Virus record (IMG/VR): IMGVR_UViG_3300031565_000052
Coordinates: 1-50,514 of that record
Length of the DNA: 50,514 bases
Strand: one strand, 5' to 3'
Source: a virus
In this document: one piece after another, positions 1 to 50,514 of the stretch
Layout of the letters: the number at the start of each line of letters is the position of its first letter
Numbering within the stretch: position 1 is the first letter of the stretch
Notes under the pieces: model-generated
What the model was told of the DNA's origin: nothing
The model's database searches: none
What the model saw: only the letters and a program-made list of their open reading frames with translations
Made by a program: the position numbers and the translations under genes

Positions 1-10
1 TAAGCAATAG

Positions 11-44
11 CCTATCATACCAACAAAAATGATAGGTTTTTTTT
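11..44 (+). terminator. Intrinsic terminator
   Basis: An 8-bp perfect stem (CCTATCAT at 11-18, ATGATAGG at 29-36) is followed by eight T. It probably ends a gene whose TAA stop may be the first three bases of the window. Confidence 0.8.
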
Positions 45-88
45 ATGGCAAATTTAATCGAATTTGGGGTAGTTTGGGGTTTAAGATT

Positions 89-100
89 TATATTTATTAG
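89..100 (+). promoter_or_regulatory. Candidate late promoter motif
   Basis: TATATTTATTAG lies 20 bases before the ATG at 121. It is the first of about a dozen copies of a YATATTTATTA motif placed just upstream of transcription units in this window. Confidence 0.5.
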
Positions 101-120
101 TAACATAAAAAAGGTAAATT

Positions 121-450
121 ATGAAACTAAGAAGTAAAAACCTTACTGCTTTTGGGGACAAGTTCTCAGGCAGAATCCACGAAGCTTTTAAAAAAAGTTC
201 CCTTAATAAATTTTACACCAGCATTGAGATTGAAAGAATGATAACCTATAATGAGATTTTAGGTGAGTTCATTGATTTAGGCTATCATGATTTGTATGAT
301 GAATTTGAATCAAGATTGATTCCTGGTGAAAATCCCAACGAAATTTTACAATCCATCATGGTTAGAAAAGAAAACCAACCTACATTAGGTTACTTATTAA
401 ATCACATAGAATATTTTATTGACAGTGATATAACAAAAATGTTCTTATAA
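121..450 (+). CDS. Hypothetical protein, 109 aa
   Basis: Not recognised. It is a soluble, mixed-charge protein of 109 residues with no signal peptide or membrane segment. The ATG is the first in frame after a terminator (11-44) and a candidate late promoter (89-100), so it is probably transcribed alone or as the first gene of a short unit. A host-type promoter (453-483) immediately after its stop starts the next unit. Reading-frame length and position support a real gene, but no function can be assigned. Confidence 0.75.
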   Translation: MKLRSKNLTAFGDKFSGRIHEAFKKSSLNKFYTSIEIERMITYNEILGEFIDLGYHDLYDEFESRLIPGENPNEILQSIMVRKENQPTLGYLLNHIEYFIDSDITKMFL

Positions 451-452
451 GG

Positions 453-483
453 TTGTTTTTCTCATTTTTTTTGATTATCTTTG
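453..483 (+). promoter_or_regulatory. Host-type (Bacteroidetes) promoter
   Basis: TTG at 453-455, a 20-base spacer, and TATCTTTG at 476-483 match the Bacteroidetes sigma consensus TTTG-N~19-TAnnTTTG. It lies 25 bases before the GTG start of the leucine-rich-repeat gene. Confidence 0.65.
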
Positions 484-508
484 TGCATTATAAAGATGAT
501 ATTGATAA

Positions 509-1969
509 GTGACTAAAAAAACGCCTATAAAGAGAATTGAATTTTTGGCAAAGAAATTTGATGTGTTTGACCAAGACGAGTTTAATGAGATGTCAGTTGA
601 TACTCTTAATATGGAATGGGGGAAATTAAATACAATTAATGGATGCATTTCTGATTTAATGGATACTGGTGAAAATATATTATATGCTGTTCATACATGG
701 AATGAGCGTAAGTATAAAAACACCAATGAACTTGTTGTTGATAAGGTAAGGGTTTATGAGGATGTTTTTATAAAGATGGTTCAAACAGACCCAACAGACC
801 ATAAGGAGTATGTACAATGGATGTTAACAACATTCGTTAGGTTTATAAAAGAAGGTATGGGTGGTGAAGCTATTAGGTTTGCTTCTGAAGATTTGGAAAT
901 AGCGGCAGAATATTTGGAAATTTTTCATGCTGAAAAGCATAAACCAAAATTCAAAAAGCTATGCTCTAACAATGAGGCATTCAAAGAGATTAGTGACCCG
1001 TCTAATATTAACCAGTATAGGGATTTATCTCATTTATTTGATGCAGTTGACCCTTATATTGAGAAGAATGTATCTAAATTAGCAAAGGACATTAGATTGT
1101 ATGCTAAATTAGGTAAAGGTAAGATACCGTATGAAGATAGAAAAGTTTTAGTATTTATTCCTAAGACACTTTCGGCCAGTAGATTATTTTTTAGCTTTAC
1201 TAGATGGTGTACAACAAGTAAAGGTGGGTATGAAAGTTATACAAAAAGAAAAACGTCAAAGAAAACGTATTCTGACTTGTATATTGTAATACCTAAAACG
1301 TATTTGTTGGAAGATGGAAATCCAGATAAGACCAATGAGTTATATCAACTTAATTTTGAAAGTAATCAATACATGGATAAGTCTGATAGACAAATTGATG
1401 ATATGGGTGAATTGATAAGGGATAATGTTGGGTTGAGCAATTATTTTTATGATTTATTGATTGATTTTGCTAGACATTCTCATAAGAATTATCATGAGAA
1501 TGTTTATGTTAAAGCTTTAAAACGATTTGGATTTAGCGATTTGGTTTTTGAAGTATTACCACCTGATACTGAAGAAATTGTGATACTGGATGAGAATTTA
1601 GGTGAGATGAAGAAAATTGGCAAATTTAAAAATGCGTATAGTTTAATAATTAGAAACTGTAAAATAGATAAGGTTTCTCCAGATATTGGGGAATTGGATA
1701 AATTAGGTAATCTATCAATACCTAACAATGGTTTAACAGAGCTACCTAGTAGCATTGGAAGACTTAAAAATTTGGTAGTAATTAATGTTTCTGGTAACTA
1801 TTTAAAAAAGATACCAGAAACCATAAAAGAATTAGATTCGTCTAATGGCGGTCATTTGGAATATTTTTCTTATGGTAAAGATTGTCTCAATAATGAGATA
1901 CTTGACCAACTAAAAGAATGGTTACCGAATGTAAACTTAAACGAGTTTAAAGGATTATTAAACAGATAA
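509..1969 (+). CDS. Leucine-rich-repeat protein with phage WCT-type domain
   Basis: A 486-residue protein starting at GTG; no in-frame ATG fits better after the promoter. The C-terminal part (about residues 375-445) contains three or four leucine-rich repeats, seen as 'NLSIPNNGLTELPSSIGRL' followed by 'NLVVINVSGNYLKKIP'. The middle (about 213-300) has a pattern I associate with an uncharacterised phage domain: a WCT motif at 233-235, 'LYIVIPK' at 257-263 and 'YMDKSDRQI' at 288-296. The N-terminal 200 residues are helical and unrecognised. LRRs usually mediate protein-protein contact; the partner is unknown. There is no signal peptide, so it probably acts in the cytoplasm. Confidence in the LRR is high and in any function low. 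Confidence 0.8.
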   Translation: MTKKTPIKRIEFLAKKFDVFDQDEFNEMSVDTLNMEWGKLNTINGCISDLMDTGENILYAVHTWNERKYKNTNELVVDKVRVYEDVFIKMVQTDPTDHKEYVQWMLTTFVRFIKEGMGGEAIRFASEDLEIAAEYLEIFHAEKHKPKFKKLCSNNEAFKEISDPSNINQYRDLSHLFDAVDPYIEKNVSKLAKDIRLYAKLGKGKIPYEDRKVLVFIPKTLSASRLFFSFTRWCTTSKGGYESYTKRKTSKKTYSDLYIVIPKTYLLEDGNPDKTNELYQLNFESNQYMDKSDRQIDDMGELIRDNVGLSNYFYDLLIDFARHSHKNYHENVYVKALKRFGFSDLVFEVLPPDTEEIVILDENLGEMKKIGKFKNAYSLIIRNCKIDKVSPDIGELDKLGNLSIPNNGLTELPSSIGRLKNLVVINVSGNYLKKIPETIKELDSSNGGHLEYFSYGKDCLNNEILDQLKEWLPNVNLNEFKGLLNR

Positions 1970-2025
1970 AAATATTACCCTCTTTATATTTTTGTTTGAT
2001 TTGTTAAATTAATAAAAATATAAAA

Positions 2026-2559
2026 ATGGAAGTAAAAGACATTAAATGGAAGAGGGTTAATCATGGAATGATTAACGAACCATTAATCGACTACTTGGAA
2101 AAGATAGTTGAACAACAACATGAGTTAGGGAGACACCTTAAAATTTGCGTTGGAACCGACTCTCAAAAGAGAGGTAAAGGTTTCCAATATGCAACTGCTA
2201 TTATCATTGAGATGAGAGAGCCTTTAGGTATGTATTACGGTAAAATGGAATACAAAGGTTTAGGTGCCAAAGTTATTTCTGGAATATTCCATGAAAAAAT
2301 TAGACCAACAATTAGAGAAAGAATGCTCAAAGAAGTGCAAATGTCAATCAACACATGTTTTCACATATTACCATTGATTGAGTTGTACGATATTGATATG
2401 GAGATTCACGCTGATGTTAATCCTAACCCAATGTGGGCATCTAACATTGCCTTCACCGAGGTTGTTGGTTTCTGTAAAGGTATGAATTTCACATATAAGG
2501 TAAAACCCGAAGCGTATGCCGCCTCAAGTGGAGCTGACAAGCTGTGTAATGGTGGTTAA
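2026..2559 (+). CDS. YkuK-type RNase H-fold protein (DUF458)
   Basis: The protein matches the YkuK/DUF458 family pattern over its length: 'VGTDSQ' near residues 42-47, an 'EIHADVNPNP' strand near 125-134, and the C-terminal 'KPEAYAASSGADKLC'. The family is predicted to adopt an RNase H-like fold with acidic metal ligands, here D45 and the Asp near 129, but its substrate is unknown. At 177 residues it is close to the bacterial family size. The stop falls just after the conserved ADKLCN block, as in full-length relatives. It precedes the DUF551 gene by 11 bases and is probably co-transcribed with it. Nuclease activity is inference. Confidence 0.8.
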   Translation: MEVKDIKWKRVNHGMINEPLIDYLEKIVEQQHELGRHLKICVGTDSQKRGKGFQYATAIIIEMREPLGMYYGKMEYKGLGAKVISGIFHEKIRPTIRERMLKEVQMSINTCFHILPLIELYDIDMEIHADVNPNPMWASNIAFTEVVGFCKGMNFTYKVKPEAYAASSGADKLCNGG

Positions 2560-2570
2560 TTATTTTAATT

Positions 2571-2768
2571 ATGGAATGGATTAATATAGATGAAGAGTCT
2601 CCAGTGTGGTATAAGCCCGTATTGATATATTGTGCAAATAATGGGCTTATGGCTATTGCTTGGAAACATACTGATGGTGAAGAAATAGATTTTACAGTGT
2701 TTGGCACTGATAATATCTTGATGGATAAGGTTACTCATTGGCAACCTTTACCAAAACCACCTAAATAA
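2571..2768 (+). CDS. DUF551-family small protein
   Basis: A 65-residue protein with the DUF551 signature: an N-terminal 'EWINIDEESP', a central 'PVLIYC' strand and the C-terminal 'THWQPLPKPP'. The family is common in phages and prophages and has no established function. It follows the YkuK-like gene after 11 bases and overlaps a hairpin-T7 sequence at its stop codon. The same signature reappears as a C-terminal extension on the RmlB protein at 33026-34270. Confidence 0.85.
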   Translation: MEWINIDEESPVWYKPVLIYCANNGLMAIAWKHTDGEEIDFTVFGTDNILMDKVTHWQPLPKPPK

Positions 2769-2789
2769 GTTATAAAATTTAGTTTTTTT
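2761..2789 (+). terminator. Weak intrinsic terminator
   Basis: CTAAAT at 2761-2766 pairs with ATTTAG at 2777-2782 and is followed by seven T. The stem is short and AT-rich and overlaps the DUF551 stop codon. Confidence 0.45.
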
Positions 2790-2801
2790 GTTTGTTTTCG
2801 G

Positions 2802-2812
2802 TATATTTATAT
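2802..2812 (+). promoter_or_regulatory. Candidate late promoter motif
   Basis: TATATTTATAT lies 15 bases before the ATG at 2828 and matches the recurrent motif seen upstream of the virion genes. Confidence 0.5.
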
Positions 2813-2827
2813 TAAAATACAAATGTA

Positions 2828-3040
2828 ATGGCAGATAAAAAATCTAAAATAGTAAAAATCAATGAAGAAAGATTAGTTGATTTGATAAATGATATTGTTG
2901 AGCAAACTATTATTGAAAGAAATTTAGTTCCAGCTAAAAAGGTTACTAAAGTTAAAAAAATGACGGTAACTGAATCCCAATTAAGGAAACTACAAGCTAA
3001 AGGGGCTAAAATCAACAGCATCGTTAAAAAAAAAAGATAA
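2828..3040 (+). CDS. Small basic protein, upstream part of a possible frameshifted gene
   Basis: A 70-residue lysine-rich protein starting 'MADKKSKIVKINEERL' with a second conserved-looking 'MTVTESQLRKL' segment. It ends in KKKR encoded by an A10 run (3026-3035) directly before TAA. A -1 shift on that run bypasses the stop and reads continuously through 3040-3063 into the next frame to 3210, giving a product of about 128 residues. The stretch between the two annotated genes encodes 'IINEVQVYS' with no stop, so the split may be artificial or programmed. The function is not recognised; the candidate late promoter upstream hints at a virion-associated role. Confidence 0.7.
   Translation: MADKKSKIVKINEERLVDLINDIVEQTIIERNLVPAKKVTKVKKMTVTESQLRKLQAKGAKINSIVKKKR
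3026..3035 (+). other. A10 tract, candidate -1 frameshift or slippage site
   Basis: Ten consecutive A lie immediately before the stop of the 2828 gene. Re-reading one base (or one extra A in the mRNA or DNA) joins the frame to the open frame ending at 3210. Confidence 0.5.
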
Positions 3041-3063
3041 TTAACGAAGTTCAGGTTTATAGC

Positions 3064-3210
3064 ATGAAGAAAGTTATGTCGATGGCAAAAAAAGCTAAAG
3101 AGATAGTGCCAGATGCTTATTACGAACTTGAAGATTTAATGGTTGCTTACGGTGATAAAATACCAGCAAGCAGAGTTAATCAAGTTTTGGTTAATTATGA
3201 TTTATTATAA
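3064..3210 (+). CDS. Small protein, 48 aa, possible downstream part of the 2828 gene
   Basis: Reads 'MKKVMSMAKKAKEIVP' and ends 'RVNQVLVNYDLL'. The frame is open upstream of its ATG as far as the A10 tract at 3026, so it may be the C-terminal half of one protein with the 2828 gene rather than an independent gene. It has no obvious start signals of its own. A strong hairpin terminator begins directly after the TAA. Not recognised. Confidence 0.6.
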   Translation: MKKVMSMAKKAKEIVPDAYYELEDLMVAYGDKIPASRVNQVLVNYDLL

Positions 3211-3246
3211 AACAAAGAAGACGTTTAAATAGCGTCTTCTTTTGTT
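3211..3246 (+). terminator. Strong intrinsic terminator
   Basis: ACAAAGAAGACG at 3212-3223 pairs almost perfectly with CGTCTTCTTTTGT at 3233-3245 around a 9-base loop, directly after the stop at 3210. Confidence 0.8.
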
Positions 3247-3279
3247 TACTTATTCCTCAATTTTCCTTATATTCTGTCC

Positions 3280-4056
3280 ATGAAAGACAGAATTATTCTA
3301 CCAGTAGGGAAAGCTTACCAAAGAAAAATTAGAGAACAAAAAGAACTTGAAGAACAACAATCAGGTGAAACACCTATTTGGGAAACTATCAATAGGGACA
3401 TTTCAAATGCTGTTGTTAAACCCATAGATAGAGCATTGGCAAAAAAGATAGTTGAAGAGTATGAATGGTTAGGTTGTATGCCAGCATTCAGCTTATATCA
3501 TTTTGGTATCTTCTACGATGGTGTGTGTGCTGGTGTAACTGTTTTTGGTAAAGATTATATAGAAAATTTAGGTCACTGGGACAAATACCATTATACGGGT
3601 CGTATGCTTCTTTTAAGTAGGGGTGTTTGTGTTCATTGGGCACATCCGCATTCTGGTAGTAAATTGATAATGGAGAGTATTAAACAGCTTCCTATTGAGT
3701 ATGACGTGATTACGGCTACTATTGACCAAGCAGCTGGTGAAATCGGCACCATTTATCAAGCTTGTAATTTTACTTACATTGGGAGCATGCGTGAGAGCAA
3801 CCCGAAGATAAAGAATAAAAATCCTAAAGATAGATTTGGTGTTAGAATCAACGGTAAGATATATGGGGCCAGAGCTATTCGTAATAAGATTGGTTCCCAG
3901 AAAAAGGAAGATATATTAAAGATTTATCCAGATGCTGAATTCGTACCGCAGTATAATAAGCATAGATACTTTTATTTCTTAGGTAGCAAAAAGAATAAAA
4001 AATTCTTAAAGCGACAAATCGAACATCTGATTAAACCTTATCCCAAAAGAAATTAA
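3280..4056 (+). CDS. Mom-like GNAT acyltransferase (possible DNA base modification)
   Basis: A 258-residue protein with a GNAT-like core resembling the phage Mom family: 'KKIVEEYEWLGCMPA' (55-69), 'FGIFYDGVCAGVTVFG' (75-90), the 'LLLSRGVCVHWAHPHSGSK' block (110-128), and 'IGTIYQACNFTYIGS' (155-169). The last block corresponds to the 'GTIYQAxNWxYxG' pattern of Mom-type proteins. In phage Mu, Mom modifies adenine in DNA and protects it from restriction. Here the same role is inferred from motif resemblance only. It stands alone after a strong terminator. Its stop abuts the convergent minus-strand operon end (4057) with no gap. Another GNAT acyltransferase role is possible. Confidence 0.65.
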   Translation: MKDRIILPVGKAYQRKIREQKELEEQQSGETPIWETINRDISNAVVKPIDRALAKKIVEEYEWLGCMPAFSLYHFGIFYDGVCAGVTVFGKDYIENLGHWDKYHYTGRMLLLSRGVCVHWAHPHSGSKLIMESIKQLPIEYDVITATIDQAAGEIGTIYQACNFTYIGSMRESNPKIKNKNPKDRFGVRINGKIYGARAIRNKIGSQKKEDILKIYPDAEFVPQYNKHRYFYFLGSKKNKKFLKRQIEHLIKPYPKRN

Positions 4057-4251
4057 TTATAACGGTAAAATGACACCGTTTGAATTGTTTAATGCTTTAA
4101 AGTTTCCTGATTTAAGTAAATTTCTACCAAAGTCTCTAGCCTCAGGTAAGGTTCTAAATTTGGTTTTTAAAGAATCATCTGAACTCTTTGTTGTATTCTT
4201 TGTTACTTCATAAAAAGTAACATCTCTTCTTGTAATTACTTATGTTCCCAT
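4057..4251 (-). pseudogene. Small gene with an in-frame TAA at codon 4
   Basis: The ATG at 4251 overlaps the upstream stop as TAATG, the same coupling used by its operon neighbours at 4643 and 5227. It reads M-G-T-stop and then stays open for 60 codons, beginning 'VITRRDVTFYEVTK' and ending 'NNSNGVILPL', before TAA at 4059-4057. The composition looks coding (charged, with regular third positions). No ATG, GTG or TTG restart lies near the beginning. It may be a recently broken gene, an unusual start, read-through, or a sequencing error. No function is recognised. Confidence 0.45.
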
Positions 4252-4643
4252 TATATATTTCTTTCTAATATATTTACCCAAGTTTTAATTATTTCGTCTT
4301 GGGTATCACTATCAATTTGTTCCCATTCATTACCTAAACCTTTTCTATCTTGTATATCATCAATAATAGAAGATATTACATCGTAAGCATTTTCATTATC
4401 GGTTAATGGTGTTATGAACATAACTTTTTTAATCTTATTGACGTATGAATTAAATTGTTGTTTAACAAATAACAATAAATCATCTTGTTCACGATGATTA
4501 TAATTTTCACTATCCCATAAGATTTCATGACCAAATTTTATACATTCATAATAACCAGCTGTTTCATAGCAAAAGTATCCATAGTCCCAACTGTCTGGTA
4601 GGTTATAGTTTAGTTCGATAATAATGTCTTCATATTTTTTCAT
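4251..4643 (-). CDS. Hypothetical protein, 130 aa
   Basis: Not recognised. It is acidic and rich in Tyr and Trp in its first half ('SWDYGYFCYETAGYYEC'). Its start overlaps the upstream stop by one base (TAATG), and its own stop overlaps the next start in the same way, so translation is probably coupled through the run of small genes. No membrane segment is seen. Typical of small, early, accessory phage genes. Confidence 0.75.
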   Translation of the reverse strand: MKKYEDIIIELNYNLPDSWDYGYFCYETAGYYECIKFGHEILWDSENYNHREQDDLLLFVKQQFNSYVNKIKKVMFITPLTDNENAYDVISSIIDDIQDRKGLGNEWEQIDSDTQDEIIKTWVNILERNI

Positions 4644-4897
4644 TATATATTATTTATAAATTTTTTTAATTTATCGGCTTGTACAATACTCAAATTTTTA
4701 GCTGATGAAATTAAATCTATCAGAGTATCATCCTCAAAGTCCCCCATTATTTCAAAAAATTTCATTCTATATTTACCAGATTTTTGTTGGTCTAATCTTG
4801 ATATGACTTCACTAAAAAGTGCTTCATCACTAATTTTATCCGCATATTCGTCAATGTATACATCGGCTGTACATTCAATTTCTATTGTTCTCCCCAT
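4643..4897 (-). CDS. Hypothetical protein, 84 aa
   Basis: Not recognised. A small acidic protein, 'MGRTIEIECTADVYIDEYAD' at the N-terminus, with a helical C-terminus. It lies 3 bases after the 4901 gene and its stop overlaps the following start (TAATG). It is part of the tightly packed minus-strand operon from 6112 to 4057. Confidence 0.75.
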   Translation of the reverse strand: MGRTIEIECTADVYIDEYADKISDEALFSEVISRLDQQKSGKYRMKFFEIMGDFEDDTLIDLISSAKNLSIVQADKLKKFINNI

Positions 4898-4900
4898 TTG

Positions 4901-5227
4901 TTAATCTGTTATTAAATTTAATTTATAATCTTTGGCCACTTTAGTTAAAATAATTTTAAGCTTTTTTATCACATCATCTATTTGGGTACCATCATTTTTA
5001 TCTACTATAAAATAACGTTCCCATAACCAACCTCTAAGTTCACTCAAATTATCAAAATCTTCGATTACCTTATTTTTTCTATGTAAATTTTCAAGCAATA
5101 GATTTGAATAATTTGTGATATTCACATTTGCCGATACTTCAACAAAAGAATGTTTATCTTCTGTTTTAACCCACACGTCAATAGAAAAAATACTTCTATT
5201 ATTATCGTTTCTAAGATATAGTATCAT
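4901..5227 (-). CDS. Hypothetical protein, 108 aa
   Basis: Not recognised. Beta-rich first half ('SIFSIDVWVKTEDKHSFVEV') and helical second half. The ATG at 5227 overlaps the stop of the helix-turn-helix gene as TAATG, which fixes the start. Operon context suggests a small accessory phage protein. Confidence 0.75.
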   Translation of the reverse strand: MILYLRNDNNRSIFSIDVWVKTEDKHSFVEVSANVNITNYSNLLLENLHRKNKVIEDFDNLSELRGWLWERYFIVDKNDGTQIDDVIKKLKIILTKVAKDYKLNLITD

Positions 5228-5403
5228 TAGATATACCCATTTTTAAACATTTCATCAATTTCGTAATCCAATCCAGCTCTTTGCCATACCTTTGTTACCC
5301 ACGCTTTTGAAACTCCCATAACCCTTGCAGTGCTTACGTTAGTCATTTTACCAAAACAACTAATGATTTTTTTAGTTCTTTCACTTCTTCGTCCAAAATC
5401 CAT
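5227..5403 (-). CDS. Small helix-turn-helix protein, 58 aa
   Basis: A 58-residue gene below the usual length cut-off. It starts 'MDFGRRSERTKKIISCF' and contains a likely helix-turn-helix: 'VSTARVMGVSKAWVTKVWQR' (23-42), with the turn at G30-V31-S32 and a basic recognition helix. The stop overlaps the next gene's ATG as TAATG, and it sits 12 bases after the 5416 gene, which supports expression. Possible roles are regulation of this operon or of host or phage transcription; the target is unknown. Confidence 0.7.
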   Translation of the reverse strand: MDFGRRSERTKKIISCFGKMTNVSTARVMGVSKAWVTKVWQRAGLDYEIDEMFKNGYI

Positions 5404-5415
5404 TATTTAAAATAT

Positions 5416-5661
5416 TTATTCGTTTTTAATATGAGGATAATTTATTTTATCATATTCATTTGTTTGTTGGTTTATATAATCATAAACATCATCACCAAAA
5501 AAAGCATTAACACAATTCGCTAATATTGGGTATTCATAATCCGATTGAAGGTCTTCATGACCTTCTGTCGGGTATGTTTCGTAAAAATCAATATAAGCCT
5601 GTAGACTTTTAATCAAGTCCTCTAAATTAGGCTTTTCTAATAAAACGGGCTTAGTCTTCAT
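5416..5661 (-). CDS. Hypothetical protein, 81 aa
   Basis: Not recognised. A small acidic, tyrosine-rich protein ('YIDFYETYPTEGHEDLQSDY'). Its start at 5661 lies inside the 3' end of the 40-residue gene 5651-5773, an 11-base overlap typical of this operon. No membrane segment or known motif. Confidence 0.75.
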   Translation of the reverse strand: MKTKPVLLEKPNLEDLIKSLQAYIDFYETYPTEGHEDLQSDYEYPILANCVNAFFGDDVYDYINQQTNEYDKINYPHIKNE

Positions 5662-5773
5662 TTTTTATTTCTTTACCGTTTTTATATTCGGTTAACTTAA
5701 TCTTATGCTGGATTTTATTGGCTTTCATACTACGAATCCAATCCATTGTAACGTCAAGACTGTTTTTTGTCAT
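5651..5773 (-). CDS. Small protein, 40 aa
   Basis: Starts 'MTKNSLDVTMDWIRSMKANK' and ends 'KNGKEIKNED'. It fills the space between its neighbours, overlapping the next gene's start by 11 bases and beginning 1 base after the previous stop. Coding looks plausible, but so short a protein cannot be assigned a function. Confidence 0.6.
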   Translation of the reverse strand: MTKNSLDVTMDWIRSMKANKIQHKIKLTEYKNGKEIKNED

Positions 5774-5774
5774 G

Positions 5775-5927
5775 TTATTTTACTGTATTAATATTAATAT
5801 AATGTCTAGTTGCAATATCATTGTTTCCACCATCTTCCCAGTGAACGATATAGAATTGCATTCTTTCGGTATCAAAATAAACCCCATTGTCTCTGTTGGG
5901 TATCATACCTTCTGGTAAATTTTTCAT
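5775..5927 (-). CDS. Small protein, 50 aa
   Basis: Starts 'MKNLPEGMIPNRDNGVYFD' and continues 'ERMQFYIVHWEDGG', with a beta-rich appearance. Its ATG overlaps the upstream TGA as ATGA (5924-5927) and its stop is 1 base before the next start. The precise overlaps at both ends support a real gene. Not recognised. Confidence 0.65.
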   Translation of the reverse strand: MKNLPEGMIPNRDNGVYFDTERMQFYIVHWEDGGNNDIATRHYININTVK

Positions 5928-6112
5928 GGTTCATATTTTTTAAATTCATCGCAATAATCATATTGATAGACATCAAAAGGTTCGTCTAAAAATGTACACA
6001 AAGTTCTCCATTTTTGGTGTGGGGCTGAATTGAAATTGGAATCATAAAAAACACAATCTTCACACATATCCCTATCGTAATGTCTAATGTAACCTTTAGT
6101 TTTTTCAGTCAT
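5924..6112 (-). CDS. Small Cys-rich putative metal-binding protein, 62 aa
   Basis: Contains 'CEDCVFYD' (C17, C20), then H32, C39 and C54, a spacing that could hold one zinc ion, although metal binding is inference. It is the first gene of the small-gene operon and starts 13 bases after the -7 element of a host-type promoter (6126-6157). The protein has no membrane segment. A loosely similar 4-Cys small protein is encoded at 36844-37008. Confidence 0.75.
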   Translation of the reverse strand: MTEKTKGYIRHYDRDMCEDCVFYDSNFNSAPHQKWRTLCTFLDEPFDVYQYDYCDEFKKYEP

Positions 6113-6125
6113 TGTAATCTTTTAT

Positions 6126-6157
6126 GCAATGTAACTAAAAAAATTTTAAATAAACAA
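6126..6157 (-). promoter_or_regulatory. Host-type promoter for the small-gene operon
   Basis: On the minus strand: TTG (6157-6155), a 21-base spacer and TACATTGC (6133-6126), a near match to TAnnTTTG. The AT-rich context after the TTG resembles the promoter at 11113-11142. Confidence 0.5.
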
Positions 6158-6176
6158 GTTTTTTTGTAAATATTTT

Positions 6177-6770
6177 TTAATGACCTCTATTTGAGATAAG
6201 GTAATTAGGTGAAATTCTGGAGAATCCTAGTTTATTCCACATTTCAATGCCTTCTGGTTTTGGGGCCACAATGATTGCATTTATTTCTTTAAACATTCCC
6301 CATAATGATTTAATGGCTTCATTAATAATGAAGAGTGTTTCGTAGTCTTTTTTAAATTTAATTCCTACAACTTCTAGTGTTTTTTCTGCGTTTGCTTTAG
6401 TAACCATAATAACACCAGCATTACGGCCATTGTATTCCACTAAAATAGTTGTAGTATCTGGGGATTCATCAGTAACAGACAAATCGATTTCTTCTCTAAG
6501 TAATTTTTTGATGATTATGTGGTTTTCACCCATTTCTTTTTTCCTTCTCTTTTCCATTTTTGCCAACTCATCATAATATTTTGGGTCTTCATAAACATGG
6601 TCCATTGCTATTTCTTTTGCAGTATCTTCATCGTCAACATGTTCCATTTCAACTTCTTTACCTTTGTCCAATTGTTTCTCTACTTGAGATGTAGATATTC
6701 CATGTTTTTTAGCCAAATCTGAAACTGATTTACCATCAGCTAAGCCACCTTTTATTTTATCTTCATTCAT
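6177..6770 (-). CDS. DUF5661-like domain fused to a GNAT-like domain
   Basis: The N-terminal half (about 1-80) carries a pattern I recognise from DUF5661-type phage proteins: 'EHVDDEDTAKEIAMDHVYED' followed by 'PKYYDELAKME'. The C-terminal half (about 105-197) looks like a GNAT acyltransferase, with 'TTTILVEYNGRNAGVIMV' and the closing 'MWNKLGFSRISPNYLI'. Between them lies 'IIIKKLLREEI' (85-95), nearly the same as the N-terminus of the ADP-ribosyltransferase at 36161. The start overlaps the preceding TGA as ATGA. Function is unknown; virion association is possible because prohead-protease-processed proteins often carry such linkers. Confidence 0.65.
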   Translation of the reverse strand: MNEDKIKGGLADGKSVSDLAKKHGISTSQVEKQLDKGKEVEMEHVDDEDTAKEIAMDHVYEDPKYYDELAKMEKRRKKEMGENHIIIKKLLREEIDLSVTDESPDTTTILVEYNGRNAGVIMVTKANAEKTLEVVGIKFKKDYETLFIINEAIKSLWGMFKEINAIIVAPKPEGIEMWNKLGFSRISPNYLISNRGH

Positions 6771-7435
6771 TTACTTATAATATTAATGTCTGTTGGGTCC
6801 AAAACCATCCTTACAGTTGATTTAATTGAGCCGCCTTCATGTGAGTCTAAAACACCGTTTACATCAACATAATCGAATGTGAACCATTCAGCTAACGCTG
6901 CTATCATATCGGTTTTTATACCCGTTTTATTAGATAAATAGTAATTAAATCTACTTAAGACCAAATCAAATTCTTTTTCATTAACACCAGCATTCAAAAA
7001 CCCTCGTTTAACCTTGCTAGTATCTATAAATCTAAATCTATCACCTGTTGCATTTATCGTAACACCGTTATTACTTCTTATTTGGGCCTTTAACACATCT
7101 TCAATTGAATTTTGGTTATCGAAAGCTCTTGATGGGTTGGCATATGTTTTAGCAACGGTATGGTTATTAGTAAAGAATACTGGGCTTCTCATTTTAAAAA
7201 CATCTCTAGTTTTTGGGACCATATCTATGTATTTAAAATATGCGTTTTCATCACCTTCAGCTCTAGCTTCTTTCATTTTTTCTTGAAGCTGGTGGTAACC
7301 TTCAAGGTCTTTGATATAATCCAATGTGGTGGTTCTAGAAGTAAAACCACCTTCTTTTCTTAATTCTCTAACATCTGGTGTTCCATGGTACCAAATATCA
7401 GAACTTTCATTGATATTTGTAAAACTTTTATTCAT
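6767..7435 (-). CDS. Putative ADP-ribosyltransferase-like protein
   Basis: A 222-residue protein with 'IWYHGTPDV' at 14-22 and 'PVFFTNNHTVAKTYANPS' at 85-102. This resembles the H-Y part of the H-Y-E ADP-ribosyltransferase fold (compare the polyvalent-protein ART family), with H17 and Y98 as candidate NAD contacts. I cannot place the catalytic Glu with certainty. The N-terminus 'MNKSFTNINES' is short and polar and could be a head-targeting peptide, though this is weak. It is followed by the DUF5661-GNAT gene with an ATGA overlap. The fold call is moderate and the activity is inference. Confidence 0.5.
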   Translation of the reverse strand: MNKSFTNINESSDIWYHGTPDVRELRKEGGFTSRTTTLDYIKDLEGYHQLQEKMKEARAEGDENAYFKYIDMVPKTRDVFKMRSPVFFTNNHTVAKTYANPSRAFDNQNSIEDVLKAQIRSNNGVTINATGDRFRFIDTSKVKRGFLNAGVNEKEFDLVLSRFNYYLSNKTGIKTDMIAALAEWFTFDYVDVNGVLDSHEGGSIKSTVRMVLDPTDINIISK

Positions 7436-7439
7436 TATT

Positions 7440-8138
7440 TTAATATGCTATTTTAGCCCAACGAGTTTTTCCGCTCCATAAGCTATCTTCTAAAATTACA
7501 AATGGTTGTTCTTTTAGAATAGCGTCACCATTACGATTTGAATTTGTACTTATACCAATAACGCCACGTCTAATACTACGTGTTGATTTGGTTGTCCATA
7601 ACCCATATTCTCTATTAATTGGTTCTATTAATATAGTTCCATTAGATTCTTGAATTTGCATGTACCCAGTTTTTCTTAATAATGCTTTAATTCTACTGAC
7701 AACATCTTCATTAATACCCTTTATTTTAACATAATCAGTGTATGATTCTAAAGTATTTGTTTGTACTGCATATTCCCAAAGGTCATCTTTTTTATTAATT
7801 GTGATTTCCCTTAATGAATCATATTTTACTTTAATTAACTCTAATTTATCTTTTTCTACTTGAAGGTTGCCTTCAGAAATTTCTAATTCTGCAACCAATT
7901 CTTCAGCTTGTCTTGTAAGACTGTCAGCAACAATTAATAATTCTTCTTTTTGGGTTAATAAAATTTCTTTTGCGTCTCTTTCAGCAACAGCTTCTTTCTT
8001 GGCATCTATTGCCAAAAATGATGCATAAAACGCAACTAAAACCAAGCAAGTAACCACTCCCCATAATATATTATTTATCAACCTACCTCTTCTGGCAGTC
8101 TTATTTGTTTCTCTAATTAAATCTTTAATATCGCTCAT
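7440..8138 (-). CDS. Membrane-anchored coiled-coil protein with SH3-like tail
   Basis: One transmembrane helix near residues 24-46 ('NILWGVVTCLVLVAFYASFL'), then a coiled coil of about 80 residues rich in Glu and Leu, then a beta-rich C-terminal region ('ILEDSLWSGKTRWAKIAY') that could be SH3-like. The architecture suits an inner-membrane protein with a periplasmic stalk, as in spanins or cell-wall-binding proteins. No lipobox or lysis motif is seen. The 8143 gene, also membrane-bound, is immediately upstream by 4 bases. A role in lysis or the envelope is inference. Confidence 0.65.
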   Translation of the reverse strand: MSDIKDLIRETNKTARRGRLINNILWGVVTCLVLVAFYASFLAIDAKKEAVAERDAKEILLTQKEELLIVADSLTRQAEELVAELEISEGNLQVEKDKLELIKVKYDSLREITINKKDDLWEYAVQTNTLESYTDYVKIKGINEDVVSRIKALLRKTGYMQIQESNGTILIEPINREYGLWTTKSTRSIRRGVIGISTNSNRNGDAILKEQPFVILEDSLWSGKTRWAKIAY

Positions 8139-8142
8139 AATC

Positions 8143-8553
8143 TTAAGTGCTAATATATACGGCTAAATCACCTTCAACCGCAATTATATCTGATTCGGAA
8201 TTAGGTATAATACCATGTTCCATTCTGGTTATTGTTTTATCAAAAACTCTCAATCCTTTTAATTTCCTTTTTTGTATTTTGGAACTATTCAATGATTTTG
8301 ATATAAATGCTACGGGCAAGGCTTCACCAATAAATCCAGCTACTGTATCCATAGATTCTGAAATTGCCTCTAATTTAGTGATTAAATCGGGTTTAAATAA
8401 AAGAATCCCACCCATTATTACCGCCATAACTACACCAACAATCATATAAATTGTATGAGTCTTAACTTGAATGTTAAGGTCTTCTTTGTAGGATTCAAGG
8501 TCATCCCTTAAATCTTCGATTAAAATTAATTGTGTTTTTGATAGAGTGCTCAT
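8143..8553 (-). CDS. Small membrane protein
   Basis: The frame is open to 8580, but the likely start is the ATG at 8553 ('MSTLSKTQLILIEDL'), because the upstream nine codons would overlap a terminator and the candidate late motif. A clear membrane helix lies at about residues 35-54 ('MIVGVVMAVIMGGILLF'), preceded by a helical charged segment. A second weakly hydrophobic segment follows. It may pair with the membrane protein encoded next. Function is not recognised; holin-like or envelope roles are possible but unproven. Confidence 0.65.
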   Translation of the reverse strand: MSTLSKTQLILIEDLRDDLESYKEDLNIQVKTHTIYMIVGVVMAVIMGGILLFKPDLITKLEAISESMDTVAGFIGEALPVAFISKSLNSSKIQKRKLKGLRVFDKTITRMEHGIIPNSESDIIAVEGDLAVYIST

Positions 8554-8555
8554 GT

Positions 8556-8566
8556 TAATAAATATA
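8556..8566 (-). promoter_or_regulatory. Candidate late promoter motif
   Basis: Minus-strand TATATTTATTA ends only two bases before the ATG at 8553, closer than at the other genes. Either the mRNA would be leaderless or translation begins downstream. Confidence 0.4.
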
Positions 8567-8595
8567 AAAAAAACTCTCATTTGTGAGAGTTTTTT
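8567..8595 (-). terminator. Intrinsic terminator after clpC-like gene
   Basis: AAACTCTCA/TGAGAGTTT stem (arms near 8571-8579 and 8584-8592), with a T-run on the minus strand. It ends the clpC-like gene, whose stop is at 8605, and abuts the next candidate promoter. Confidence 0.8.
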
Positions 8596-8604
8596 CTAGA
8601 TTTA

Positions 8605-11088
8605 TTATTTTTTTAGTATTTTAGTGATGATACCATTTTTTTTAGTGTAAGAAAGGGTTATCGTCCAACCTTCTTTCAATTTACCATCCATAATAGCATC
8701 AGTTATAGGGTCTTCAACATATTTTTGAATAGCTCTCTTAAGAGGTCTAGCACCATACTCTTTATGATATCCTTCTGTTGCTATATAATCCATGGCCGTT
8801 TTATTAACCAATAATTTATAATTTAATTCAGATATACGCTCTTTAACTTCATTTATTTCATTTTTAATTATAATGTTTATATCATCTTGACTTAATGAAT
8901 TAAAGATAATCGTTTCATCAATCCTATTTAAAAATTCTGGTTTAAATTTATCTTTTAAAGCTTTTTTGATAATATCTTCGGCCCTATTCGCTTCATCAAT
9001 TATTGTATTTCTTGTCCCATAACCGATTCCAGTACCGAATTGAGATAATTCTTTAACACCGATGTTAGATGTCATAATAATAAGAGTATTTTTAAAATCT
9101 ACTTTCCTATCATTACTATCAGTTAAATGACCTTCATCTAATAATTGTAACAACAAATTGAATATATCATCGTGTGCTTTTTCGATTTCATCAAAAAGAA
9201 TTACAGAATAAGGTTTATGTCTTACCGCTTCAGTTAATTTTCCACCTTCACCATAACCAACATAACCTGGTGGTGCCCCAATTAATTTAGACATTGCGTG
9301 CTTTTCCATGTATTCAGACATATCAACTCTAATCAATGAATCAGTATCACCGAATACGTGTTCAGCCAATACTTTAGCTAGGTATGTTTTACCAACGCCA
9401 GTTGGACCTAAAAAGATAAACGAACCAATTGGTTTATGTTTACTTCTAATACCTAATCTACTTCTTCTAATGGCTTTAGAGACTTGCTTAACTACCTTAT
9501 CTTGTCCGATAACACTAACTTTTAAATCCTTTTCAAGATTTTTAAGAGTATTGTTTTCAGTGACCGTTAATTTGGTTAATGGGATTCCTGTCATAGTAGA
9601 CACCACACTTTCAACCATATCTTTAGTAATTATAGTTCTCTTTTTGTTGTTTTTTTCTTCCCACTTATACATTAAATCATCAACCTTTACTTCATATTCT
9701 TTACGTTTATCTCTTAACGTAGCCGCATCTTCGAAATCTTGTTTGTTGATTATTTCTTTCATTTGCTCTTTCAACTCTACGATTTTGGTTTTCAACTCTT
9801 TAATTTGGGTTGGAAGTTTAATGTCAATATTAGTTGATGCACCAGCTTCATCCAAAATATCTATGGCTTTATCTGGCATTGCTCTATCTGAAATATATCT
9901 ATCAGCTAATTTAACGATAACTTCAAGTACTAAATCGCTGTATTCTACATTATGGTAATTTTCGTAATTTGTTTTAATTTGCTCAAGAATATCAAGAGTT
10001 TCTATCAATGTAGGTTCTTTAATAATAACTTGTTGGAATCTTCTTGTAAGTGCGCCATCAGTTTCTATATTTTCTCTAAATTCGTCTAATGTTGTGGCAC
10101 CAATTACTTGTATTTCACCTCTCGCTAACGCTGGTTTGAATATGTTTGAAGCATCCAATGAGCCTGATGCGTTACCAGCACCTACAAGTGTATGTAACTC
10201 ATCGATAAATAATATTATTTCAGGGTTATCTTTTAATTCTGTAAGGATAACTTTCATTCTCTCTTCAAATTGTCCACGATATTTTGTTCCAGCTACAATT
10301 GAAGCTAAATCTAATGCGTATATCTTTTTACCTAATAATGGTCTTGGTGCATCCCCAGAGTTAATCAATATAGCTAAACCTTCAATTATGGACGTTTTCC
10401 CAACACCTGGTTCACCAATTAGGACTGGGTTATTTTTCTTACGTCTAGATAAGATTGCAGTTACTCTTTTAATTTCTTCGCTTCGACCAACTACTGGGTC
10501 AATTTTACCATCACTCGCTGCTTTAGATATATCTCTGCAAAAACCATCTAACGCTGGAGTTTTAGATGAATTATCTGTTTTTAATATTTTTCTTTTAGGA
10601 TTTAAAGGAATGTTATCAAAATCATCCGTTTTATCCGCATTTTCTGGGCCATTTGTTTCTGCCATAATTTTGTTTTTAAAAATTTTATAATTTAAGTTAA
10701 GTTTCACCAACATTTTTTGTCCAGCACATTTGGTGGTCAATAGAGCTAACATGATGTGTATTTCAGTTATTTTATCATCACCCATCATTTCACGTTCCCT
10801 TTTCATTTTTTCGATAAGGTATTTGGTTTCTTTGCTTGGTAATATTTCTGTATTGTTGATATAGGCTCTACTATTGTTTATAATGTTATTTGTTAAATGA
10901 ACACTCAACTCTTCAAATAAAGCATCAATATCAAAATGTAATTTTCGCAATGTTTTTACAATTATGTTATGTTCGTGTAATATTATGGCTAACAGAATGT
11001 GTTCTGGCCTAAATTTACTATCCTCATAATCCCTAGCTTGATAAATTGCTTGTTGCATCAGCTCTTTGGCTGTTAAAGTCATGTCCAT
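8605..11088 (-). CDS. ClpC-type AAA+ protein unfoldase
   Basis: Two AAA+ modules: Walker A 'GEPGVGKT' (about 225-232) with Walker B 'LFIDELH', and 'GPTGVGKT' (about 561-568) with 'ILFDEIEKAH'. A Clp-N domain begins the protein, and a UVR-like motif ('NKQDFEDAATLRDKR') lies between the modules, as in ClpC/MecB rather than ClpB, which has a long coiled-coil M domain. The frame is open to 11142, but those codons overlap the promoter at 11113-11142, so the start is placed at ATG 11088 (827 aa). ClpC-type proteins unfold substrates for ClpP or refold them. No ClpP is seen here, so it may recruit host ClpP or act alone. A terminator follows. Confidence 0.92.
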   Translation of the reverse strand: MDMTLTAKELMQQAIYQARDYEDSKFRPEHILLAIILHEHNIIVKTLRKLHFDIDALFEELSVHLTNNIINNSRAYINNTEILPSKETKYLIEKMKREREMMGDDKITEIHIMLALLTTKCAGQKMLVKLNLNYKIFKNKIMAETNGPENADKTDDFDNIPLNPKRKILKTDNSSKTPALDGFCRDISKAASDGKIDPVVGRSEEIKRVTAILSRRKKNNPVLIGEPGVGKTSIIEGLAILINSGDAPRPLLGKKIYALDLASIVAGTKYRGQFEERMKVILTELKDNPEIILFIDELHTLVGAGNASGSLDASNIFKPALARGEIQVIGATTLDEFRENIETDGALTRRFQQVIIKEPTLIETLDILEQIKTNYENYHNVEYSDLVLEVIVKLADRYISDRAMPDKAIDILDEAGASTNIDIKLPTQIKELKTKIVELKEQMKEIINKQDFEDAATLRDKRKEYEVKVDDLMYKWEEKNNKKRTIITKDMVESVVSTMTGIPLTKLTVTENNTLKNLEKDLKVSVIGQDKVVKQVSKAIRRSRLGIRSKHKPIGSFIFLGPTGVGKTYLAKVLAEHVFGDTDSLIRVDMSEYMEKHAMSKLIGAPPGYVGYGEGGKLTEAVRHKPYSVILFDEIEKAHDDIFNLLLQLLDEGHLTDSNDRKVDFKNTLIIMTSNIGVKELSQFGTGIGYGTRNTIIDEANRAEDIIKKALKDKFKPEFLNRIDETIIFNSLSQDDINIIIKNEINEVKERISELNYKLLVNKTAMDYIATEGYHKEYGARPLKRAIQKYVEDPITDAIMDGKLKEGWTITLSYTKKNGIITKILKK

Positions 11089-11112
11089 ATAATAATTACT
11101 TTCAAATCTATA

Positions 11113-11142
11113 CAAAGATACGCAAAATTTTTTAATAAACAA
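11113..11142 (-). promoter_or_regulatory. Host-type promoter of the clpC-like gene
   Basis: Minus strand TTG (11142-11140), a 19-base spacer and TATCTTTG (11120-11113), an exact TAnnTTTG, 24 bases before the ATG at 11088. It overlaps the shadow N-terminal extension of the frame. Confidence 0.7.
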
Positions 11143-11143
11143 G

Positions 11144-11174
11144 TTGTTTTTTCATTTTTTTTGTAGTATAATTG
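11144..11174 (+). promoter_or_regulatory. Divergent host-type promoter
   Basis: TTG (11144-11146), a 20-base spacer and TATAATTG (11167-11174), one mismatch from TAnnTTTG. It lies 26 bases before the ATG at 11201 and back-to-back with the clpC promoter. Confidence 0.5.
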
Positions 11175-11200
11175 TATAACTAAATAAAAAACAAATAGAT

Positions 11201-11620
11201 ATGTTAATTGAAAAACAAGTAAAAGGGGATGTAGTGACTAGTCATTACAACTCATCGAATTTATTGGTTTCGGAATACAACCAATTAAAAAAAGAACTAA
11301 TTATCACATTCAAGAACGGTGGTAAATATAAGTACTCAGGTGTGCCAGCAACTGATTATATAAGATTTGAAATGGCCGATAGTCAAGGTAAATTATTAAA
11401 TTCTGCAATCAAACCTAACTATCCGTATGAAAAACTTAGTGATATTGATGTTAATGAATTGACAAAGAAAATCAATGAAATCAAAGAAGGTAATTTAAGA
11501 ACTTTTCAAGAAGATATTAAAACTGATATGCGTAATCTTGGAAGTAAGACTGGTTTTGATTTGGTATTGGCTAAAAACATTAATGACCAATTGACTTCAT
11601 ATTTTGAAAAATTAAACTAA
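11201..11620 (+). CDS. KTSC-domain protein
   Basis: The first 75 residues match the KTSC domain: 'VVTSHYNSSNLLVSEYN', then 'ITFKNGGKYKYSGVPATDY' and 'ADSQGKLLNSAIKPNY'. The domain is widespread in phages and bacteria and has been proposed to bind nucleic acid or regulate RNA-related enzymes; its precise role is not established. The C-terminal 60 residues are helical. It is the first gene of a plus-strand operon running to the thymidylate synthase and is read from the promoter at 11144-11174. Confidence 0.8.
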   Translation: MLIEKQVKGDVVTSHYNSSNLLVSEYNQLKKELIITFKNGGKYKYSGVPATDYIRFEMADSQGKLLNSAIKPNYPYEKLSDIDVNELTKKINEIKEGNLRTFQEDIKTDMRNLGSKTGFDLVLAKNINDQLTSYFEKLN

Positions 11621-11624
11621 TATT

Positions 11625-11939
11625 ATGGACGGTTGGTATTACCAATATTTAAAAGATGAAAAACTTCATTATTTAACAGAAGTTCACCCAGAAGATGGTA
11701 TTTTGGGTGAACTTTTTTTTGAATCTACTGAAGAATTTCTAGACTACACCGAAAAAAATAACATTACTTTTAATGGCGAAATTGATGCTGAAGTATTTCT
11801 TGGTGAACTTTTAACTAAAGAAATAGAAATTCAATTTGATAAAGAACATGGTGAAGGTGCTTATAAAGGAATGGTAGATTTAAGAGATGAACTAATGGTT
11901 GAAGAACTTAAAAAATTAATTAAAGATAAAAATGAATAG
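11625..11939 (+). CDS. Hypothetical acidic protein, 104 aa
   Basis: Not recognised. Strongly acidic, beginning 'MDGWYYQYLKDEKLHYLTEV'. It starts 4 bases after the KTSC gene, and its last codons overlap the next ATG (11932). No membrane segment. Probably a small cytoplasmic accessory protein of the operon. Confidence 0.75.
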   Translation: MDGWYYQYLKDEKLHYLTEVHPEDGILGELFFESTEEFLDYTEKNNITFNGEIDAEVFLGELLTKEIEIQFDKEHGEGAYKGMVDLRDELMVEELKKLIKDKNE

Positions 11940-12201
11940 TTTAATTATTTGTGGTGTTATAGGGTTATTTATAGGGTTATTTTATTTAATTAAAAAAATA
12001 ATGAAACCTTGGGATGATTTGGATAAATCTATGTTTGAATTGACTAAAATTTCACATATTTTGGATATGACGTTGACTATAGAAGAACTTAAAGAGTATA
12101 TTAAAAAATTGGATGAGAATTATGATACTGAATATATTAACCATTATGAAAATATGATTATTGGTTATGAAAACAGAATTAAAAATTTAGAAGAATTATG
12201 A
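11932..12201 (+). CDS. Small membrane protein with cytoplasmic helix
   Basis: Residues 3-20 form a membrane helix ('LIICGVIGLFIGLFYLI') followed by a basic KK stop-transfer. The remaining 65 residues are acidic and helical, predicted to face the cytoplasm by the positive-inside rule. The start overlaps the preceding stop and its own TGA overlaps the next ATG (ATGA at 12198). No known family is recognised. Confidence 0.7.
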   Translation: MNSLIICGVIGLFIGLFYLIKKIMKPWDDLDKSMFELTKISHILDMTLTIEELKEYIKKLDENYDTEYINHYENMIIGYENRIKNLEEL

Positions 12202-12620
12202 GTAACGAAAATTGGAAAAAAGGTAAAGCTGAGGCTGCAATGCTAGAATATGAGAAAAAGCGCATGGATGAAGCTAAAAAAAGATTGGCAGAAAAACGTC
12301 AAAGGGAAGAGTTAAACAAATTAGTAGAGAAAACTAAAGAGGAAGAAGAATGGCCTGAAGACCATAAGTTAAGTACTATAACTCATGGTATTATTGTAGT
12401 AGACCCTGAAAGTGTTGATGAAGATGATAACCTTGAAATCCTTCATTTTGTTGGTTATTGGGAGGAACCTGATGATGCGGCAGCTGATGAATTACGAAAA
12501 GAATTAATGGAAGACGAAGAATTAGGGTTAACTGATATTATAGGTAGGTGTGATTTATTAATGGCACCTGATGATATTGTTGAACACTGGAGAAATATAG
12601 GTCTTGAAGATGGGGTATAA
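12198..12620 (+). CDS. Hypothetical protein with N-terminal coiled coil
   Basis: Not recognised. The first 50 residues are a highly charged helix ('KKRMDEAKKRLAEKRQREEL') likely to form a coiled coil. The rest is acidic with a beta-strand pattern ('HGIIVVDPESVDEDDNLEIL'). It is coupled to its upstream gene by ATGA and overlaps the following gene's start. Confidence 0.75.
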   Translation: MSNENWKKGKAEAAMLEYEKKRMDEAKKRLAEKRQREELNKLVEKTKEEEEWPEDHKLSTITHGIIVVDPESVDEDDNLEILHFVGYWEEPDDAAADELRKELMEDEELGLTDIIGRCDLLMAPDDIVEHWRNIGLEDGV

Positions 12621-12918
12621 TGAAGAACATAATAGCATTGCGGTGAGTGTTGAAGTTATAACTGATGAAACTGGTAAATCCATTGTTAATGTATTAACCC
12701 CAAAGAGTCAAAAAGAATTAAATGTTAGGCAAATGGTTCATACTCTTATTGGTGGTGTAACGTTATTAGTTAAATCATGTGAAAATAATGATTTAGGTAT
12801 TAAAGACCATGAATTAATGAGAGAAATATATACTCATTTAGAAGATTGTTTTATTAGTGACGAATTTGCTGATGCAAAATCATTTATTGAGGAAAATAAA
12901 AAATTAAGAAATGGATAA
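12610..12918 (+). CDS. Hypothetical protein, about 102 aa
   Basis: Not recognised. The frame can begin at TTG 12604, but ATG 12610 ('MGYNEEHNSIAVSVEVITDE') inside the 3' end of the upstream gene is the more likely start. A short beta region is followed by helices. It overlaps the next gene by 8 bases. A mid-operon accessory protein. Confidence 0.75.
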   Translation: MGYNEEHNSIAVSVEVITDETGKSIVNVLTPKSQKELNVRQMVHTLIGGVTLLVKSCENNDLGIKDHELMREIYTHLEDCFISDEFADAKSFIEENKKLRNG

Positions 12919-13516
12919 ATTAGAAGATTGCAAAGAAATTAAGTGTGATAGAGTTGGAACAGTTACGTTAGTTGCTTATTTTAGTGATAAATTCCCTATG
13001 GAAAACGGCAATTGTTTTTCAATGGTCGAAGTAGGCACTGATAATTATTACAAGATAATCAATTTTAATCACGAAAATTTAGAAGAGTTATTAAAAAGAG
13101 AAATTATTGACTTTCCCTTGAATGTTATTATATTAGGTGGTAGAACGGCAATTATGGCTGATGAACGAATCCCATTGGATTGGTATAGTGATAGATTTTG
13201 TAGTGTTTGTACACCAGTAGATTATTTACCAACCCCACAAAAATTGGAAAGGTTGATTGATATTAAAACTGGTGCGTTGGTTGAAACGGCTAAATATAAC
13301 TGTTTAAATACAGGAAAACGAGTTAGATTAGAACCATTACCAACAGGACCAATTACGGTTCCATGGACAATCACCATAGAAGAACCAACCGATTTAACAA
13401 GTTATGGGTATGTCCCAACAAAAGCGATTATGACAAAATTTGCGAATAAGTTGGTTAATGATACAAAATATTGGGGTATCTCTATTGATTTCCCAACTAA
13501 TGATGAAGAAGAATAA
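12911..13516 (+). CDS. Hypothetical protein, 201 aa
   Basis: Not recognised. Mixed alpha/beta, with 'LNVIILGGRTAIMADERIPLD' as a notable hydrophobic strand plus glycine turn in the middle and a proline-rich segment after residue 125. There are four Cys but no clear zinc pattern. The start overlaps the upstream stop, and the 3' end overlaps the SLOG-type gene start by 17 bases. Cytoplasmic by composition. Confidence 0.75.
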   Translation: MDKLEDCKEIKCDRVGTVTLVAYFSDKFPMENGNCFSMVEVGTDNYYKIINFNHENLEELLKREIIDFPLNVIILGGRTAIMADERIPLDWYSDRFCSVCTPVDYLPTPQKLERLIDIKTGALVETAKYNCLNTGKRVRLEPLPTGPITVPWTITIEEPTDLTSYGYVPTKAIMTKFANKLVNDTKYWGISIDFPTNDEEE

Positions 13517-14072
13517 TTACATTAATCATAGTGGAGGTTGCATTGGTGCCGATATGACTTGGGAAACCGAAGGGTTGAAATATGGAGTGGAAAGTATTTC
13601 ATATTCATTTCATAACCATATTCAATATTCTTATAACCAAAAAAAATTAAGTACAGCCGAATTAAAAGAAGGGTGGGAACATGTGATGATTGCTGAAAAA
13701 ACATTACAACGTAATTTCACTATAAAAGAATCTTTTTATGTAAGAAATTTGGTGTCAAGAAACTGGTTTCAAGTTAAAAACGCTGACGCAATTATGGCTG
13801 TAAGTGCATTTGAAGATGATTCTCATGTTCGAGTTAAAGGTGGTACTGGGTGGTCAGTTCAAATGGGTATAGATAATAAAAAACTTATTTATTTTTATGA
13901 CCAAGAACTTTGTAAATGGTATTGGTATGATTATAATATAGATAAATTTTCTGAATTGGGTGGAATCCCAAAACTAAAAGAAAACTTTGCTGGGATTGGT
14001 TCAGCAAAATTAAATGAAAATGGGGTTAAGGCAATTAAAGATGTATACGAAGCAAACTTAAAATATGAATAA
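13500..14072 (+). CDS. SLOG/Rossmann-like nucleotide-binding protein
   Basis: The frame is open from 13440, but the likely start is ATG 13500 or 13503, overlapping the upstream stop, because the conserved fold begins immediately: 'NHSGGCIGADMTWETEG' is the glycine-rich loop of SLOG-type (DprA/YspA-like) proteins. Further on, 'ADAIMAVSAFE' and 'VKGGTGWSVQMGIDNKKLIYFYD' form the second half of the nucleotide-binding site. SLOG proteins sense or process nucleotide-derived ligands. The specific ligand here is unknown, but the place directly before thymidylate synthase (overlap 8 bases) is suggestive of nucleotide metabolism. Confidence 0.7.
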   Translation: MMKKNNYINHSGGCIGADMTWETEGLKYGVESISYSFHNHIQYSYNQKKLSTAELKEGWEHVMIAEKTLQRNFTIKESFYVRNLVSRNWFQVKNADAIMAVSAFEDDSHVRVKGGTGWSVQMGIDNKKLIYFYDQELCKWYWYDYNIDKFSELGGIPKLKENFAGIGSAKLNENGVKAIKDVYEANLKYE

Positions 14073-15336
14073 ACTAGACGAACAATATATAATCTTACTT
14101 CAAGATATTATTGATAATGGGACTGAGAAAGTTACTAGAAATGGGGGAACCAAATCTGTATTCGGTAGACAAATAAGACATAATATGTCAGAAGGGTTTC
14201 CTTTATTAACCACCAAGAAAATGCCATTTAAAACAATAGCAACGGAATTATTATGGTTTTTAAATGGTGAAACGAACATCAAATGGTTACTAGACCGTGG
14301 ATGTAATATTTGGAATGGGGATTGTTACAAGAATTATTTGAATAAAATGAGTGAACACTATGCGAATGGTGGTGATATATTTGATAAAGAAGGGTTTATT
14401 TACAATATTAAAACCGATAATGAGTTTTCAGATAAGTGGGGAGAAATGGGCCCAATATACGGCAAACAATGGAGAGATTGGGATGAAGATACTAGTGGTA
14501 TTGACCAAATTAAAAACTTAATAGAACAACTTAAAACTAATCCAGATTCAAGACGTTTAATGGTTACTGCGTGGAATCCAACATATATACCACACATGGT
14601 TCTTCCACCTTGTCATTATGCATTCCAAGTTTATACAAGAGAGTTGAGTTTAGATGAAAGAAATGATTTACTATATAAAAAAATAGATGGAAATCATAAA
14701 AGAGAAGATTGTTTTAGCGACAAGGAATTTGAAAGAGAAACACTTCAAGACTGTAAAGCATTTAACATCCCAGCCAGAGCAATCTCACTAATGTGGAATC
14801 AACGTTCAGTAGACACATTTTTAGGTTTACCATTCAACATAGCTTCTTATGGGTTATTATTAGAAATAATTGCAAAAGAAGTTAATATGGTTCCTGATGA
14901 GTTAATTGGTAATCTTGGTGATACACATTTATATTTAAATCATATTAAACAAGCTACACAACAAATGGGTTCTGAAATAAGTGATAAACAGTTAAATGCG
15001 TTACTTAGAGAATTTGATGAAGAATCATTTGAAACATTTATTATCGCCAAAAAATTGAAGCAAGATGCTATAGCAAAGCAAGAGTATGAAAGGGCGGCTA
15101 CAGAAAGAGATATTGAAAGAGCGGCTAAAAAGAGATTGGCTGAAATAGACTTACCTTTACATGATAGGGTGCCATTTGAATTGCCGACATTAAAAATAAA
15201 GGCTTATACCGATAATGGTATGATTAAGCCTAAATTATTACCTGAAGAAGGTGACGAAGCTTTTTATGAAGTTAGTGATTTTATATTAGAAAATTATAAA
15301 TCACACCCACCAATTAAAGCACCCTTATCAAATTAA
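14065..15336 (+). CDS. thyA: Thymidylate synthase ThyA with two insertions
   Basis: Converts dUMP to dTMP using methylene-tetrahydrofolate. The ThyA core is complete: 'TELLWFLNGETNIKWL' (60-75), 'GPIYGKQWRDW' (129-139), the phosphate-binding 'SRRLMVTAWNP' with R163/R164, catalytic C183 in 'LPPCHYAFQVY', 'NQRSVDTFLGLPFNIASY' (245-262) and 'GDTHLYLNH' (285-293). At 423 residues it is far longer than the roughly 264 of E. coli. One insertion lies at about 192-238, and a second, helical one at about 299-364 contains a UVR-like stretch ('QEYERAATERDIERAAKKR'). It is the last gene of the plus-strand operon from 11201. Active-site conservation suggests a working enzyme supplying dTMP for phage DNA. 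Confidence 0.95.
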   Translation: MNKLDEQYIILLQDIIDNGTEKVTRNGGTKSVFGRQIRHNMSEGFPLLTTKKMPFKTIATELLWFLNGETNIKWLLDRGCNIWNGDCYKNYLNKMSEHYANGGDIFDKEGFIYNIKTDNEFSDKWGEMGPIYGKQWRDWDEDTSGIDQIKNLIEQLKTNPDSRRLMVTAWNPTYIPHMVLPPCHYAFQVYTRELSLDERNDLLYKKIDGNHKREDCFSDKEFERETLQDCKAFNIPARAISLMWNQRSVDTFLGLPFNIASYGLLLEIIAKEVNMVPDELIGNLGDTHLYLNHIKQATQQMGSEISDKQLNALLREFDEESFETFIIAKKLKQDAIAKQEYERAATERDIERAAKKRLAEIDLPLHDRVPFELPTLKIKAYTDNGMIKPKLLPEEGDEAFYEVSDFILENYKSHPPIKAPLSN

Positions 15337-15350
15337 AAAATCACTTATTC

Positions 15351-15361
15351 TATATTTATTA
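15351..15361 (+). promoter_or_regulatory. Candidate late promoter motif
   Basis: TATATTTATTA lies 14 bases before the ATG of the first tail-tube gene. It starts the structural block after the thyA operon. Confidence 0.6.
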
Positions 15362-15375
15362 TTAAATAAAGTTTT

Positions 15376-15897
15376 ATGAAAAATTCAGAAATAAATGATG
15401 GTAAGGATGTTATAACAACTGAAACTGAGGAAATATATACATTATCTGGTAAGTATAAAGCCATAACCAATATAACTAATAATGGGATACCAGTTACTCG
15501 TTTTGAACCTAAACGAAATAATAGATGGGTTTTAAACTTTGAAGGAAATTTTGAAAATATACCACCATGGGCAGTTAAAAAAACTCACCGACCAAAATTA
15601 ATAAATGGTTCATGGTCTAATATAAAAATAGTATTTTATGATTCAATTTGTCAATCAACAACTAATGCTATAGTTGAAGGGTTTAGAGCTAGTTGGCAAT
15701 TGAATAACCGAATCTCTAAAATACCGATTATTCATTATAAATTACAAATGCTTGACCCAACTGGGGTTGCTATTGAAGAGTGGGATATTAAGGGTGGAAT
15801 TATTGAAGCTGATTTTGGTAAATTGGATTTCGCTAAACCAAAATTAAGTGAAATTAAGTTGATTATAAAACCATCTAGTGTTATTTTAGTTTATTAA
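15376..15897 (+). CDS. Tail tube protein, T4 gp19-like (paralogue 1)
   Basis: Resembles the T4-type tail tube family: 'RWVLNFEGNFENIPPWAVKK' followed by 'RPKL', then 'SNIKIVFYDSI', and the hallmark 'LQMLDPTGVAIEEWDIKG', ending in an 'IKLIIKPSSVIL' strand. Tube proteins stack as hexamers inside the contractile sheath and carry DNA during ejection. It has a roughly 40-residue N-terminal extension before the tube core. The next gene encodes a second copy, with its own candidate promoter. The family call is strong; which of the two is the main tube protein is unknown. Confidence 0.85.
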   Translation: MKNSEINDGKDVITTETEEIYTLSGKYKAITNITNNGIPVTRFEPKRNNRWVLNFEGNFENIPPWAVKKTHRPKLINGSWSNIKIVFYDSICQSTTNAIVEGFRASWQLNNRISKIPIIHYKLQMLDPTGVAIEEWDIKGGIIEADFGKLDFAKPKLSEIKLIIKPSSVILVY

Positions 15898-15902
15898 TAA
15901 AA

Positions 15903-15952
15903 AATTCGCTCATAGCATATTTATTATTAAATAAATGTTTTATGAGCGAATT
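15903..15952 (+). promoter_or_regulatory. 12-bp inverted repeat sequestering a start codon
   Basis: AATTCGCTCATA (15903-15914) is perfectly complementary to TATGAGCGAATT (15941-15952). The right arm contains the ATG (15942) of the second tail-tube gene. The 26-base loop holds the candidate late promoter, so only read-through transcripts would contain both arms. Confidence 0.7.
15916..15926 (+). promoter_or_regulatory. Candidate late promoter motif inside hairpin loop
   Basis: CATATTTATTA lies 15 bases before the ATG at 15942. Transcripts started just downstream would lack the left arm of the inverted repeat. Confidence 0.55.
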
Positions 15953-16409
15953 ACTATTAAAAATGCCAGTACCTTACGAGGTGAAATTAACCAATAGATG
16001 GTTAATTAGATTTAAAGGTGATTATAAAGATATACCTAGTTGGGTACTTTCTAAAACGTCTAGACCTAAATGGGAAGCTACTGAATCAACTAAAGAAATT
16101 AATAATGCTAATAGTTGGGGTATTAAGGGTGGTTGGTCTAATATTGAAATTTATTTACGTGACCCAATTTTAGCCAATTCAACAGCTAAAGTTTTAATGA
16201 CTGCCGCTAGGATAGCTGGGTTAACTTCGGCTAAAAATAAGATTAAATATGATTTAGAATTATTAGACCCATGTGGGGTTGTTATTGAAAAATGGAAAAT
16301 AAAAGGGTTAGTTGAACTATTTGATTTTGGCCCATTGGATTATGCAAAAGATGATTTAGTAGAAATAAAATTGGTAATTAAACCTACAAAGGTTAAATTA
16401 TGTTTCTAA
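15942..16409 (+). CDS. Tail tube protein, T4 gp19-like (paralogue 2)
   Basis: A 155-residue relative of the preceding gene: 'RWLIRFKGDYKDIPSWVLSK' then 'RPKW', 'WSNIEIYLRDPI', 'LELLDPCGVVIEKWKIKG' and a closing 'IKLVIKPTKVKL'. It lacks the N-terminal extension of paralogue 1 but has a short insert after 'RPKWEATES'. Both copies keep the fold-defining segments, so neither looks decayed. Its start codon lies in the right arm of an inverted repeat (15903-15952), suggesting that translation is allowed only from its own late transcript. A role in the tail tube or at its end is likely. Confidence 0.85.
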   Translation: MSELLLKMPVPYEVKLTNRWLIRFKGDYKDIPSWVLSKTSRPKWEATESTKEINNANSWGIKGGWSNIEIYLRDPILANSTAKVLMTAARIAGLTSAKNKIKYDLELLDPCGVVIEKWKIKGLVELFDFGPLDYAKDDLVEIKLVIKPTKVKLCF

Positions 16410-16444
16410 AATCATATAAAAACAAGTTTTTTTGTAATTTTTAC

Positions 16445-16455
16445 TATATTTATAT
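16445..16455 (+). promoter_or_regulatory. Candidate late promoter motif
   Basis: TATATTTATAT lies 15 bases before the ATG at 16471. An upstream ACAAG plus T-run is also present. Confidence 0.55.
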
Positions 16456-16470
16456 AATAAAAGATACAAT

Positions 16471-16701
16471 ATGAATATAATGAATAATGTTATTCATGCG
16501 TCTGCGTTAGCAGACTTGAGTGGCTACACATATACAGAGGTATATGCTGGGGCACTTGCAAGTCCAATAATTAATGGTACGACTGTAGCTATGGCTGCTG
16601 GTCACACTATTAAGATTCTTGTACAATCTATTTCTAGTACAGCTAATGTATATGTATTGGGATATAAAAAAGTAAATACACCTACGGTGATAAACGGATA
16701 A
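16471..16701 (+). CDS. Small structural protein, 76 aa
   Basis: A 76-residue Ala/Thr/Ser-rich beta protein with 'TEVYAGALASPIINGTTVAM' and 'SISSTANVYVLGYK'. This pattern is one I associate with small virion proteins of large marine-type phages, though I cannot name the family. It lacks charged helices and membrane segments. It has its own candidate late promoter and sits within the virion gene block. Decoration or minor capsid function is inference. Confidence 0.7.
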   Translation: MNIMNNVIHASALADLSGYTYTEVYAGALASPIINGTTVAMAAGHTIKILVQSISSTANVYVLGYKKVNTPTVING

Positions 16702-16717
16702 ATAAATTAATAGTTAA

Positions 16718-17440
16718 ATGAAAAATAATAATAATAATATTAAACCAGTTGGTTTAAAAGGTAATGACCAAGTTAGCAGAATGCGTTCATTGATGGGAGT
16801 AAGTCCTATTCATGAAAACACAAAAACATCAGTTGTTGAACTAACTAAAATGGGTCCAGATGGTAAAGTTTATGGTATCGTTAGAGAAAATCATAAATAT
16901 TTTATTAAAATAACTAATAAAAAACAAAATTTAGTTGCTGAAGATTTCATGTATATTGGTGGTTTGAAAAACAAAACTGAAAAAGTTTATAATAGTTATT
17001 CTCAAGCTACTAAACAATTAAACCTTAAATTTTTAAGTCTTAATGAAGCATTAGGTAAAACTGAAGCTATCAACGTATTAAAAAACGATAATTTATTAGC
17101 AGAACAATTTGATTCTTACCCAGAAAATCCAAAACCAAGTCAACCAGATAAAACATTAGGTACCGTTAAAGAAATGGGAAAAAATGATGGCCATGAAAAA
17201 GAAATCATTGGTGATGAAGGTGAAGAAGGAAATCCAGATGTAGATACTCCACCAGTTGTAGAAGAAAACGAAGAAGTAACTGAAGAAAACGAAGTAGAAT
17301 TAACTGAAAGTGAAATCGCAATAGACAATATTATCCGTGAATTAAGAGGTGAAACATTAACTGAAGACCAAAAACTTAGTATTACCACAGCTATTAGTAA
17401 AATTAGAGAAGGAGAAAACAGTTCAAAAAAAAAAGTGTAA
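16718..17440 (+). CDS. Acidic structural protein, upstream part of a possible frameshifted gene
   Basis: A 240-residue protein with an Asn run at the N-terminus, 'QVSRMRSLMGVSPIHE' (residues 19-34), a compact middle region, and a long acidic, Pro/Glu-rich linker after about 130. It ends 'SSKKKV' at an A10 run (17425-17434). A -1 shift there removes the stop and continues through 'SVTETKFKLKLDNPSPEP' into the frame of the next gene, which has no good start of its own. The fused product would be about 675 residues. Location between tail-tube genes and terminase suggests a virion protein; function is unknown. Confidence 0.75.
   Translation: MKNNNNNIKPVGLKGNDQVSRMRSLMGVSPIHENTKTSVVELTKMGPDGKVYGIVRENHKYFIKITNKKQNLVAEDFMYIGGLKNKTEKVYNSYSQATKQLNLKFLSLNEALGKTEAINVLKNDNLLAEQFDSYPENPKPSQPDKTLGTVKEMGKNDGHEKEIIGDEGEEGNPDVDTPPVVEENEEVTEENEVELTESEIAIDNIIRELRGETLTEDQKLSITTAISKIREGENSSKKKV
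17425..17434 (+). other. A10 tract, candidate -1 frameshift or slippage site
   Basis: Ten consecutive A followed by GTGTAA. One extra base (or -1 slippage) fuses the 16718 frame to the frame containing 17500-18744. This is the same arrangement as at 3026-3035. Confidence 0.55.
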
Positions 17441-17499
17441 CTGAAACAAAATTCAAACTTAAATTAGATAACCCATCTCCCGAACCTCAAGCTCAGGAA

Positions 17500-18744
17500 A
17501 TGGGTTCTCCTATTTCTGGTGATGAAGGTTTTGATGAAGAACCTTTCAACGGTGGTGGTGGTGAAGATTTCGGTGGACAGCCAGCCGCAAGTGATAAACC
17601 ATTTGATGAAGAACCTTTCGATGCTGGTGTTGAGGCTGATGAAGAAAACAATCCAGAAACATACATTCAACAATTATCAGGTAAATTAGGGCAAAGCTTA
17701 AGAAAGTACACCGATAGTTTAGGTGTACCAGATTATGATTTGGAAAAATTCGCAATCAACTCTGTATTGTCAGCAACCAATTCTGGTGAAATGGACCAAC
17801 AAGACCAATCTGATATAATTCAAAAAGTAAAATCATCAACAACTGACGGAACTGGTAAGAAAAATGACGAGCCAGAAGAAGCGGATATGGATTTGGGTGA
17901 TGGAGCTGGTGAGGGAGCTGGTGATGGAGCTGGTGAGGGAGCTAATGACGGAACTATGGACTTAAGTAATATAGACATGGAAGAGAGCGTTTTAGAAAAA
18001 AAAAGCAATGACGACTTATTAAACAAAACAGTTTATATTGCTAATAGGAAACAAAGAGGTATTGTTAAAAAAATTGATGGTGACGATATAGTTGTTCAAT
18101 TACCAAAGAATAAAGAAATGATAAATGTAACTTTAGCTGATGTTAAAGAAATAACTGAACATAATCCTAATGGTAATGGTAAAACGGTATTTCAAAATGA
18201 ATTTTTAGATGTTGAAGATGAAGGGATGGAAGAAAATAAGTATTTAAACTTGGAAAATTCAAAAAAAAGTAGTAAGATTGTAGATAAAGAAAATATACGA
18301 AAAATGGTTAAAGAAACATTTGGAACTGTAGAACCTCTAGTTAAGCCACAGGTTAAACCACAGGTTAAACCAGAAAAACAACCAAGAAGGAATAAACCAT
18401 ATAGAATTATCCCTGAACAACTTCCTGACCCAAAACCAAAGGCTGAGGCTAATAATGATATAAATTATATTAAAGATTCTGGGTTTTCAGAAGATGGAAA
18501 TTCGATTACAATCAAATTTGATAGAAATGAACATAGGTTTGTAACTAACTTTGTAAATAATGGTGAAATGGTAGATAGTGGTGGTTATGAAAATCCAGAT
18601 GAACCAGATGTTTATGTTTATGAAACTGATATTTTGGAAGATGGAAAACAATATTACACTCTTGTATCAAAATTTGGTCATATGCAAAATTATGATACTA
18701 TAGTATTTGAAGCTGGTGATAAGCCAGAAATATTTGAAGTCTAA
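17500..18744 (+). CDS. Acidic structural protein, probable downstream part of the 16718 gene
   Basis: Open from 17435 after a -1 shift; ATG 17500 ('MGSPISGDEGFDEEPF') is only the first Met. It contains two 'FDEEPF' repeats, a conserved-looking helical segment 'YIQQLSGKLGQSLRKYTDSL' plus 'AINSVLSATNSGEMDQQDQSD', a repetitive 'GDGAGEGAGDGAGEGA' linker, a 'LNKTVYIANRKQRGIVKKI' small beta domain, and repeated 'VKPQ' units. The C-terminal 110 residues form a separate beta domain. Domain mosaics with acidic linkers are typical of large virion or head-core proteins. Function is not assigned. Confidence 0.75.
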   Translation: MGSPISGDEGFDEEPFNGGGGEDFGGQPAASDKPFDEEPFDAGVEADEENNPETYIQQLSGKLGQSLRKYTDSLGVPDYDLEKFAINSVLSATNSGEMDQQDQSDIIQKVKSSTTDGTGKKNDEPEEADMDLGDGAGEGAGDGAGEGANDGTMDLSNIDMEESVLEKKSNDDLLNKTVYIANRKQRGIVKKIDGDDIVVQLPKNKEMINVTLADVKEITEHNPNGNGKTVFQNEFLDVEDEGMEENKYLNLENSKKSSKIVDKENIRKMVKETFGTVEPLVKPQVKPQVKPEKQPRRNKPYRIIPEQLPDPKPKAEANNDINYIKDSGFSEDGNSITIKFDRNEHRFVTNFVNNGEMVDSGGYENPDEPDVYVYETDILEDGKQYYTLVSKFGHMQNYDTIVFEAGDKPEIFEV

Positions 18745-18745
18745 C

Positions 18746-19153
18746 ATGAATAATTTATATTTAATATATGTACATGAGATTGGATTTGATTATGAAGAAC
18801 AATTCTTCTACGAATTTATATTTAGTGATACACTTGATAATATAGACGGTGAAGGATGGGATTCATATCCCGCATCTGGTAACCCAAAGCCACCTAATGA
18901 AGATTTGGTGAAGCAAGTTGGTAAAGTCAAAATGGATAATAATTTAATTGTTATTCAAGATAATGAACAATTTTCAGTGTGGGACGCTATTGATGGGGTT
19001 ATATCTCTAGCATGGGAAAACATTGATGGGTTGGAAGAATACCCCGATAAAAGGTTAGTATTTCCTTATGGTATGCCCCTTAAAGAAGTGACTGACAAGT
19101 TATATGAAAGGGATATTAGAATAAAGTTTAAAAAAGAATTAAAAAATGTCTAA
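18746..19153 (+). CDS. Hypothetical protein, 135 aa
   Basis: The frame opens at 18707, but ATG 18746, just after the upstream stop at 18744, is the likely start ('MNNLYLIYVHEIGFDYEEQF'). Acidic alpha/beta protein with aromatic motifs 'GEGWDSYPASG' and 'SVWDAIDGVISLAWEN'. Not recognised. It lies in the virion block and overlaps the next gene by 8 bases, so it may be a small head or tail assembly factor. Confidence 0.75.
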   Translation: MNNLYLIYVHEIGFDYEEQFFYEFIFSDTLDNIDGEGWDSYPASGNPKPPNEDLVKQVGKVKMDNNLIVIQDNEQFSVWDAIDGVISLAWENIDGLEEYPDKRLVFPYGMPLKEVTDKLYERDIRIKFKKELKNV

Positions 19154-19646
19154 CAAAAAATTAAAAGAAACTGAATACAGCGTTACAAAAGACGAAATGC
19201 CAGAAGTAATGCCAGAATTAGAACCTAATCTACAAGATGATGATAGAGTATCAATAACTAATGAAAATGAGATTAATGAAACCTTAAAGATTAGCATTAA
19301 CCACATAATCAACGCATTAGGTATTCAATATATCAATAAAAGTGATGAGGAAAAATCTACAATAAAATCAATTATTAAACAAATGATGAATTTATTAAAA
19401 AGCAAAGGTTTGAGTAATGTTGTTTTAACTGAAGATGATGAAGATACTTCAGAAATCGATTCATTATATTCTAGTGCTGATGATAGAAGTATTGAGTACG
19501 GAATTAAAAGTGAAGATTTTGATAAATTAATGGAAGACCTTAAAGAATCTGGTTCACCAACTATTAAAGTTAATGAAAACGTCAATCCAAGAATTAAAAA
19601 ATCTGATTTGATAAACTACATTAAAACTAAAAAAAATGTCAAATAA
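19146..19646 (+). CDS. Hypothetical acidic protein, 166 aa
   Basis: Not recognised. It has an acidic disordered N-terminus ('EMPEVMPELEPNLQDDD'), a helical core (about 45-95), an acidic linker and a basic C-terminal tail. Overlaps on both sides (ATG inside the previous 3' end; its stop overlaps the next start by 11 bases) show it is a translated part of the operon leading to terminase. Confidence 0.75.
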   Translation: MSNKKLKETEYSVTKDEMPEVMPELEPNLQDDDRVSITNENEINETLKISINHIINALGIQYINKSDEEKSTIKSIIKQMMNLLKSKGLSNVVLTEDDEDTSEIDSLYSSADDRSIEYGIKSEDFDKLMEDLKESGSPTIKVNENVNPRIKKSDLINYIKTKKNVK

Positions 19647-20868
19647 ATATACATTACTTGCTATAAAATCATTAAAAAAACCTAGTAAACGTAGAAAGGG
19701 TACTTTGGTTGAAAGCCGTATGGTTTATGATGAAGGGCATGACGAAAGATTGGCACCTAACTTAGCCAGACAACTTAGAGAAAAATCACATTCACTAGGT
19801 AATCATCCAGCATTTCCTGATGAAGATGAAAGTAACTTTGAAGAAAAATTAATGTCTAAGCGTTTTAAAGACGTTTTAAAGGCGTTTAAGAGACATCATG
19901 GTGTAGAGAGTGTAGATGTAGGTGAATTCTTAGGTAAACAGCGTCAAATAATGCTTAAAATTATTGAATTGGAACATAAACATGAAGATGAACTTATAGA
20001 TTTAGCGATTGGGATGATTAGGGAAGAATTTGATGTAATGGAAGATGAAGTTGAAATTACCGCTAGTTTGGTAAATCAATTGAGTATTGCTAAAAATATA
20101 GATAAGATAAAAATAAATCCAACTACGGATATTGAGTTTGATAATCACGATGAATTCGTACAAGCTAATAAAGAAGTTTATAAGCGTAGAATGATTAACG
20201 CACTTATACAAGGTTCAGCAAAGAAAACTAACCATATGTTTCATGTAATTGATGAACAGTTAGAAGACATAGAACCAATGTTACCAAATTTATATTCTAA
20301 ATTAATGACTGGTGCTGATTATATGTACATGGTTCATGATGATGAAAAACCAAGAATGATTGGTGGTATTGTAAATGTTGAGTTTCCTAAAACAGAAGGT
20401 GATATTCCTAAAATAATAGTTGAGGCTGTTACATTACCAGTATTGATTCATGAAGTAGTTAAAGGTATTATGGAAATACTTTCATATCATGGATTACCTA
20501 AAGACCCTAAAGTAGCTAAATTTGTTATAGATAAAGCTGATTTTATGGCCGCTGAAAGTTGGGATATGAGATTAGGGCCACCTATATGGGAAAAATTTTG
20601 TGAAGGCATTCCATCAGAAGATTTCAATTTGAAGCATCATGTATATGTTGAGTTGGTATCACTTCCTGTAGATGAATTTAATAGTGTATTAAAAGAAATC
20701 CTTATGGGTACAAGATTAGGTAAAGCTAAAATAGAAGAACTAATTGAGAAAGTAAAAGATGAAATGAAAGATGATGAATTTGATGGTGTAATGGATAAAA
20801 TAAGTGATGATGATTATTTTGGGCCAGAAGATTTGGATAATTTAAATGACGAAGATTGGTTTATGTAA
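19636..20868 (+). CDS. Conserved-looking virion-block protein, 410 aa
   Basis: A 410-residue protein directly upstream of the terminase unit. A basic N-terminus ('KKPSKRRKGTLVESRMVYDE') is followed by a helical region, a central beta-alpha domain with 'DYMYMVHDDEKPRMIGGIVNVEF' split by a turn, the segment 'LPVLIHEVVKGIMEILSYHG', and a very acidic C-terminus ending in DEDWFM. The HEVVKG segment is not a metalloprotease HExxH site. I do not recognise the family. Position suggests a head or packaging-related role. A terminator follows. Confidence 0.75.
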   Translation: MSNKYTLLAIKSLKKPSKRRKGTLVESRMVYDEGHDERLAPNLARQLREKSHSLGNHPAFPDEDESNFEEKLMSKRFKDVLKAFKRHHGVESVDVGEFLGKQRQIMLKIIELEHKHEDELIDLAIGMIREEFDVMEDEVEITASLVNQLSIAKNIDKIKINPTTDIEFDNHDEFVQANKEVYKRRMINALIQGSAKKTNHMFHVIDEQLEDIEPMLPNLYSKLMTGADYMYMVHDDEKPRMIGGIVNVEFPKTEGDIPKIIVEAVTLPVLIHEVVKGIMEILSYHGLPKDPKVAKFVIDKADFMAAESWDMRLGPPIWEKFCEGIPSEDFNLKHHVYVELVSLPVDEFNSVLKEILMGTRLGKAKIEELIEKVKDEMKDDEFDGVMDKISDDDYFGPEDLDNLNDEDWFM

Positions 20869-20896
20869 TAACATAACATAATATATTAATTATTTA

Positions 20897-20927
20897 ATGG
20901 GTGCTTTTAAGTGCCCATTTTTGTTTT
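20897..20927 (+). terminator. Intrinsic terminator before terminase unit
   Basis: ATGGG...CTT/AAG...CCCAT interrupted stem (20897-20918) followed by a T-rich tract, lying 28 bases after the stop at 20868. Confidence 0.6.
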
Positions 20928-20950
20928 TAGGCATTTATAAGCAGTTTTGA

Positions 20951-20961
20951 TATATTTATAT
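20951..20961 (+). promoter_or_regulatory. Candidate late promoter motif of terminase unit
   Basis: TATATTTATAT lies 10 bases before the ATG of the large terminase gene, after a terminator. Confidence 0.6.
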
Positions 20962-20971
20962 AGAAAACCCG

Positions 20972-22837
20972 ATGCTTACATCACAAGAAATCTTAGAGGA
21001 ATATACGCAATGTTTGATGGACCCTTGTTATGCGATTACCGAATATTTAAAGACATTCGATAAGACGCAAGAAGGGTTTGTACCGTTTAAGTTATTCCCA
21101 AAACAAATAGAAATCATTGAAGCTTATCGTGATTATAGATTTACTATGGTTACTAAGCCTAGACAAGCTGGTGTATCTACAACAACCGCTGCATATGCGG
21201 CTGTAATTGCAGCATTTGGGGACCCTAACAACCCAGAAGCGATTCTTATTCTTGCTAACAAACAAGATATGGCATTTGAATTCTTGGATAAGATTAAAGA
21301 CTTTATGACCCAATTTCCAAGATGGGTGTGGGGGCCTGATTACTACGGAACCCCTGAAAAAGAAGAAAAAAAGATATTTCTGATTGATTCCAAAAAAGAA
21401 ATAAAATTACCAAACGGAAGTAGAGTTAAAGCTGTTGCAACATCTAAAAACGCATTAAGGGGTTTCACACCAACATGGCTTATTATGGATGAAGCCGCAT
21501 TTATGCCTGATGCCGCAATTACTTATTCAACTGCGTTAGTGGCTTTAGGTACAGGTGGTAGAGTATCTCTTGTATCAACGCCTAATGGTTATGATGAATT
21601 ATATTATACAACCTATGAACAATCTAAAAGTGGTGATAATGATTATTATGTTGTAGAAATGAAATGGTATCAAGACCCAAGATATACTACAAATCATATT
21701 TCTAAAGAAAGAGACCTTATTTGGATTCATGAAGATGATGAAGATGATATAATTAAAGAAACCAGATATATCAATTTTGGTGATTCTTTAGAATCGATTG
21801 AATCAGTATATGGACATTATGAAAACATGGTAGCTAAAGGGTATAAACCTAACTCAAGTTGGTATAACAGTATGTGCCGTAATTTAAATCATAATAAACG
21901 AATGATTGCCCAAGAATTAGATGTATCATTTATTGGTTCTGGTGGTAATGTTATTGACAAAAAAGATATTAAAAGGCAAGAGAACATGTTTGTTAAAGAC
22001 CCGTTATGGATTGACTATGATGAATATGGAAATGAAATATGGATATGGGAAAAACCAATAGCTGGTCATCAATATATAATATCTGCTGATGTTTCTAGAG
22101 GTGATGGGGAAGATTATTCAACATTTATTATTTTAGATTTTACTACAATGACACAAGTAGCTGAATTTAGAGCTAAATTACAATCTGATTTATTAGGTTA
22201 TGTGGTTGATAAATGGGCCAAATTATATACTGCATTGGTAGTAGTTGATATTACTGGTGGTATTGGTGTTGGAACTATTAATAAATTAATGGAATTGGAA
22301 ACACCTAATTTATACTATGGTGAAACTACAACCAAACCTCTTGATAGGAAATCTGCGAAAATAAAATTCTTTAGTGATGAAGGTAAATATCCAGGTTTTA
22401 ACTGTTCAGCTGGTCTTAGAACTCCAGTTGTTGCTCGTTTAGAGATGATGATTAGAACTACGGGTATTAAAATACGTTCACGTAGAATGATATCAGAAAT
22501 GAATACGTTTGTGTTCAGAAATGGTAGGGCCGACCATATGGATGGTTTTCATGATGATTTACTTATGGCATTAGCTTATGCATTATGGGTAGCTGAAACA
22601 TCATTTAAAAAATTAGCTATAGCTAAAGAAAAAACCAAAGCCATGTTAAGTGGTTGGTTAATGAATAACGCTGGTGATAGAACTCCTAATGATGGATATG
22701 GAAATGAAGGATTTGTAGCCAGAAAAGATAGGTATAAAAAGGTAACTTCTAAAAAACCTAAATTTACGCCACAAATGGCAAAAAACATGCAAGACCCAAC
22801 AGGTAAATACATGTGGTTATTTAGTGGAACTAGATAA
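20972..22837 (+). CDS. terL: Terminase large subunit (T4 gp17-like)
   Basis: The DNA-packaging motor. The ATPase domain has a Walker A-type loop 'KPRQAGVSTT' (62-71), Walker B 'LIMDEA' (170-175) and a coupling motif near 'VSTPNG'. The nuclease domain shows the RNase H-fold acids D373 in 'ISADVSRGDGEDYS', D426 in 'VVVDITGG' and D528/D529 in 'HMDGFHDDLLMALAYA'. At 621 residues it matches gp17 (610). It begins a transcription unit, with terminator 20897-20927 and a candidate late promoter directly upstream, and is followed by a small gene and the portal. All catalytic residues are present. Confidence 0.97.
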   Translation: MLTSQEILEEYTQCLMDPCYAITEYLKTFDKTQEGFVPFKLFPKQIEIIEAYRDYRFTMVTKPRQAGVSTTTAAYAAVIAAFGDPNNPEAILILANKQDMAFEFLDKIKDFMTQFPRWVWGPDYYGTPEKEEKKIFLIDSKKEIKLPNGSRVKAVATSKNALRGFTPTWLIMDEAAFMPDAAITYSTALVALGTGGRVSLVSTPNGYDELYYTTYEQSKSGDNDYYVVEMKWYQDPRYTTNHISKERDLIWIHEDDEDDIIKETRYINFGDSLESIESVYGHYENMVAKGYKPNSSWYNSMCRNLNHNKRMIAQELDVSFIGSGGNVIDKKDIKRQENMFVKDPLWIDYDEYGNEIWIWEKPIAGHQYIISADVSRGDGEDYSTFIILDFTTMTQVAEFRAKLQSDLLGYVVDKWAKLYTALVVVDITGGIGVGTINKLMELETPNLYYGETTTKPLDRKSAKIKFFSDEGKYPGFNCSAGLRTPVVARLEMMIRTTGIKIRSRRMISEMNTFVFRNGRADHMDGFHDDLLMALAYALWVAETSFKKLAIAKEKTKAMLSGWLMNNAGDRTPNDGYGNEGFVARKDRYKKVTSKKPKFTPQMAKNMQDPTGKYMWLFSGTR

Positions 22838-22898
22838 TTAATGAATTACTATTGATTAAATTAAAATTTTTAGTATTTTAAATAAAAGATTATATAAT

Positions 22899-23174
22899 AT
22901 GGGGCTAATTATGGATTATGTATATACTGTTGATTTTCCGATAGAATATACAATTAGAGAAATTGCACCGAATGCTGGTGGTATTATTTATTGGGTATTA
23001 TCTAAAGTCGGTAATAATGATTGGAAATATGAACATGATGAACCAATATTAAAATATAAAGATGCGATGAAATTTCTTAAGAAATTAGAAATCAAACGAT
23101 TTAAAAAACAATTAAATACTGAAACGGATAGATATAATTTCAAAAAGTATTTTAAAAACAAATATAAAGTATAA
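22899..23174 (+). CDS. Small protein between terminase and portal, 91 aa
   Basis: Not recognised. The first Met is at 22899 ('MGLIMDYVYTVDFPIEYTIR'); the Met at codon 5 is an alternative. A beta-rich N-terminal half is followed by a very basic helical C-terminus. The stop overlaps the portal start as TAATG, so the two are translationally coupled. Basic charge might suit DNA or acidic scaffold contact, but this is speculation. Confidence 0.75.
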   Translation: MGLIMDYVYTVDFPIEYTIREIAPNAGGIIYWVLSKVGNNDWKYEHDEPILKYKDAMKFLKKLEIKRFKKQLNTETDRYNFKKYFKNKYKV

Positions 23175-25180
23175 TGGCAAAGACACAATTAACGATATTT
23201 CAAAAACTTGGTAACGTATTTGGTAAAGATGGGTTAAACCCATATAGTAAAAAAACTAACAAATATTCATTGGGTAGTGGTGAATTACTAAAAACCCAAT
23301 CTAAACCAGAGTTTGATGCGGCCAAATTACAAGCACAACAAAATAAATATTTATCCAACTTATGGAATAAGGTTGATGGTGAACTATATCAACAGGCTAT
23401 TCATTACGAAACAACCAGAATCGGTTCTTATTCCGATTTTGAAACAATGGAATTCTATCCTGAAATATCTGCATCGTTGGATATATTCATGGAAGAATCA
23501 TGTACACCTAACGATAAAGGTGATATTTTAAATGTTTACTCAAGTAGTAAAAGGGTAAAAAGGATATTAGAAGATTTATTTATCAATAGATTAGATATTC
23601 ACACATCATTACCTATGTGGACCAGAAATTTATGTAAATATGGTGATGATTTTGTTCATTTAAATATTGACCAAAAAGCTGGTATTATTGGTGGTAGACA
23701 ATTACCTAACTTTGAAATTGAACGTAGAGAGAATGATATTCAAGGAATTATATCTCAATCTCAATTAGAAGGTGTAAATGCTGATGAAAAGAGTAATAAA
23801 ACTAGATTCTTTTGGAAAGGTAGAGATATTACATTTAAATCGTGGCAAATTGCTCACTTTAGATTATTAGGGGATGATAGAAAATTACCTTATGGTACCT
23901 CATTTTTAGAAAAAGCTAGACGTATTTGGAAGCAATTAATTTTAGCTGAAGATGCAATGCTTGTATATCGTGTAACTAGAGCACCAGAAAGACGTGTATA
24001 TAAAATATTTGTTGGTAATATCGATAATGAAGATGTAGGTGCATATGTTGATGAAATAGCCAATAGATTTAAAAGGGCACCACTTATTGACCCACAAACA
24101 GGTCAAATGGATTTAAGGTATAACCAATTAGGTATTGACCAAGATATTTTTGTCCCAACTAGAACTGAAGATGCGGCTACACCTATCGATACATTACCAG
24201 GTGCACAAAACTTGGACCAAATTGCTGATATTGAATATTTGCAAAGGAAGTTATTTACAGCTTTAAGGGTACCTAAATCATTCTTAAATTTTGAAGAACC
24301 CCAAGGTGAAGGTAAGAATCTTGCGTTACAAGATATTCGTTTCTCAAGAACTATTAATAGAATTCAACAAGCAATGCTTCATGAACTTAATAAGATAGCT
24401 ATTATTCATTTATACTTATTAGGATTCCATGATGACATTGATAATTTTACTCTTACTCTTAATAACCCATCTACACAAGCTGAAATGCTTAAGATTGAGC
24501 ATACTGCGGCTAAAGTTACATTATATAAAGATGCTGTAAGTGATGCTGGTAATGGATTTGGTGCTATGTCAATGACTAGGGCCAAAAGAGAAATATTGGG
24601 CTGGAGTGATGATGAAATCAAACAAGATTTACTTGAACAAAGAATCGAGAAAGCAGCTTCAGCTGAATTAGAAAATACAGCAAATGTTATTAAGAACACT
24701 GGAGTATTTGATAGAGTTGATAGGGTTTATGGTGATATGGATATGGCTAAAAAGGGTGGTCAAATTGAAGGTGAAGAAGGTGCTGGTGGTGGTGAATCTG
24801 CTGGTGGCGGTGGCGGTGGTGCTGGTGGCTTCGGTGGCGGCTTTGATGCTGGTGAATTAGATTTGGGTGATGAAGAAATCGATACTGAAGATGTGGGAGC
24901 TACTGAAGATGTGGGAGCTACTGAAGGAGCTGGTGGTGATACATTTGGTGAAGATATCACTGATGAAGGAGCTACTAAAAACTCTAGATTAATAAGTGAA
25001 GAATTAAAGAAAAAACCTAGTTCAATTTCAACCGATAAATACTTTGATTTATTGAATGAAAATCAAAGTGATGAAGATAAAATAAACGACAACATCACTA
25101 AAATATACGACAAATCGGTTAAATACAATTCTGATTTAAATTCTATGATTAATGAAATAGACTCTAAATTGGGTGAATAA
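23174..25180 (+). CDS. Portal protein (T4 gp20-like)
   Basis: The dodecameric ring at the unique head vertex through which DNA passes. Recognised by family pattern ('EFYPEISASLDIFMEESCTP', 'WKQLILAEDAMLVYRVTRAP', 'RAPERRVYKIFVGNI', 'LFTALRVPKSFLNFEE') and by its place after terminase and before the prohead protease. At 668 residues it is longer than gp20 (524); the excess is a C-terminal Gly/Asp/Glu-rich tail (about 530-600) with a Gly run and two 'EDVGAT' units, followed by a short helical segment. The tail resembles linkers in the scaffold and 17500 proteins and may be a cleavable or core-binding extension. Confidence 0.93.
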   Translation: MAKTQLTIFQKLGNVFGKDGLNPYSKKTNKYSLGSGELLKTQSKPEFDAAKLQAQQNKYLSNLWNKVDGELYQQAIHYETTRIGSYSDFETMEFYPEISASLDIFMEESCTPNDKGDILNVYSSSKRVKRILEDLFINRLDIHTSLPMWTRNLCKYGDDFVHLNIDQKAGIIGGRQLPNFEIERRENDIQGIISQSQLEGVNADEKSNKTRFFWKGRDITFKSWQIAHFRLLGDDRKLPYGTSFLEKARRIWKQLILAEDAMLVYRVTRAPERRVYKIFVGNIDNEDVGAYVDEIANRFKRAPLIDPQTGQMDLRYNQLGIDQDIFVPTRTEDAATPIDTLPGAQNLDQIADIEYLQRKLFTALRVPKSFLNFEEPQGEGKNLALQDIRFSRTINRIQQAMLHELNKIAIIHLYLLGFHDDIDNFTLTLNNPSTQAEMLKIEHTAAKVTLYKDAVSDAGNGFGAMSMTRAKREILGWSDDEIKQDLLEQRIEKAASAELENTANVIKNTGVFDRVDRVYGDMDMAKKGGQIEGEEGAGGGESAGGGGGGAGGFGGGFDAGELDLGDEEIDTEDVGATEDVGATEGAGGDTFGEDITDEGATKNSRLISEELKKKPSSISTDKYFDLLNENQSDEDKINDNITKIYDKSVKYNSDLNSMINEIDSKLGE

Positions 25181-25201
25181 TAGTATTTAATGGATTTATA
25201 A

Positions 25202-25212
25202 TATATTTATTA
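25202..25212 (+). promoter_or_regulatory. Candidate late promoter motif
   Basis: TATATTTATTA lies 12 bases before the ATG at 25225. Confidence 0.6.
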
Positions 25213-25224
25213 TAAAAAGTAGTG

Positions 25225-26001
25225 ATGCAAAACTTCGGAAAAATAAACGAAACCTTTAAGAATATATTGGTTGATAGTATCGTCACAAAGGACGACAAAG
25301 GGAAAAGAATATTTAAGTCTTATGTTAAAGCACTTAAAGAAAATTCTGTATTAAGAACTCAATATAATATCTACAGCAAATTAGAAACGAAAGTTAATGA
25401 AGCTTCTCAATCAGAACGTAATGTTATGTTTGTTGATGAATGTATTTCCGTGCTACAAAATTTAGGAAAAGATAGAATTAATGAGATTAACCAAAAATTG
25501 GTTAAATATTTAAAGAAAAAGGGTTTTGATGTGTACACTGATGACTATGAACACAAAACACTTCATGAACACATTAACAATGTTGCATTTTTAGAAAGAA
25601 ATGCTAAAAACGTAAGAACTGTAATTGACTCTAAATTATTCTTAAAAGAACATTCAGCCCCAATTAAAACTATTGCCAATCCAGTGGAACCTTACACAAA
25701 CAAAATGTTGATTCCTATGGTAAAAAAGAAATTCAGTGACAAATACTCTAACTTAACTGAATTACAAAATAAAGTTATTAAATTAACTATTAATGGTGCC
25801 GATGATGAAAAAAGGGAATTACATGCTAACACAATAAGAGAATGTGTTGATTTGGTTGATTCTCAATTAAAGGAATGCACAATAGAACAAAAAAATACTT
25901 TATTACAAGTTAAAGATAAACTATTAAGATATAAATTCGAAAGTGATAATTTCGCAACCGATATGAGTGAAATGGATTATTTAAAAACGACATTAAATTA
26001 A
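25225..26001 (+). CDS. Hypothetical head-region protein, 258 aa
   Basis: GTG 25222 precedes the ATG at 25225; the ATG is preferred. A largely helical protein beginning 'MQNFGKINETFKNILVDS', whose N-terminus resembles head-targeting or propeptide sequences of T4-type internal proteins, though this is only suggestive. It lies between portal and prohead protease, where T4-type phages place small head-core genes (67, 68). Not recognised by family. Basic residues are spread evenly and there is no membrane segment. Confidence 0.75.
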   Translation: MQNFGKINETFKNILVDSIVTKDDKGKRIFKSYVKALKENSVLRTQYNIYSKLETKVNEASQSERNVMFVDECISVLQNLGKDRINEINQKLVKYLKKKGFDVYTDDYEHKTLHEHINNVAFLERNAKNVRTVIDSKLFLKEHSAPIKTIANPVEPYTNKMLIPMVKKKFSDKYSNLTELQNKVIKLTINGADDEKRELHANTIRECVDLVDSQLKECTIEQKNTLLQVKDKLLRYKFESDNFATDMSEMDYLKTTLN

Positions 26002-26005
26002 AATT

Positions 26006-26296
26006 ATGCTTTTATTTATACAAGTCTCACCAGACTTAGTTAATTGGTTGGTACAACAGGCACCCATAGTAGTTATTATGGGTGTTATTATATATTGGCT
26101 GGCTAAAAAATTAAATAAGTGCGAAAGCGATAAAGATGAATTAGCTAAAGATGTTATCAAGTTAACTACCCTTTGGGAAGAAAAGAGTGATAAAATTGAA
26201 GCTAAAAACGAAAAAAGTGAAGAAAAATATGCGAAGGTTACTGAGCAAATTCTAGAACTACTTCGGAATATAAAAGAAATCGTTAGTCAAAAATGA
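26006..26296 (+). CDS. Small membrane protein with coiled coil (holin-like)
   Basis: A 96-residue protein with one membrane helix near residues 18-33 ('APIVVIMGVIIYWLAKK') and a charged coiled-coil C-terminus of about 60 residues. Size and layout resemble single-span phage holins or small phage membrane proteins, but there is no adjacent endolysin. It lies 4 bases after the head-region gene and overlaps the cupin gene as ATGA. The lysis role is inference. Confidence 0.65.
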   Translation: MLLFIQVSPDLVNWLVQQAPIVVIMGVIIYWLAKKLNKCESDKDELAKDVIKLTTLWEEKSDKIEAKNEKSEEKYAKVTEQILELLRNIKEIVSQK

Positions 26297-26799
26297 AAAA
26301 TATATTTAATTTTTTACGGAAGAAAAACGAAAATTACGACAAAGCTAAAAGCGGATTGTCAAACATCAAAAGAACTTTTGATGGATTCGTTATCTCTTTT
26401 CCTGATGTTACACCTAACGAAATAATGTTCGTTAAAGAAAAATGGGAAACGTTACCAAAAAGTATTTCAAAGGGTGTTAAAATCATGGCCCTTAACGTTA
26501 TTGACAATTACAAATCTCTCTTAATCTTATATAATCCAAATTCATATATTATGCCACATAAACATGAGAATGAATATGAACACGGTTTAGTTGTTAAAGG
26601 AGAATTAATTGACAAGTTCACTGGCAAAAAATATGGTATTGGTGAAAGATATATGTTTAAACCAAATGAAACACATTACCTATCCTCTACAAATGAAGGG
26701 TGTTTGGTTTATTCCACATTGGGTTATGGAGATAATCATGATTTATTATCTATCTCAAGTGATGTAAAAAGAGTGATGTCAGAGATAGATTTGACGTAA
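26293..26799 (+). CDS. Cupin-fold protein
   Basis: A 168-residue protein whose second half looks like a single cupin barrel: 'SYIMPHKHENEYEHGLVVKG' supplies the H-x-H...E metal-ligand pattern of cupin motif 1, and 'RYMFKPNETHYLSS' supplies the motif 2 His. The N-terminal 45 residues are basic. Cupins bind small molecules or metal and many act on sugars; the substrate here is unknown. It starts inside the previous stop (ATGA), and the unit appears to end after it, where a host-type promoter begins the next gene. Confidence 0.75.
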   Translation: MKNIFNFLRKKNENYDKAKSGLSNIKRTFDGFVISFPDVTPNEIMFVKEKWETLPKSISKGVKIMALNVIDNYKSLLILYNPNSYIMPHKHENEYEHGLVVKGELIDKFTGKKYGIGERYMFKPNETHYLSSTNEGCLVYSTLGYGDNHDLLSISSDVKRVMSEIDLT

Positions 26800-26858
26800 T
26801 TATCAGTTTTTCAAATATTTAAAAAATTAAACACCTGGTTTTAAGGTAGTTTACTGGC

Positions 26859-26888
26859 TTGACTTTTTTGAATTTTTTAGTATATTTG
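26859..26888 (+). promoter_or_regulatory. Host-type promoter, near-leaderless
   Basis: TTG (26859-26861), a 19-base spacer and TATATTTG (26881-26888), an exact TAnnTTTG. The ATG at 26893 is only 4 bases after the element, implying a leaderless or nearly leaderless mRNA. Confidence 0.65.
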
Positions 26889-26892
26889 ACCT

Positions 26893-27372
26893 ATGAGATA
26901 TAATAGAGGAACAGAATTTAATTTAGCACAATATAAAAATATAAACGTTGTCGTTGGGACCATTGATAAGTTCAACCCAAGGACTATATATATTCGTATA
27001 AGCGGTTGGGGGAATCCAATTAATTATGACGGTACATTAGATTATAGGTCAGTTATTAGAAAACTTGATAAAGAAATAAGAGTAATTTTATATAATGATT
27101 TAGGTAATAATTTTAATAAATCTATGTCTATGGTAGATTTTGATATGAGAGAATCTGGTATCTCTAAAAATAAATCTAGTTTTATGAGTTGTGAAATAAC
27201 GCTATTTCAAATAAACAATTATTTAATAGATTCTAAAGAAATATCCAAAGAAATGAATGAAGTTATAAAAAACGTATTAAATGATGTATTTATCAATAAC
27301 AAATATTTTAAATTCTTTAAAAAGAAAAAGTCTGCAAAAGAAATATTATTAAAACCTAATCCACAAGATTAG
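26893..27372 (+). CDS. Hypothetical protein, 159 aa
   Basis: Not recognised. A beta-rich N-terminal half ('NINVVVGTIDKFNPRTIYIR' and 'RVILYNDLG') is followed by a helical, Lys-rich C-terminus. It is flanked by its own host-type promoter and a terminator overlapping its stop, making it an independent early-type unit inserted between the cupin gene and the prohead protease. This isolated regulation in the head gene block suggests a later insertion (a moron-like gene). Confidence 0.75.
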   Translation: MRYNRGTEFNLAQYKNINVVVGTIDKFNPRTIYIRISGWGNPINYDGTLDYRSVIRKLDKEIRVILYNDLGNNFNKSMSMVDFDMRESGISKNKSSFMSCEITLFQINNYLIDSKEISKEMNEVIKNVLNDVFINNKYFKFFKKKKSAKEILLKPNPQD

Positions 27373-27380
27373 GTTTTTTT
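27351..27380 (+). terminator. Intrinsic terminator overlapping stop codon
   Basis: AACCTAATC/GATTAGGTT stem with a 5-base loop followed by seven T. The stop codon at 27370-27372 lies in the right arm. Confidence 0.8.
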
Positions 27381-27391
27381 ATGTTTATTAA

Positions 27392-27401
27392 CATATTTAT
27401 T
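27392..27401 (+). promoter_or_regulatory. Candidate late promoter motif
   Basis: CATATTTATT lies 14 bases before the ATG of the prohead protease, directly after a terminator. Confidence 0.55.
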
Positions 27402-27415
27402 GAGAAAGAGTAAGT

Positions 27416-28111
27416 ATGTTTAACGATTATAAAATTCTTAAAAGGGGAGAAAAGGGATATGGTCTCATGATTGAAAGTGATGCTGGTGTTATTAACCCTT
27501 CTGATATCAGAAATAAACCCTTCCTTTATGAAATGGATAAAATAGGTAGTGGTAGAGCTATTATGGTGGAACCACTTATTTTATTTGTTGTACTACAAAA
27601 ATATGGAGTAGAAAATCGTAATGGTAGGATTTACCCAGAACATATCTTAAAAAGAGAAGCTACAAACTATCAACAACTTATCGATAGTAGAGGTGCAATA
27701 GGCGAAAGCGACCATCCAGAATCATCAGTTATTTCAAATAGTAGAGTATCACACGAAATTAAAAAAATTTGGTGGGAAGGGCATACACTTGTTGGTGAAT
27801 TAGAAATAATTATGTCACCTGGTTTTATCAATCAAGGTATTATATCTTGTGAAGGTGACCAAATTGCTAATATGTTAAGAAAGGGAATTCGTGTTGGTGT
27901 TTCATCTAGGGGTGTAGGCTCATTAGAGGAAATTGCTGGTAAATTACTAGTTCAAGATGATTTTGAAATAATATGCTGGGATATCGTTACAAGCCCTAGC
28001 ACACCAGGTTCTTATATGTTCAATAGTAAGGAAGAAGCTAGACCTTTTATGGAGTCAGAAATTAAAGGTAAGGACCTATTAATAGATAAATTAAATAAAT
28101 TTTTGCTCTAA
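27416..28111 (+). CDS. Prohead core protease (T4 gp21-like)
   Basis: The maturation protease that cuts scaffold and head proteins after prohead assembly. The catalytic His is in 'IGESDHPESS' (H100) and the nucleophile Ser is in 'GVSSRGVGSL' (S163/S164), in the order and spacing of the gp21/S77 family. 'VENRNGRIYPEHIL' (65-78) is the typical N-terminal block ('N.N.R.YP...'). At 231 residues it is close to gp21 (212). It lies after the portal region and before scaffold and capsid, the canonical order. A candidate late promoter precedes it. Confidence 0.92.
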   Translation: MFNDYKILKRGEKGYGLMIESDAGVINPSDIRNKPFLYEMDKIGSGRAIMVEPLILFVVLQKYGVENRNGRIYPEHILKREATNYQQLIDSRGAIGESDHPESSVISNSRVSHEIKKIWWEGHTLVGELEIIMSPGFINQGIISCEGDQIANMLRKGIRVGVSSRGVGSLEEIAGKLLVQDDFEIICWDIVTSPSTPGSYMFNSKEEARPFMESEIKGKDLLIDKLNKFLL

Positions 28112-28176
28112 TATAGAAAAAATATCACCTTATTTAGGTTTTTTTTACTTAAATCGGGTATTTTACTAAAATAACA

Positions 28177-28188
28177 CATATTTATTTA
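28177..28188 (+). promoter_or_regulatory. Candidate late promoter motif of scaffold-capsid unit
   Basis: CATATTTATTTA lies 61 bases before the scaffold ATG, leaving a long 5' leader. The leader holds a 6-bp perfect hairpin (AATTGC-GT-GCAATT at 28205-28218). Confidence 0.5.
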
Positions 28189-28249
28189 GAAAGTATGCAG
28201 TTTTAATTGCGTGCAATTATAATTATAATAACAAAAAAATAAGAAAGAC

Positions 28250-30046
28250 ATGGCAGACGACAAAAAATCTGTAATACAAGAAGTACTAGCGGAATTCGAC
28301 CTTATCGGGGAAACACTGAATTCAAATGCAAAAGAAATACTTCGTTCCATAGCGAAAGAAGAAATTAAGAGCACGCTAAACGAATCGTTAAACGAAGACG
28401 ATTATGATATCGAAGATATCGAAGATGTTGACACTGATACAGATGTTGACGCATTACCAGTTGATGATGCCCCTGAAGCTACACCAGATTTTGGTGGAGA
28501 AGAAGGTGGTTCTGAAGAACTTGGATTAGATGACATAGGAATGGACTCTGGGGAAGAAGATTTAGAAATAGGTCTTGGAGCAGAAGAAGGTAGCGAAGAC
28601 TACGGTATAGACATGACCGATGCATCAGACGAGGAAGTGATTACTGTTTACAAGAAATTGAGCGGTGATGACGAAATAGAAGTTGTATCATCAGAGGAAG
28701 TGATTATAAAAGACCCAGTATCGGGAGCAGAATACAACGTCAAAATAAATGGCGGTGGTAGTCTAATTGACCAAGGTGAAATTTCAACTGACGACTTAGG
28801 TGGTGAAGAAGAAATTGGAGCTGAACCAGAAGCAGATTTTGGCGGTGAAGAAGAAATCGGAGCAGAACCAGAAGTAGATTTTGGTGGTGAAGAAGAAATC
28901 GGAGCAGAACCAGAAGCAGAATTTGGTGGTGAAGAAGAGGAAGAGGAAGAAGAAGATATTGAGGATGATGATGAATTAGGAGAAGCAGTAGTTTATGAAA
29001 TCGAGTTATCAGAAGATGAACCGATTGAAGAAGGGTTAGATAATAATCTTAAAATAAACAAGGATAGCAAAGTTGGCGCAACCGCTGATGGCAAACCAAG
29101 AACTGCAACTAGTGACAGAACAATGGGCAAAGAAGCCTCAGCACCTAACACAGGTGACATTGAAGGTCAAAAAGCACCTAACGATTCAGATTCAGGGGAT
29201 AATCTTGAAGGTGGATTCACAGAAAAACATAATGGTAGTGGTGGAAATCATGCCGCTCATGTTATGGAAGGTGAAGACGATGTTAACGAAGAAACTGAAG
29301 AGATTACTGAAAGTGGAAATATAGAAGGTCAAAAAGCACCAGTTGCTAAACCAGCCGAAGAAAAAACTTCAGCTAAAGGCAATGCACATGCAGACCACGT
29401 TATGGAAGCTGAAGATGACTCAATTGAAGAAACAGAAGATGTGACTGAAGAAGTTGTAGAAGAAGAAGACACAATTGAAGAACAAATTCCAAAAGGTCAT
29501 GTCCAAGCACGTACAATGGCGGGAAGAGCCAATATCGGTCAACCTGTTGCTCCAGGTGCTAAACAAGGTGTTAAATTCGTAAGAGGTGAATCTGTTGAAG
29601 CTAAGAAATTAGTTGAAGCGGTGAAAAAATATAACACTTTATTGGGCGAAGCTAGAGAACTTAAAAAAGAGAATGAAACATTCAAATCTTCTTTAAAGGA
29701 CTTTAGAAAAACAATTACTGAGACTGCTGTATTCAATATTAATTTAACTCATGCTACTAAATTGTTCTTAGAACACTCAACTACATCAGATGAGAAAAAG
29801 AACATCTTAAGTAGGTTTGATGAAGAAGTAACTACTATTGAAGAGTCTAAAAAACTTTACAAACAAATAAATTCTGAATTGGGTCAAAAAGACACAGTGA
29901 CTGAATCATTTGAAAATAAGATGGAGTCTAAACAAACATCAGGGCAAGCTAAACAAATCTTAGAATCTAAGAAATTAAATGAGCGAGTAGCCTATGTAGA
30001 CCCAGCACAACAAAGAGTTCTTGATTTAATAAGAAGAACTAAATAA
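28250..30046 (+). CDS. Prohead scaffold / internal core protein (T4 gp22 position)
   Basis: A 598-residue, extremely acidic protein between the protease and major capsid genes, the place of gp22. A helical N-terminus ('SVIQEVLAEFDLIGETLN') is followed by about 200 residues of Glu/Asp/Gly repeats, including three 14-residue units at nucleotides 28799-28924. Next comes a linker with two 'IEGQKAP' and two 'H(A)DHVMEAED'-type repeats, then a basic-acidic coiled coil (about 445-570) likely to form the assembly core. Twice the size of gp22 (269), with the extra length in low-complexity repeats. Many (I/L)xE sites would suit the protease. Function is assigned by position and composition. Confidence 0.8.
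   Translation: MADDKKSVIQEVLAEFDLIGETLNSNAKEILRSIAKEEIKSTLNESLNEDDYDIEDIEDVDTDTDVDALPVDDAPEATPDFGGEEGGSEELGLDDIGMDSGEEDLEIGLGAEEGSEDYGIDMTDASDEEVITVYKKLSGDDEIEVVSSEEVIIKDPVSGAEYNVKINGGGSLIDQGEISTDDLGGEEEIGAEPEADFGGEEEIGAEPEVDFGGEEEIGAEPEAEFGGEEEEEEEEDIEDDDELGEAVVYEIELSEDEPIEEGLDNNLKINKDSKVGATADGKPRTATSDRTMGKEASAPNTGDIEGQKAPNDSDSGDNLEGGFTEKHNGSGGNHAAHVMEGEDDVNEETEEITESGNIEGQKAPVAKPAEEKTSAKGNAHADHVMEAEDDSIEETEDVTEEVVEEEDTIEEQIPKGHVQARTMAGRANIGQPVAPGAKQGVKFVRGESVEAKKLVEAVKKYNTLLGEARELKKENETFKSSLKDFRKTITETAVFNINLTHATKLFLEHSTTSDEKKNILSRFDEEVTTIEESKKLYKQINSELGQKDTVTESFENKMESKQTSGQAKQILESKKLNERVAYVDPAQQRVLDLIRRTK
28799..28924 (+). repeat. Three tandem 42-bp repeats in scaffold gene
   Basis: Units at 28799-28840, 28841-28882 and 28883-28924 encode 'GGEEEIGAEPEADF' with few changes. 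Copy number may vary between isolates. Confidence 0.85.
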
Positions 30047-30078
30047 TAAAAAATTAAAAAAATTAAAAAAATAAAATT

Positions 30079-31887
30079 ATGTCAAATTTTTTAACTTCAG
30101 GTCAAGTCGGTAATATCGGTCTTAACCATATGAAACAAATTCGTGAGAACACCATCAACAAATGGGAATCATTAGGATTCTTAGATGGTCTTAAAGGTCA
30201 TGTAAAAGAGAATATCGCTCAATTATATGAAAATGAAGCATCTCACTTATTAAACGAATCAACTTCAGCTTCAAGCTCAGGTTCATTCGAAACGGTAGTA
30301 TTTCCTATCGTAAGGAGAGTATTCTCTAAATTACTAGCAAATGATATTGTATCAGTACAAGCTATGAACATGCCAATTGGTAAATTGTTCTTCTTTGTAC
30401 CACAAACATCTGCTAGATATGACGCAACAGGCGATGCTTATGGTAACCCACACGTTGACGGAGCACAATATTCAGCTCACACTTCAATGGGTGCTGATGG
30501 TCTTCCAATCGTAAAAGGTGTTGACCCTTCATACGCTCCAACTCAATACTTGGCAAAGAATCTTTATGATATCTATTACAATGACGGATTATTCGATGCG
30601 TCTAAAGGTACCATTTCAATTATAGCTGGTTCTGGTAGTTTTGTAACTTTAGGTGTTGGTGGTACTTATAGTGCTGCTGCTAATTTAGCTGCACTTCCAT
30701 TAGCTACAGACGGTTCTTTAAGAACTGCAATTGTACAAGTTTCTGGGTTTAGCTCAATAAACAAAGGTAGATTAACTGGTCCAGATGGTAACCCAATGGA
30801 TACTGAATCTTTCTTAGCTTCTTTAAAAATTGTAAACGCTTCTACTGAAAATTTAGTTGACCAAGATGGTAACACTGTTATCGCTGCGGCTGCTGAAGTA
30901 CCTTTCAGATTAGTAACTCAAAAATATGGTAGAGGTATCGTAGATTACAGTGATATCTGTGATGCTGCTGGTGTTATCTACTTAGAAGCTGATTTAACTC
31001 ACCCAGTTGATGCTGGTGGTACATCTACATATGATGGCTACACAGGTATCGTATCTGGTGCTTCTACAGTTTTATCTGGCTTAGTTTCTTCTGATTTCTC
31101 AGTATCTTGGGCAGAATATGCTACATTAGAACTTGAAACTGAAATGGGAGAAGTATCTTTCAAATTAGACGAAGTTGTTGTTTCCGTTGAAGAACGTAAA
31201 TTAAGAGCTACATGGTCTCCAGAGTTAGCGCAAGATGTTAGTGCATTCCACAACATTGATGCTGAAGCTGAATTAACTGCTATGTTATCAGAGCAAGTTG
31301 CTGCTGAAATCGATAGGGAAATCCTTAGAGATATCAGAAAAGCTGCTGCATGGCAATTGAGATGGGATTGGAACGGATGGAGAAAAGCTTCATTGGCTGC
31401 CAATGCTTACACTCAAAAAGACTGGAATCAAACTTTAATTACTAAAGTTAACCAAATTTCAGCACAAATCCATAAATCTACTCTTAGAGGTGGTGCAAAC
31501 TTCATCGTGGTTTCTTCTGAAATCTCAGCTGTGTTTGACGATTTAGAATACTTCCACGTATCTGATGCATCTCCAGAGCAAGACCAATATAATATGGGTA
31601 TCGAGAAAATCGGTTCATTAAGCGGAAGATACCAAGTGTATCGTGACCCTTATGCTCCTTCTTGGTCTCTTATTATGGGACATAAAGGTAAATCATTGTT
31701 AGACACTGGTTACATCTACGCACCTTACGTGCCAATGCAACTTACGCCTACAATGTACAACCCATTCAACTTTGCACCTGTAAAAGGTATCATGACTCGT
31801 TATGCGAAAAAGGTCGTGAACAATAGGTTCTACGGAGCAGTTAGAGTGGATGGATTACAAACGTTCAACGTAAACGAATTAAGATAA
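30079..31887 (+). CDS. Major capsid protein (T4 gp23-like)
   Basis: 602 residues with the gp23 family pattern: N-terminal propeptide ending near 'LLNESTSASSSG' (about 55-66, a likely protease site after NE), then 'FPIVRRVFSKLLANDIVSVQ' and 'MNMPIGKLFFFVPQ' (P-domain start), and 'RKLRATWSPELAQDVSAFHN' then 'DREILRDIRKAA' in the conserved C-terminal half. An inserted Gly/Ser/Thr-rich region occupies about 170-345, where gp23 carries its own insertion domain. The ATG follows an A-rich leader with no Shine-Dalgarno sequence. It is read with scaffold from the promoter region near 28177 and ends at a bidirectional terminator. Confidence 0.95.
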   Translation: MSNFLTSGQVGNIGLNHMKQIRENTINKWESLGFLDGLKGHVKENIAQLYENEASHLLNESTSASSSGSFETVVFPIVRRVFSKLLANDIVSVQAMNMPIGKLFFFVPQTSARYDATGDAYGNPHVDGAQYSAHTSMGADGLPIVKGVDPSYAPTQYLAKNLYDIYYNDGLFDASKGTISIIAGSGSFVTLGVGGTYSAAANLAALPLATDGSLRTAIVQVSGFSSINKGRLTGPDGNPMDTESFLASLKIVNASTENLVDQDGNTVIAAAAEVPFRLVTQKYGRGIVDYSDICDAAGVIYLEADLTHPVDAGGTSTYDGYTGIVSGASTVLSGLVSSDFSVSWAEYATLELETEMGEVSFKLDEVVVSVEERKLRATWSPELAQDVSAFHNIDAEAELTAMLSEQVAAEIDREILRDIRKAAAWQLRWDWNGWRKASLAANAYTQKDWNQTLITKVNQISAQIHKSTLRGGANFIVVSSEISAVFDDLEYFHVSDASPEQDQYNMGIEKIGSLSGRYQVYRDPYAPSWSLIMGHKGKSLLDTGYIYAPYVPMQLTPTMYNPFNFAPVKGIMTRYAKKVVNNRFYGAVRVDGLQTFNVNELR

Positions 31888-31920
31888 TATACCTTCTTAC
31901 TCGTTTCGAGATAATACCAA

Positions 31921-31950
31921 AAAGCCTCAGATTTATTCTGAGGCTTTTTT
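31921..31950. terminator. Bidirectional terminator after capsid gene
   Basis: AAAGCCTCAGA/TCTGAGGCTTT stem with a T6 tail on the plus strand and an A-run on the other side. It separates the convergent capsid and 31955 genes and can serve both strands. Confidence 0.9.
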
Positions 31951-31954
31951 ATTT

Positions 31955-32257
31955 CTAGTAATCAAATTTTTCTTCAATTTCATCTTCATCGGTTATTTTT
32001 TTATCCTCATGGAATAAAGCGTAGAATTCTCTACCATTATCATATACGTTGAACAATTCATAACCTTCAGATTTGCCTATTAATGTGCATGAATCAAAAC
32101 CATATACATCATTATCCATGATATAATTAGTACTATAACCATCATGAGTCCATTCGTAAGATGTATTATCTTCGATTAATTCAGCGTATTCAGTACCGAA
32201 ACACTCTAATAGTAATTCTCTGGCCGAAAAATAAGCCTCAACCTTATCTTTTGTCAT
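31955..32257 (-). CDS. Hypothetical protein, 100 aa
   Basis: Not recognised. An acidic, Tyr-rich protein ('AYFSARELLLECFGTEYAEL', 'YSTNYIMDNDVYGFDS'). Its start overlaps the stop of the winged-helix gene as TAATG, so the pair is translationally coupled and could function together. It is the last gene of the operon and ends at the bidirectional terminator. Confidence 0.75.
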   Translation of the reverse strand: MTKDKVEAYFSARELLLECFGTEYAELIEDNTSYEWTHDGYSTNYIMDNDVYGFDSCTLIGKSEGYELFNVYDNGREFYALFHEDKKITDEDEIEEKFDY

Positions 32258-32484
32258 TAATTAGCTTCTTTAATAAGATGATATCTAGCGAATGATATTT
32301 CATCACCAAATTTGTTATTACCTTTCTCAATTGTGACGTTAATCTCATGACCATCTTTTTTCAAATTGAAAATCGTGGCCGCTAATCTAGTTTCACCTAA
32401 ATGATTAATGGCATACCATGGGCTTATTGACCCATGACCTCTCATCGCTTCTAAAACTCTTTGTTTTTTAGTTACTTTACTCAT
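32257..32484 (-). CDS. Putative winged-helix DNA-binding protein, 75 aa
   Basis: The pattern 'TKKQRVLEAMRGHGSISPW' followed by 'AINHLGETRLAATIFNLKKD' and a beta wing ('INVTIEKGNNKFGDEISFAR') is that of a small winged-helix domain of the HTH_39 type found in phages and prophages. The recognition helix would be 'ETRLAATIFNLK'. It may regulate phage or host transcription; the target is unknown. It has a candidate host-type promoter upstream (32515-32522) and is coupled to the next gene by TAATG. Confidence 0.75.
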   Translation of the reverse strand: MSKVTKKQRVLEAMRGHGSISPWYAINHLGETRLAATIFNLKKDGHEINVTIEKGNNKFGDEISFARYHLIKEAN

Positions 32485-32514
32485 TTTATGTAGATTTTTT
32501 TTAAGTTATTGTAC

Positions 32515-32522
32515 AAATATAC
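32515..32522 (-). promoter_or_regulatory. Host-type promoter -7 element
   Basis: Minus-strand TATATTTG, an exact TAnnTTTG, 31 bases before the ATG at 32484. No clear TTG is seen at the expected -33 position. Confidence 0.45.
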
Positions 32523-32536
32523 AAATAATTTTTTAA

Positions 32537-32674
32537 TTATCCTAATTTTTTATTTATTAATTCTAATTTTTTGTTTTCCATTTGGTTAATTAAATCTAAA
32601 GATTTGGCTATTGGGTTGGTTTCAACCCAGAATTTAGCCCTTTTTAATTCAAAATTTATTTCTTCCAATGTCAT
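32537..32674 (-). CDS. Small protein, 45 aa
   Basis: Starts 'MTLEEINFELKRAKFWVETN' and is helical and charged throughout. It begins 4 bases after the 32679 gene and is followed by the promoter of the winged-helix gene. Below the usual length cut-off, but position and composition support it. Not recognised. Confidence 0.6.
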   Translation of the reverse strand: MTLEEINFELKRAKFWVETNPIAKSLDLINQMENKKLELINKKLG

Positions 32675-32678
32675 TTTA

Positions 32679-32879
32679 TTAAATTTCATAACCCTCTTCA
32701 ATTAATCTTAACCTAAGTTCACTTACAAGTACTTTTTTAATTGGAAAATAAAATCTTCTAGAGATTAATTTACCACTTTCTTCATATAACCCAGTAGGTA
32801 TATGCGTAACTTTTAATGAAAATTCAACATCATTATAAAAAGTGTCGTATTGGATATCTTCTTCTTTAATTTTTTTCAT
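32679..32879 (-). CDS. Hypothetical protein, 66 aa
   Basis: The frame opens at TTG 32888, but ATG 32879 ('MKKIKEEDIQYDTFYNDVEF') is the likelier start. Beta-rich with basic clusters. It overlaps the end of the 32866-33036 gene by 14 bases. Not recognised; probably part of the rmlB-led operon. Confidence 0.7.
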   Translation of the reverse strand: MKKIKEEDIQYDTFYNDVEFSLKVTHIPTGLYEESGKLISRRFYFPIKKVLVSELRLRLIEEGYEI

Positions 32880-33036
32880 GTTTGTCAACTCTTCTTTTAA
32901 TTATTTGAAATAATATATCCTCAATTTCTTTTTCATTTTCATCCCCAATGTTATACCACCAATCATCAAACCCACCTCTATCACATAATGCGTCTAATAT
33001 TTCTAAAACACATTTTTTAATTTCTCTATTTTTCAT
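32866..33036 (-). CDS. Small protein, 56 aa
   Basis: Starts 'MKNREIKKCVLEILDALCD' and has an aromatic-acidic middle ('GGFDDWWYNIGDENEKE'). Its ATG lies 11 bases inside the 3' end of rmlB and its own 3' end overlaps the next gene by 14 bases, an arrangement seen throughout this genome. Not recognised. Confidence 0.65.
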   Translation of the reverse strand: MKNREIKKCVLEILDALCDRGGFDDWWYNIGDENEKEIEDILFQIIKRRVDKHEKN

Positions 33037-34270
33037 AAATATAAGGTTTCCAATGTGTTATTCCATCTTCACCACCAACAAATATATAATATCCATCAGA
33101 ATCTTCAGACCAACTATTTTCACCAAAGTAATATAATTTACTAAGTCCATCACCTTTGGTCCAAACCAAATCACCAATTTTAGGTTCTTTTTCATCTAAA
33201 GGTATCCAACCTTGTGTTTTCAAATATAGATAATAATCTATGGTTTCTATCATACCTTCAGCGAAATCTTTTTCAGGTTTCCAACCTAATTCAACTTGTA
33301 ATTTATTTGAATTAACTGCATATCTTAAATCATGACCCTTTCTATCTGTTACAAATTTTGATGGGATACCATATTTAATGTGATTTGGTACAAGTTCATT
33401 TTTTTCGTCAAAATTATAAGCGTTTAGAAATTTTTCTTTATAATTTTCAACATATAAATCAAAAATTAATGCTATTAATTTTAAATTGGAAATTTCATTA
33501 TCACCGCCAATATTATATGTTTGACCCTTTCTTCCGTTGAAAAATATTGTATCAATGGCTTTCACATGGTCGCCAACCCATAACCAATCTCTAACATTAA
33601 GCCCTTCACCATAAACTGGAATTTTTTTACCTTCCAAAAGACAATTTATTACAACTGGTATAAGCTTTTCTTTATGTTGGTATGGGCCATAATTGTTTGA
33701 ACAGTTTGATATGACATAATTCATGTTAAAGGTACGTCCATAAGCCCTTACAAAGTGGTCTGAGGACGCTTTAGAGGCACTATAAGGTGAACTAGGGTTA
33801 TATGGGGTCATTTCAGTGAATGGTGCCTCATCCATTTTTAAATCACCATAGACTTCATCGGTTGAAATATGATAAAATCTATTTGGTGAATTTTCTCCCC
33901 AATAATTTTTGGCTGCGTTGAGTAAATTAAGTGTGCCCATTACATTTGTTTCAACAAATATATTAGGCGTTTCAATTGAATTATCAACATGTGACTCTGC
34001 GGCTAAATGAATTACACCGTCTATTTCACAACGAATGAAAATATTGGTTATTACTTCAACATCTCTAATATCTGATTTGATAAACAGTACGTTTTCTTTC
34101 CACCCTACTTTGAAGTCATTAACTTCCATAATATTGTGGATGTTGGACGCATATGTTAGTGCATCAACAACAATAATTCTGGTATCTGGGTATTTATCAG
34201 CAAAATAATTCACAACATGTGAACCAATAAATCCAGCACCACCCGTAATTAATAAATTTTTACTATTCAT
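33026..34270 (-). CDS. rmlB: dTDP-glucose 4,6-dehydratase RmlB with DUF551-like C-terminal extension
   Basis: An extended short-chain dehydrogenase that converts dTDP-glucose to dTDP-4-keto-6-deoxyglucose, the gateway to deoxysugars such as rhamnose. The NAD site is 'TGGAGFIGSH' (9-18). The active site has 'HISTDEVYGD' (Thr-Asp-Glu triad) and the 'YSASKASSDH' Tyr-x3-Lys; 'AAESHVDNSI' is the RmlB signature. ATG 34270 is chosen because the five upstream codons cover the promoter -7 element. The last roughly 60 residues (354-414) exceed the family length and match DUF551: 'GWIPLDEKEPKIGDLV' and 'THWKPY'. It starts the operon running to 32537. Confidence 0.93.
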   Translation of the reverse strand: MNSKNLLITGGAGFIGSHVVNYFADKYPDTRIIVVDALTYASNIHNIMEVNDFKVGWKENVLFIKSDIRDVEVITNIFIRCEIDGVIHLAAESHVDNSIETPNIFVETNVMGTLNLLNAAKNYWGENSPNRFYHISTDEVYGDLKMDEAPFTEMTPYNPSSPYSASKASSDHFVRAYGRTFNMNYVISNCSNNYGPYQHKEKLIPVVINCLLEGKKIPVYGEGLNVRDWLWVGDHVKAIDTIFFNGRKGQTYNIGGDNEISNLKLIALIFDLYVENYKEKFLNAYNFDEKNELVPNHIKYGIPSKFVTDRKGHDLRYAVNSNKLQVELGWKPEKDFAEGMIETIDYYLYLKTQGWIPLDEKEPKIGDLVWTKGDGLSKLYYFGENSWSEDSDGYYIFVGGEDGITHWKPYIYEK

Positions 34271-34274
34271 GGTA

Positions 34275-34305
34275 CAAATATACATAAAAAAAAGGAGAAA
34301 ACAAA
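34275..34305 (-). promoter_or_regulatory. Host-type promoter of rmlB, near-leaderless
   Basis: Minus-strand TTTG (34305-34302), a 19-base spacer and TATATTTG (34282-34275), an exact consensus match. The ATG is 4 bases downstream, so the mRNA would be leaderless. The -33 region lies in the terminator hairpin of the vWA gene. Confidence 0.7.
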
Positions 34306-34316
34306 ATTTTCTCCTT
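34284..34316 (-). terminator. Intrinsic terminator after vWA gene
   Basis: On the minus strand AAGGAGAAAA pairs with TTTTCTCCTT and is followed by eight T. It follows the stop at 34342 and overlaps the rmlB promoter. Confidence 0.8.
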
Positions 34317-34341
34317 ATTATTTATCAATTTTTAAAAAAAC

Positions 34342-34980
34342 TTATTCAGTTTCTTCTTCAACTAAATCATCTGTTTTTATATCTGATTTACTTTTAGCGT
34401 CCATTACACTAGAAAAATACAATTGTTTTGATAAATTTCTAGTAACGTTAGCACTTCTTGTTCCAGCTACTGAATCAGCGTATACAAAAGTATTACTACC
34501 TTTAATACCCCAAGATTTAGCGGCTTCAACAGCAGATTGAGTCGTACCCATGAAGGTTAATCCCCATTTTTTCTTATCCGCTTTTTTGAATAAAATTTTA
34601 ATATCTTCGGCAGTAAATTCTTTAGAATCGTTTTCTTCACCATCTGTTAAGATACTTACGAAAACACCATCTTGTTTTTTCCCTACCAACGCAAATGATT
34701 GACCAACAGCGTCTAATAGAGCTGTCATTCCATCTGGTTTGTAATTTTCAGCACTCTCATAAGTTACTTCTTTTCTCTTTTTAGTATCTAACAATACACT
34801 AAAACTACCAGCACTCGCAAACTGAGTTACGATTGTCCTTATTTTTGCTTCACCTTTGTTATCTTTCATATCTTTTCTGATATCTTTTAAAAGTGATTTT
34901 AAGCCATCTCTTATTTCTTCGACTTTGCTGTTCATACTAGAGCTTGCGTCTACAATAATTAAATTTGTGATTTTTTTCAT
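34342..34980 (-). CDS. von Willebrand factor A (vWA) domain protein
   Basis: A 212-residue single vWA domain with an intact metal-ion-dependent adhesion site: D11-x-S13-x-S15 in 'IIVDASSSMNSK', the Thr in 'YKPDGMTALLDAVGQ' and the Asp in 'SILTDGEENDSKEFT'. vWA domains bind protein partners through a Mg ion. In bacteria and phages similar stand-alone domains occur with AAA+ ATPases (MoxR, RavA) or in stress (Ter) operons, neither of which is adjacent here. No signal peptide, so it is cytoplasmic. It is a single-gene unit with a host-type promoter and a strong terminator, suggesting early expression. Confidence 0.88.
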   Translation of the reverse strand: MKKITNLIIVDASSSMNSKVEEIRDGLKSLLKDIRKDMKDNKGEAKIRTIVTQFASAGSFSVLLDTKKRKEVTYESAENYKPDGMTALLDAVGQSFALVGKKQDGVFVSILTDGEENDSKEFTAEDIKILFKKADKKKWGLTFMGTTQSAVEAAKSWGIKGSNTFVYADSVAGTRSANVTRNLSKQLYFSSVMDAKSKSDIKTDDLVEEETE

Positions 34981-35017
34981 TTTTTCTATAATTTTTAAGT
35001 TTTTATGGATATATACC

Positions 35018-35048
35018 TAATTATACTAATTTTTTTTTATATAAACAA
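35018..35048 (-). promoter_or_regulatory. Host-type promoter of vWA gene
   Basis: Minus-strand TTG (35048-35046), a 20-base spacer and TATAATTA (35025-35018), an imperfect TAnnTTTG, 37 bases before the ATG. Confidence 0.45.
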
Positions 35049-35092
35049 GGCAATAACCAATTAGTTATTAAAAACGTGATTAAACTAAGTTA

Positions 35093-35992
35093 TTATTGTT
35101 TAGCTCCACAATATGGGCAAAACTTTGTTTTAGATTTAGCACCACAATCACTACAATATTTTGTGTAGTAATCCTTTGTACTAAGTTTCTCTTGTGATTT
35201 AGGTAATAATTTATACCTAACAACATGAAATGAACTTGTTTCGAATTCACCAGTTGCTTCACATAAACTTTGGTCTGATTTTGAACCTTGTTCAACTCTA
35301 CCAGTTTCAATTTTAGTAGGTGTTACATTTCTAGCTCTAGATTTTAAAGCTTTTGCAAAAGTAGAACCCTTCAATACACCCCTAACAGGAATATAAAAAT
35401 CTTGACCCACATCACTTAAGTTATAACTACAGTTAACACTATTTGTAACAGCTGGCCCTGAAAATGTAACTCCACCAGTATTGGTAGAAAGTACATTTTT
35501 TAAGTCAGTAGTTGTTCCTATACCAACATTACCATTGGTGGTTATAAATGAATTACCAATATTACCAGTACTATTATCCGTCCAATCTAATGTTACGGTA
35601 CCACTAGCATAACTCATAAAAGGTTGAATTTGGATTTCTTTAAAGAATGCGATTTCTACGTCACCATTAGGTTCAATAGCTTTTCGTGAAGATTTGGTAT
35701 TATCCACTTTATAGGTATCAAATAGAAACTTTTTGTTTGTGTCTAAAAACCTATCAAGGAATACACGTTCACCTGGTCTTAAAACTAAGCCACCTGAAAT
35801 CGGTTTGTTATTTAATTTGATTGTTGTAAGTACTTTTTCCTGAGTTGGATTGTACAGTTCGATTTGGAACTCTTGTCCCTTTTCTAAATAGTATGAAGGA
35901 ATACTCTTATTCTTCCCATACTTTTTAATCCTACTTCTATTGATAGCAAGATTAGCTGTCGGATTTTTATCCGAAATTGTTTTAATTGTCAT
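35093..35992 (-). CDS. Putative virion protein with C-terminal zinc ribbon
   Basis: A 299-residue beta-rich protein. The block 'ISGGLVLRPGERVFLDRF' then 'KKFLFDTYKV' (about 65-98) looks like a conserved virion-protein domain I have seen in large phages, though I cannot name it. 'TNGNVGIGTTTDL' (about 152-164) resembles the GNVGIGT repeat of tail-fibre proteins. The last 25 residues hold a zinc ribbon: 'CSDCGAK' and 'CPYCGAK'. A zinc ribbon on a structural protein is unusual. It has a long leader (about 107 bases from the candidate late motif at 36100) that contains a hairpin at 36056-36070. Confidence 0.65.
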   Translation of the reverse strand: MTIKTISDKNPTANLAINRSRIKKYGKNKSIPSYYLEKGQEFQIELYNPTQEKVLTTIKLNNKPISGGLVLRPGERVFLDRFLDTNKKFLFDTYKVDNTKSSRKAIEPNGDVEIAFFKEIQIQPFMSYASGTVTLDWTDNSTGNIGNSFITTNGNVGIGTTTDLKNVLSTNTGGVTFSGPAVTNSVNCSYNLSDVGQDFYIPVRGVLKGSTFAKALKSRARNVTPTKIETGRVEQGSKSDQSLCEATGEFETSSFHVVRYKLLPKSQEKLSTKDYYTKYCSDCGAKSKTKFCPYCGAKQ

Positions 35993-36099
35993 AATTACTT
36001 TTTAATTTAAAATTAATGTGCTAATATTTTCGTTACCTTTTGGATAACTCTAAAGTCGATTTGCGACTCAAGACTAACACGCTAGTTCAATCACGTTAT

Positions 36100-36110
36100 A
36101 AATAAATATA
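36100..36110 (-). promoter_or_regulatory. Candidate late promoter motif
   Basis: Minus-strand TATATTTATTT lies 107 bases upstream of the ATG at 35992. The leader contains AGTCG-ATTTG-CGACT (36056-36070 on the plus strand), a small hairpin. Confidence 0.45.
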
Positions 36111-36160
36111 TGAAAAAATAAAAAAATGTAAACAATTATGGGGAATAAACTATTTATAGT

Positions 36161-36814
36161 ATGTCACAATCAATTAAAAAGTTATTAAGGGAAGGTTTAA
36201 TGAATGAAATGCCCATTTCAAACATTTCATTACAAGACTTTAATGTTAAGAAAATCGTTGATTCGTGGTTATCTAGTTCTACGGAAACACCTGTAACGAT
36301 GTTTAAATATGAAATGCAAGATGATTATAATCTAAACTCAGAAGAAAAAGAAGCCTTGATGGATATGGATGAAGATGAAATCCTTGAATTGGATAGATTT
36401 AAACAATGGATAACATATGAAGTTGAATATAGAATTGAGCAATTTATAAGTGATATTCAAGATTATATTGATGGTGATATAATCACCATTTGGCGTGAAA
36501 TGACTGTTGATGATAAATGGATTCAATCATTACCTAGAGAAGCTAAACGTTTAGGCAGATATTGGTCCTTTGATAAAAATTCGGCTGAGGCTCATTGGGG
36601 TGGTGCTGGAAAACGAATTAAAATTCAAACTTCAATAAATCAAAGTTATGTTGATTGGAATCAAACTATTATAGCCAATATAGACCCGCAAATTGGTGAA
36701 GATGAAAGAGAAATCACTCTATTTAAAAATACCCCAATAAAAATTGAGGCATTAGAAATTGAAGATAAAGAAATTGATGTTTCTGGACTTAGAAATAAAA
36801 TATTCAAAGCTTAA
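36161..36814 (+). CDS. Putative R-S-E class ADP-ribosyltransferase
   Basis: A 217-residue protein in which the three motifs of arginine-type mono-ADP-ribosyltransferases can be placed in order: R112 in 'DIITIWREMTV', S136 in 'LGRYWSFDKNSAEAHWG', and the ExE pair E182-E184 in 'GEDEREITLF'. The T4 Alt and Mod enzymes belong to this class and modify host RNA polymerase. The N-terminus 'MSQSIKKLLREGLMNE' looks like a cleavable capsid-targeting peptide (a near copy lies inside the 6177 protein), which would allow injection with DNA, as for Alt. It is a lone plus-strand gene among minus-strand tail genes. Activity and targeting are inference. Confidence 0.6.
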   Translation: MSQSIKKLLREGLMNEMPISNISLQDFNVKKIVDSWLSSSTETPVTMFKYEMQDDYNLNSEEKEALMDMDEDEILELDRFKQWITYEVEYRIEQFISDIQDYIDGDIITIWREMTVDDKWIQSLPREAKRLGRYWSFDKNSAEAHWGGAGKRIKIQTSINQSYVDWNQTIIANIDPQIGEDEREITLFKNTPIKIEALEIEDKEIDVSGLRNKIFKA

Positions 36815-36843
36815 TTATGAACCTAAAATTTCAAATAAGTAAA

Positions 36844-37008
36844 CTATAATTTTGAATAAAAATCACAACCCATGTGGTTTTTGTTAATATAAAAGAAGTC
36901 GAACCAAACTATTTTGGTTGCTGAATTATTGTAAGTGTAGCAATATTGATTTATTGGACATTTAGTGTTGATACATTTAGAATCTTCTATTTTAACCCTT
37001 TCTTTCAT
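36844..37008 (-). CDS. Small Cys-rich protein, 54 aa
   Basis: Starts 'MKERVKIEDSKCINTKCPIN' and has Cys at 12, 17, 23 and 48, a possible zinc site. Its ATG lies 17 bases inside the 3' end of the 36992 gene in another frame, as in other overlaps here. It reads open to TAG at 36846-36844 and spans the convergent hairpin. Not recognised; coding is supported by position and Cys spacing only. Confidence 0.55.
   Translation of the reverse strand: MKERVKIEDSKCINTKCPINQYCYTYNNSATKIVWFDFFYINKNHMGCDFYSKL
36858..36882. terminator. Convergent hairpin terminator
   Basis: AAAAATCACA pairs with TGTGGTTTTT (one G-T pair) around ACCCA. It lies between the plus-strand ADP-ribosyltransferase gene and the convergent minus-strand genes, with T on both outgoing sides. 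Confidence 0.5.
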
Positions 37009-38410
37009 CTACTTGGCTCGTAATGTCAAAACTAATAATATTTTTAGTTGTGGTCACTTCGTAGCTTGATGTTGCTTTAACATCTAAGTAGTATCTTGTT
37101 GGGACAAGACTAGCTGTATCTAATAAGAAATAATTGTAGTTAAATGCCAATTCTACTGGCGCATAATCAATAACTGTATATTCAGCTTTACCTTCTCTGG
37201 TATATAGCCTATATTCTAATGAATCCAACACTTCTTGTTGGTTTGTTGTGTAAGGAACTCTAGCCATAATTCTAACTTTCCTTATATCACCCCTATTGAT
37301 TTTTTCTTTATCTTTAATACCTGAAACGTTAAAAGTGAACTGTTTAGGTACTGAAGAATCAGAACCGATGTTATAATAACCATCAGCAGATTTCAACTCA
37401 AATTCTAATTCAATGGCTGGTCTAGTAATTCCATTGATGGTTACTCCAGTCCAAATATCTTCATATAATACACAACCAACATTTGTGGTAGGTACCAATA
37501 ATTCAATTGAATATACTCCTTGAGTTACATGAGTGATGTCACTACTTGTAAATGATGAAAAAGTTTCACCAGCATTGTCTAAAATAGTTACGCCCATGCC
37601 TGACATAGAATCTACATCAGTTGGTACGCCACCTAAATTAACATATAAATAAAGTTTGTTAAGTTTATCTAAGTAAAAATTACCTCTATTATCTATGATA
37701 GAATCTGCATATCTTGTTTCTATATAAGGCTCATAGAATGTTTGTGTATGTCTGGTAAAGAAACCGACATATTTTAGATTATCTTCAATGGATATTTCCA
37801 TACCTTCATCGAATGCTAAACCCAAACCATAATTTGTACCACCTGTTAAGTAAGCATTTACAATATTAGTAATATCAATTTCAAGATTTTCATTACCATC
37901 TTCGAAATGTTGTGTGGCTAAAATAGTTATGCCTGTCCAAGCACTAAATACACCACTATTACTCCAATCGGTTCCAGTTTGAGCTTCACCCCAATTTGAT
38001 GCGGCATTACTTAATACTGTTGCATCAGATAATGAAAAATATTTTTGACCAGCAAAATCATAACCAATACCCTCATCCCAATCTTGATTTACTGCGAATA
38101 AGTTTAAGTTGAATGAAGAATTTCTATCTTTACCATCACCTGTTTCTTTTCCCAATAAAGTTTCATCAAATGTACTTGTGTTGGTCATTCTAAGAGTGTG
38201 GGTTATTTTAGATAAATCTGGGAACATACCTTTTGACCTAAATCCTTCAATTCTTGAAGTATCGAATTGAAAAATATATCTTGTGAATAGTGGATTTTTC
38301 GTTTCTGGAACACCACCATAAAATAATTCAGCTACAGGATTTTTACCAGTGTTTGTAGTTTGGTTATACACTAAAGTATTGTTCCTGTCAAAATATGTTC
38401 TTATTACCAT
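36992..38410 (-). CDS. Putative tail/baseplate or fibre structural protein, 472 aa
   Basis: A large beta-rich protein with no catalytic motif. The N-terminal half ('TRYIFQFDTSRIEGF', 'FNLNLFAVNQDWDEGIGYDF', 'ENLEIDITNIVNAYLTGGTN') resembles carbohydrate-binding-like jelly-roll repeats (DNRLRE-type) used in surface proteins. The C-terminal half has several immunoglobulin-like strand patterns. It is the last large gene of the minus-strand tail cluster and has a candidate late promoter 12 bases before its ATG. Structural role is likely; exact place in the virion is unknown. Confidence 0.7.
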   Translation of the reverse strand: MVIRTYFDRNNTLVYNQTTNTGKNPVAELFYGGVPETKNPLFTRYIFQFDTSRIEGFRSKGMFPDLSKITHTLRMTNTSTFDETLLGKETGDGKDRNSSFNLNLFAVNQDWDEGIGYDFAGQKYFSLSDATVLSNAASNWGEAQTGTDWSNSGVFSAWTGITILATQHFEDGNENLEIDITNIVNAYLTGGTNYGLGLAFDEGMEISIEDNLKYVGFFTRHTQTFYEPYIETRYADSIIDNRGNFYLDKLNKLYLYVNLGGVPTDVDSMSGMGVTILDNAGETFSSFTSSDITHVTQGVYSIELLVPTTNVGCVLYEDIWTGVTINGITRPAIELEFELKSADGYYNIGSDSSVPKQFTFNVSGIKDKEKINRGDIRKVRIMARVPYTTNQQEVLDSLEYRLYTREGKAEYTVIDYAPVELAFNYNYFLLDTASLVPTRYYLDVKATSSYEVTTTKNIISFDITSQVDERKG

Positions 38411-38422
38411 TACTTGTTTTTA

Positions 38423-38433
38423 TAATAAATATC
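38423..38433 (-). promoter_or_regulatory. Candidate late promoter motif
   Basis: Minus-strand GATATTTATTA lies 12 bases before the ATG at 38410. Confidence 0.55.
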
Positions 38434-38441
38434 TAATAATA

Positions 38442-39386
38442 TTAATTAATCCGTATATTTTTAGATAGTAATGATTGTAAATTGTATTCAAGCAATTTAT
38501 CAATATCATTAGAACCAGAAAGGTCTTGTGGTTTCATACCTGGATATGCATGCACATGATTTGTGAATGCGTTTATTAATATTTTTATAAAATCGATTAA
38601 GTTATCGCCAAAGACCAATGGGTGTGCTTCATTTATAATCTTTTGAATTTCTTCATCAGTAACCATATCATCTTGGTTATTCAATTTAAATCTTGGTGTT
38701 CCATTTTTATGAGTCAATAAATTAATTTTATTGCTCACCACGTTTATGGTACCACCAAATTCGGTAGCCCTATTTTCCGTTTTTTCAACCAATACCACAT
38801 CATGCTTAATTTGAATATATGATGGATTTATTAAATTGAATTTAGGAATTTCTCCTTTTGATATATTTGAATCAAATTGTCCAGCTCTAAGTAATACTTG
38901 TTTTTCTTTAAGAATTATATCAGAATTGTTTCTACCTTGAATGGCGATATCGGTTATATTAGGGTAAACACCTTTATTTTCAGGTATGGTAAACGGTGCT
39001 GGTTGAGCTTGTTTTATTCCACTACTTAAAGTTGATTTAGAAGAAAATAATTCACTATCTTTTAATAAATTTTGCGGTTGAGAAATAATTGGGCCTAAAT
39101 ATAATCTATCAATGAAAGGATTTCTACTATCTGGAATAAATACCAAAACAGTTTCACCTACTTTTGGTACAACATGAAAGAATTTTTGCAACATTGGGAA
39201 TGCGTAGGTTAACTCATCGTTAACAATAGTGTCATCAACGCCAGTAATACGCACTTTAATGCGATTTGCGCCCACTTCATCAAAATTGGACACAACCTTG
39301 CCATAATAGTATATAGTGCTCTCTAAACGCCTCTTAGAGCCTTTATTATATATACTGCCACCACCATATGCATATTTATTACTCAT
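38442..39386 (-). CDS. Baseplate hub OB-fold protein (T4 gp5 N-terminal-like)
   Basis: A 314-residue protein. Residues about 25-110 look like the OB-fold that opens gp5/VgrG-type spike proteins: 'YYGKVVSNFDEVGANRIKVR', 'YAFPMLQKFFHVVPKVGETV' and 'VLVFIPDSRNPFIDRLYLGP'. The rest contains a central beta region and a helical C-terminus ('IDFIKILINAFTNHVHAYPG'). No lysozyme domain is present, unlike gp5. It is coupled to the 39386 gene by a TAATGA overlap. The call fits the surrounding tail genes; the exact gp number is inference. Confidence 0.65.
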   Translation of the reverse strand: MSNKYAYGGGSIYNKGSKRRLESTIYYYGKVVSNFDEVGANRIKVRITGVDDTIVNDELTYAFPMLQKFFHVVPKVGETVLVFIPDSRNPFIDRLYLGPIISQPQNLLKDSELFSSKSTLSSGIKQAQPAPFTIPENKGVYPNITDIAIQGRNNSDIILKEKQVLLRAGQFDSNISKGEIPKFNLINPSYIQIKHDVVLVEKTENRATEFGGTINVVSNKINLLTHKNGTPRFKLNNQDDMVTDEEIQKIINEAHPLVFGDNLIDFIKILINAFTNHVHAYPGMKPQDLSGSNDIDKLLEYNLQSLLSKNIRIN

Positions 39387-39556
39387 TATCTTTGTAATCT
39401 TTTATTTAAAACTGCTTTTCCTTTAGCATATTCAACATCCATTCTATCCATTTTTTCTACGAGTTGAAGGATTTGGGTTTTGATAGCCTCATATTCTTCA
39501 TTCATTTCTATATGAATAGTAATTATCTCTGTATTTGACATTTCTTCGTAATTCAT
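39386..39556 (-). CDS. Small coiled-coil protein, 56 aa
   Basis: Starts 'MNYEEMSNTEIITIHIEMN' and continues as one amphipathic helix with heptads ('AIKTQILQLVEKMDRMD'). The stop overlaps the start of the baseplate hub gene as TAATG and it begins 2 bases after the 39559 gene, so it belongs to the tail operon. It could be a small assembly chaperone; function is not recognised. Confidence 0.65.
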   Translation of the reverse strand: MNYEEMSNTEIITIHIEMNEEYEAIKTQILQLVEKMDRMDVEYAKGKAVLNKRLQR

Positions 39557-39558
39557 AA

Positions 39559-39963
39559 TTATCTAATTACGCCTTCACCTTTAGCTATCGCTGTTGTTGC
39601 GCCTTGACTTATAACAGGGCCACCCATATTACCTAAACCTGTTGTGGTTACCTGAACACCAGGTGGAACAACAATTTCTATTTTAGCATCTAACTGTAAA
39701 GCACTGATTACCTCTTCAACAATTACAACAATCATTGATTCCATAACGTTGGAATTTTCAGAAAAAATATCACCTACTGGCGCACCAGTTTCTGATTGTC
39801 TAGCTATAACTCTAGCGGCTACATTTCTAGAACTTAAACCTGGTCTTAATCTAGCACCAACCAAAAGTAATTGAGGTGGTATGCTCTCTATTGGTGTTCT
39901 AGGTACAGAGAAAGCTGCTTTTAGCGTATTTATAACGTTTGTCATTGAACTTGCTTGTGCCAT
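39559..39963 (-). CDS. Hypothetical tail-region protein, 134 aa
   Basis: Not recognised. Hydrophobic-rich but with no clear membrane span: 'MTNVINTLKAAFSVPRTPIE' then 'QLLLVGARLRPGLSSRNVAA', a helical middle and a Gly/Val-rich C-terminus ('VVPPGVQVTTTGLGNMGGPV'). It is located between the 485-residue gene (3 bases) and the coiled-coil gene (2 bases), implying co-expression. A baseplate or tail assembly role is probable from context. Confidence 0.7.
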   Translation of the reverse strand: MAQASSMTNVINTLKAAFSVPRTPIESIPPQLLLVGARLRPGLSSRNVAARVIARQSETGAPVGDIFSENSNVMESMIVVIVEEVISALQLDAKIEIVVPPGVQVTTTGLGNMGGPVISQGATTAIAKGEGVIR

Positions 39964-39966
39964 AAT

Positions 39967-41424
39967 TTAAGTTATTAATCCAGATATTTGTCTAAGTAAG
40001 TCAGTTGGTATACCTACTAAACTAGCTGTCTGAGCTTTTTTAAATTTAACTCTTTCAATTTGAGTTTTTATTATATTATCTGTTACTAAAATTTTTATTT
40101 GTTTTAATATCTTTTCCATTAAAATAGCGATTACCGCATTTCTAATAGTTTTTAAAACTTCAGTAATTAAACTTCTATTTTTACTAATAAAGTCTTCTGT
40201 ATTATTAAATGTTTCACCATAAACAATAGCATGATTTACGGCTAATATTATAATTAATTTTGGTGATAAGATTACATTCACTATTGCTGACATCAAATGT
40301 TTTAACATTTTTTCAATAAAATTAATTTTAATATTTAACTTATCTTTTTCATTCACATTATCGGCTGAATTATCAGCTAATGTGTCTAAACCGCTTTTAA
40401 CTATAGTGTTGGTTATTTCAATTAATTGTGGAGTATTAGGTTCATCATTTAAATCATCTAATTCATCGTTTAAATTAGATAAATTTTCAATAGATACTGT
40501 TGATTCGACATTACCGCAAGTGGTTATTATAGTTTTACCTTGTCTTCTAATCTCAGCTCTATAATCAATTGAACTTATTTCTTCGTTGCTAAAAAGAAAA
40601 TAACTATCATCGATAACGATTTCTTCATCAGTATTTATAATCCTATTGATAATATCTTCAATTCTAATCTCATTTTTTATTTGTTCTTTGCTTTTACCTA
40701 TGTGTATACTAAGAGTGCCAAAAATAGATTCAATAATATTGTTAATCAATTTTTGAGGATTGAATAACTTTATACTATCAATATAATCATTATTTAAATC
40801 TGGTAATTTTCTATTGTATGCTGTGTTACTGTAATAATCACTTGGTTTTACGTTTATAGTATTGTTAGGTGAGTTAGCGTCTGACCCATTTTCATCAAAT
40901 CTTATTTGAAGGATTTCATTATTAGTTGTTTGTAATCCCCAAGCGTTGGTTCCACCATTATCTTGGATTGTGTTATACAAGTATGTGTTGAAGTCGGTAC
41001 TATTTAATAAACTTTCCCTATCATCATAAAATAATTTACCAGCACTAGATAAAGGGTCTACTTTAAAGATATCAAGTAAATCAATTTTATTTAATTCTAA
41101 TGTAATTCCATTATCAATGAAGTCTTGTGGTATAGAAGGGTTTATACTACAACTAACCATAGATTTTAAAGATTTTTTAAGTGCTTTTTTAATCTCTAAT
41201 TCAATTTCTTCTAAATTATATGTTAATACTTCTACTAAAGATTCTTTAAGTGATTCGAAACCAATTAAAGCCTTGTGTAAGTCTATTAGGAAATCTAAGC
41301 TATTTGTTTTTTGGGATATGGATTCTAGAGAATTCAGCAAAGACATTTTAGGGTAACCTTCGCTGGAAACCCTTAATGCAGCTATTTGACCGAATACATT
41401 AGATTTTTCTCTAGTAACATCCAT
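39967..41424 (-). CDS. Putative baseplate/tail structural protein, 485 aa
   Basis: A 485-residue helical protein with 'SIPQDFIDNGITLELNKIDL' in the first third, a long acidic central section ('NLNDELDDLNDEPNTPQLIE'), and a hydrophobic helical C-terminal third ('HLMSAIVNVILSPKLIIILA'). Not recognised by family. It sits in the tail operon between the 123-residue coiled-coil gene (9 bases upstream) and the 39559 gene. The C-terminal hydrophobic helices may pack within a multimer rather than cross a membrane. Confidence 0.7.
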   Translation of the reverse strand: MDVTREKSNVFGQIAALRVSSEGYPKMSLLNSLESISQKTNSLDFLIDLHKALIGFESLKESLVEVLTYNLEEIELEIKKALKKSLKSMVSCSINPSIPQDFIDNGITLELNKIDLLDIFKVDPLSSAGKLFYDDRESLLNSTDFNTYLYNTIQDNGGTNAWGLQTTNNEILQIRFDENGSDANSPNNTINVKPSDYYSNTAYNRKLPDLNNDYIDSIKLFNPQKLINNIIESIFGTLSIHIGKSKEQIKNEIRIEDIINRIINTDEEIVIDDSYFLFSNEEISSIDYRAEIRRQGKTIITTCGNVESTVSIENLSNLNDELDDLNDEPNTPQLIEITNTIVKSGLDTLADNSADNVNEKDKLNIKINFIEKMLKHLMSAIVNVILSPKLIIILAVNHAIVYGETFNNTEDFISKNRSLITEVLKTIRNAVIAILMEKILKQIKILVTDNIIKTQIERVKFKKAQTASLVGIPTDLLRQISGLIT

Positions 41425-41433
41425 TATAAAATT

Positions 41434-41805
41434 TTATTCAGATTTTGAGTCTCTATTGTTAACCATTTCTCTAATTCTGGCAAAACTATCTTTACTAACA
41501 ATTTCTTGGTTATTACCAACTGCCGCAGCAATATCACCATTATGTTTAATGATATCACTTTGTAATTTACCAACATCTAATTTGATTTTTATTGCTGAAT
41601 CCTTAAGTTTTAAAGCGTCTGTTTTTGCTTTGGCTATTTTAACCCAATCATCAACATCTTCTGGTGATGAACCAGAATCAACTTCATTGATTACTTTTTG
41701 AGCATCTTGAATCATACCGCAAGCATTATTGTAAACTTCTTGCATTATATTCTGAAGAGAATTGCTGTTATTAATTTCTATTTTTTGTTTTGTGGCTCTG
41801 GGCAT
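41434..41805 (-). CDS. Helical protein, 123 aa (possible small terminase or tail factor)
   Basis: An all-helical protein: a basic N-terminus ('MPRATKQKIEINNSNSLQNI') and a long antiparallel helical hairpin ('DDWVKIAKAKTDALKLKDSA', 'KLDVGKLQSDIIKHNGD'). The pattern of a central coiled-coil hairpin with flanking polar tails recalls small terminase subunits such as gp16, but it equally fits a tail assembly factor. It starts the tail operon after a weak copy of the late motif (41818-41828). Function uncertain. Confidence 0.65.
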   Translation of the reverse strand: MPRATKQKIEINNSNSLQNIMQEVYNNACGMIQDAQKVINEVDSGSSPEDVDDWVKIAKAKTDALKLKDSAIKIKLDVGKLQSDIIKHNGDIAAAVGNNQEIVSKDSFARIREMVNNRDSKSE

Positions 41806-41817
41806 AATATATCTTTT

Positions 41818-41828
41818 TATTATAAATA
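41818..41828 (-). promoter_or_regulatory. Weak candidate late promoter motif
   Basis: Minus-strand TATTTATAATA lies 12 bases before the ATG at 41805. It shares the TATTTAT core but not the whole motif. Confidence 0.35.
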
Positions 41829-41846
41829 GGTGGTTTTAGGCTTTTA

Positions 41847-42590
41847 TTACAAATAACCCTTATCTATTTTATCTTCTTTGATTAGGTTGTAAATATTTTT
41901 ATACCTACGCATTGCAAGTCTAATATCTTTAGTTACAAGGTTGGTGTTTTCCCTAATGGTAGCTAAAATCATATTTTTATTGAATTTACTACCACCTTGT
42001 AAAGATTCAAATAGGTTTTCCCACTCACTAAGTATATCAACTAACGCTTCACCTACTTTTCTTTCATTTTCAGTTAACTTCTTCTTACTATCATTTTCAT
42101 TGGTTTTAAGTTCTATTTTAAGTTCTTCTATGATAGTGTCTATTAAATCAGATAACCCGTAATCACTTTCGGGTAATGAATATACATAATCGTCTTGTTT
42201 ATGTATTGTTGACATTGAAGAATCGAAATCAGCCATTTGATTTAACTGTTTATCGTCCTTTATTAATAAACCTAAAAGATAATGTTTACATATGGTACCA
42301 TAATAAGAATAGGCACGTTTACCCTTACTGGAATCGAATTTATCTGCTTTCAGTATAAGGTATGATAAAGTATCACTGTGAATAGCTTCAAATGAATAGC
42401 TGTTTCTATATAATTTATAACGTCTAATGATTGAATCAATCATGGTGTCAAATGCATCTCTTAAATGCTCATTATAAATTTTATTTCTAATTGCTGGGTC
42501 TTCTTCATTTAAAAATTCTACAACTGCTTTTTCTTGTACTGCACCAAAATATAAACCATTTTTTCTTTTACGACCTCTTCGTTTAGTCAT
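41847..42590 (-). CDS. Putative late sigma factor (T4 gp55-like)
   Basis: A 247-residue protein resembling the small phage sigma factors related to T4 gp55. A basic N-terminus ('MTKRRGRKRKNG') is followed by helices and a region-2-like block: 'LSYLILKADKFDSSKGKRAY' with 'SYYGTICKHYLLGLLIKDDK' (about 75-114), matching the 'KFD..KG..f..Y....+ n' pattern of these proteins. A second helical domain ends in 'MRRYKNIYNLIKE'. gp55 directs RNA polymerase to TATAAATA-type late promoters. The window has its own recurrent motif at virion genes, which this factor might read. Motif-based; another sigma-like regulator is possible. Confidence 0.6.
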   Translation of the reverse strand: MTKRRGRKRKNGLYFGAVQEKAVVEFLNEEDPAIRNKIYNEHLRDAFDTMIDSIIRRYKLYRNSYSFEAIHSDTLSYLILKADKFDSSKGKRAYSYYGTICKHYLLGLLIKDDKQLNQMADFDSSMSTIHKQDDYVYSLPESDYGLSDLIDTIIEELKIELKTNENDSKKKLTENERKVGEALVDILSEWENLFESLQGGSKFNKNMILATIRENTNLVTKDIRLAMRRYKNIYNLIKEDKIDKGYL

Positions 42591-42596
42591 TAATAC

Positions 42597-43385
42597 TTAG
42601 TCCTTTTTTTTGTAAAGAATGTTTCTATCATCAAGATGATAACATTCTTTCTTAGCCAAACTTAACCACCATCTTGATTCATCTAGGGAAAGTTCTTTTT
42701 TATATGTACTCCAAAGACTACCTTCTCTTTCGTTTACGTGTTTGTACGCTAATTTAGGTATTACCATAACTCTACATGGGTTATGGGTCATTCTTAATAA
42801 GAATTCATAGATAAAGCTTAATTTCATACTTTCTTTAAGCCCACCATATTCTTCGTAGGCTTCTTTAAGTACTGCCATACCATCGATATTAAAATTTTGA
42901 TATCTTAATAAAGATGCATTGTCTAAAATTCCAAGTTCATCAGAGAATTGGGATGCCCAAACGGCTTCATTTGTAAAGTTCAAAAATTGGTCCGCTGGTG
43001 TTACATCTAATACCATTGGTAAAAAGATATTAACATTCGGTTGGTCCAATCTATAGTCGATTACATTATTAACCCATATTCTGGCCAATTCATCATCTTG
43101 CTCAAGAAATATAAACCAATCGGTTTTACATTCTTTTACACCTAAATTTAATTGGGCTTGAAAATTTGTATTGCCTTCATTAATAACTATCTGATAATTA
43201 AGCACTTTTATCTCTTTTGTTAATTTTTCTACTAATTTTACATCATCAGAGTCTTTTTTAACAACTAAAATTAACGCATCTGGTGTTACTATTTGTTTAG
43301 AAACACTAAGAATTGCTCTCTTTAAAAAGGTTTCATCAGCATTGAATACTGGGATAATTATACTTATTTGATTTTCTTCTTTCAT
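42597..43385 (-). CDS. Family 2 glycosyltransferase
   Basis: GT-A fold: the N-terminal nucleotide-binding strand 'ISIIIPVFNADETFLKRAIL', then 'LILVVKKDSDD', and an 'EQDDE' acidic motif (about 97-101) at the DxD position that would bind the metal and nucleotide sugar. It transfers a sugar from a nucleotide donor; the acceptor is unknown. At 262 residues it is a complete GT2 catalytic domain without membrane segments. It lies directly between a second glycosyltransferase (1 base) and the sigma-like gene, as the distal end of the sugar-related cluster. Confidence 0.85.
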   Translation of the reverse strand: MKEENQISIIIPVFNADETFLKRAILSVSKQIVTPDALILVVKKDSDDVKLVEKLTKEIKVLNYQIVINEGNTNFQAQLNLGVKECKTDWFIFLEQDDELARIWVNNVIDYRLDQPNVNIFLPMVLDVTPADQFLNFTNEAVWASQFSDELGILDNASLLRYQNFNIDGMAVLKEAYEEYGGLKESMKLSFIYEFLLRMTHNPCRVMVIPKLAYKHVNEREGSLWSTYKKELSLDESRWWLSLAKKECYHLDDRNILYKKKD

Positions 43386-43386
43386 C

Positions 43387-44475
43387 TTATTTGGTTTTTT
43401 CTTCTATTTTTAGTAATGTTTCAAATTCTTCTTTTCTTTTTTGAACGAAGTTTCCGTAAACATTCTTTATTTTCTCATTTACAATTTCTTCAGTAAATTG
43501 GTCTTTAGATGCATTAATTCCATCTATAAATTCTTGAGGAATCGAATCTTCTAACCAAGCCCTCATATAGTCAGCAATCAATGTTGGGACTGCTAAAATA
43601 TCGTTGGTCCAAATACCATTATTTTTTAATTTAATGTTTGATGTGGTTGAACCTTCATCTTCCATCCAATCTGGTACCATATCAGGGATTTTACCAACAA
43701 CTGGTGTATCAGATTGAATACATTCTAATGGGAACGTACCAAAACTTGAAATGTCATCAACCCATACAGCTAAACAGGATTGCCCTAATTGTTCTGCAAA
43801 TGTTTTTCTAGGCAACCCTCTTAATTCCCTAAATGATAACCATTTATACATAGGATATTGTAAGTAGAATGATTTAATAATCCTTAATGCTGATTTTTGG
43901 TCTCTAGTTAAAATAGAGATAATCGGTTTCTTCAATTTGTTACTCGGTTTGAAATAATCAGGAATTGATGGTGGGATAATATGGTTAATCACACTTGGGA
44001 ATAATCTTTTAATGTAATCACCTTGTTTTTGACTTGTAGTTATTATATCTCTAAATCCATAAGTAAAATCCCATCTTTCACCTATTCTTAATAATTCTAG
44101 AATAGCATTATATGATTGTGAAAGTACAATTTTTTTACATGGGAAATCTTTAACAGATTCCATCACGTTAGCGAATATTTCTGGGATAATCAAATAATCA
44201 ATAGGACTTAAATTTAATTCTTTTTTTTCTATTGATACGTGAGGTAATTTAGCGTAACTTTCGCCTAACCATTCACCGACACCGTGATAATCATCTTTAT
44301 CATGTAAAATATAAGCCTTATAACCTAATTCATTTAAGACTTTTACGTGTTCATAAATATTGGCAATCCCAGCAAGTGGGTTCCCTTTTGTGTCCAAAGT
44401 AAAGAAATAAAAACCGAAGTCATTATTATCAATTCTTTCAACAAATTCTAAAATTTTTTCTTGTTTATTTTCCAT
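43387..44475 (-). CDS. GT-B type glycosyltransferase
   Basis: A 362-residue protein with two Rossmann-like halves. The N-terminal half has 'GIANIYEHVKVLNELGYKAY' and the C-terminal half ends in the GT4-like 'FGTFPLECIQSDTPVVGKIP' (about 253-272), whose Glu positions the donor nucleotide sugar. 'SILTRDQKSALRIIKSFYLQ' opens the second domain. Closely packed with the GT2 gene (1 base) and the next upstream gene (2 bases). Substrate unknown. Likely to modify a virion protein, a host surface glycan or DNA bases; the sequence does not say which. Confidence 0.75.
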   Translation of the reverse strand: MENKQEKILEFVERIDNNDFGFYFFTLDTKGNPLAGIANIYEHVKVLNELGYKAYILHDKDDYHGVGEWLGESYAKLPHVSIEKKELNLSPIDYLIIPEIFANVMESVKDFPCKKIVLSQSYNAILELLRIGERWDFTYGFRDIITTSQKQGDYIKRLFPSVINHIIPPSIPDYFKPSNKLKKPIISILTRDQKSALRIIKSFYLQYPMYKWLSFRELRGLPRKTFAEQLGQSCLAVWVDDISSFGTFPLECIQSDTPVVGKIPDMVPDWMEDEGSTTSNIKLKNNGIWTNDILAVPTLIADYMRAWLEDSIPQEFIDGINASKDQFTEEIVNEKIKNVYGNFVQKRKEEFETLLKIEEKTK

Positions 44476-44477
44476 TT

Positions 44478-44825
44478 TTAATCCATTTTTTTAAGTATAC
44501 CATATATTAATAAAGTGTTAAAAGCTAATTTAAATCTAACACTTGTTTCTTTTAAGCTATTTGATGCTAACATTGAATCAGCTTCTTGTTCATCTCCCAA
44601 GTCGGATATAAAACTTCTAACTAGTTCAAATTTAACTCCATTAATTTCTTTATGTTTTATGTGTTCTTTATTTTCTACAACAACACCAGAAGACTTTCCA
44701 TGGTCATTAAAAGTTTCTGTTGTTTTGGTTGTTGTTATTTTATCTTTCTCATCTTTATCTAAAAGTAAGAAGTTATCCAATTCTTCAAAGTCTATAAAAT
44801 AATGTTCACCGAATAATTTAATCAT
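44478..44825 (-). CDS. Hypothetical protein, 115 aa
   Basis: Not recognised. Acidic first third ('LFGEHYFIDFEELDNFLLLD'), a Thr/Lys-rich linker, and a helical C-terminus ('LKETSVRFKLAFNTLLIYGI'). It overlaps the end of the HAD-like gene by 8 bases and precedes the glycosyltransferase genes. Cytoplasmic by composition. Confidence 0.7.
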   Translation of the reverse strand: MIKLFGEHYFIDFEELDNFLLLDKDEKDKITTTKTTETFNDHGKSSGVVVENKEHIKHKEINGVKFELVRSFISDLGDEQEADSMLASNSLKETSVRFKLAFNTLLIYGILKKMD

Positions 44826-45396
44826 TGTTTATAATTTTATTAAATGTTTCTTCATCATTAACAAATTCTAAAATATTTTCCAGCTCGTAATCGGCTTTAG
44901 AGTTTTTGTTATAAGAAGTTTTTATTTTTACGGATATTTTACCTTCTGGTTTAGCTTCTAAAGCTATCGGGTTGGCTGTTACTAAAATATCAATACCATC
45001 CCATTTTTTAGAAGTGTCCATGACAAATCTTATATTATCACCTGTAAATCCTAATTTAGATAAAAAGAAAAGTGTTGAAGGTCGGCTTTTATGAGCGTCT
45101 CGACTTATAATAATTACCTCGTGTTCTTCTTCATCGTTAATATCCGAAATAAACCTATTTAATATAGGCCCAATGTTCGTATGTAATTGGTCCGCATGTG
45201 CGAAAATCTCCATGGGTGCCTCACTATAAAGAAATTCGTTTAGTTTCTCTTCAGAAGGGAATTTAAAGTATTTAAGTAAATCCCATTCTTCTATTTCAAC
45301 ATCTTCCAAATCTTTTTGGTAGTATTTCCCATAGACATATTTTAATTGTCCTATGAAGTCTCTAATAACTTCGTTTAATGTTATTCCTATTCTCAT
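44818..45396 (-). CDS. HAD-like protein with degenerate catalytic motif
   Basis: A 192-residue protein with the layout of phage 5'(3')-nucleotidase-type HAD proteins: an N-terminal strand at the motif I position ('MRIGITLNEVIRDF'), a central 'VIIISRDAHKSRPSTLFFLS' at motif II, and 'WDGIDILVTANPIALEAKPE' with 'TSYNKNSKADYE' at motifs III-IV. The nucleophile Asp expected in DxDx(T/V) is replaced (ITLNE), so phosphatase activity is doubtful. It may bind nucleotides or act as a scaffold. It has an A-rich leader and lies downstream of phoH. Family assignment is moderate. Confidence 0.55.
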   Translation of the reverse strand: MRIGITLNEVIRDFIGQLKYVYGKYYQKDLEDVEIEEWDLLKYFKFPSEEKLNEFLYSEAPMEIFAHADQLHTNIGPILNRFISDINDEEEHEVIIISRDAHKSRPSTLFFLSKLGFTGDNIRFVMDTSKKWDGIDILVTANPIALEAKPEGKISVKIKTSYNKNSKADYELENILEFVNDEETFNKIINND

Positions 45397-45443
45397 TGTA
45401 TTAGTTTAATGAAAAATAACTCAAAGTAAATAAAAATTGAGAA

Positions 45444-46169
45444 TTATTTATCTTTATTCGTTTTTTTATAGTTATTAACCATTTTAGTTATTAATGGGTT
45501 CCTAACAATGTCGTTTTCATCAAATTCAAAGAAACCAATCTCTTCAATATTTCTATGTCTATTCATTGCGTCATATAAACCTGTTTTAGTGGCATCATCA
45601 TATCTATCAGATTGGTCCATATCACCAGAAATGATATACTTTGAACCATATCCAATTCTAGTTAATAAGCTTTTCATTTGAGACGGTGATGTATTTTGCC
45701 CTTCTTCACCAATTAAGATTGAATTATCTATACTTTTACCTCTAATAAACCCTAAAGGTTCTGCCATTAATTCTTTAGAATCTTCTAATTTTCTTCTAGC
45801 ATCTTCACCAATTATTTTATCTACGATATCAATTGATGAAGCTAAATAAGGTTCTAGTTTTTCTTTTAGATTACCTGGCAAGAATCCTAAATTCTCTTCA
45901 GCTTCAATTGCTGGTTTAACTATTAAAATTTTATTAAATGAATTGGTGGGGTCTTGAAGTAATTCTAAAGCTACTGCGATTGCTACGAAGCTCTTACCAA
46001 CACCAGCGGGGCCAGAACAAAGAACGATTTCTTTTTCTTTAATTAGATTTACAAAGTCTTTTTGTTTGGTGTTTTTGCACTTTAATCTTACTTTAGTTGG
46101 TAAAATTTCATTTACAGGTCTCACCTTTTCACTAATTTGTGGTACCTGTCCGTTTCGTTTTTTTGTCAT
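45444..46169 (-). CDS. phoH: PhoH-like ATPase
   Basis: A 241-residue P-loop protein: Walker A 'SGPAGVGKSFVA' (about 53-64) and a Walker B region 'ILIGEEGQNTSPSQMKSLLT' where the usual DEAQN is changed to EEGQN. 'IISGDMDQSDR' is the PhoH sensor block. PhoH proteins are ATPases linked to RNA metabolism and are frequent in large lytic phages; their role in infection is not settled. It follows a terminator and is followed by the HAD-like gene. The change of Asp to Glu in Walker B is conservative and should keep function. Confidence 0.9.
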   Translation of the reverse strand: MTKKRNGQVPQISEKVRPVNEILPTKVRLKCKNTKQKDFVNLIKEKEIVLCSGPAGVGKSFVAIAVALELLQDPTNSFNKILIVKPAIEAEENLGFLPGNLKEKLEPYLASSIDIVDKIIGEDARRKLEDSKELMAEPLGFIRGKSIDNSILIGEEGQNTSPSQMKSLLTRIGYGSKYIISGDMDQSDRYDDATKTGLYDAMNRHRNIEEIGFFEFDENDIVRNPLITKMVNNYKKTNKDK

Positions 46170-46200
46170 AAAAAAATGTGAGCTGTTTGATAACTCACAT
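46169..46200 (-). terminator. Intrinsic terminator before phoH
   Basis: ATGTGAG (46176-46182) pairs with CTCACAT (46194-46200). On the minus strand the hairpin is followed by seven T, ending the 46237 gene. The T-run touches the phoH start codon. Confidence 0.75.
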
Positions 46201-46236
46201 TAAATATACTTACAAATTTTAAAAACTAAACAAAAA

Positions 46237-47244
46237 CTATCGTTTTTTTGCTTCTTTATTTTCGTAACGCTTTTCTAATTCCGCTAATTTATACTTTTCG
46301 AATATATTTTCACCCTTTATTGTCGCTTCAGCCACAAACTTAATAACGTAATGTCCGTTGAATTCTACTATCTTATCAAAGTGTTTAATCTCATATTCAT
46401 ATTCTAACCCATCGATTGAACCAATTGTCTTATCTGAAATAAACCCAACCTTTTTAATATCTAGTATATCTGATGCTCTGGGGTTTTTAATACTTTTTTT
46501 AATTTCTGAAATTAATAATCGTGTTTTCCTATCAAATTCATCTGGATATGAAGATAAATAAAATTCCAATAATTTTTTATCTTCATTTATAGTTCTAACC
46601 AACATCTTCTTAGTATAATATTCAATTTCAAATTTTGGTTTTAGTTCCCTGTGCACATATAGAGTCTTTTTAGTTCTCATTGTAGCCACCATATCATCAA
46701 AAGTAATTTGACCCAATGTTCTAGTTGGTTCTTTTTCCTCTTCCTCTTCCTCTTCAATTATTTCTCCAAAGTTATTAGTTGTGTATTTCTTATTAGATAC
46801 TAAATCAAACATCTCATTGGTTTCATCAAAGGTTTCAATTTCTTTTTCAGTATGAACTTTTAATTTTTCATTACTAAAAGTCTCATAAGTTGATTTCATT
46901 ATATCATTATTACTAACCACAAGTTCAACTGGATATGGGTCAAAATTATCACATTTTATCTTATCTAATTTATATTTCTCGATGGTGTATGTTTCTACTA
47001 TTGGTAAACCATCTTTATCATAACCCGTTATTTTAGCTGTTCTATTTTTTGATTCGCTTAATACTTTGTATAAACGCCATCTTAATTCTTTTACTGGCAT
47101 AGTGATTTCACCCCTTAATAAGGCATCAGCTAACATACCTTGGTGATAACTTTGTTCCATGGCACCTTCGGTGCCCAAAGCATCAGATTTTTGATTTAAG
47201 GATTGTTTTTCAACTCTAGACAAAGCTAGTGATAATATAGCCAT
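46237..47244 (-). CDS. Conserved-looking phage protein, 335 aa
   Basis: The frame opens at 47268 inside the RmlD-like gene; ATG 47244, 9 bases after that gene's stop and after an A-rich leader, is preferred ('MAILSLALSRVEKQSLNQKS'). An N-terminal block 'HQGMLADALLRGEITMPVKE' with 'LRWRLYKVL' looks conserved and is followed by a Glu run and a basic C-terminal half. I do not recognise a function. It follows the nucleotide-sugar genes and ends at a terminator before phoH. Structural or baseplate roles are possible but not shown by the sequence. Confidence 0.7.
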   Translation of the reverse strand: MAILSLALSRVEKQSLNQKSDALGTEGAMEQSYHQGMLADALLRGEITMPVKELRWRLYKVLSESKNRTAKITGYDKDGLPIVETYTIEKYKLDKIKCDNFDPYPVELVVSNNDIMKSTYETFSNEKLKVHTEKEIETFDETNEMFDLVSNKKYTTNNFGEIIEEEEEEEKEPTRTLGQITFDDMVATMRTKKTLYVHRELKPKFEIEYYTKKMLVRTINEDKKLLEFYLSSYPDEFDRKTRLLISEIKKSIKNPRASDILDIKKVGFISDKTIGSIDGLEYEYEIKHFDKIVEFNGHYVIKFVAEATIKGENIFEKYKLAELEKRYENKEAKKR

Positions 47245-47252
47245 TTTATTTT

Positions 47253-47942
47253 TTAAATATCTAAGCATTTTTTCAATTTTTTAATATCCATTGAGACATC
47301 ATCTGGTACATGTTCTGGTTTAAATATTCCAGAAATTTTTCTAGTCTTATTGGCTAATTCATACATATTTTTTAATTCAGTCCCTACATTATAAATACCA
47401 TTAGCCTCTTTCTTAACCAAATCAATAATTAGACTTGATATCTTATCAACATAATCAAAGTTTCCAACAAAGTCAACCCAAGCTTCAGGATATTTAAATG
47501 GAGTTGGTTTATGACTGCACCTACAAATCAAATAATTATCACATTTAAGCTCAATTAAACCATCGGCTAAAAGCTTGGTATAACTATACCAATTACTTGA
47601 ATGTACTGGCACATCATTTTCTGATGCATCAGCAATGGAATTTACATAAACATAGTCAGTTGAAATATGGACAAGTTTGGTCCCTGTTTTATTACAAAAG
47701 GTAATTAGATAATCAACAAATTTATAGTTGGTGTTCCAATGTGATTCTTTTTCATTGGAATAGGTATTTGTGTCAGCAATACAATTTATGATTATATCGT
47801 AATTTAACATATTATGCTTCCACGAATCGAAATCTTTAATATCAATACCATTTTTCTTCCTAGATAAATAATCCCAACCAGTTTGTTTAATCAATTCGGA
47901 ACCTAGTAATCCATCACCTAACACCAATACCTTATACTCCAT
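47253..47942 (-). CDS. RmlD-like NAD(P)-dependent sugar reductase
   Basis: A 229-residue short-chain dehydrogenase of the dTDP-4-dehydrorhamnose reductase type. NAD(P) site 'VLVLGDGLLGSELIK' (5-19), 'IINCIADTNTYSNEKE' after strand 4, Ser-Thr-Asp 'HISTDYVY', and the Tyr-x3-Lys pair in 'WYSYTKLLADGLI'. It lacks part of the C-terminal substrate domain of full-length RmlD (about 290 residues), so the substrate may differ. Overlaps the end of WecB by 11 bases. Together with RmlB it could make a dTDP-deoxysugar, but RmlA and RmlC are not in this window. Confidence 0.8.
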   Translation of the reverse strand: MEYKVLVLGDGLLGSELIKQTGWDYLSRKKNGIDIKDFDSWKHNMLNYDIIINCIADTNTYSNEKESHWNTNYKFVDYLITFCNKTGTKLVHISTDYVYVNSIADASENDVPVHSSNWYSYTKLLADGLIELKCDNYLICRCSHKPTPFKYPEAWVDFVGNFDYVDKISSLIIDLVKKEANGIYNVGTELKNMYELANKTRKISGIFKPEHVPDDVSMDIKKLKKCLDI

Positions 47943-48951
47943 AATTCTTTAATATTTTACAAATTTTTTCCGATGCTTTACCATCACCATATGGTGATTC
48001 AATTTCTATTTTATAATCGTTCAAATGTGTATTAAATAAGTCAAATAAATTATCTGGGGATTTAACAATAAAGCTTGATAAACCTAATACTTCTGGTCTT
48101 TCAGTTGTTTCTCTACATACTAAACATTTTTTATTTAAGAAAGAACATTCTTCTTGAATGCCACCACTATCAGTTATTACCATTTTACATTTAGATAGTA
48201 ATTCTAAAAGCGAATCCCTACTCAACGGTTCAATTACGTTAACTCTTTTTAATATGTGTCTATGTTTTGTTACATTGGGGTTTGGGTGAATCGGTAAAAT
48301 AAATTTCAAATCTTGATGATATAGAGCCAAGTCTTCTAATTCTTTAAACCATTTATCCATTTTATCATGATTTTCCCTTCTATGTAAAGTAACGAGAATC
48401 TTGTCTTGGTATTCCATGTTTTTTCTATATTCTAACATTTCATCTAAGACAGTATTACCCACAATGAATTTATTACCTAAAATATTTTCTTCTTCTAAAT
48501 TACGGTAATTTAAACTTGTTGGGCATAAATGTATTTGTGCTATGGTAGAAACAATCCTTCTATTATTTTCTTCTGGGTAAGGATTATTATAATCGTTGGT
48601 TCTTAATCCAGCTTCTAAATGAATTACTGGTATTTTTCTATGTAAACCATTCAATGCTAATCCAACTACTGATGATGTATCTCCTTGAACTAAAATATGT
48701 GTTATTCCTTGAAAAACATGTTCTGGGGTTGAAAGGCATGATTTGACCACATCATTTAATCTATTACCTAAAGACGGTGATATATCTATAACATAATCAG
48801 CTTTATCAATTTCTGTTAATTCAGCATCTAATAAATCTTTGTGTTGCCCAGTGAAAAGTGTTTTATATAAAATACTTTCTTCTCTAAACTGCTTAAGAAG
48901 CGGTCTAATTTTTATGTATTCTGGTCTTGTTCCGTAAATTACTAATATCAT
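47932..48951 (-). CDS. wecB: UDP-N-acetylglucosamine 2-epimerase
   Basis: Interconverts UDP-GlcNAc and UDP-ManNAc. Family blocks: 'YGTRPEYIKIRPLL' at the N-terminus, 'TGQHKDLLDAEL', 'VQGDTSSVVGLAL', 'HLEAGLRTNDYNNPYPEENN' (catalytic Glu/Arg region), and 'TDSGGIQEECSFLNKKCLV' for nucleotide binding. The frame runs to 48987, but ATG 48951 (339 aa) gives the family-standard N-terminus and overlaps the gmhA stop as ATGA. It lies between gmhA and the RmlD-like gene and is co-translated with both. All visible active-site blocks are intact. Confidence 0.93.
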   Translation of the reverse strand: MILVIYGTRPEYIKIRPLLKQFREESILYKTLFTGQHKDLLDAELTEIDKADYVIDISPSLGNRLNDVVKSCLSTPEHVFQGITHILVQGDTSSVVGLALNGLHRKIPVIHLEAGLRTNDYNNPYPEENNRRIVSTIAQIHLCPTSLNYRNLEEENILGNKFIVGNTVLDEMLEYRKNMEYQDKILVTLHRRENHDKMDKWFKELEDLALYHQDLKFILPIHPNPNVTKHRHILKRVNVIEPLSRDSLLELLSKCKMVITDSGGIQEECSFLNKKCLVCRETTERPEVLGLSSFIVKSPDNLFDLFNTHLNDYKIEIESPYGDGKASEKICKILKNYGV

Positions 48952-49529
48952 TTTTTTGGGAATAATTTTTCTTCTAATAGTTGACAAATTATATGTCCAG
49001 ATAACATATGACCTTCTTGAATTCTTGGGGTGTCACTACTTGGAATGTTTAATACTAAATCACAAACGAATTCAAATTTATTACTTTGTTCACCTGTGAA
49101 ACCGATTGTTCTCATTCCGATATGTTTTGCTGTGTTGAAAGCATTGGCAACATTATTTGATTTACCTGATGTTGATAAACCGATTAATACATCTCCTTTT
49201 TTACCAATACCTTTTATAAGTCTTGAATAAATTATATCATAATGATAATCGTTGGCTACTGCTGTAATATAAGATGTGTTGCAATGTAAAGCATCCGAAG
49301 GTAATGGGTCCCTATCGTAATAAAATCTACCTGATAATTCTGCGGCCAAATGTTGTGCATCTGCGGCAGAACCACCATTTCCACACCAATAAACTGCATT
49401 ACCTCTGGATAATGCTTGGTGACAGACTAAAACTATTTGATTAATTTTATCTACCAAAACCTCGTCCCTAATCATTCTAGTTTTAACTTTAAGGTCTTCC
49501 CTTATTATATTTTTAATTTTCTGAATCAT
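48948..49529 (-). CDS. gmhA: Sedoheptulose-7-phosphate isomerase (SIS domain)
   Basis: The first enzyme of NDP-heptose synthesis: it isomerises sedoheptulose 7-phosphate to D-glycero-D-manno-heptose 7-phosphate. It has the GmhA signature 'CGNGGSAADAQHLAAELSGR' (about 49-68), the SIS phosphate loop 'LIGLSTSGKSNNV', and the C-terminal 'DTPRIQEGHMLSGHIICQLL' helix with the conserved Gln-Glu-x-His. 193 residues, the normal size. It is followed by WecB (ATGA) and preceded by DUF2061 and a heptose-type nucleotidyltransferase, which supports the pathway assignment over other SIS functions. Confidence 0.92.
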   Translation of the reverse strand: MIQKIKNIIREDLKVKTRMIRDEVLVDKINQIVLVCHQALSRGNAVYWCGNGGSAADAQHLAAELSGRFYYDRDPLPSDALHCNTSYITAVANDYHYDIIYSRLIKGIGKKGDVLIGLSTSGKSNNVANAFNTAKHIGMRTIGFTGEQSNKFEFVCDLVLNIPSSDTPRIQEGHMLSGHIICQLLEEKLFPKK

Positions 49530-49537
49530 TTATTATT

Positions 49538-49750
49538 TTAATTTTCATAATATCTACCGTAAGTTATATTGCTCCAAATTCTTTCAAATATATAAAATAA
49601 TAAAAACCCACTGATATTCATTATGATTGCATTCCATAAATTAGAATCAATTAAGTTAAAACACAACACAGTCCATGAATTAATCACTGCTACCACCCTC
49701 CATGAAATAGATTTGAATATACTTCTTTTCTTAGTTTCTTTAATCACCAT
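49538..49750 (-). CDS. DUF2061 small membrane protein
   Basis: A 70-residue protein with two membrane helices ('ISWRVVAVINSWTVLCFNLI' and 'NAIIMNISGFLLFYIFERIW') that match DUF2061, including the 'KSISWR' start and 'ERIW' end. In phages this family often lies beside nucleotide-sugar or sulphate-activation genes, but its role is unknown. It overlaps the nucleotidyltransferase gene by 11 bases and is 8 bases from gmhA, so it is inside the heptose gene set. An inner-membrane location is likely. Confidence 0.85.
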   Translation of the reverse strand: MVIKETKKRSIFKSISWRVVAVINSWTVLCFNLIDSNLWNAIIMNISGFLLFYIFERIWSNITYGRYYEN

Positions 49751-50150
49751 TATTTGTTATTTTATTTATTATATTTGTAGTTGAATATTCATTTACTGGG
49801 TATAAATGGATACCAAAATTTGAATTTTCTCTACCTATAATCTTTCTATCCTTATATTGGTCACCAATAATTATATAATCTATATTATACTCTAGTATTA
49901 AATTTTTTAATTCATCATCACTGTTAAATGTAACCACTTCATCAACCATTTTTAAATTTTCCATTATCTTAATACGTTCCAGAATATTATTAATTGGTCT
50001 ATTCTTACCTTTAGTTAGTCTTATTCGTTCATCTTCATCTAAACCAACAATTAACTTATTATCATGTGATTTAAATCTTTTCGCATACCATAATAAATCT
50101 ATGTGGCCGCTATGTATGATGTCAAAACACCCATTTACCCATATATTCAT
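49740..50150 (-). CDS. Heptose-phosphate nucleotidyltransferase-like (HldE C-domain / RfaE type)
   Basis: A cytidylyltransferase-fold enzyme: 'VNGCFDIIHSGHIDLLWYAK' holds the HxGH nucleotide-binding motif, 'LIVGLDEDERI' follows strand 2, and 'EYSTTNIINKI' is the ST-T(S) motif near the C-terminus, as in the HldE/RfaE adenylyltransferase domain. It would activate heptose 1-phosphate with a nucleotide. At 136 residues it is the size of the stand-alone domain, without the kinase half. Its start overlaps the HAD gene (ATGA) and its end overlaps DUF2061. Related glycerol-3-phosphate cytidylyltransferases cannot be excluded. Confidence 0.82.
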   Translation of the reverse strand: MNIWVNGCFDIIHSGHIDLLWYAKRFKSHDNKLIVGLDEDERIRLTKGKNRPINNILERIKIMENLKMVDEVVTFNSDDELKNLILEYNIDYIIIGDQYKDRKIIGRENSNFGIHLYPVNEYSTTNIINKITNNGD

Positions 50151-50452
50151 ATTTCTTCAATTCGTTTAGTTTTATCACAAATTAATAAATCATAACTTGG
50201 TTTTTGATTCATGATTAAATTGTGAAATTTACAATTCCACTCTTCTAATTGTTTTGTGGTTAATTCAGTGTAATCTACTTTGCTATGCCCACCTCTAGCT
50301 GTCCAATATATAATGGTGTGGCCTTCATCAAATAACTTATTTATTTTTTCAATATGTTCTACGATAGGGATTGCATTAACATATCCATTATCTGAATTAC
50401 ATATGGTACCATCAATATCTACATAAATTAATTTTGGCTCACCACTTTCCAT
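50147..50452 (-). CDS. HAD-family sugar phosphatase
   Basis: A 101-residue HAD hydrolase with motif I 'IYVDIDGTICNS' (nucleophile D in DxDGT), motif II 'TIIYWTARGG', and an acidic motif near the C-terminus ('DLLICDKTKR'). It is of the short polysaccharide-biosynthesis type often found beside nucleotidyltransferases. In the heptose route a phosphatase (GmhB) removes the 7-phosphate; this enzyme is smaller than GmhB, so that role is an inference from the neighbours. Its stop overlaps the next ATG, indicating coupled translation. Confidence 0.8.
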   Translation of the reverse strand: MESGEPKLIYVDIDGTICNSDNGYVNAIPIVEHIEKINKLFDEGHTIIYWTARGGHSKVDYTELTTKQLEEWNCKFHNLIMNQKPSYDLLICDKTKRIEEI

Positions 50453-50514
50453 TTATATTTTATTTACATTTATTATGTTTACACCACGTTGTGTTACCAC
50501 CCACGATGCACACC
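50453..50514 (-). other. Possible 3' end of an upstream minus-strand gene
   Basis: Two minus-strand frames are open from the window edge: one reads '...GGNTTWCKHNKCK' to a TAA at 50462-50460, the other '...VVTQRGVNIINVNKI' to a TAA at 50455-50453. Either could be the tail of a gene that continues outside the window. The correct frame cannot be decided here. Confidence 0.35.

Follow-up and report, generated by a model that had tools for sequence, protein, structure and literature searches.

A hairpin enclosing a candidate promoter covers the start codon of a tail-tube paralogue: a predicted late-translation gate in a T4-like phage without Shine-Dalgarno sites

The window, i.e. the whole stretch of DNA considered here, corresponds to IMG/VR record IMGVR_UViG_3300031565_000052 and comprises 50.5 kb with 31% G+C. 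Co-directional genes run from 11201 through thyA and are followed by two genes related to tail tubes, designated tube1 and tube2. The start codon of tube2 lies in one arm of an inverted repeat, and the elements of this region are as follows:

14065-15336, + strand: thyA, thymidylate synthase, end of the co-directional gene run (Pfam PF00303, E 5.4e-83)
15352-15359, + strand: candidate late promoter of tube1, ATATTTAT
15376-15897, + strand: tube1, tail-tube paralogue, 173 aa (PHROG 4542, E 9.6e-8)
15894-15899/15955-15960, + strand: outer extension of the RNA fold, 6 bp, taking in the tube1 stop codon at 15895-15897
15903-15914, + strand: left arm of the outer perfect 12-bp stem, AATTCGCTCATA, noncoding, immediately 3' of tube1
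15915-15940: loop of the outer 12-bp stem, enclosing the candidate promoter
15916-15926, + strand: candidate late promoter of tube2, CATATTTATTA, with core ATATTTAT at 15917-15924 (positional enrichment in relatives)
15917-15925/15930-15938, + strand: inner stem-loop of the RNA fold, 9 bp, loop 15926-15929
15941-15952, + strand: right arm, TATGAGCGAATT, spanning the tube2 start codon and codons 2-4 (M S E L)
15942-16409, + strand: tube2, tail-tube paralogue, 155 aa, the putatively gated gene (PHROG 4542 tail tube, E 1.9e-7)

Besides its PHROG match, tube2 displayed 30% identity to the annotated tail tube of Microcystis phage Mel-JY01. The two genes had been presented in a preliminary description as the first and second tube gene; both do match PHROG 4542, but the label misleads. 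In L014, the nearest large relative, a better-matching tube gene (PHROG 4542, E 1.7e-29) comes next after the sheath gene (PHROG 23), near 100 kb and about 75 kb away from tube2, whereas the window copies are located between thyA and a 76-aa gene and not beside a sheath gene. Because of their weaker matches, and of the better tube behind the distant sheath gene of L014, tube1 and tube2 are probably divergent paralogues; the main tube gene is expected outside the window fragment. A terminator-like hairpin precedes the sheath-linked tube of the L014 phage (L262:1430-1463), its 3' arm running into the promoter (CACATATTTATA). A tube1-like frame at L011:4768-5166 (also in L007, L009 and L013) has no ATG, GTG or TTG start and overlaps an upstream ORF in another frame, as a truncated remnant or a frameshift fusion would. 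Elsewhere in the window, the minus strand of 8605-11142 encodes an 845-aa Clp-type AAA+ ATPase with an N-terminal Clp domain and a UVR motif, an unusual cargo for a T4-like phage fragment. A 38-nt match of thyA to a Flavobacterium phage and a terminase with best coverage in Flavobacterium phages (27% identity) are hints at the host.

Across 1003 gene starts of the window and of contigs related to it, the heptamer TATTTAT peaked at -30 to -16 before the ATG (199 hits in three 5-nt bins), with an A just before it and AAA 11-13 nt past its first T; ATAAATA was only weakly enriched before the same starts. Among some 55 distinct relatives listed, most displayed the motif ahead of the tube gene, and at tube2 it stands at the usual distance from the ATG. 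The candidate late promoter proposed earlier for the loop was supported by the positioning of the motif 15-30 nt before starts in relatives, but its sequence is ATATTTAT and not the T4 late consensus TATAAATA. In Flavobacterium johnsoniae, the -7 element is TAnnTTTG and transcription starts 4-5 nt downstream of it (PMC6847099); borrowing this spacing by analogy, transcription of tube2 would start near 15928, or more broadly at about 15928-15932. The TATATTTA of the tube1 promoter fits TAnnTTT. Unlike the Bacteroidetes element, however, the phage motif ends in A instead of a nearly invariant G, displays no visible -33 element and is tightly linked to phage structural genes; it is probably read by a phage sigma factor. 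A gp55-like ORF was found in relatives by a weak match to PHROG 234 (E 4.9e-4), with a sub-threshold Pfam match to sigma-70 region 2, and a homologue 46% identical to it occurs in the 197-kb record of L014. PHROG 12791 (late sigma) matched nothing anywhere, the controls included, and this search was hence uninformative. Shine-Dalgarno-like 4-mers were encountered in one of 57 window leaders, against one in the control stretch, and 33 of the 57 displayed an A at -3. This near-absence of Shine-Dalgarno sites and frequent A at -3 resemble Bacteroidetes, in which start-region structure tunes initiation (PMC6847099).

The perfect 12-nt arms, the ATG at 15942 under the right arm and the motif CATATTTATTA in the loop were all confirmed at the positions first given, while the strength of the hairpin had been understated. 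RNA of 15893-15972 folded into 13 bp, a 1x1 C-U mismatch, 9 bp and a 4-nt loop, plus the 6 outer pairs; counting G-U, 22 of the 23 positions of arms 15903-15925 and 15930-15952 pair. Its free energy was -24.1 kcal/mol, as compared to -7.15 +/- 2.66 for shuffled sequences (z -6.4; none of 200 shuffles as good), and was calculated to be even stronger at 10-30 C. The inner 9 bp follow mostly from the promoter block being palindromic; what sets the hairpin apart are the outer 12 bp. Perfect inverted repeats with arms of 12 bp or longer and loops of at most 40 nt numbered three in the window, against 0.4 in shuffles; with at least four G-C pairs required, the shuffle expectation was 0.125 per window. 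The other two (31919-31949 and 8568-8595) display short loops and T-runs and are probably terminators, the latter overlapping the start of a minus-strand ORF. When the upstream 60 nt were shuffled alone, a stem of at least 12 bp appeared in 6 of 3000 trials. A 12-bp stem covered the start at three of 488 ATG starts from the window and its relatives, and only at tube2 did it have a long, promoter-holding loop. The single match obtained in an Rfam search was sub-threshold and irrelevant.

Accessibility was expressed as an opening cost, the free energy for holding -10 to +6 around the start unpaired. For tube2, it amounted to about 19 kcal/mol (18.98) on read-through RNA and to only 1.6-1.8 kcal/mol for any transcript start from 15924 to 15936; starts beyond about 15912 were calculated to leave the start codon open, and RNA begun at 15931 was predicted to be essentially unfolded. 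Folding of both transcripts, the check proposed in the preliminary description, thus closed the AUG on the long RNA and opened it on the loop-started one. Replacement of the left flank by 220 flanks of other late-promoter genes yielded at most 12.7 kcal/mol, against 18.98 with tube2's own. The tube1 start was not sequestered (z -0.5).

Phage T4 provides the closest precedents. In its genes e, soc, 49 and I-TevI, expression from long transcripts is inhibited, the effect on lysozyme synthesis being about 100-fold (PMC3014915), and T4-type endonuclease genes lie inside early or middle units with a late promoter sited such that the inhibitory helix is missing from late RNA (PMC2988022). By the same opening-cost measure, gene e dropped from 15.0 to 3.9 or 1.2, gene 49 from 11.9 to 3.2 and I-TevII from 11.9 to 0.5 kcal/mol, most other (ungated) T4 genes tested lying at 2-6, with the exception of gene 55 (12.5). 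The drop from 19 to 1.8 calculated for tube2 is of the same kind as in gene e, where the start region is held in a helix on read-through RNA and the late promoter's RNA lacks the 5' arm; tube2 is predicted to behave alike. The analogy with gene e drawn earlier was sustained by this score but not by the signals involved: gene e hides a Shine-Dalgarno site and uses TATAAATA, whereas tube2 has no Shine-Dalgarno site to hide, holds the AUG itself in the stem and carries ATATTTAT. Because of this motif, the tube2 site would work like a T4 gate without being classed with the T4 promoter. Gene e is moreover a lysis gene with an experimentally proven gate, while the gate of a tail-tube paralogue is here predicted from sequence. 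In the hairpins of I-TevI, I-TevII, I-TevIII, segB and mobE, the late promoter is likewise sited so that late RNA escapes the helix; tube2 differs from these in being a virion-type gene, with no intron or endonuclease at the site, although relatives L107, L108 and L122 possess endonuclease-like genes arranged in this way.

The same layout was encountered on other genes of the clade. Late-promoter genes were grouped into 43 families by BLASTP, and left flanks were swapped between families. The mean opening cost displayed no rise across these 43 families (4.33 vs 4.12 +/- 0.27 permuted); the extreme tail was in excess, with 2.25 families above 10 kcal/mol vs 0.52 and 1.08 above 12 vs 0.13. In the prohead core protease (Peptidase S77), a helix of 11 bp encloses the promoter immediately before the ATG at 15 loci (12 distinct). 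Its cells were paired at 97%, a value reached by none of 500 shuffles and compared with 14-71% in slid controls, and in two of its pairs both partners had changed (U-A/C-G; A-U/G-U/G-C, the latter including the wobble intermediate). With 80 loci added, 74 distinct upstream regions of the protease displayed a mean opening cost of 7.84 vs 5.16 permuted (sd 0.26), and 26 of the 74 exceeded 10 kcal/mol vs 5-11 permuted, but the permutations ignore relatedness, so that their spread is too narrow and the contrast inflated. Other protease helices were formed by TCGACATAG/CTATGTCGA over the AUG in L039 and L311, TAACATAG/CTATGTTA in L281, TTTATATCCAT/ATGGATATAAA in L309 and CATTCAAA/TTTGAATG within the first codons in L342; these helices are unrelated, with the promoter always in the loop. 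The window's own protease start was moderately closed (9.4 kcal/mol).

HNH-type endonuclease genes displayed stems of about 8-10 bp, again with the promoter in the loop (10 bp in L108). Upstream of endonuclease-like genes at L108:6507-6586 and in L122 and L107, the promoter-holding hairpin is followed by a T-run and then the ATG; such a hairpin could both end RNA arriving from upstream and provide the start for the gene itself. A GCCTTTT/AAAAGGC pair surrounds the promoter at the terminase large subunit starts L030:318 and L029:337 (GCTTTTT in L029 being a G-U variant), which makes this subunit a possible further gated gene. The hairpin of L079 (z -1.5) was not counted as support, nor was the fold of L102, whose stretch stops short of the start codon. 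IMG/VR hits to GCTCAT..ATATTTAT..ATGAGC (33, vs 4 with a scrambled arm) were discarded, most of them lying at no real gene start and several being copies of one sequence.

We consider it probable, at about 0.68, that the tube2 hairpin gates late translation in the manner of T4 gene e, in a phage lacking Shine-Dalgarno sites. RNA arriving from upstream, started in the thyA run or at the tube1 promoter, would carry both arms, fold into the 13+9-bp hairpin and hide the tube2 AUG. Such read-through into tube2 is expected, since the + strand between thyA and tube2 yielded no match to a terminator pattern; the thyA gene run is its likely source at early or middle times. Late, a phage-modified RNA polymerase would initiate in the loop at ATATTTAT, and the resulting RNA, with a leader of 10-14 nt and no left arm, would be freely translated. 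As tube2 starts inside a hairpin that holds its own candidate promoter, only loop-promoter messages should be translated; production of tube2 would then require its own late promoter to fire, tube1 being ungated. The start site, the late timing, the repression and the benefit of a gate at tube2 are all put forward as predictions. A timing switch is likely because the same layout recurs on the assembly-protease genes of related phages. Against a gate stands that tube1, equally downstream of thyA, is ungated.

Ribosomes leaving tube1 offer another, rather improbable explanation, translational coupling, by which tube2 would be blocked on the two-gene mRNA unless these ribosomes invade the left arm, the loop promoter being secondary. 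The tube1 stop codon indeed sits 5 nt before the left arm, within the outer helix, and masking the RNA to 15907, 15909 or 15911 cut the opening cost to 13.3, 7.3 or 3.4 kcal/mol, a ribosome reaching 15907-15909 from this stop accounting for the first two values. However, a promoter in the loop is the element common to the prohead protease and endonuclease cases, and the tube2 motif keeps its usual distance from the ATG. For a late-translation gate, the same ribosomes imply a refinement. The earlier claim that read-through RNA is blocked and loop-started RNA free held in silico (about 19 vs less than 2 kcal/mol), but on read-through mRNA that is being translated the block probably leaks, because a ribosome finishing tube1 covers part of the left arm. 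Coupling from ribosomes at the tube1 stop may either add to the gate or weaken it.

Searches with tube2 and tube1 uncovered only two further tube2 loci, one in the near-identical strain L006 and the other in L014, the closest diverged orthologue (77% by alignment), in which thyA directly precedes tube2. L014 retains the promoter along with most of the right arm, displays TTGGATATTA where the left arm would be, and has no 12-bp stem: its best enclosing stem consists of 6 A-T pairs, and its opening cost goes from 7.1 to 2.9. The tube2 stem was thus seen in only two near-identical genomes, and, as the sole diverged orthologue has no left arm, it is documented in one lineage only; the gate would either have arisen recently in the lineage of the window or have disappeared from L014. 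Loss of arm complementarity in relatives, named beforehand as an outcome that would speak against the hairpin, was therefore found in part, and the compensatory arm changes that were to be sought in relatives appeared on the prohead protease but not at tube2, where the pairing is not kept in L014. L014, too, uses the AGC serine codon found in the right arm; this codon therefore probably predates or outlived the stem.

The intergenic cassettes thyA-tube1, tube1-tube2 and L014 thyA-tube2 are homologous: AAAAAAT(T), promoter and leader are common to all three, and their main difference is a stretch of some 9 nt that is complementary to the start only in the window. This pattern is compatible with an origin of the arm in a single strand-switch event, whatever its present function. 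Strand switching at the near-palindromic promoter block could even be the whole story, having copied the inverse of the start region upstream and left a functionless arm, a neutral product which the self-complementary inner block and the lack of a stem in L014 would suit. We regard this as no more probable than coupling: the compensatory changes of the protease and the repeated, independent helices show that selection can keep such stems in this clade, and the tube2 stem equals or exceeds in strength the T4 regulatory stems tested.

A role in DNA or transcription appears very improbable, be it as a binding site over the promoter for a dimeric regulator, which would recognise the inverted repeat, or as a minus-strand terminator. 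The repeat does flank the promoter symmetrically, but hairpins at other late promoters have no common arm sequence, which a shared regulator would need. The minus strand reads ...GCGAATTTTTTATT, a stem followed by TTTTTT, and folds at -21.5 kcal/mol; a long, mostly A-U stem is nevertheless atypical of terminators, and no minus-strand ORF of at least 60 aa is listed from 14600 to 17140. Mere chance in an A+T-rich genome is the least credible explanation of all, for although about 0.2% of shuffled versions of this leader gain a stem of 12 bp or longer and leaders are numerous, only 0.125 repeats with at least four G-C pairs are expected in the window, this one lies exactly over a start codon with a promoter enclosed, and none of the 200 shuffles or 220 flank swaps attained the tube2 value.

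Within this clade of T4-like phages without Shine-Dalgarno sites, promoter-in-loop start hairpins might represent a general and repeatedly re-evolved timer of assembly genes (prohead protease, terminase, tube paralogues) and endonucleases, with selection acting on the layout and not on the arm sequence; this wider proposal is tentative and is held at somewhat less than even odds. If the gate at tube2 is real, the lysozyme-type gate of T4 would extend to uncultured phages without Shine-Dalgarno sites and to virion assembly genes. Translation would then be timed by the choice of message start, through a pairing predictable from sequence alone.
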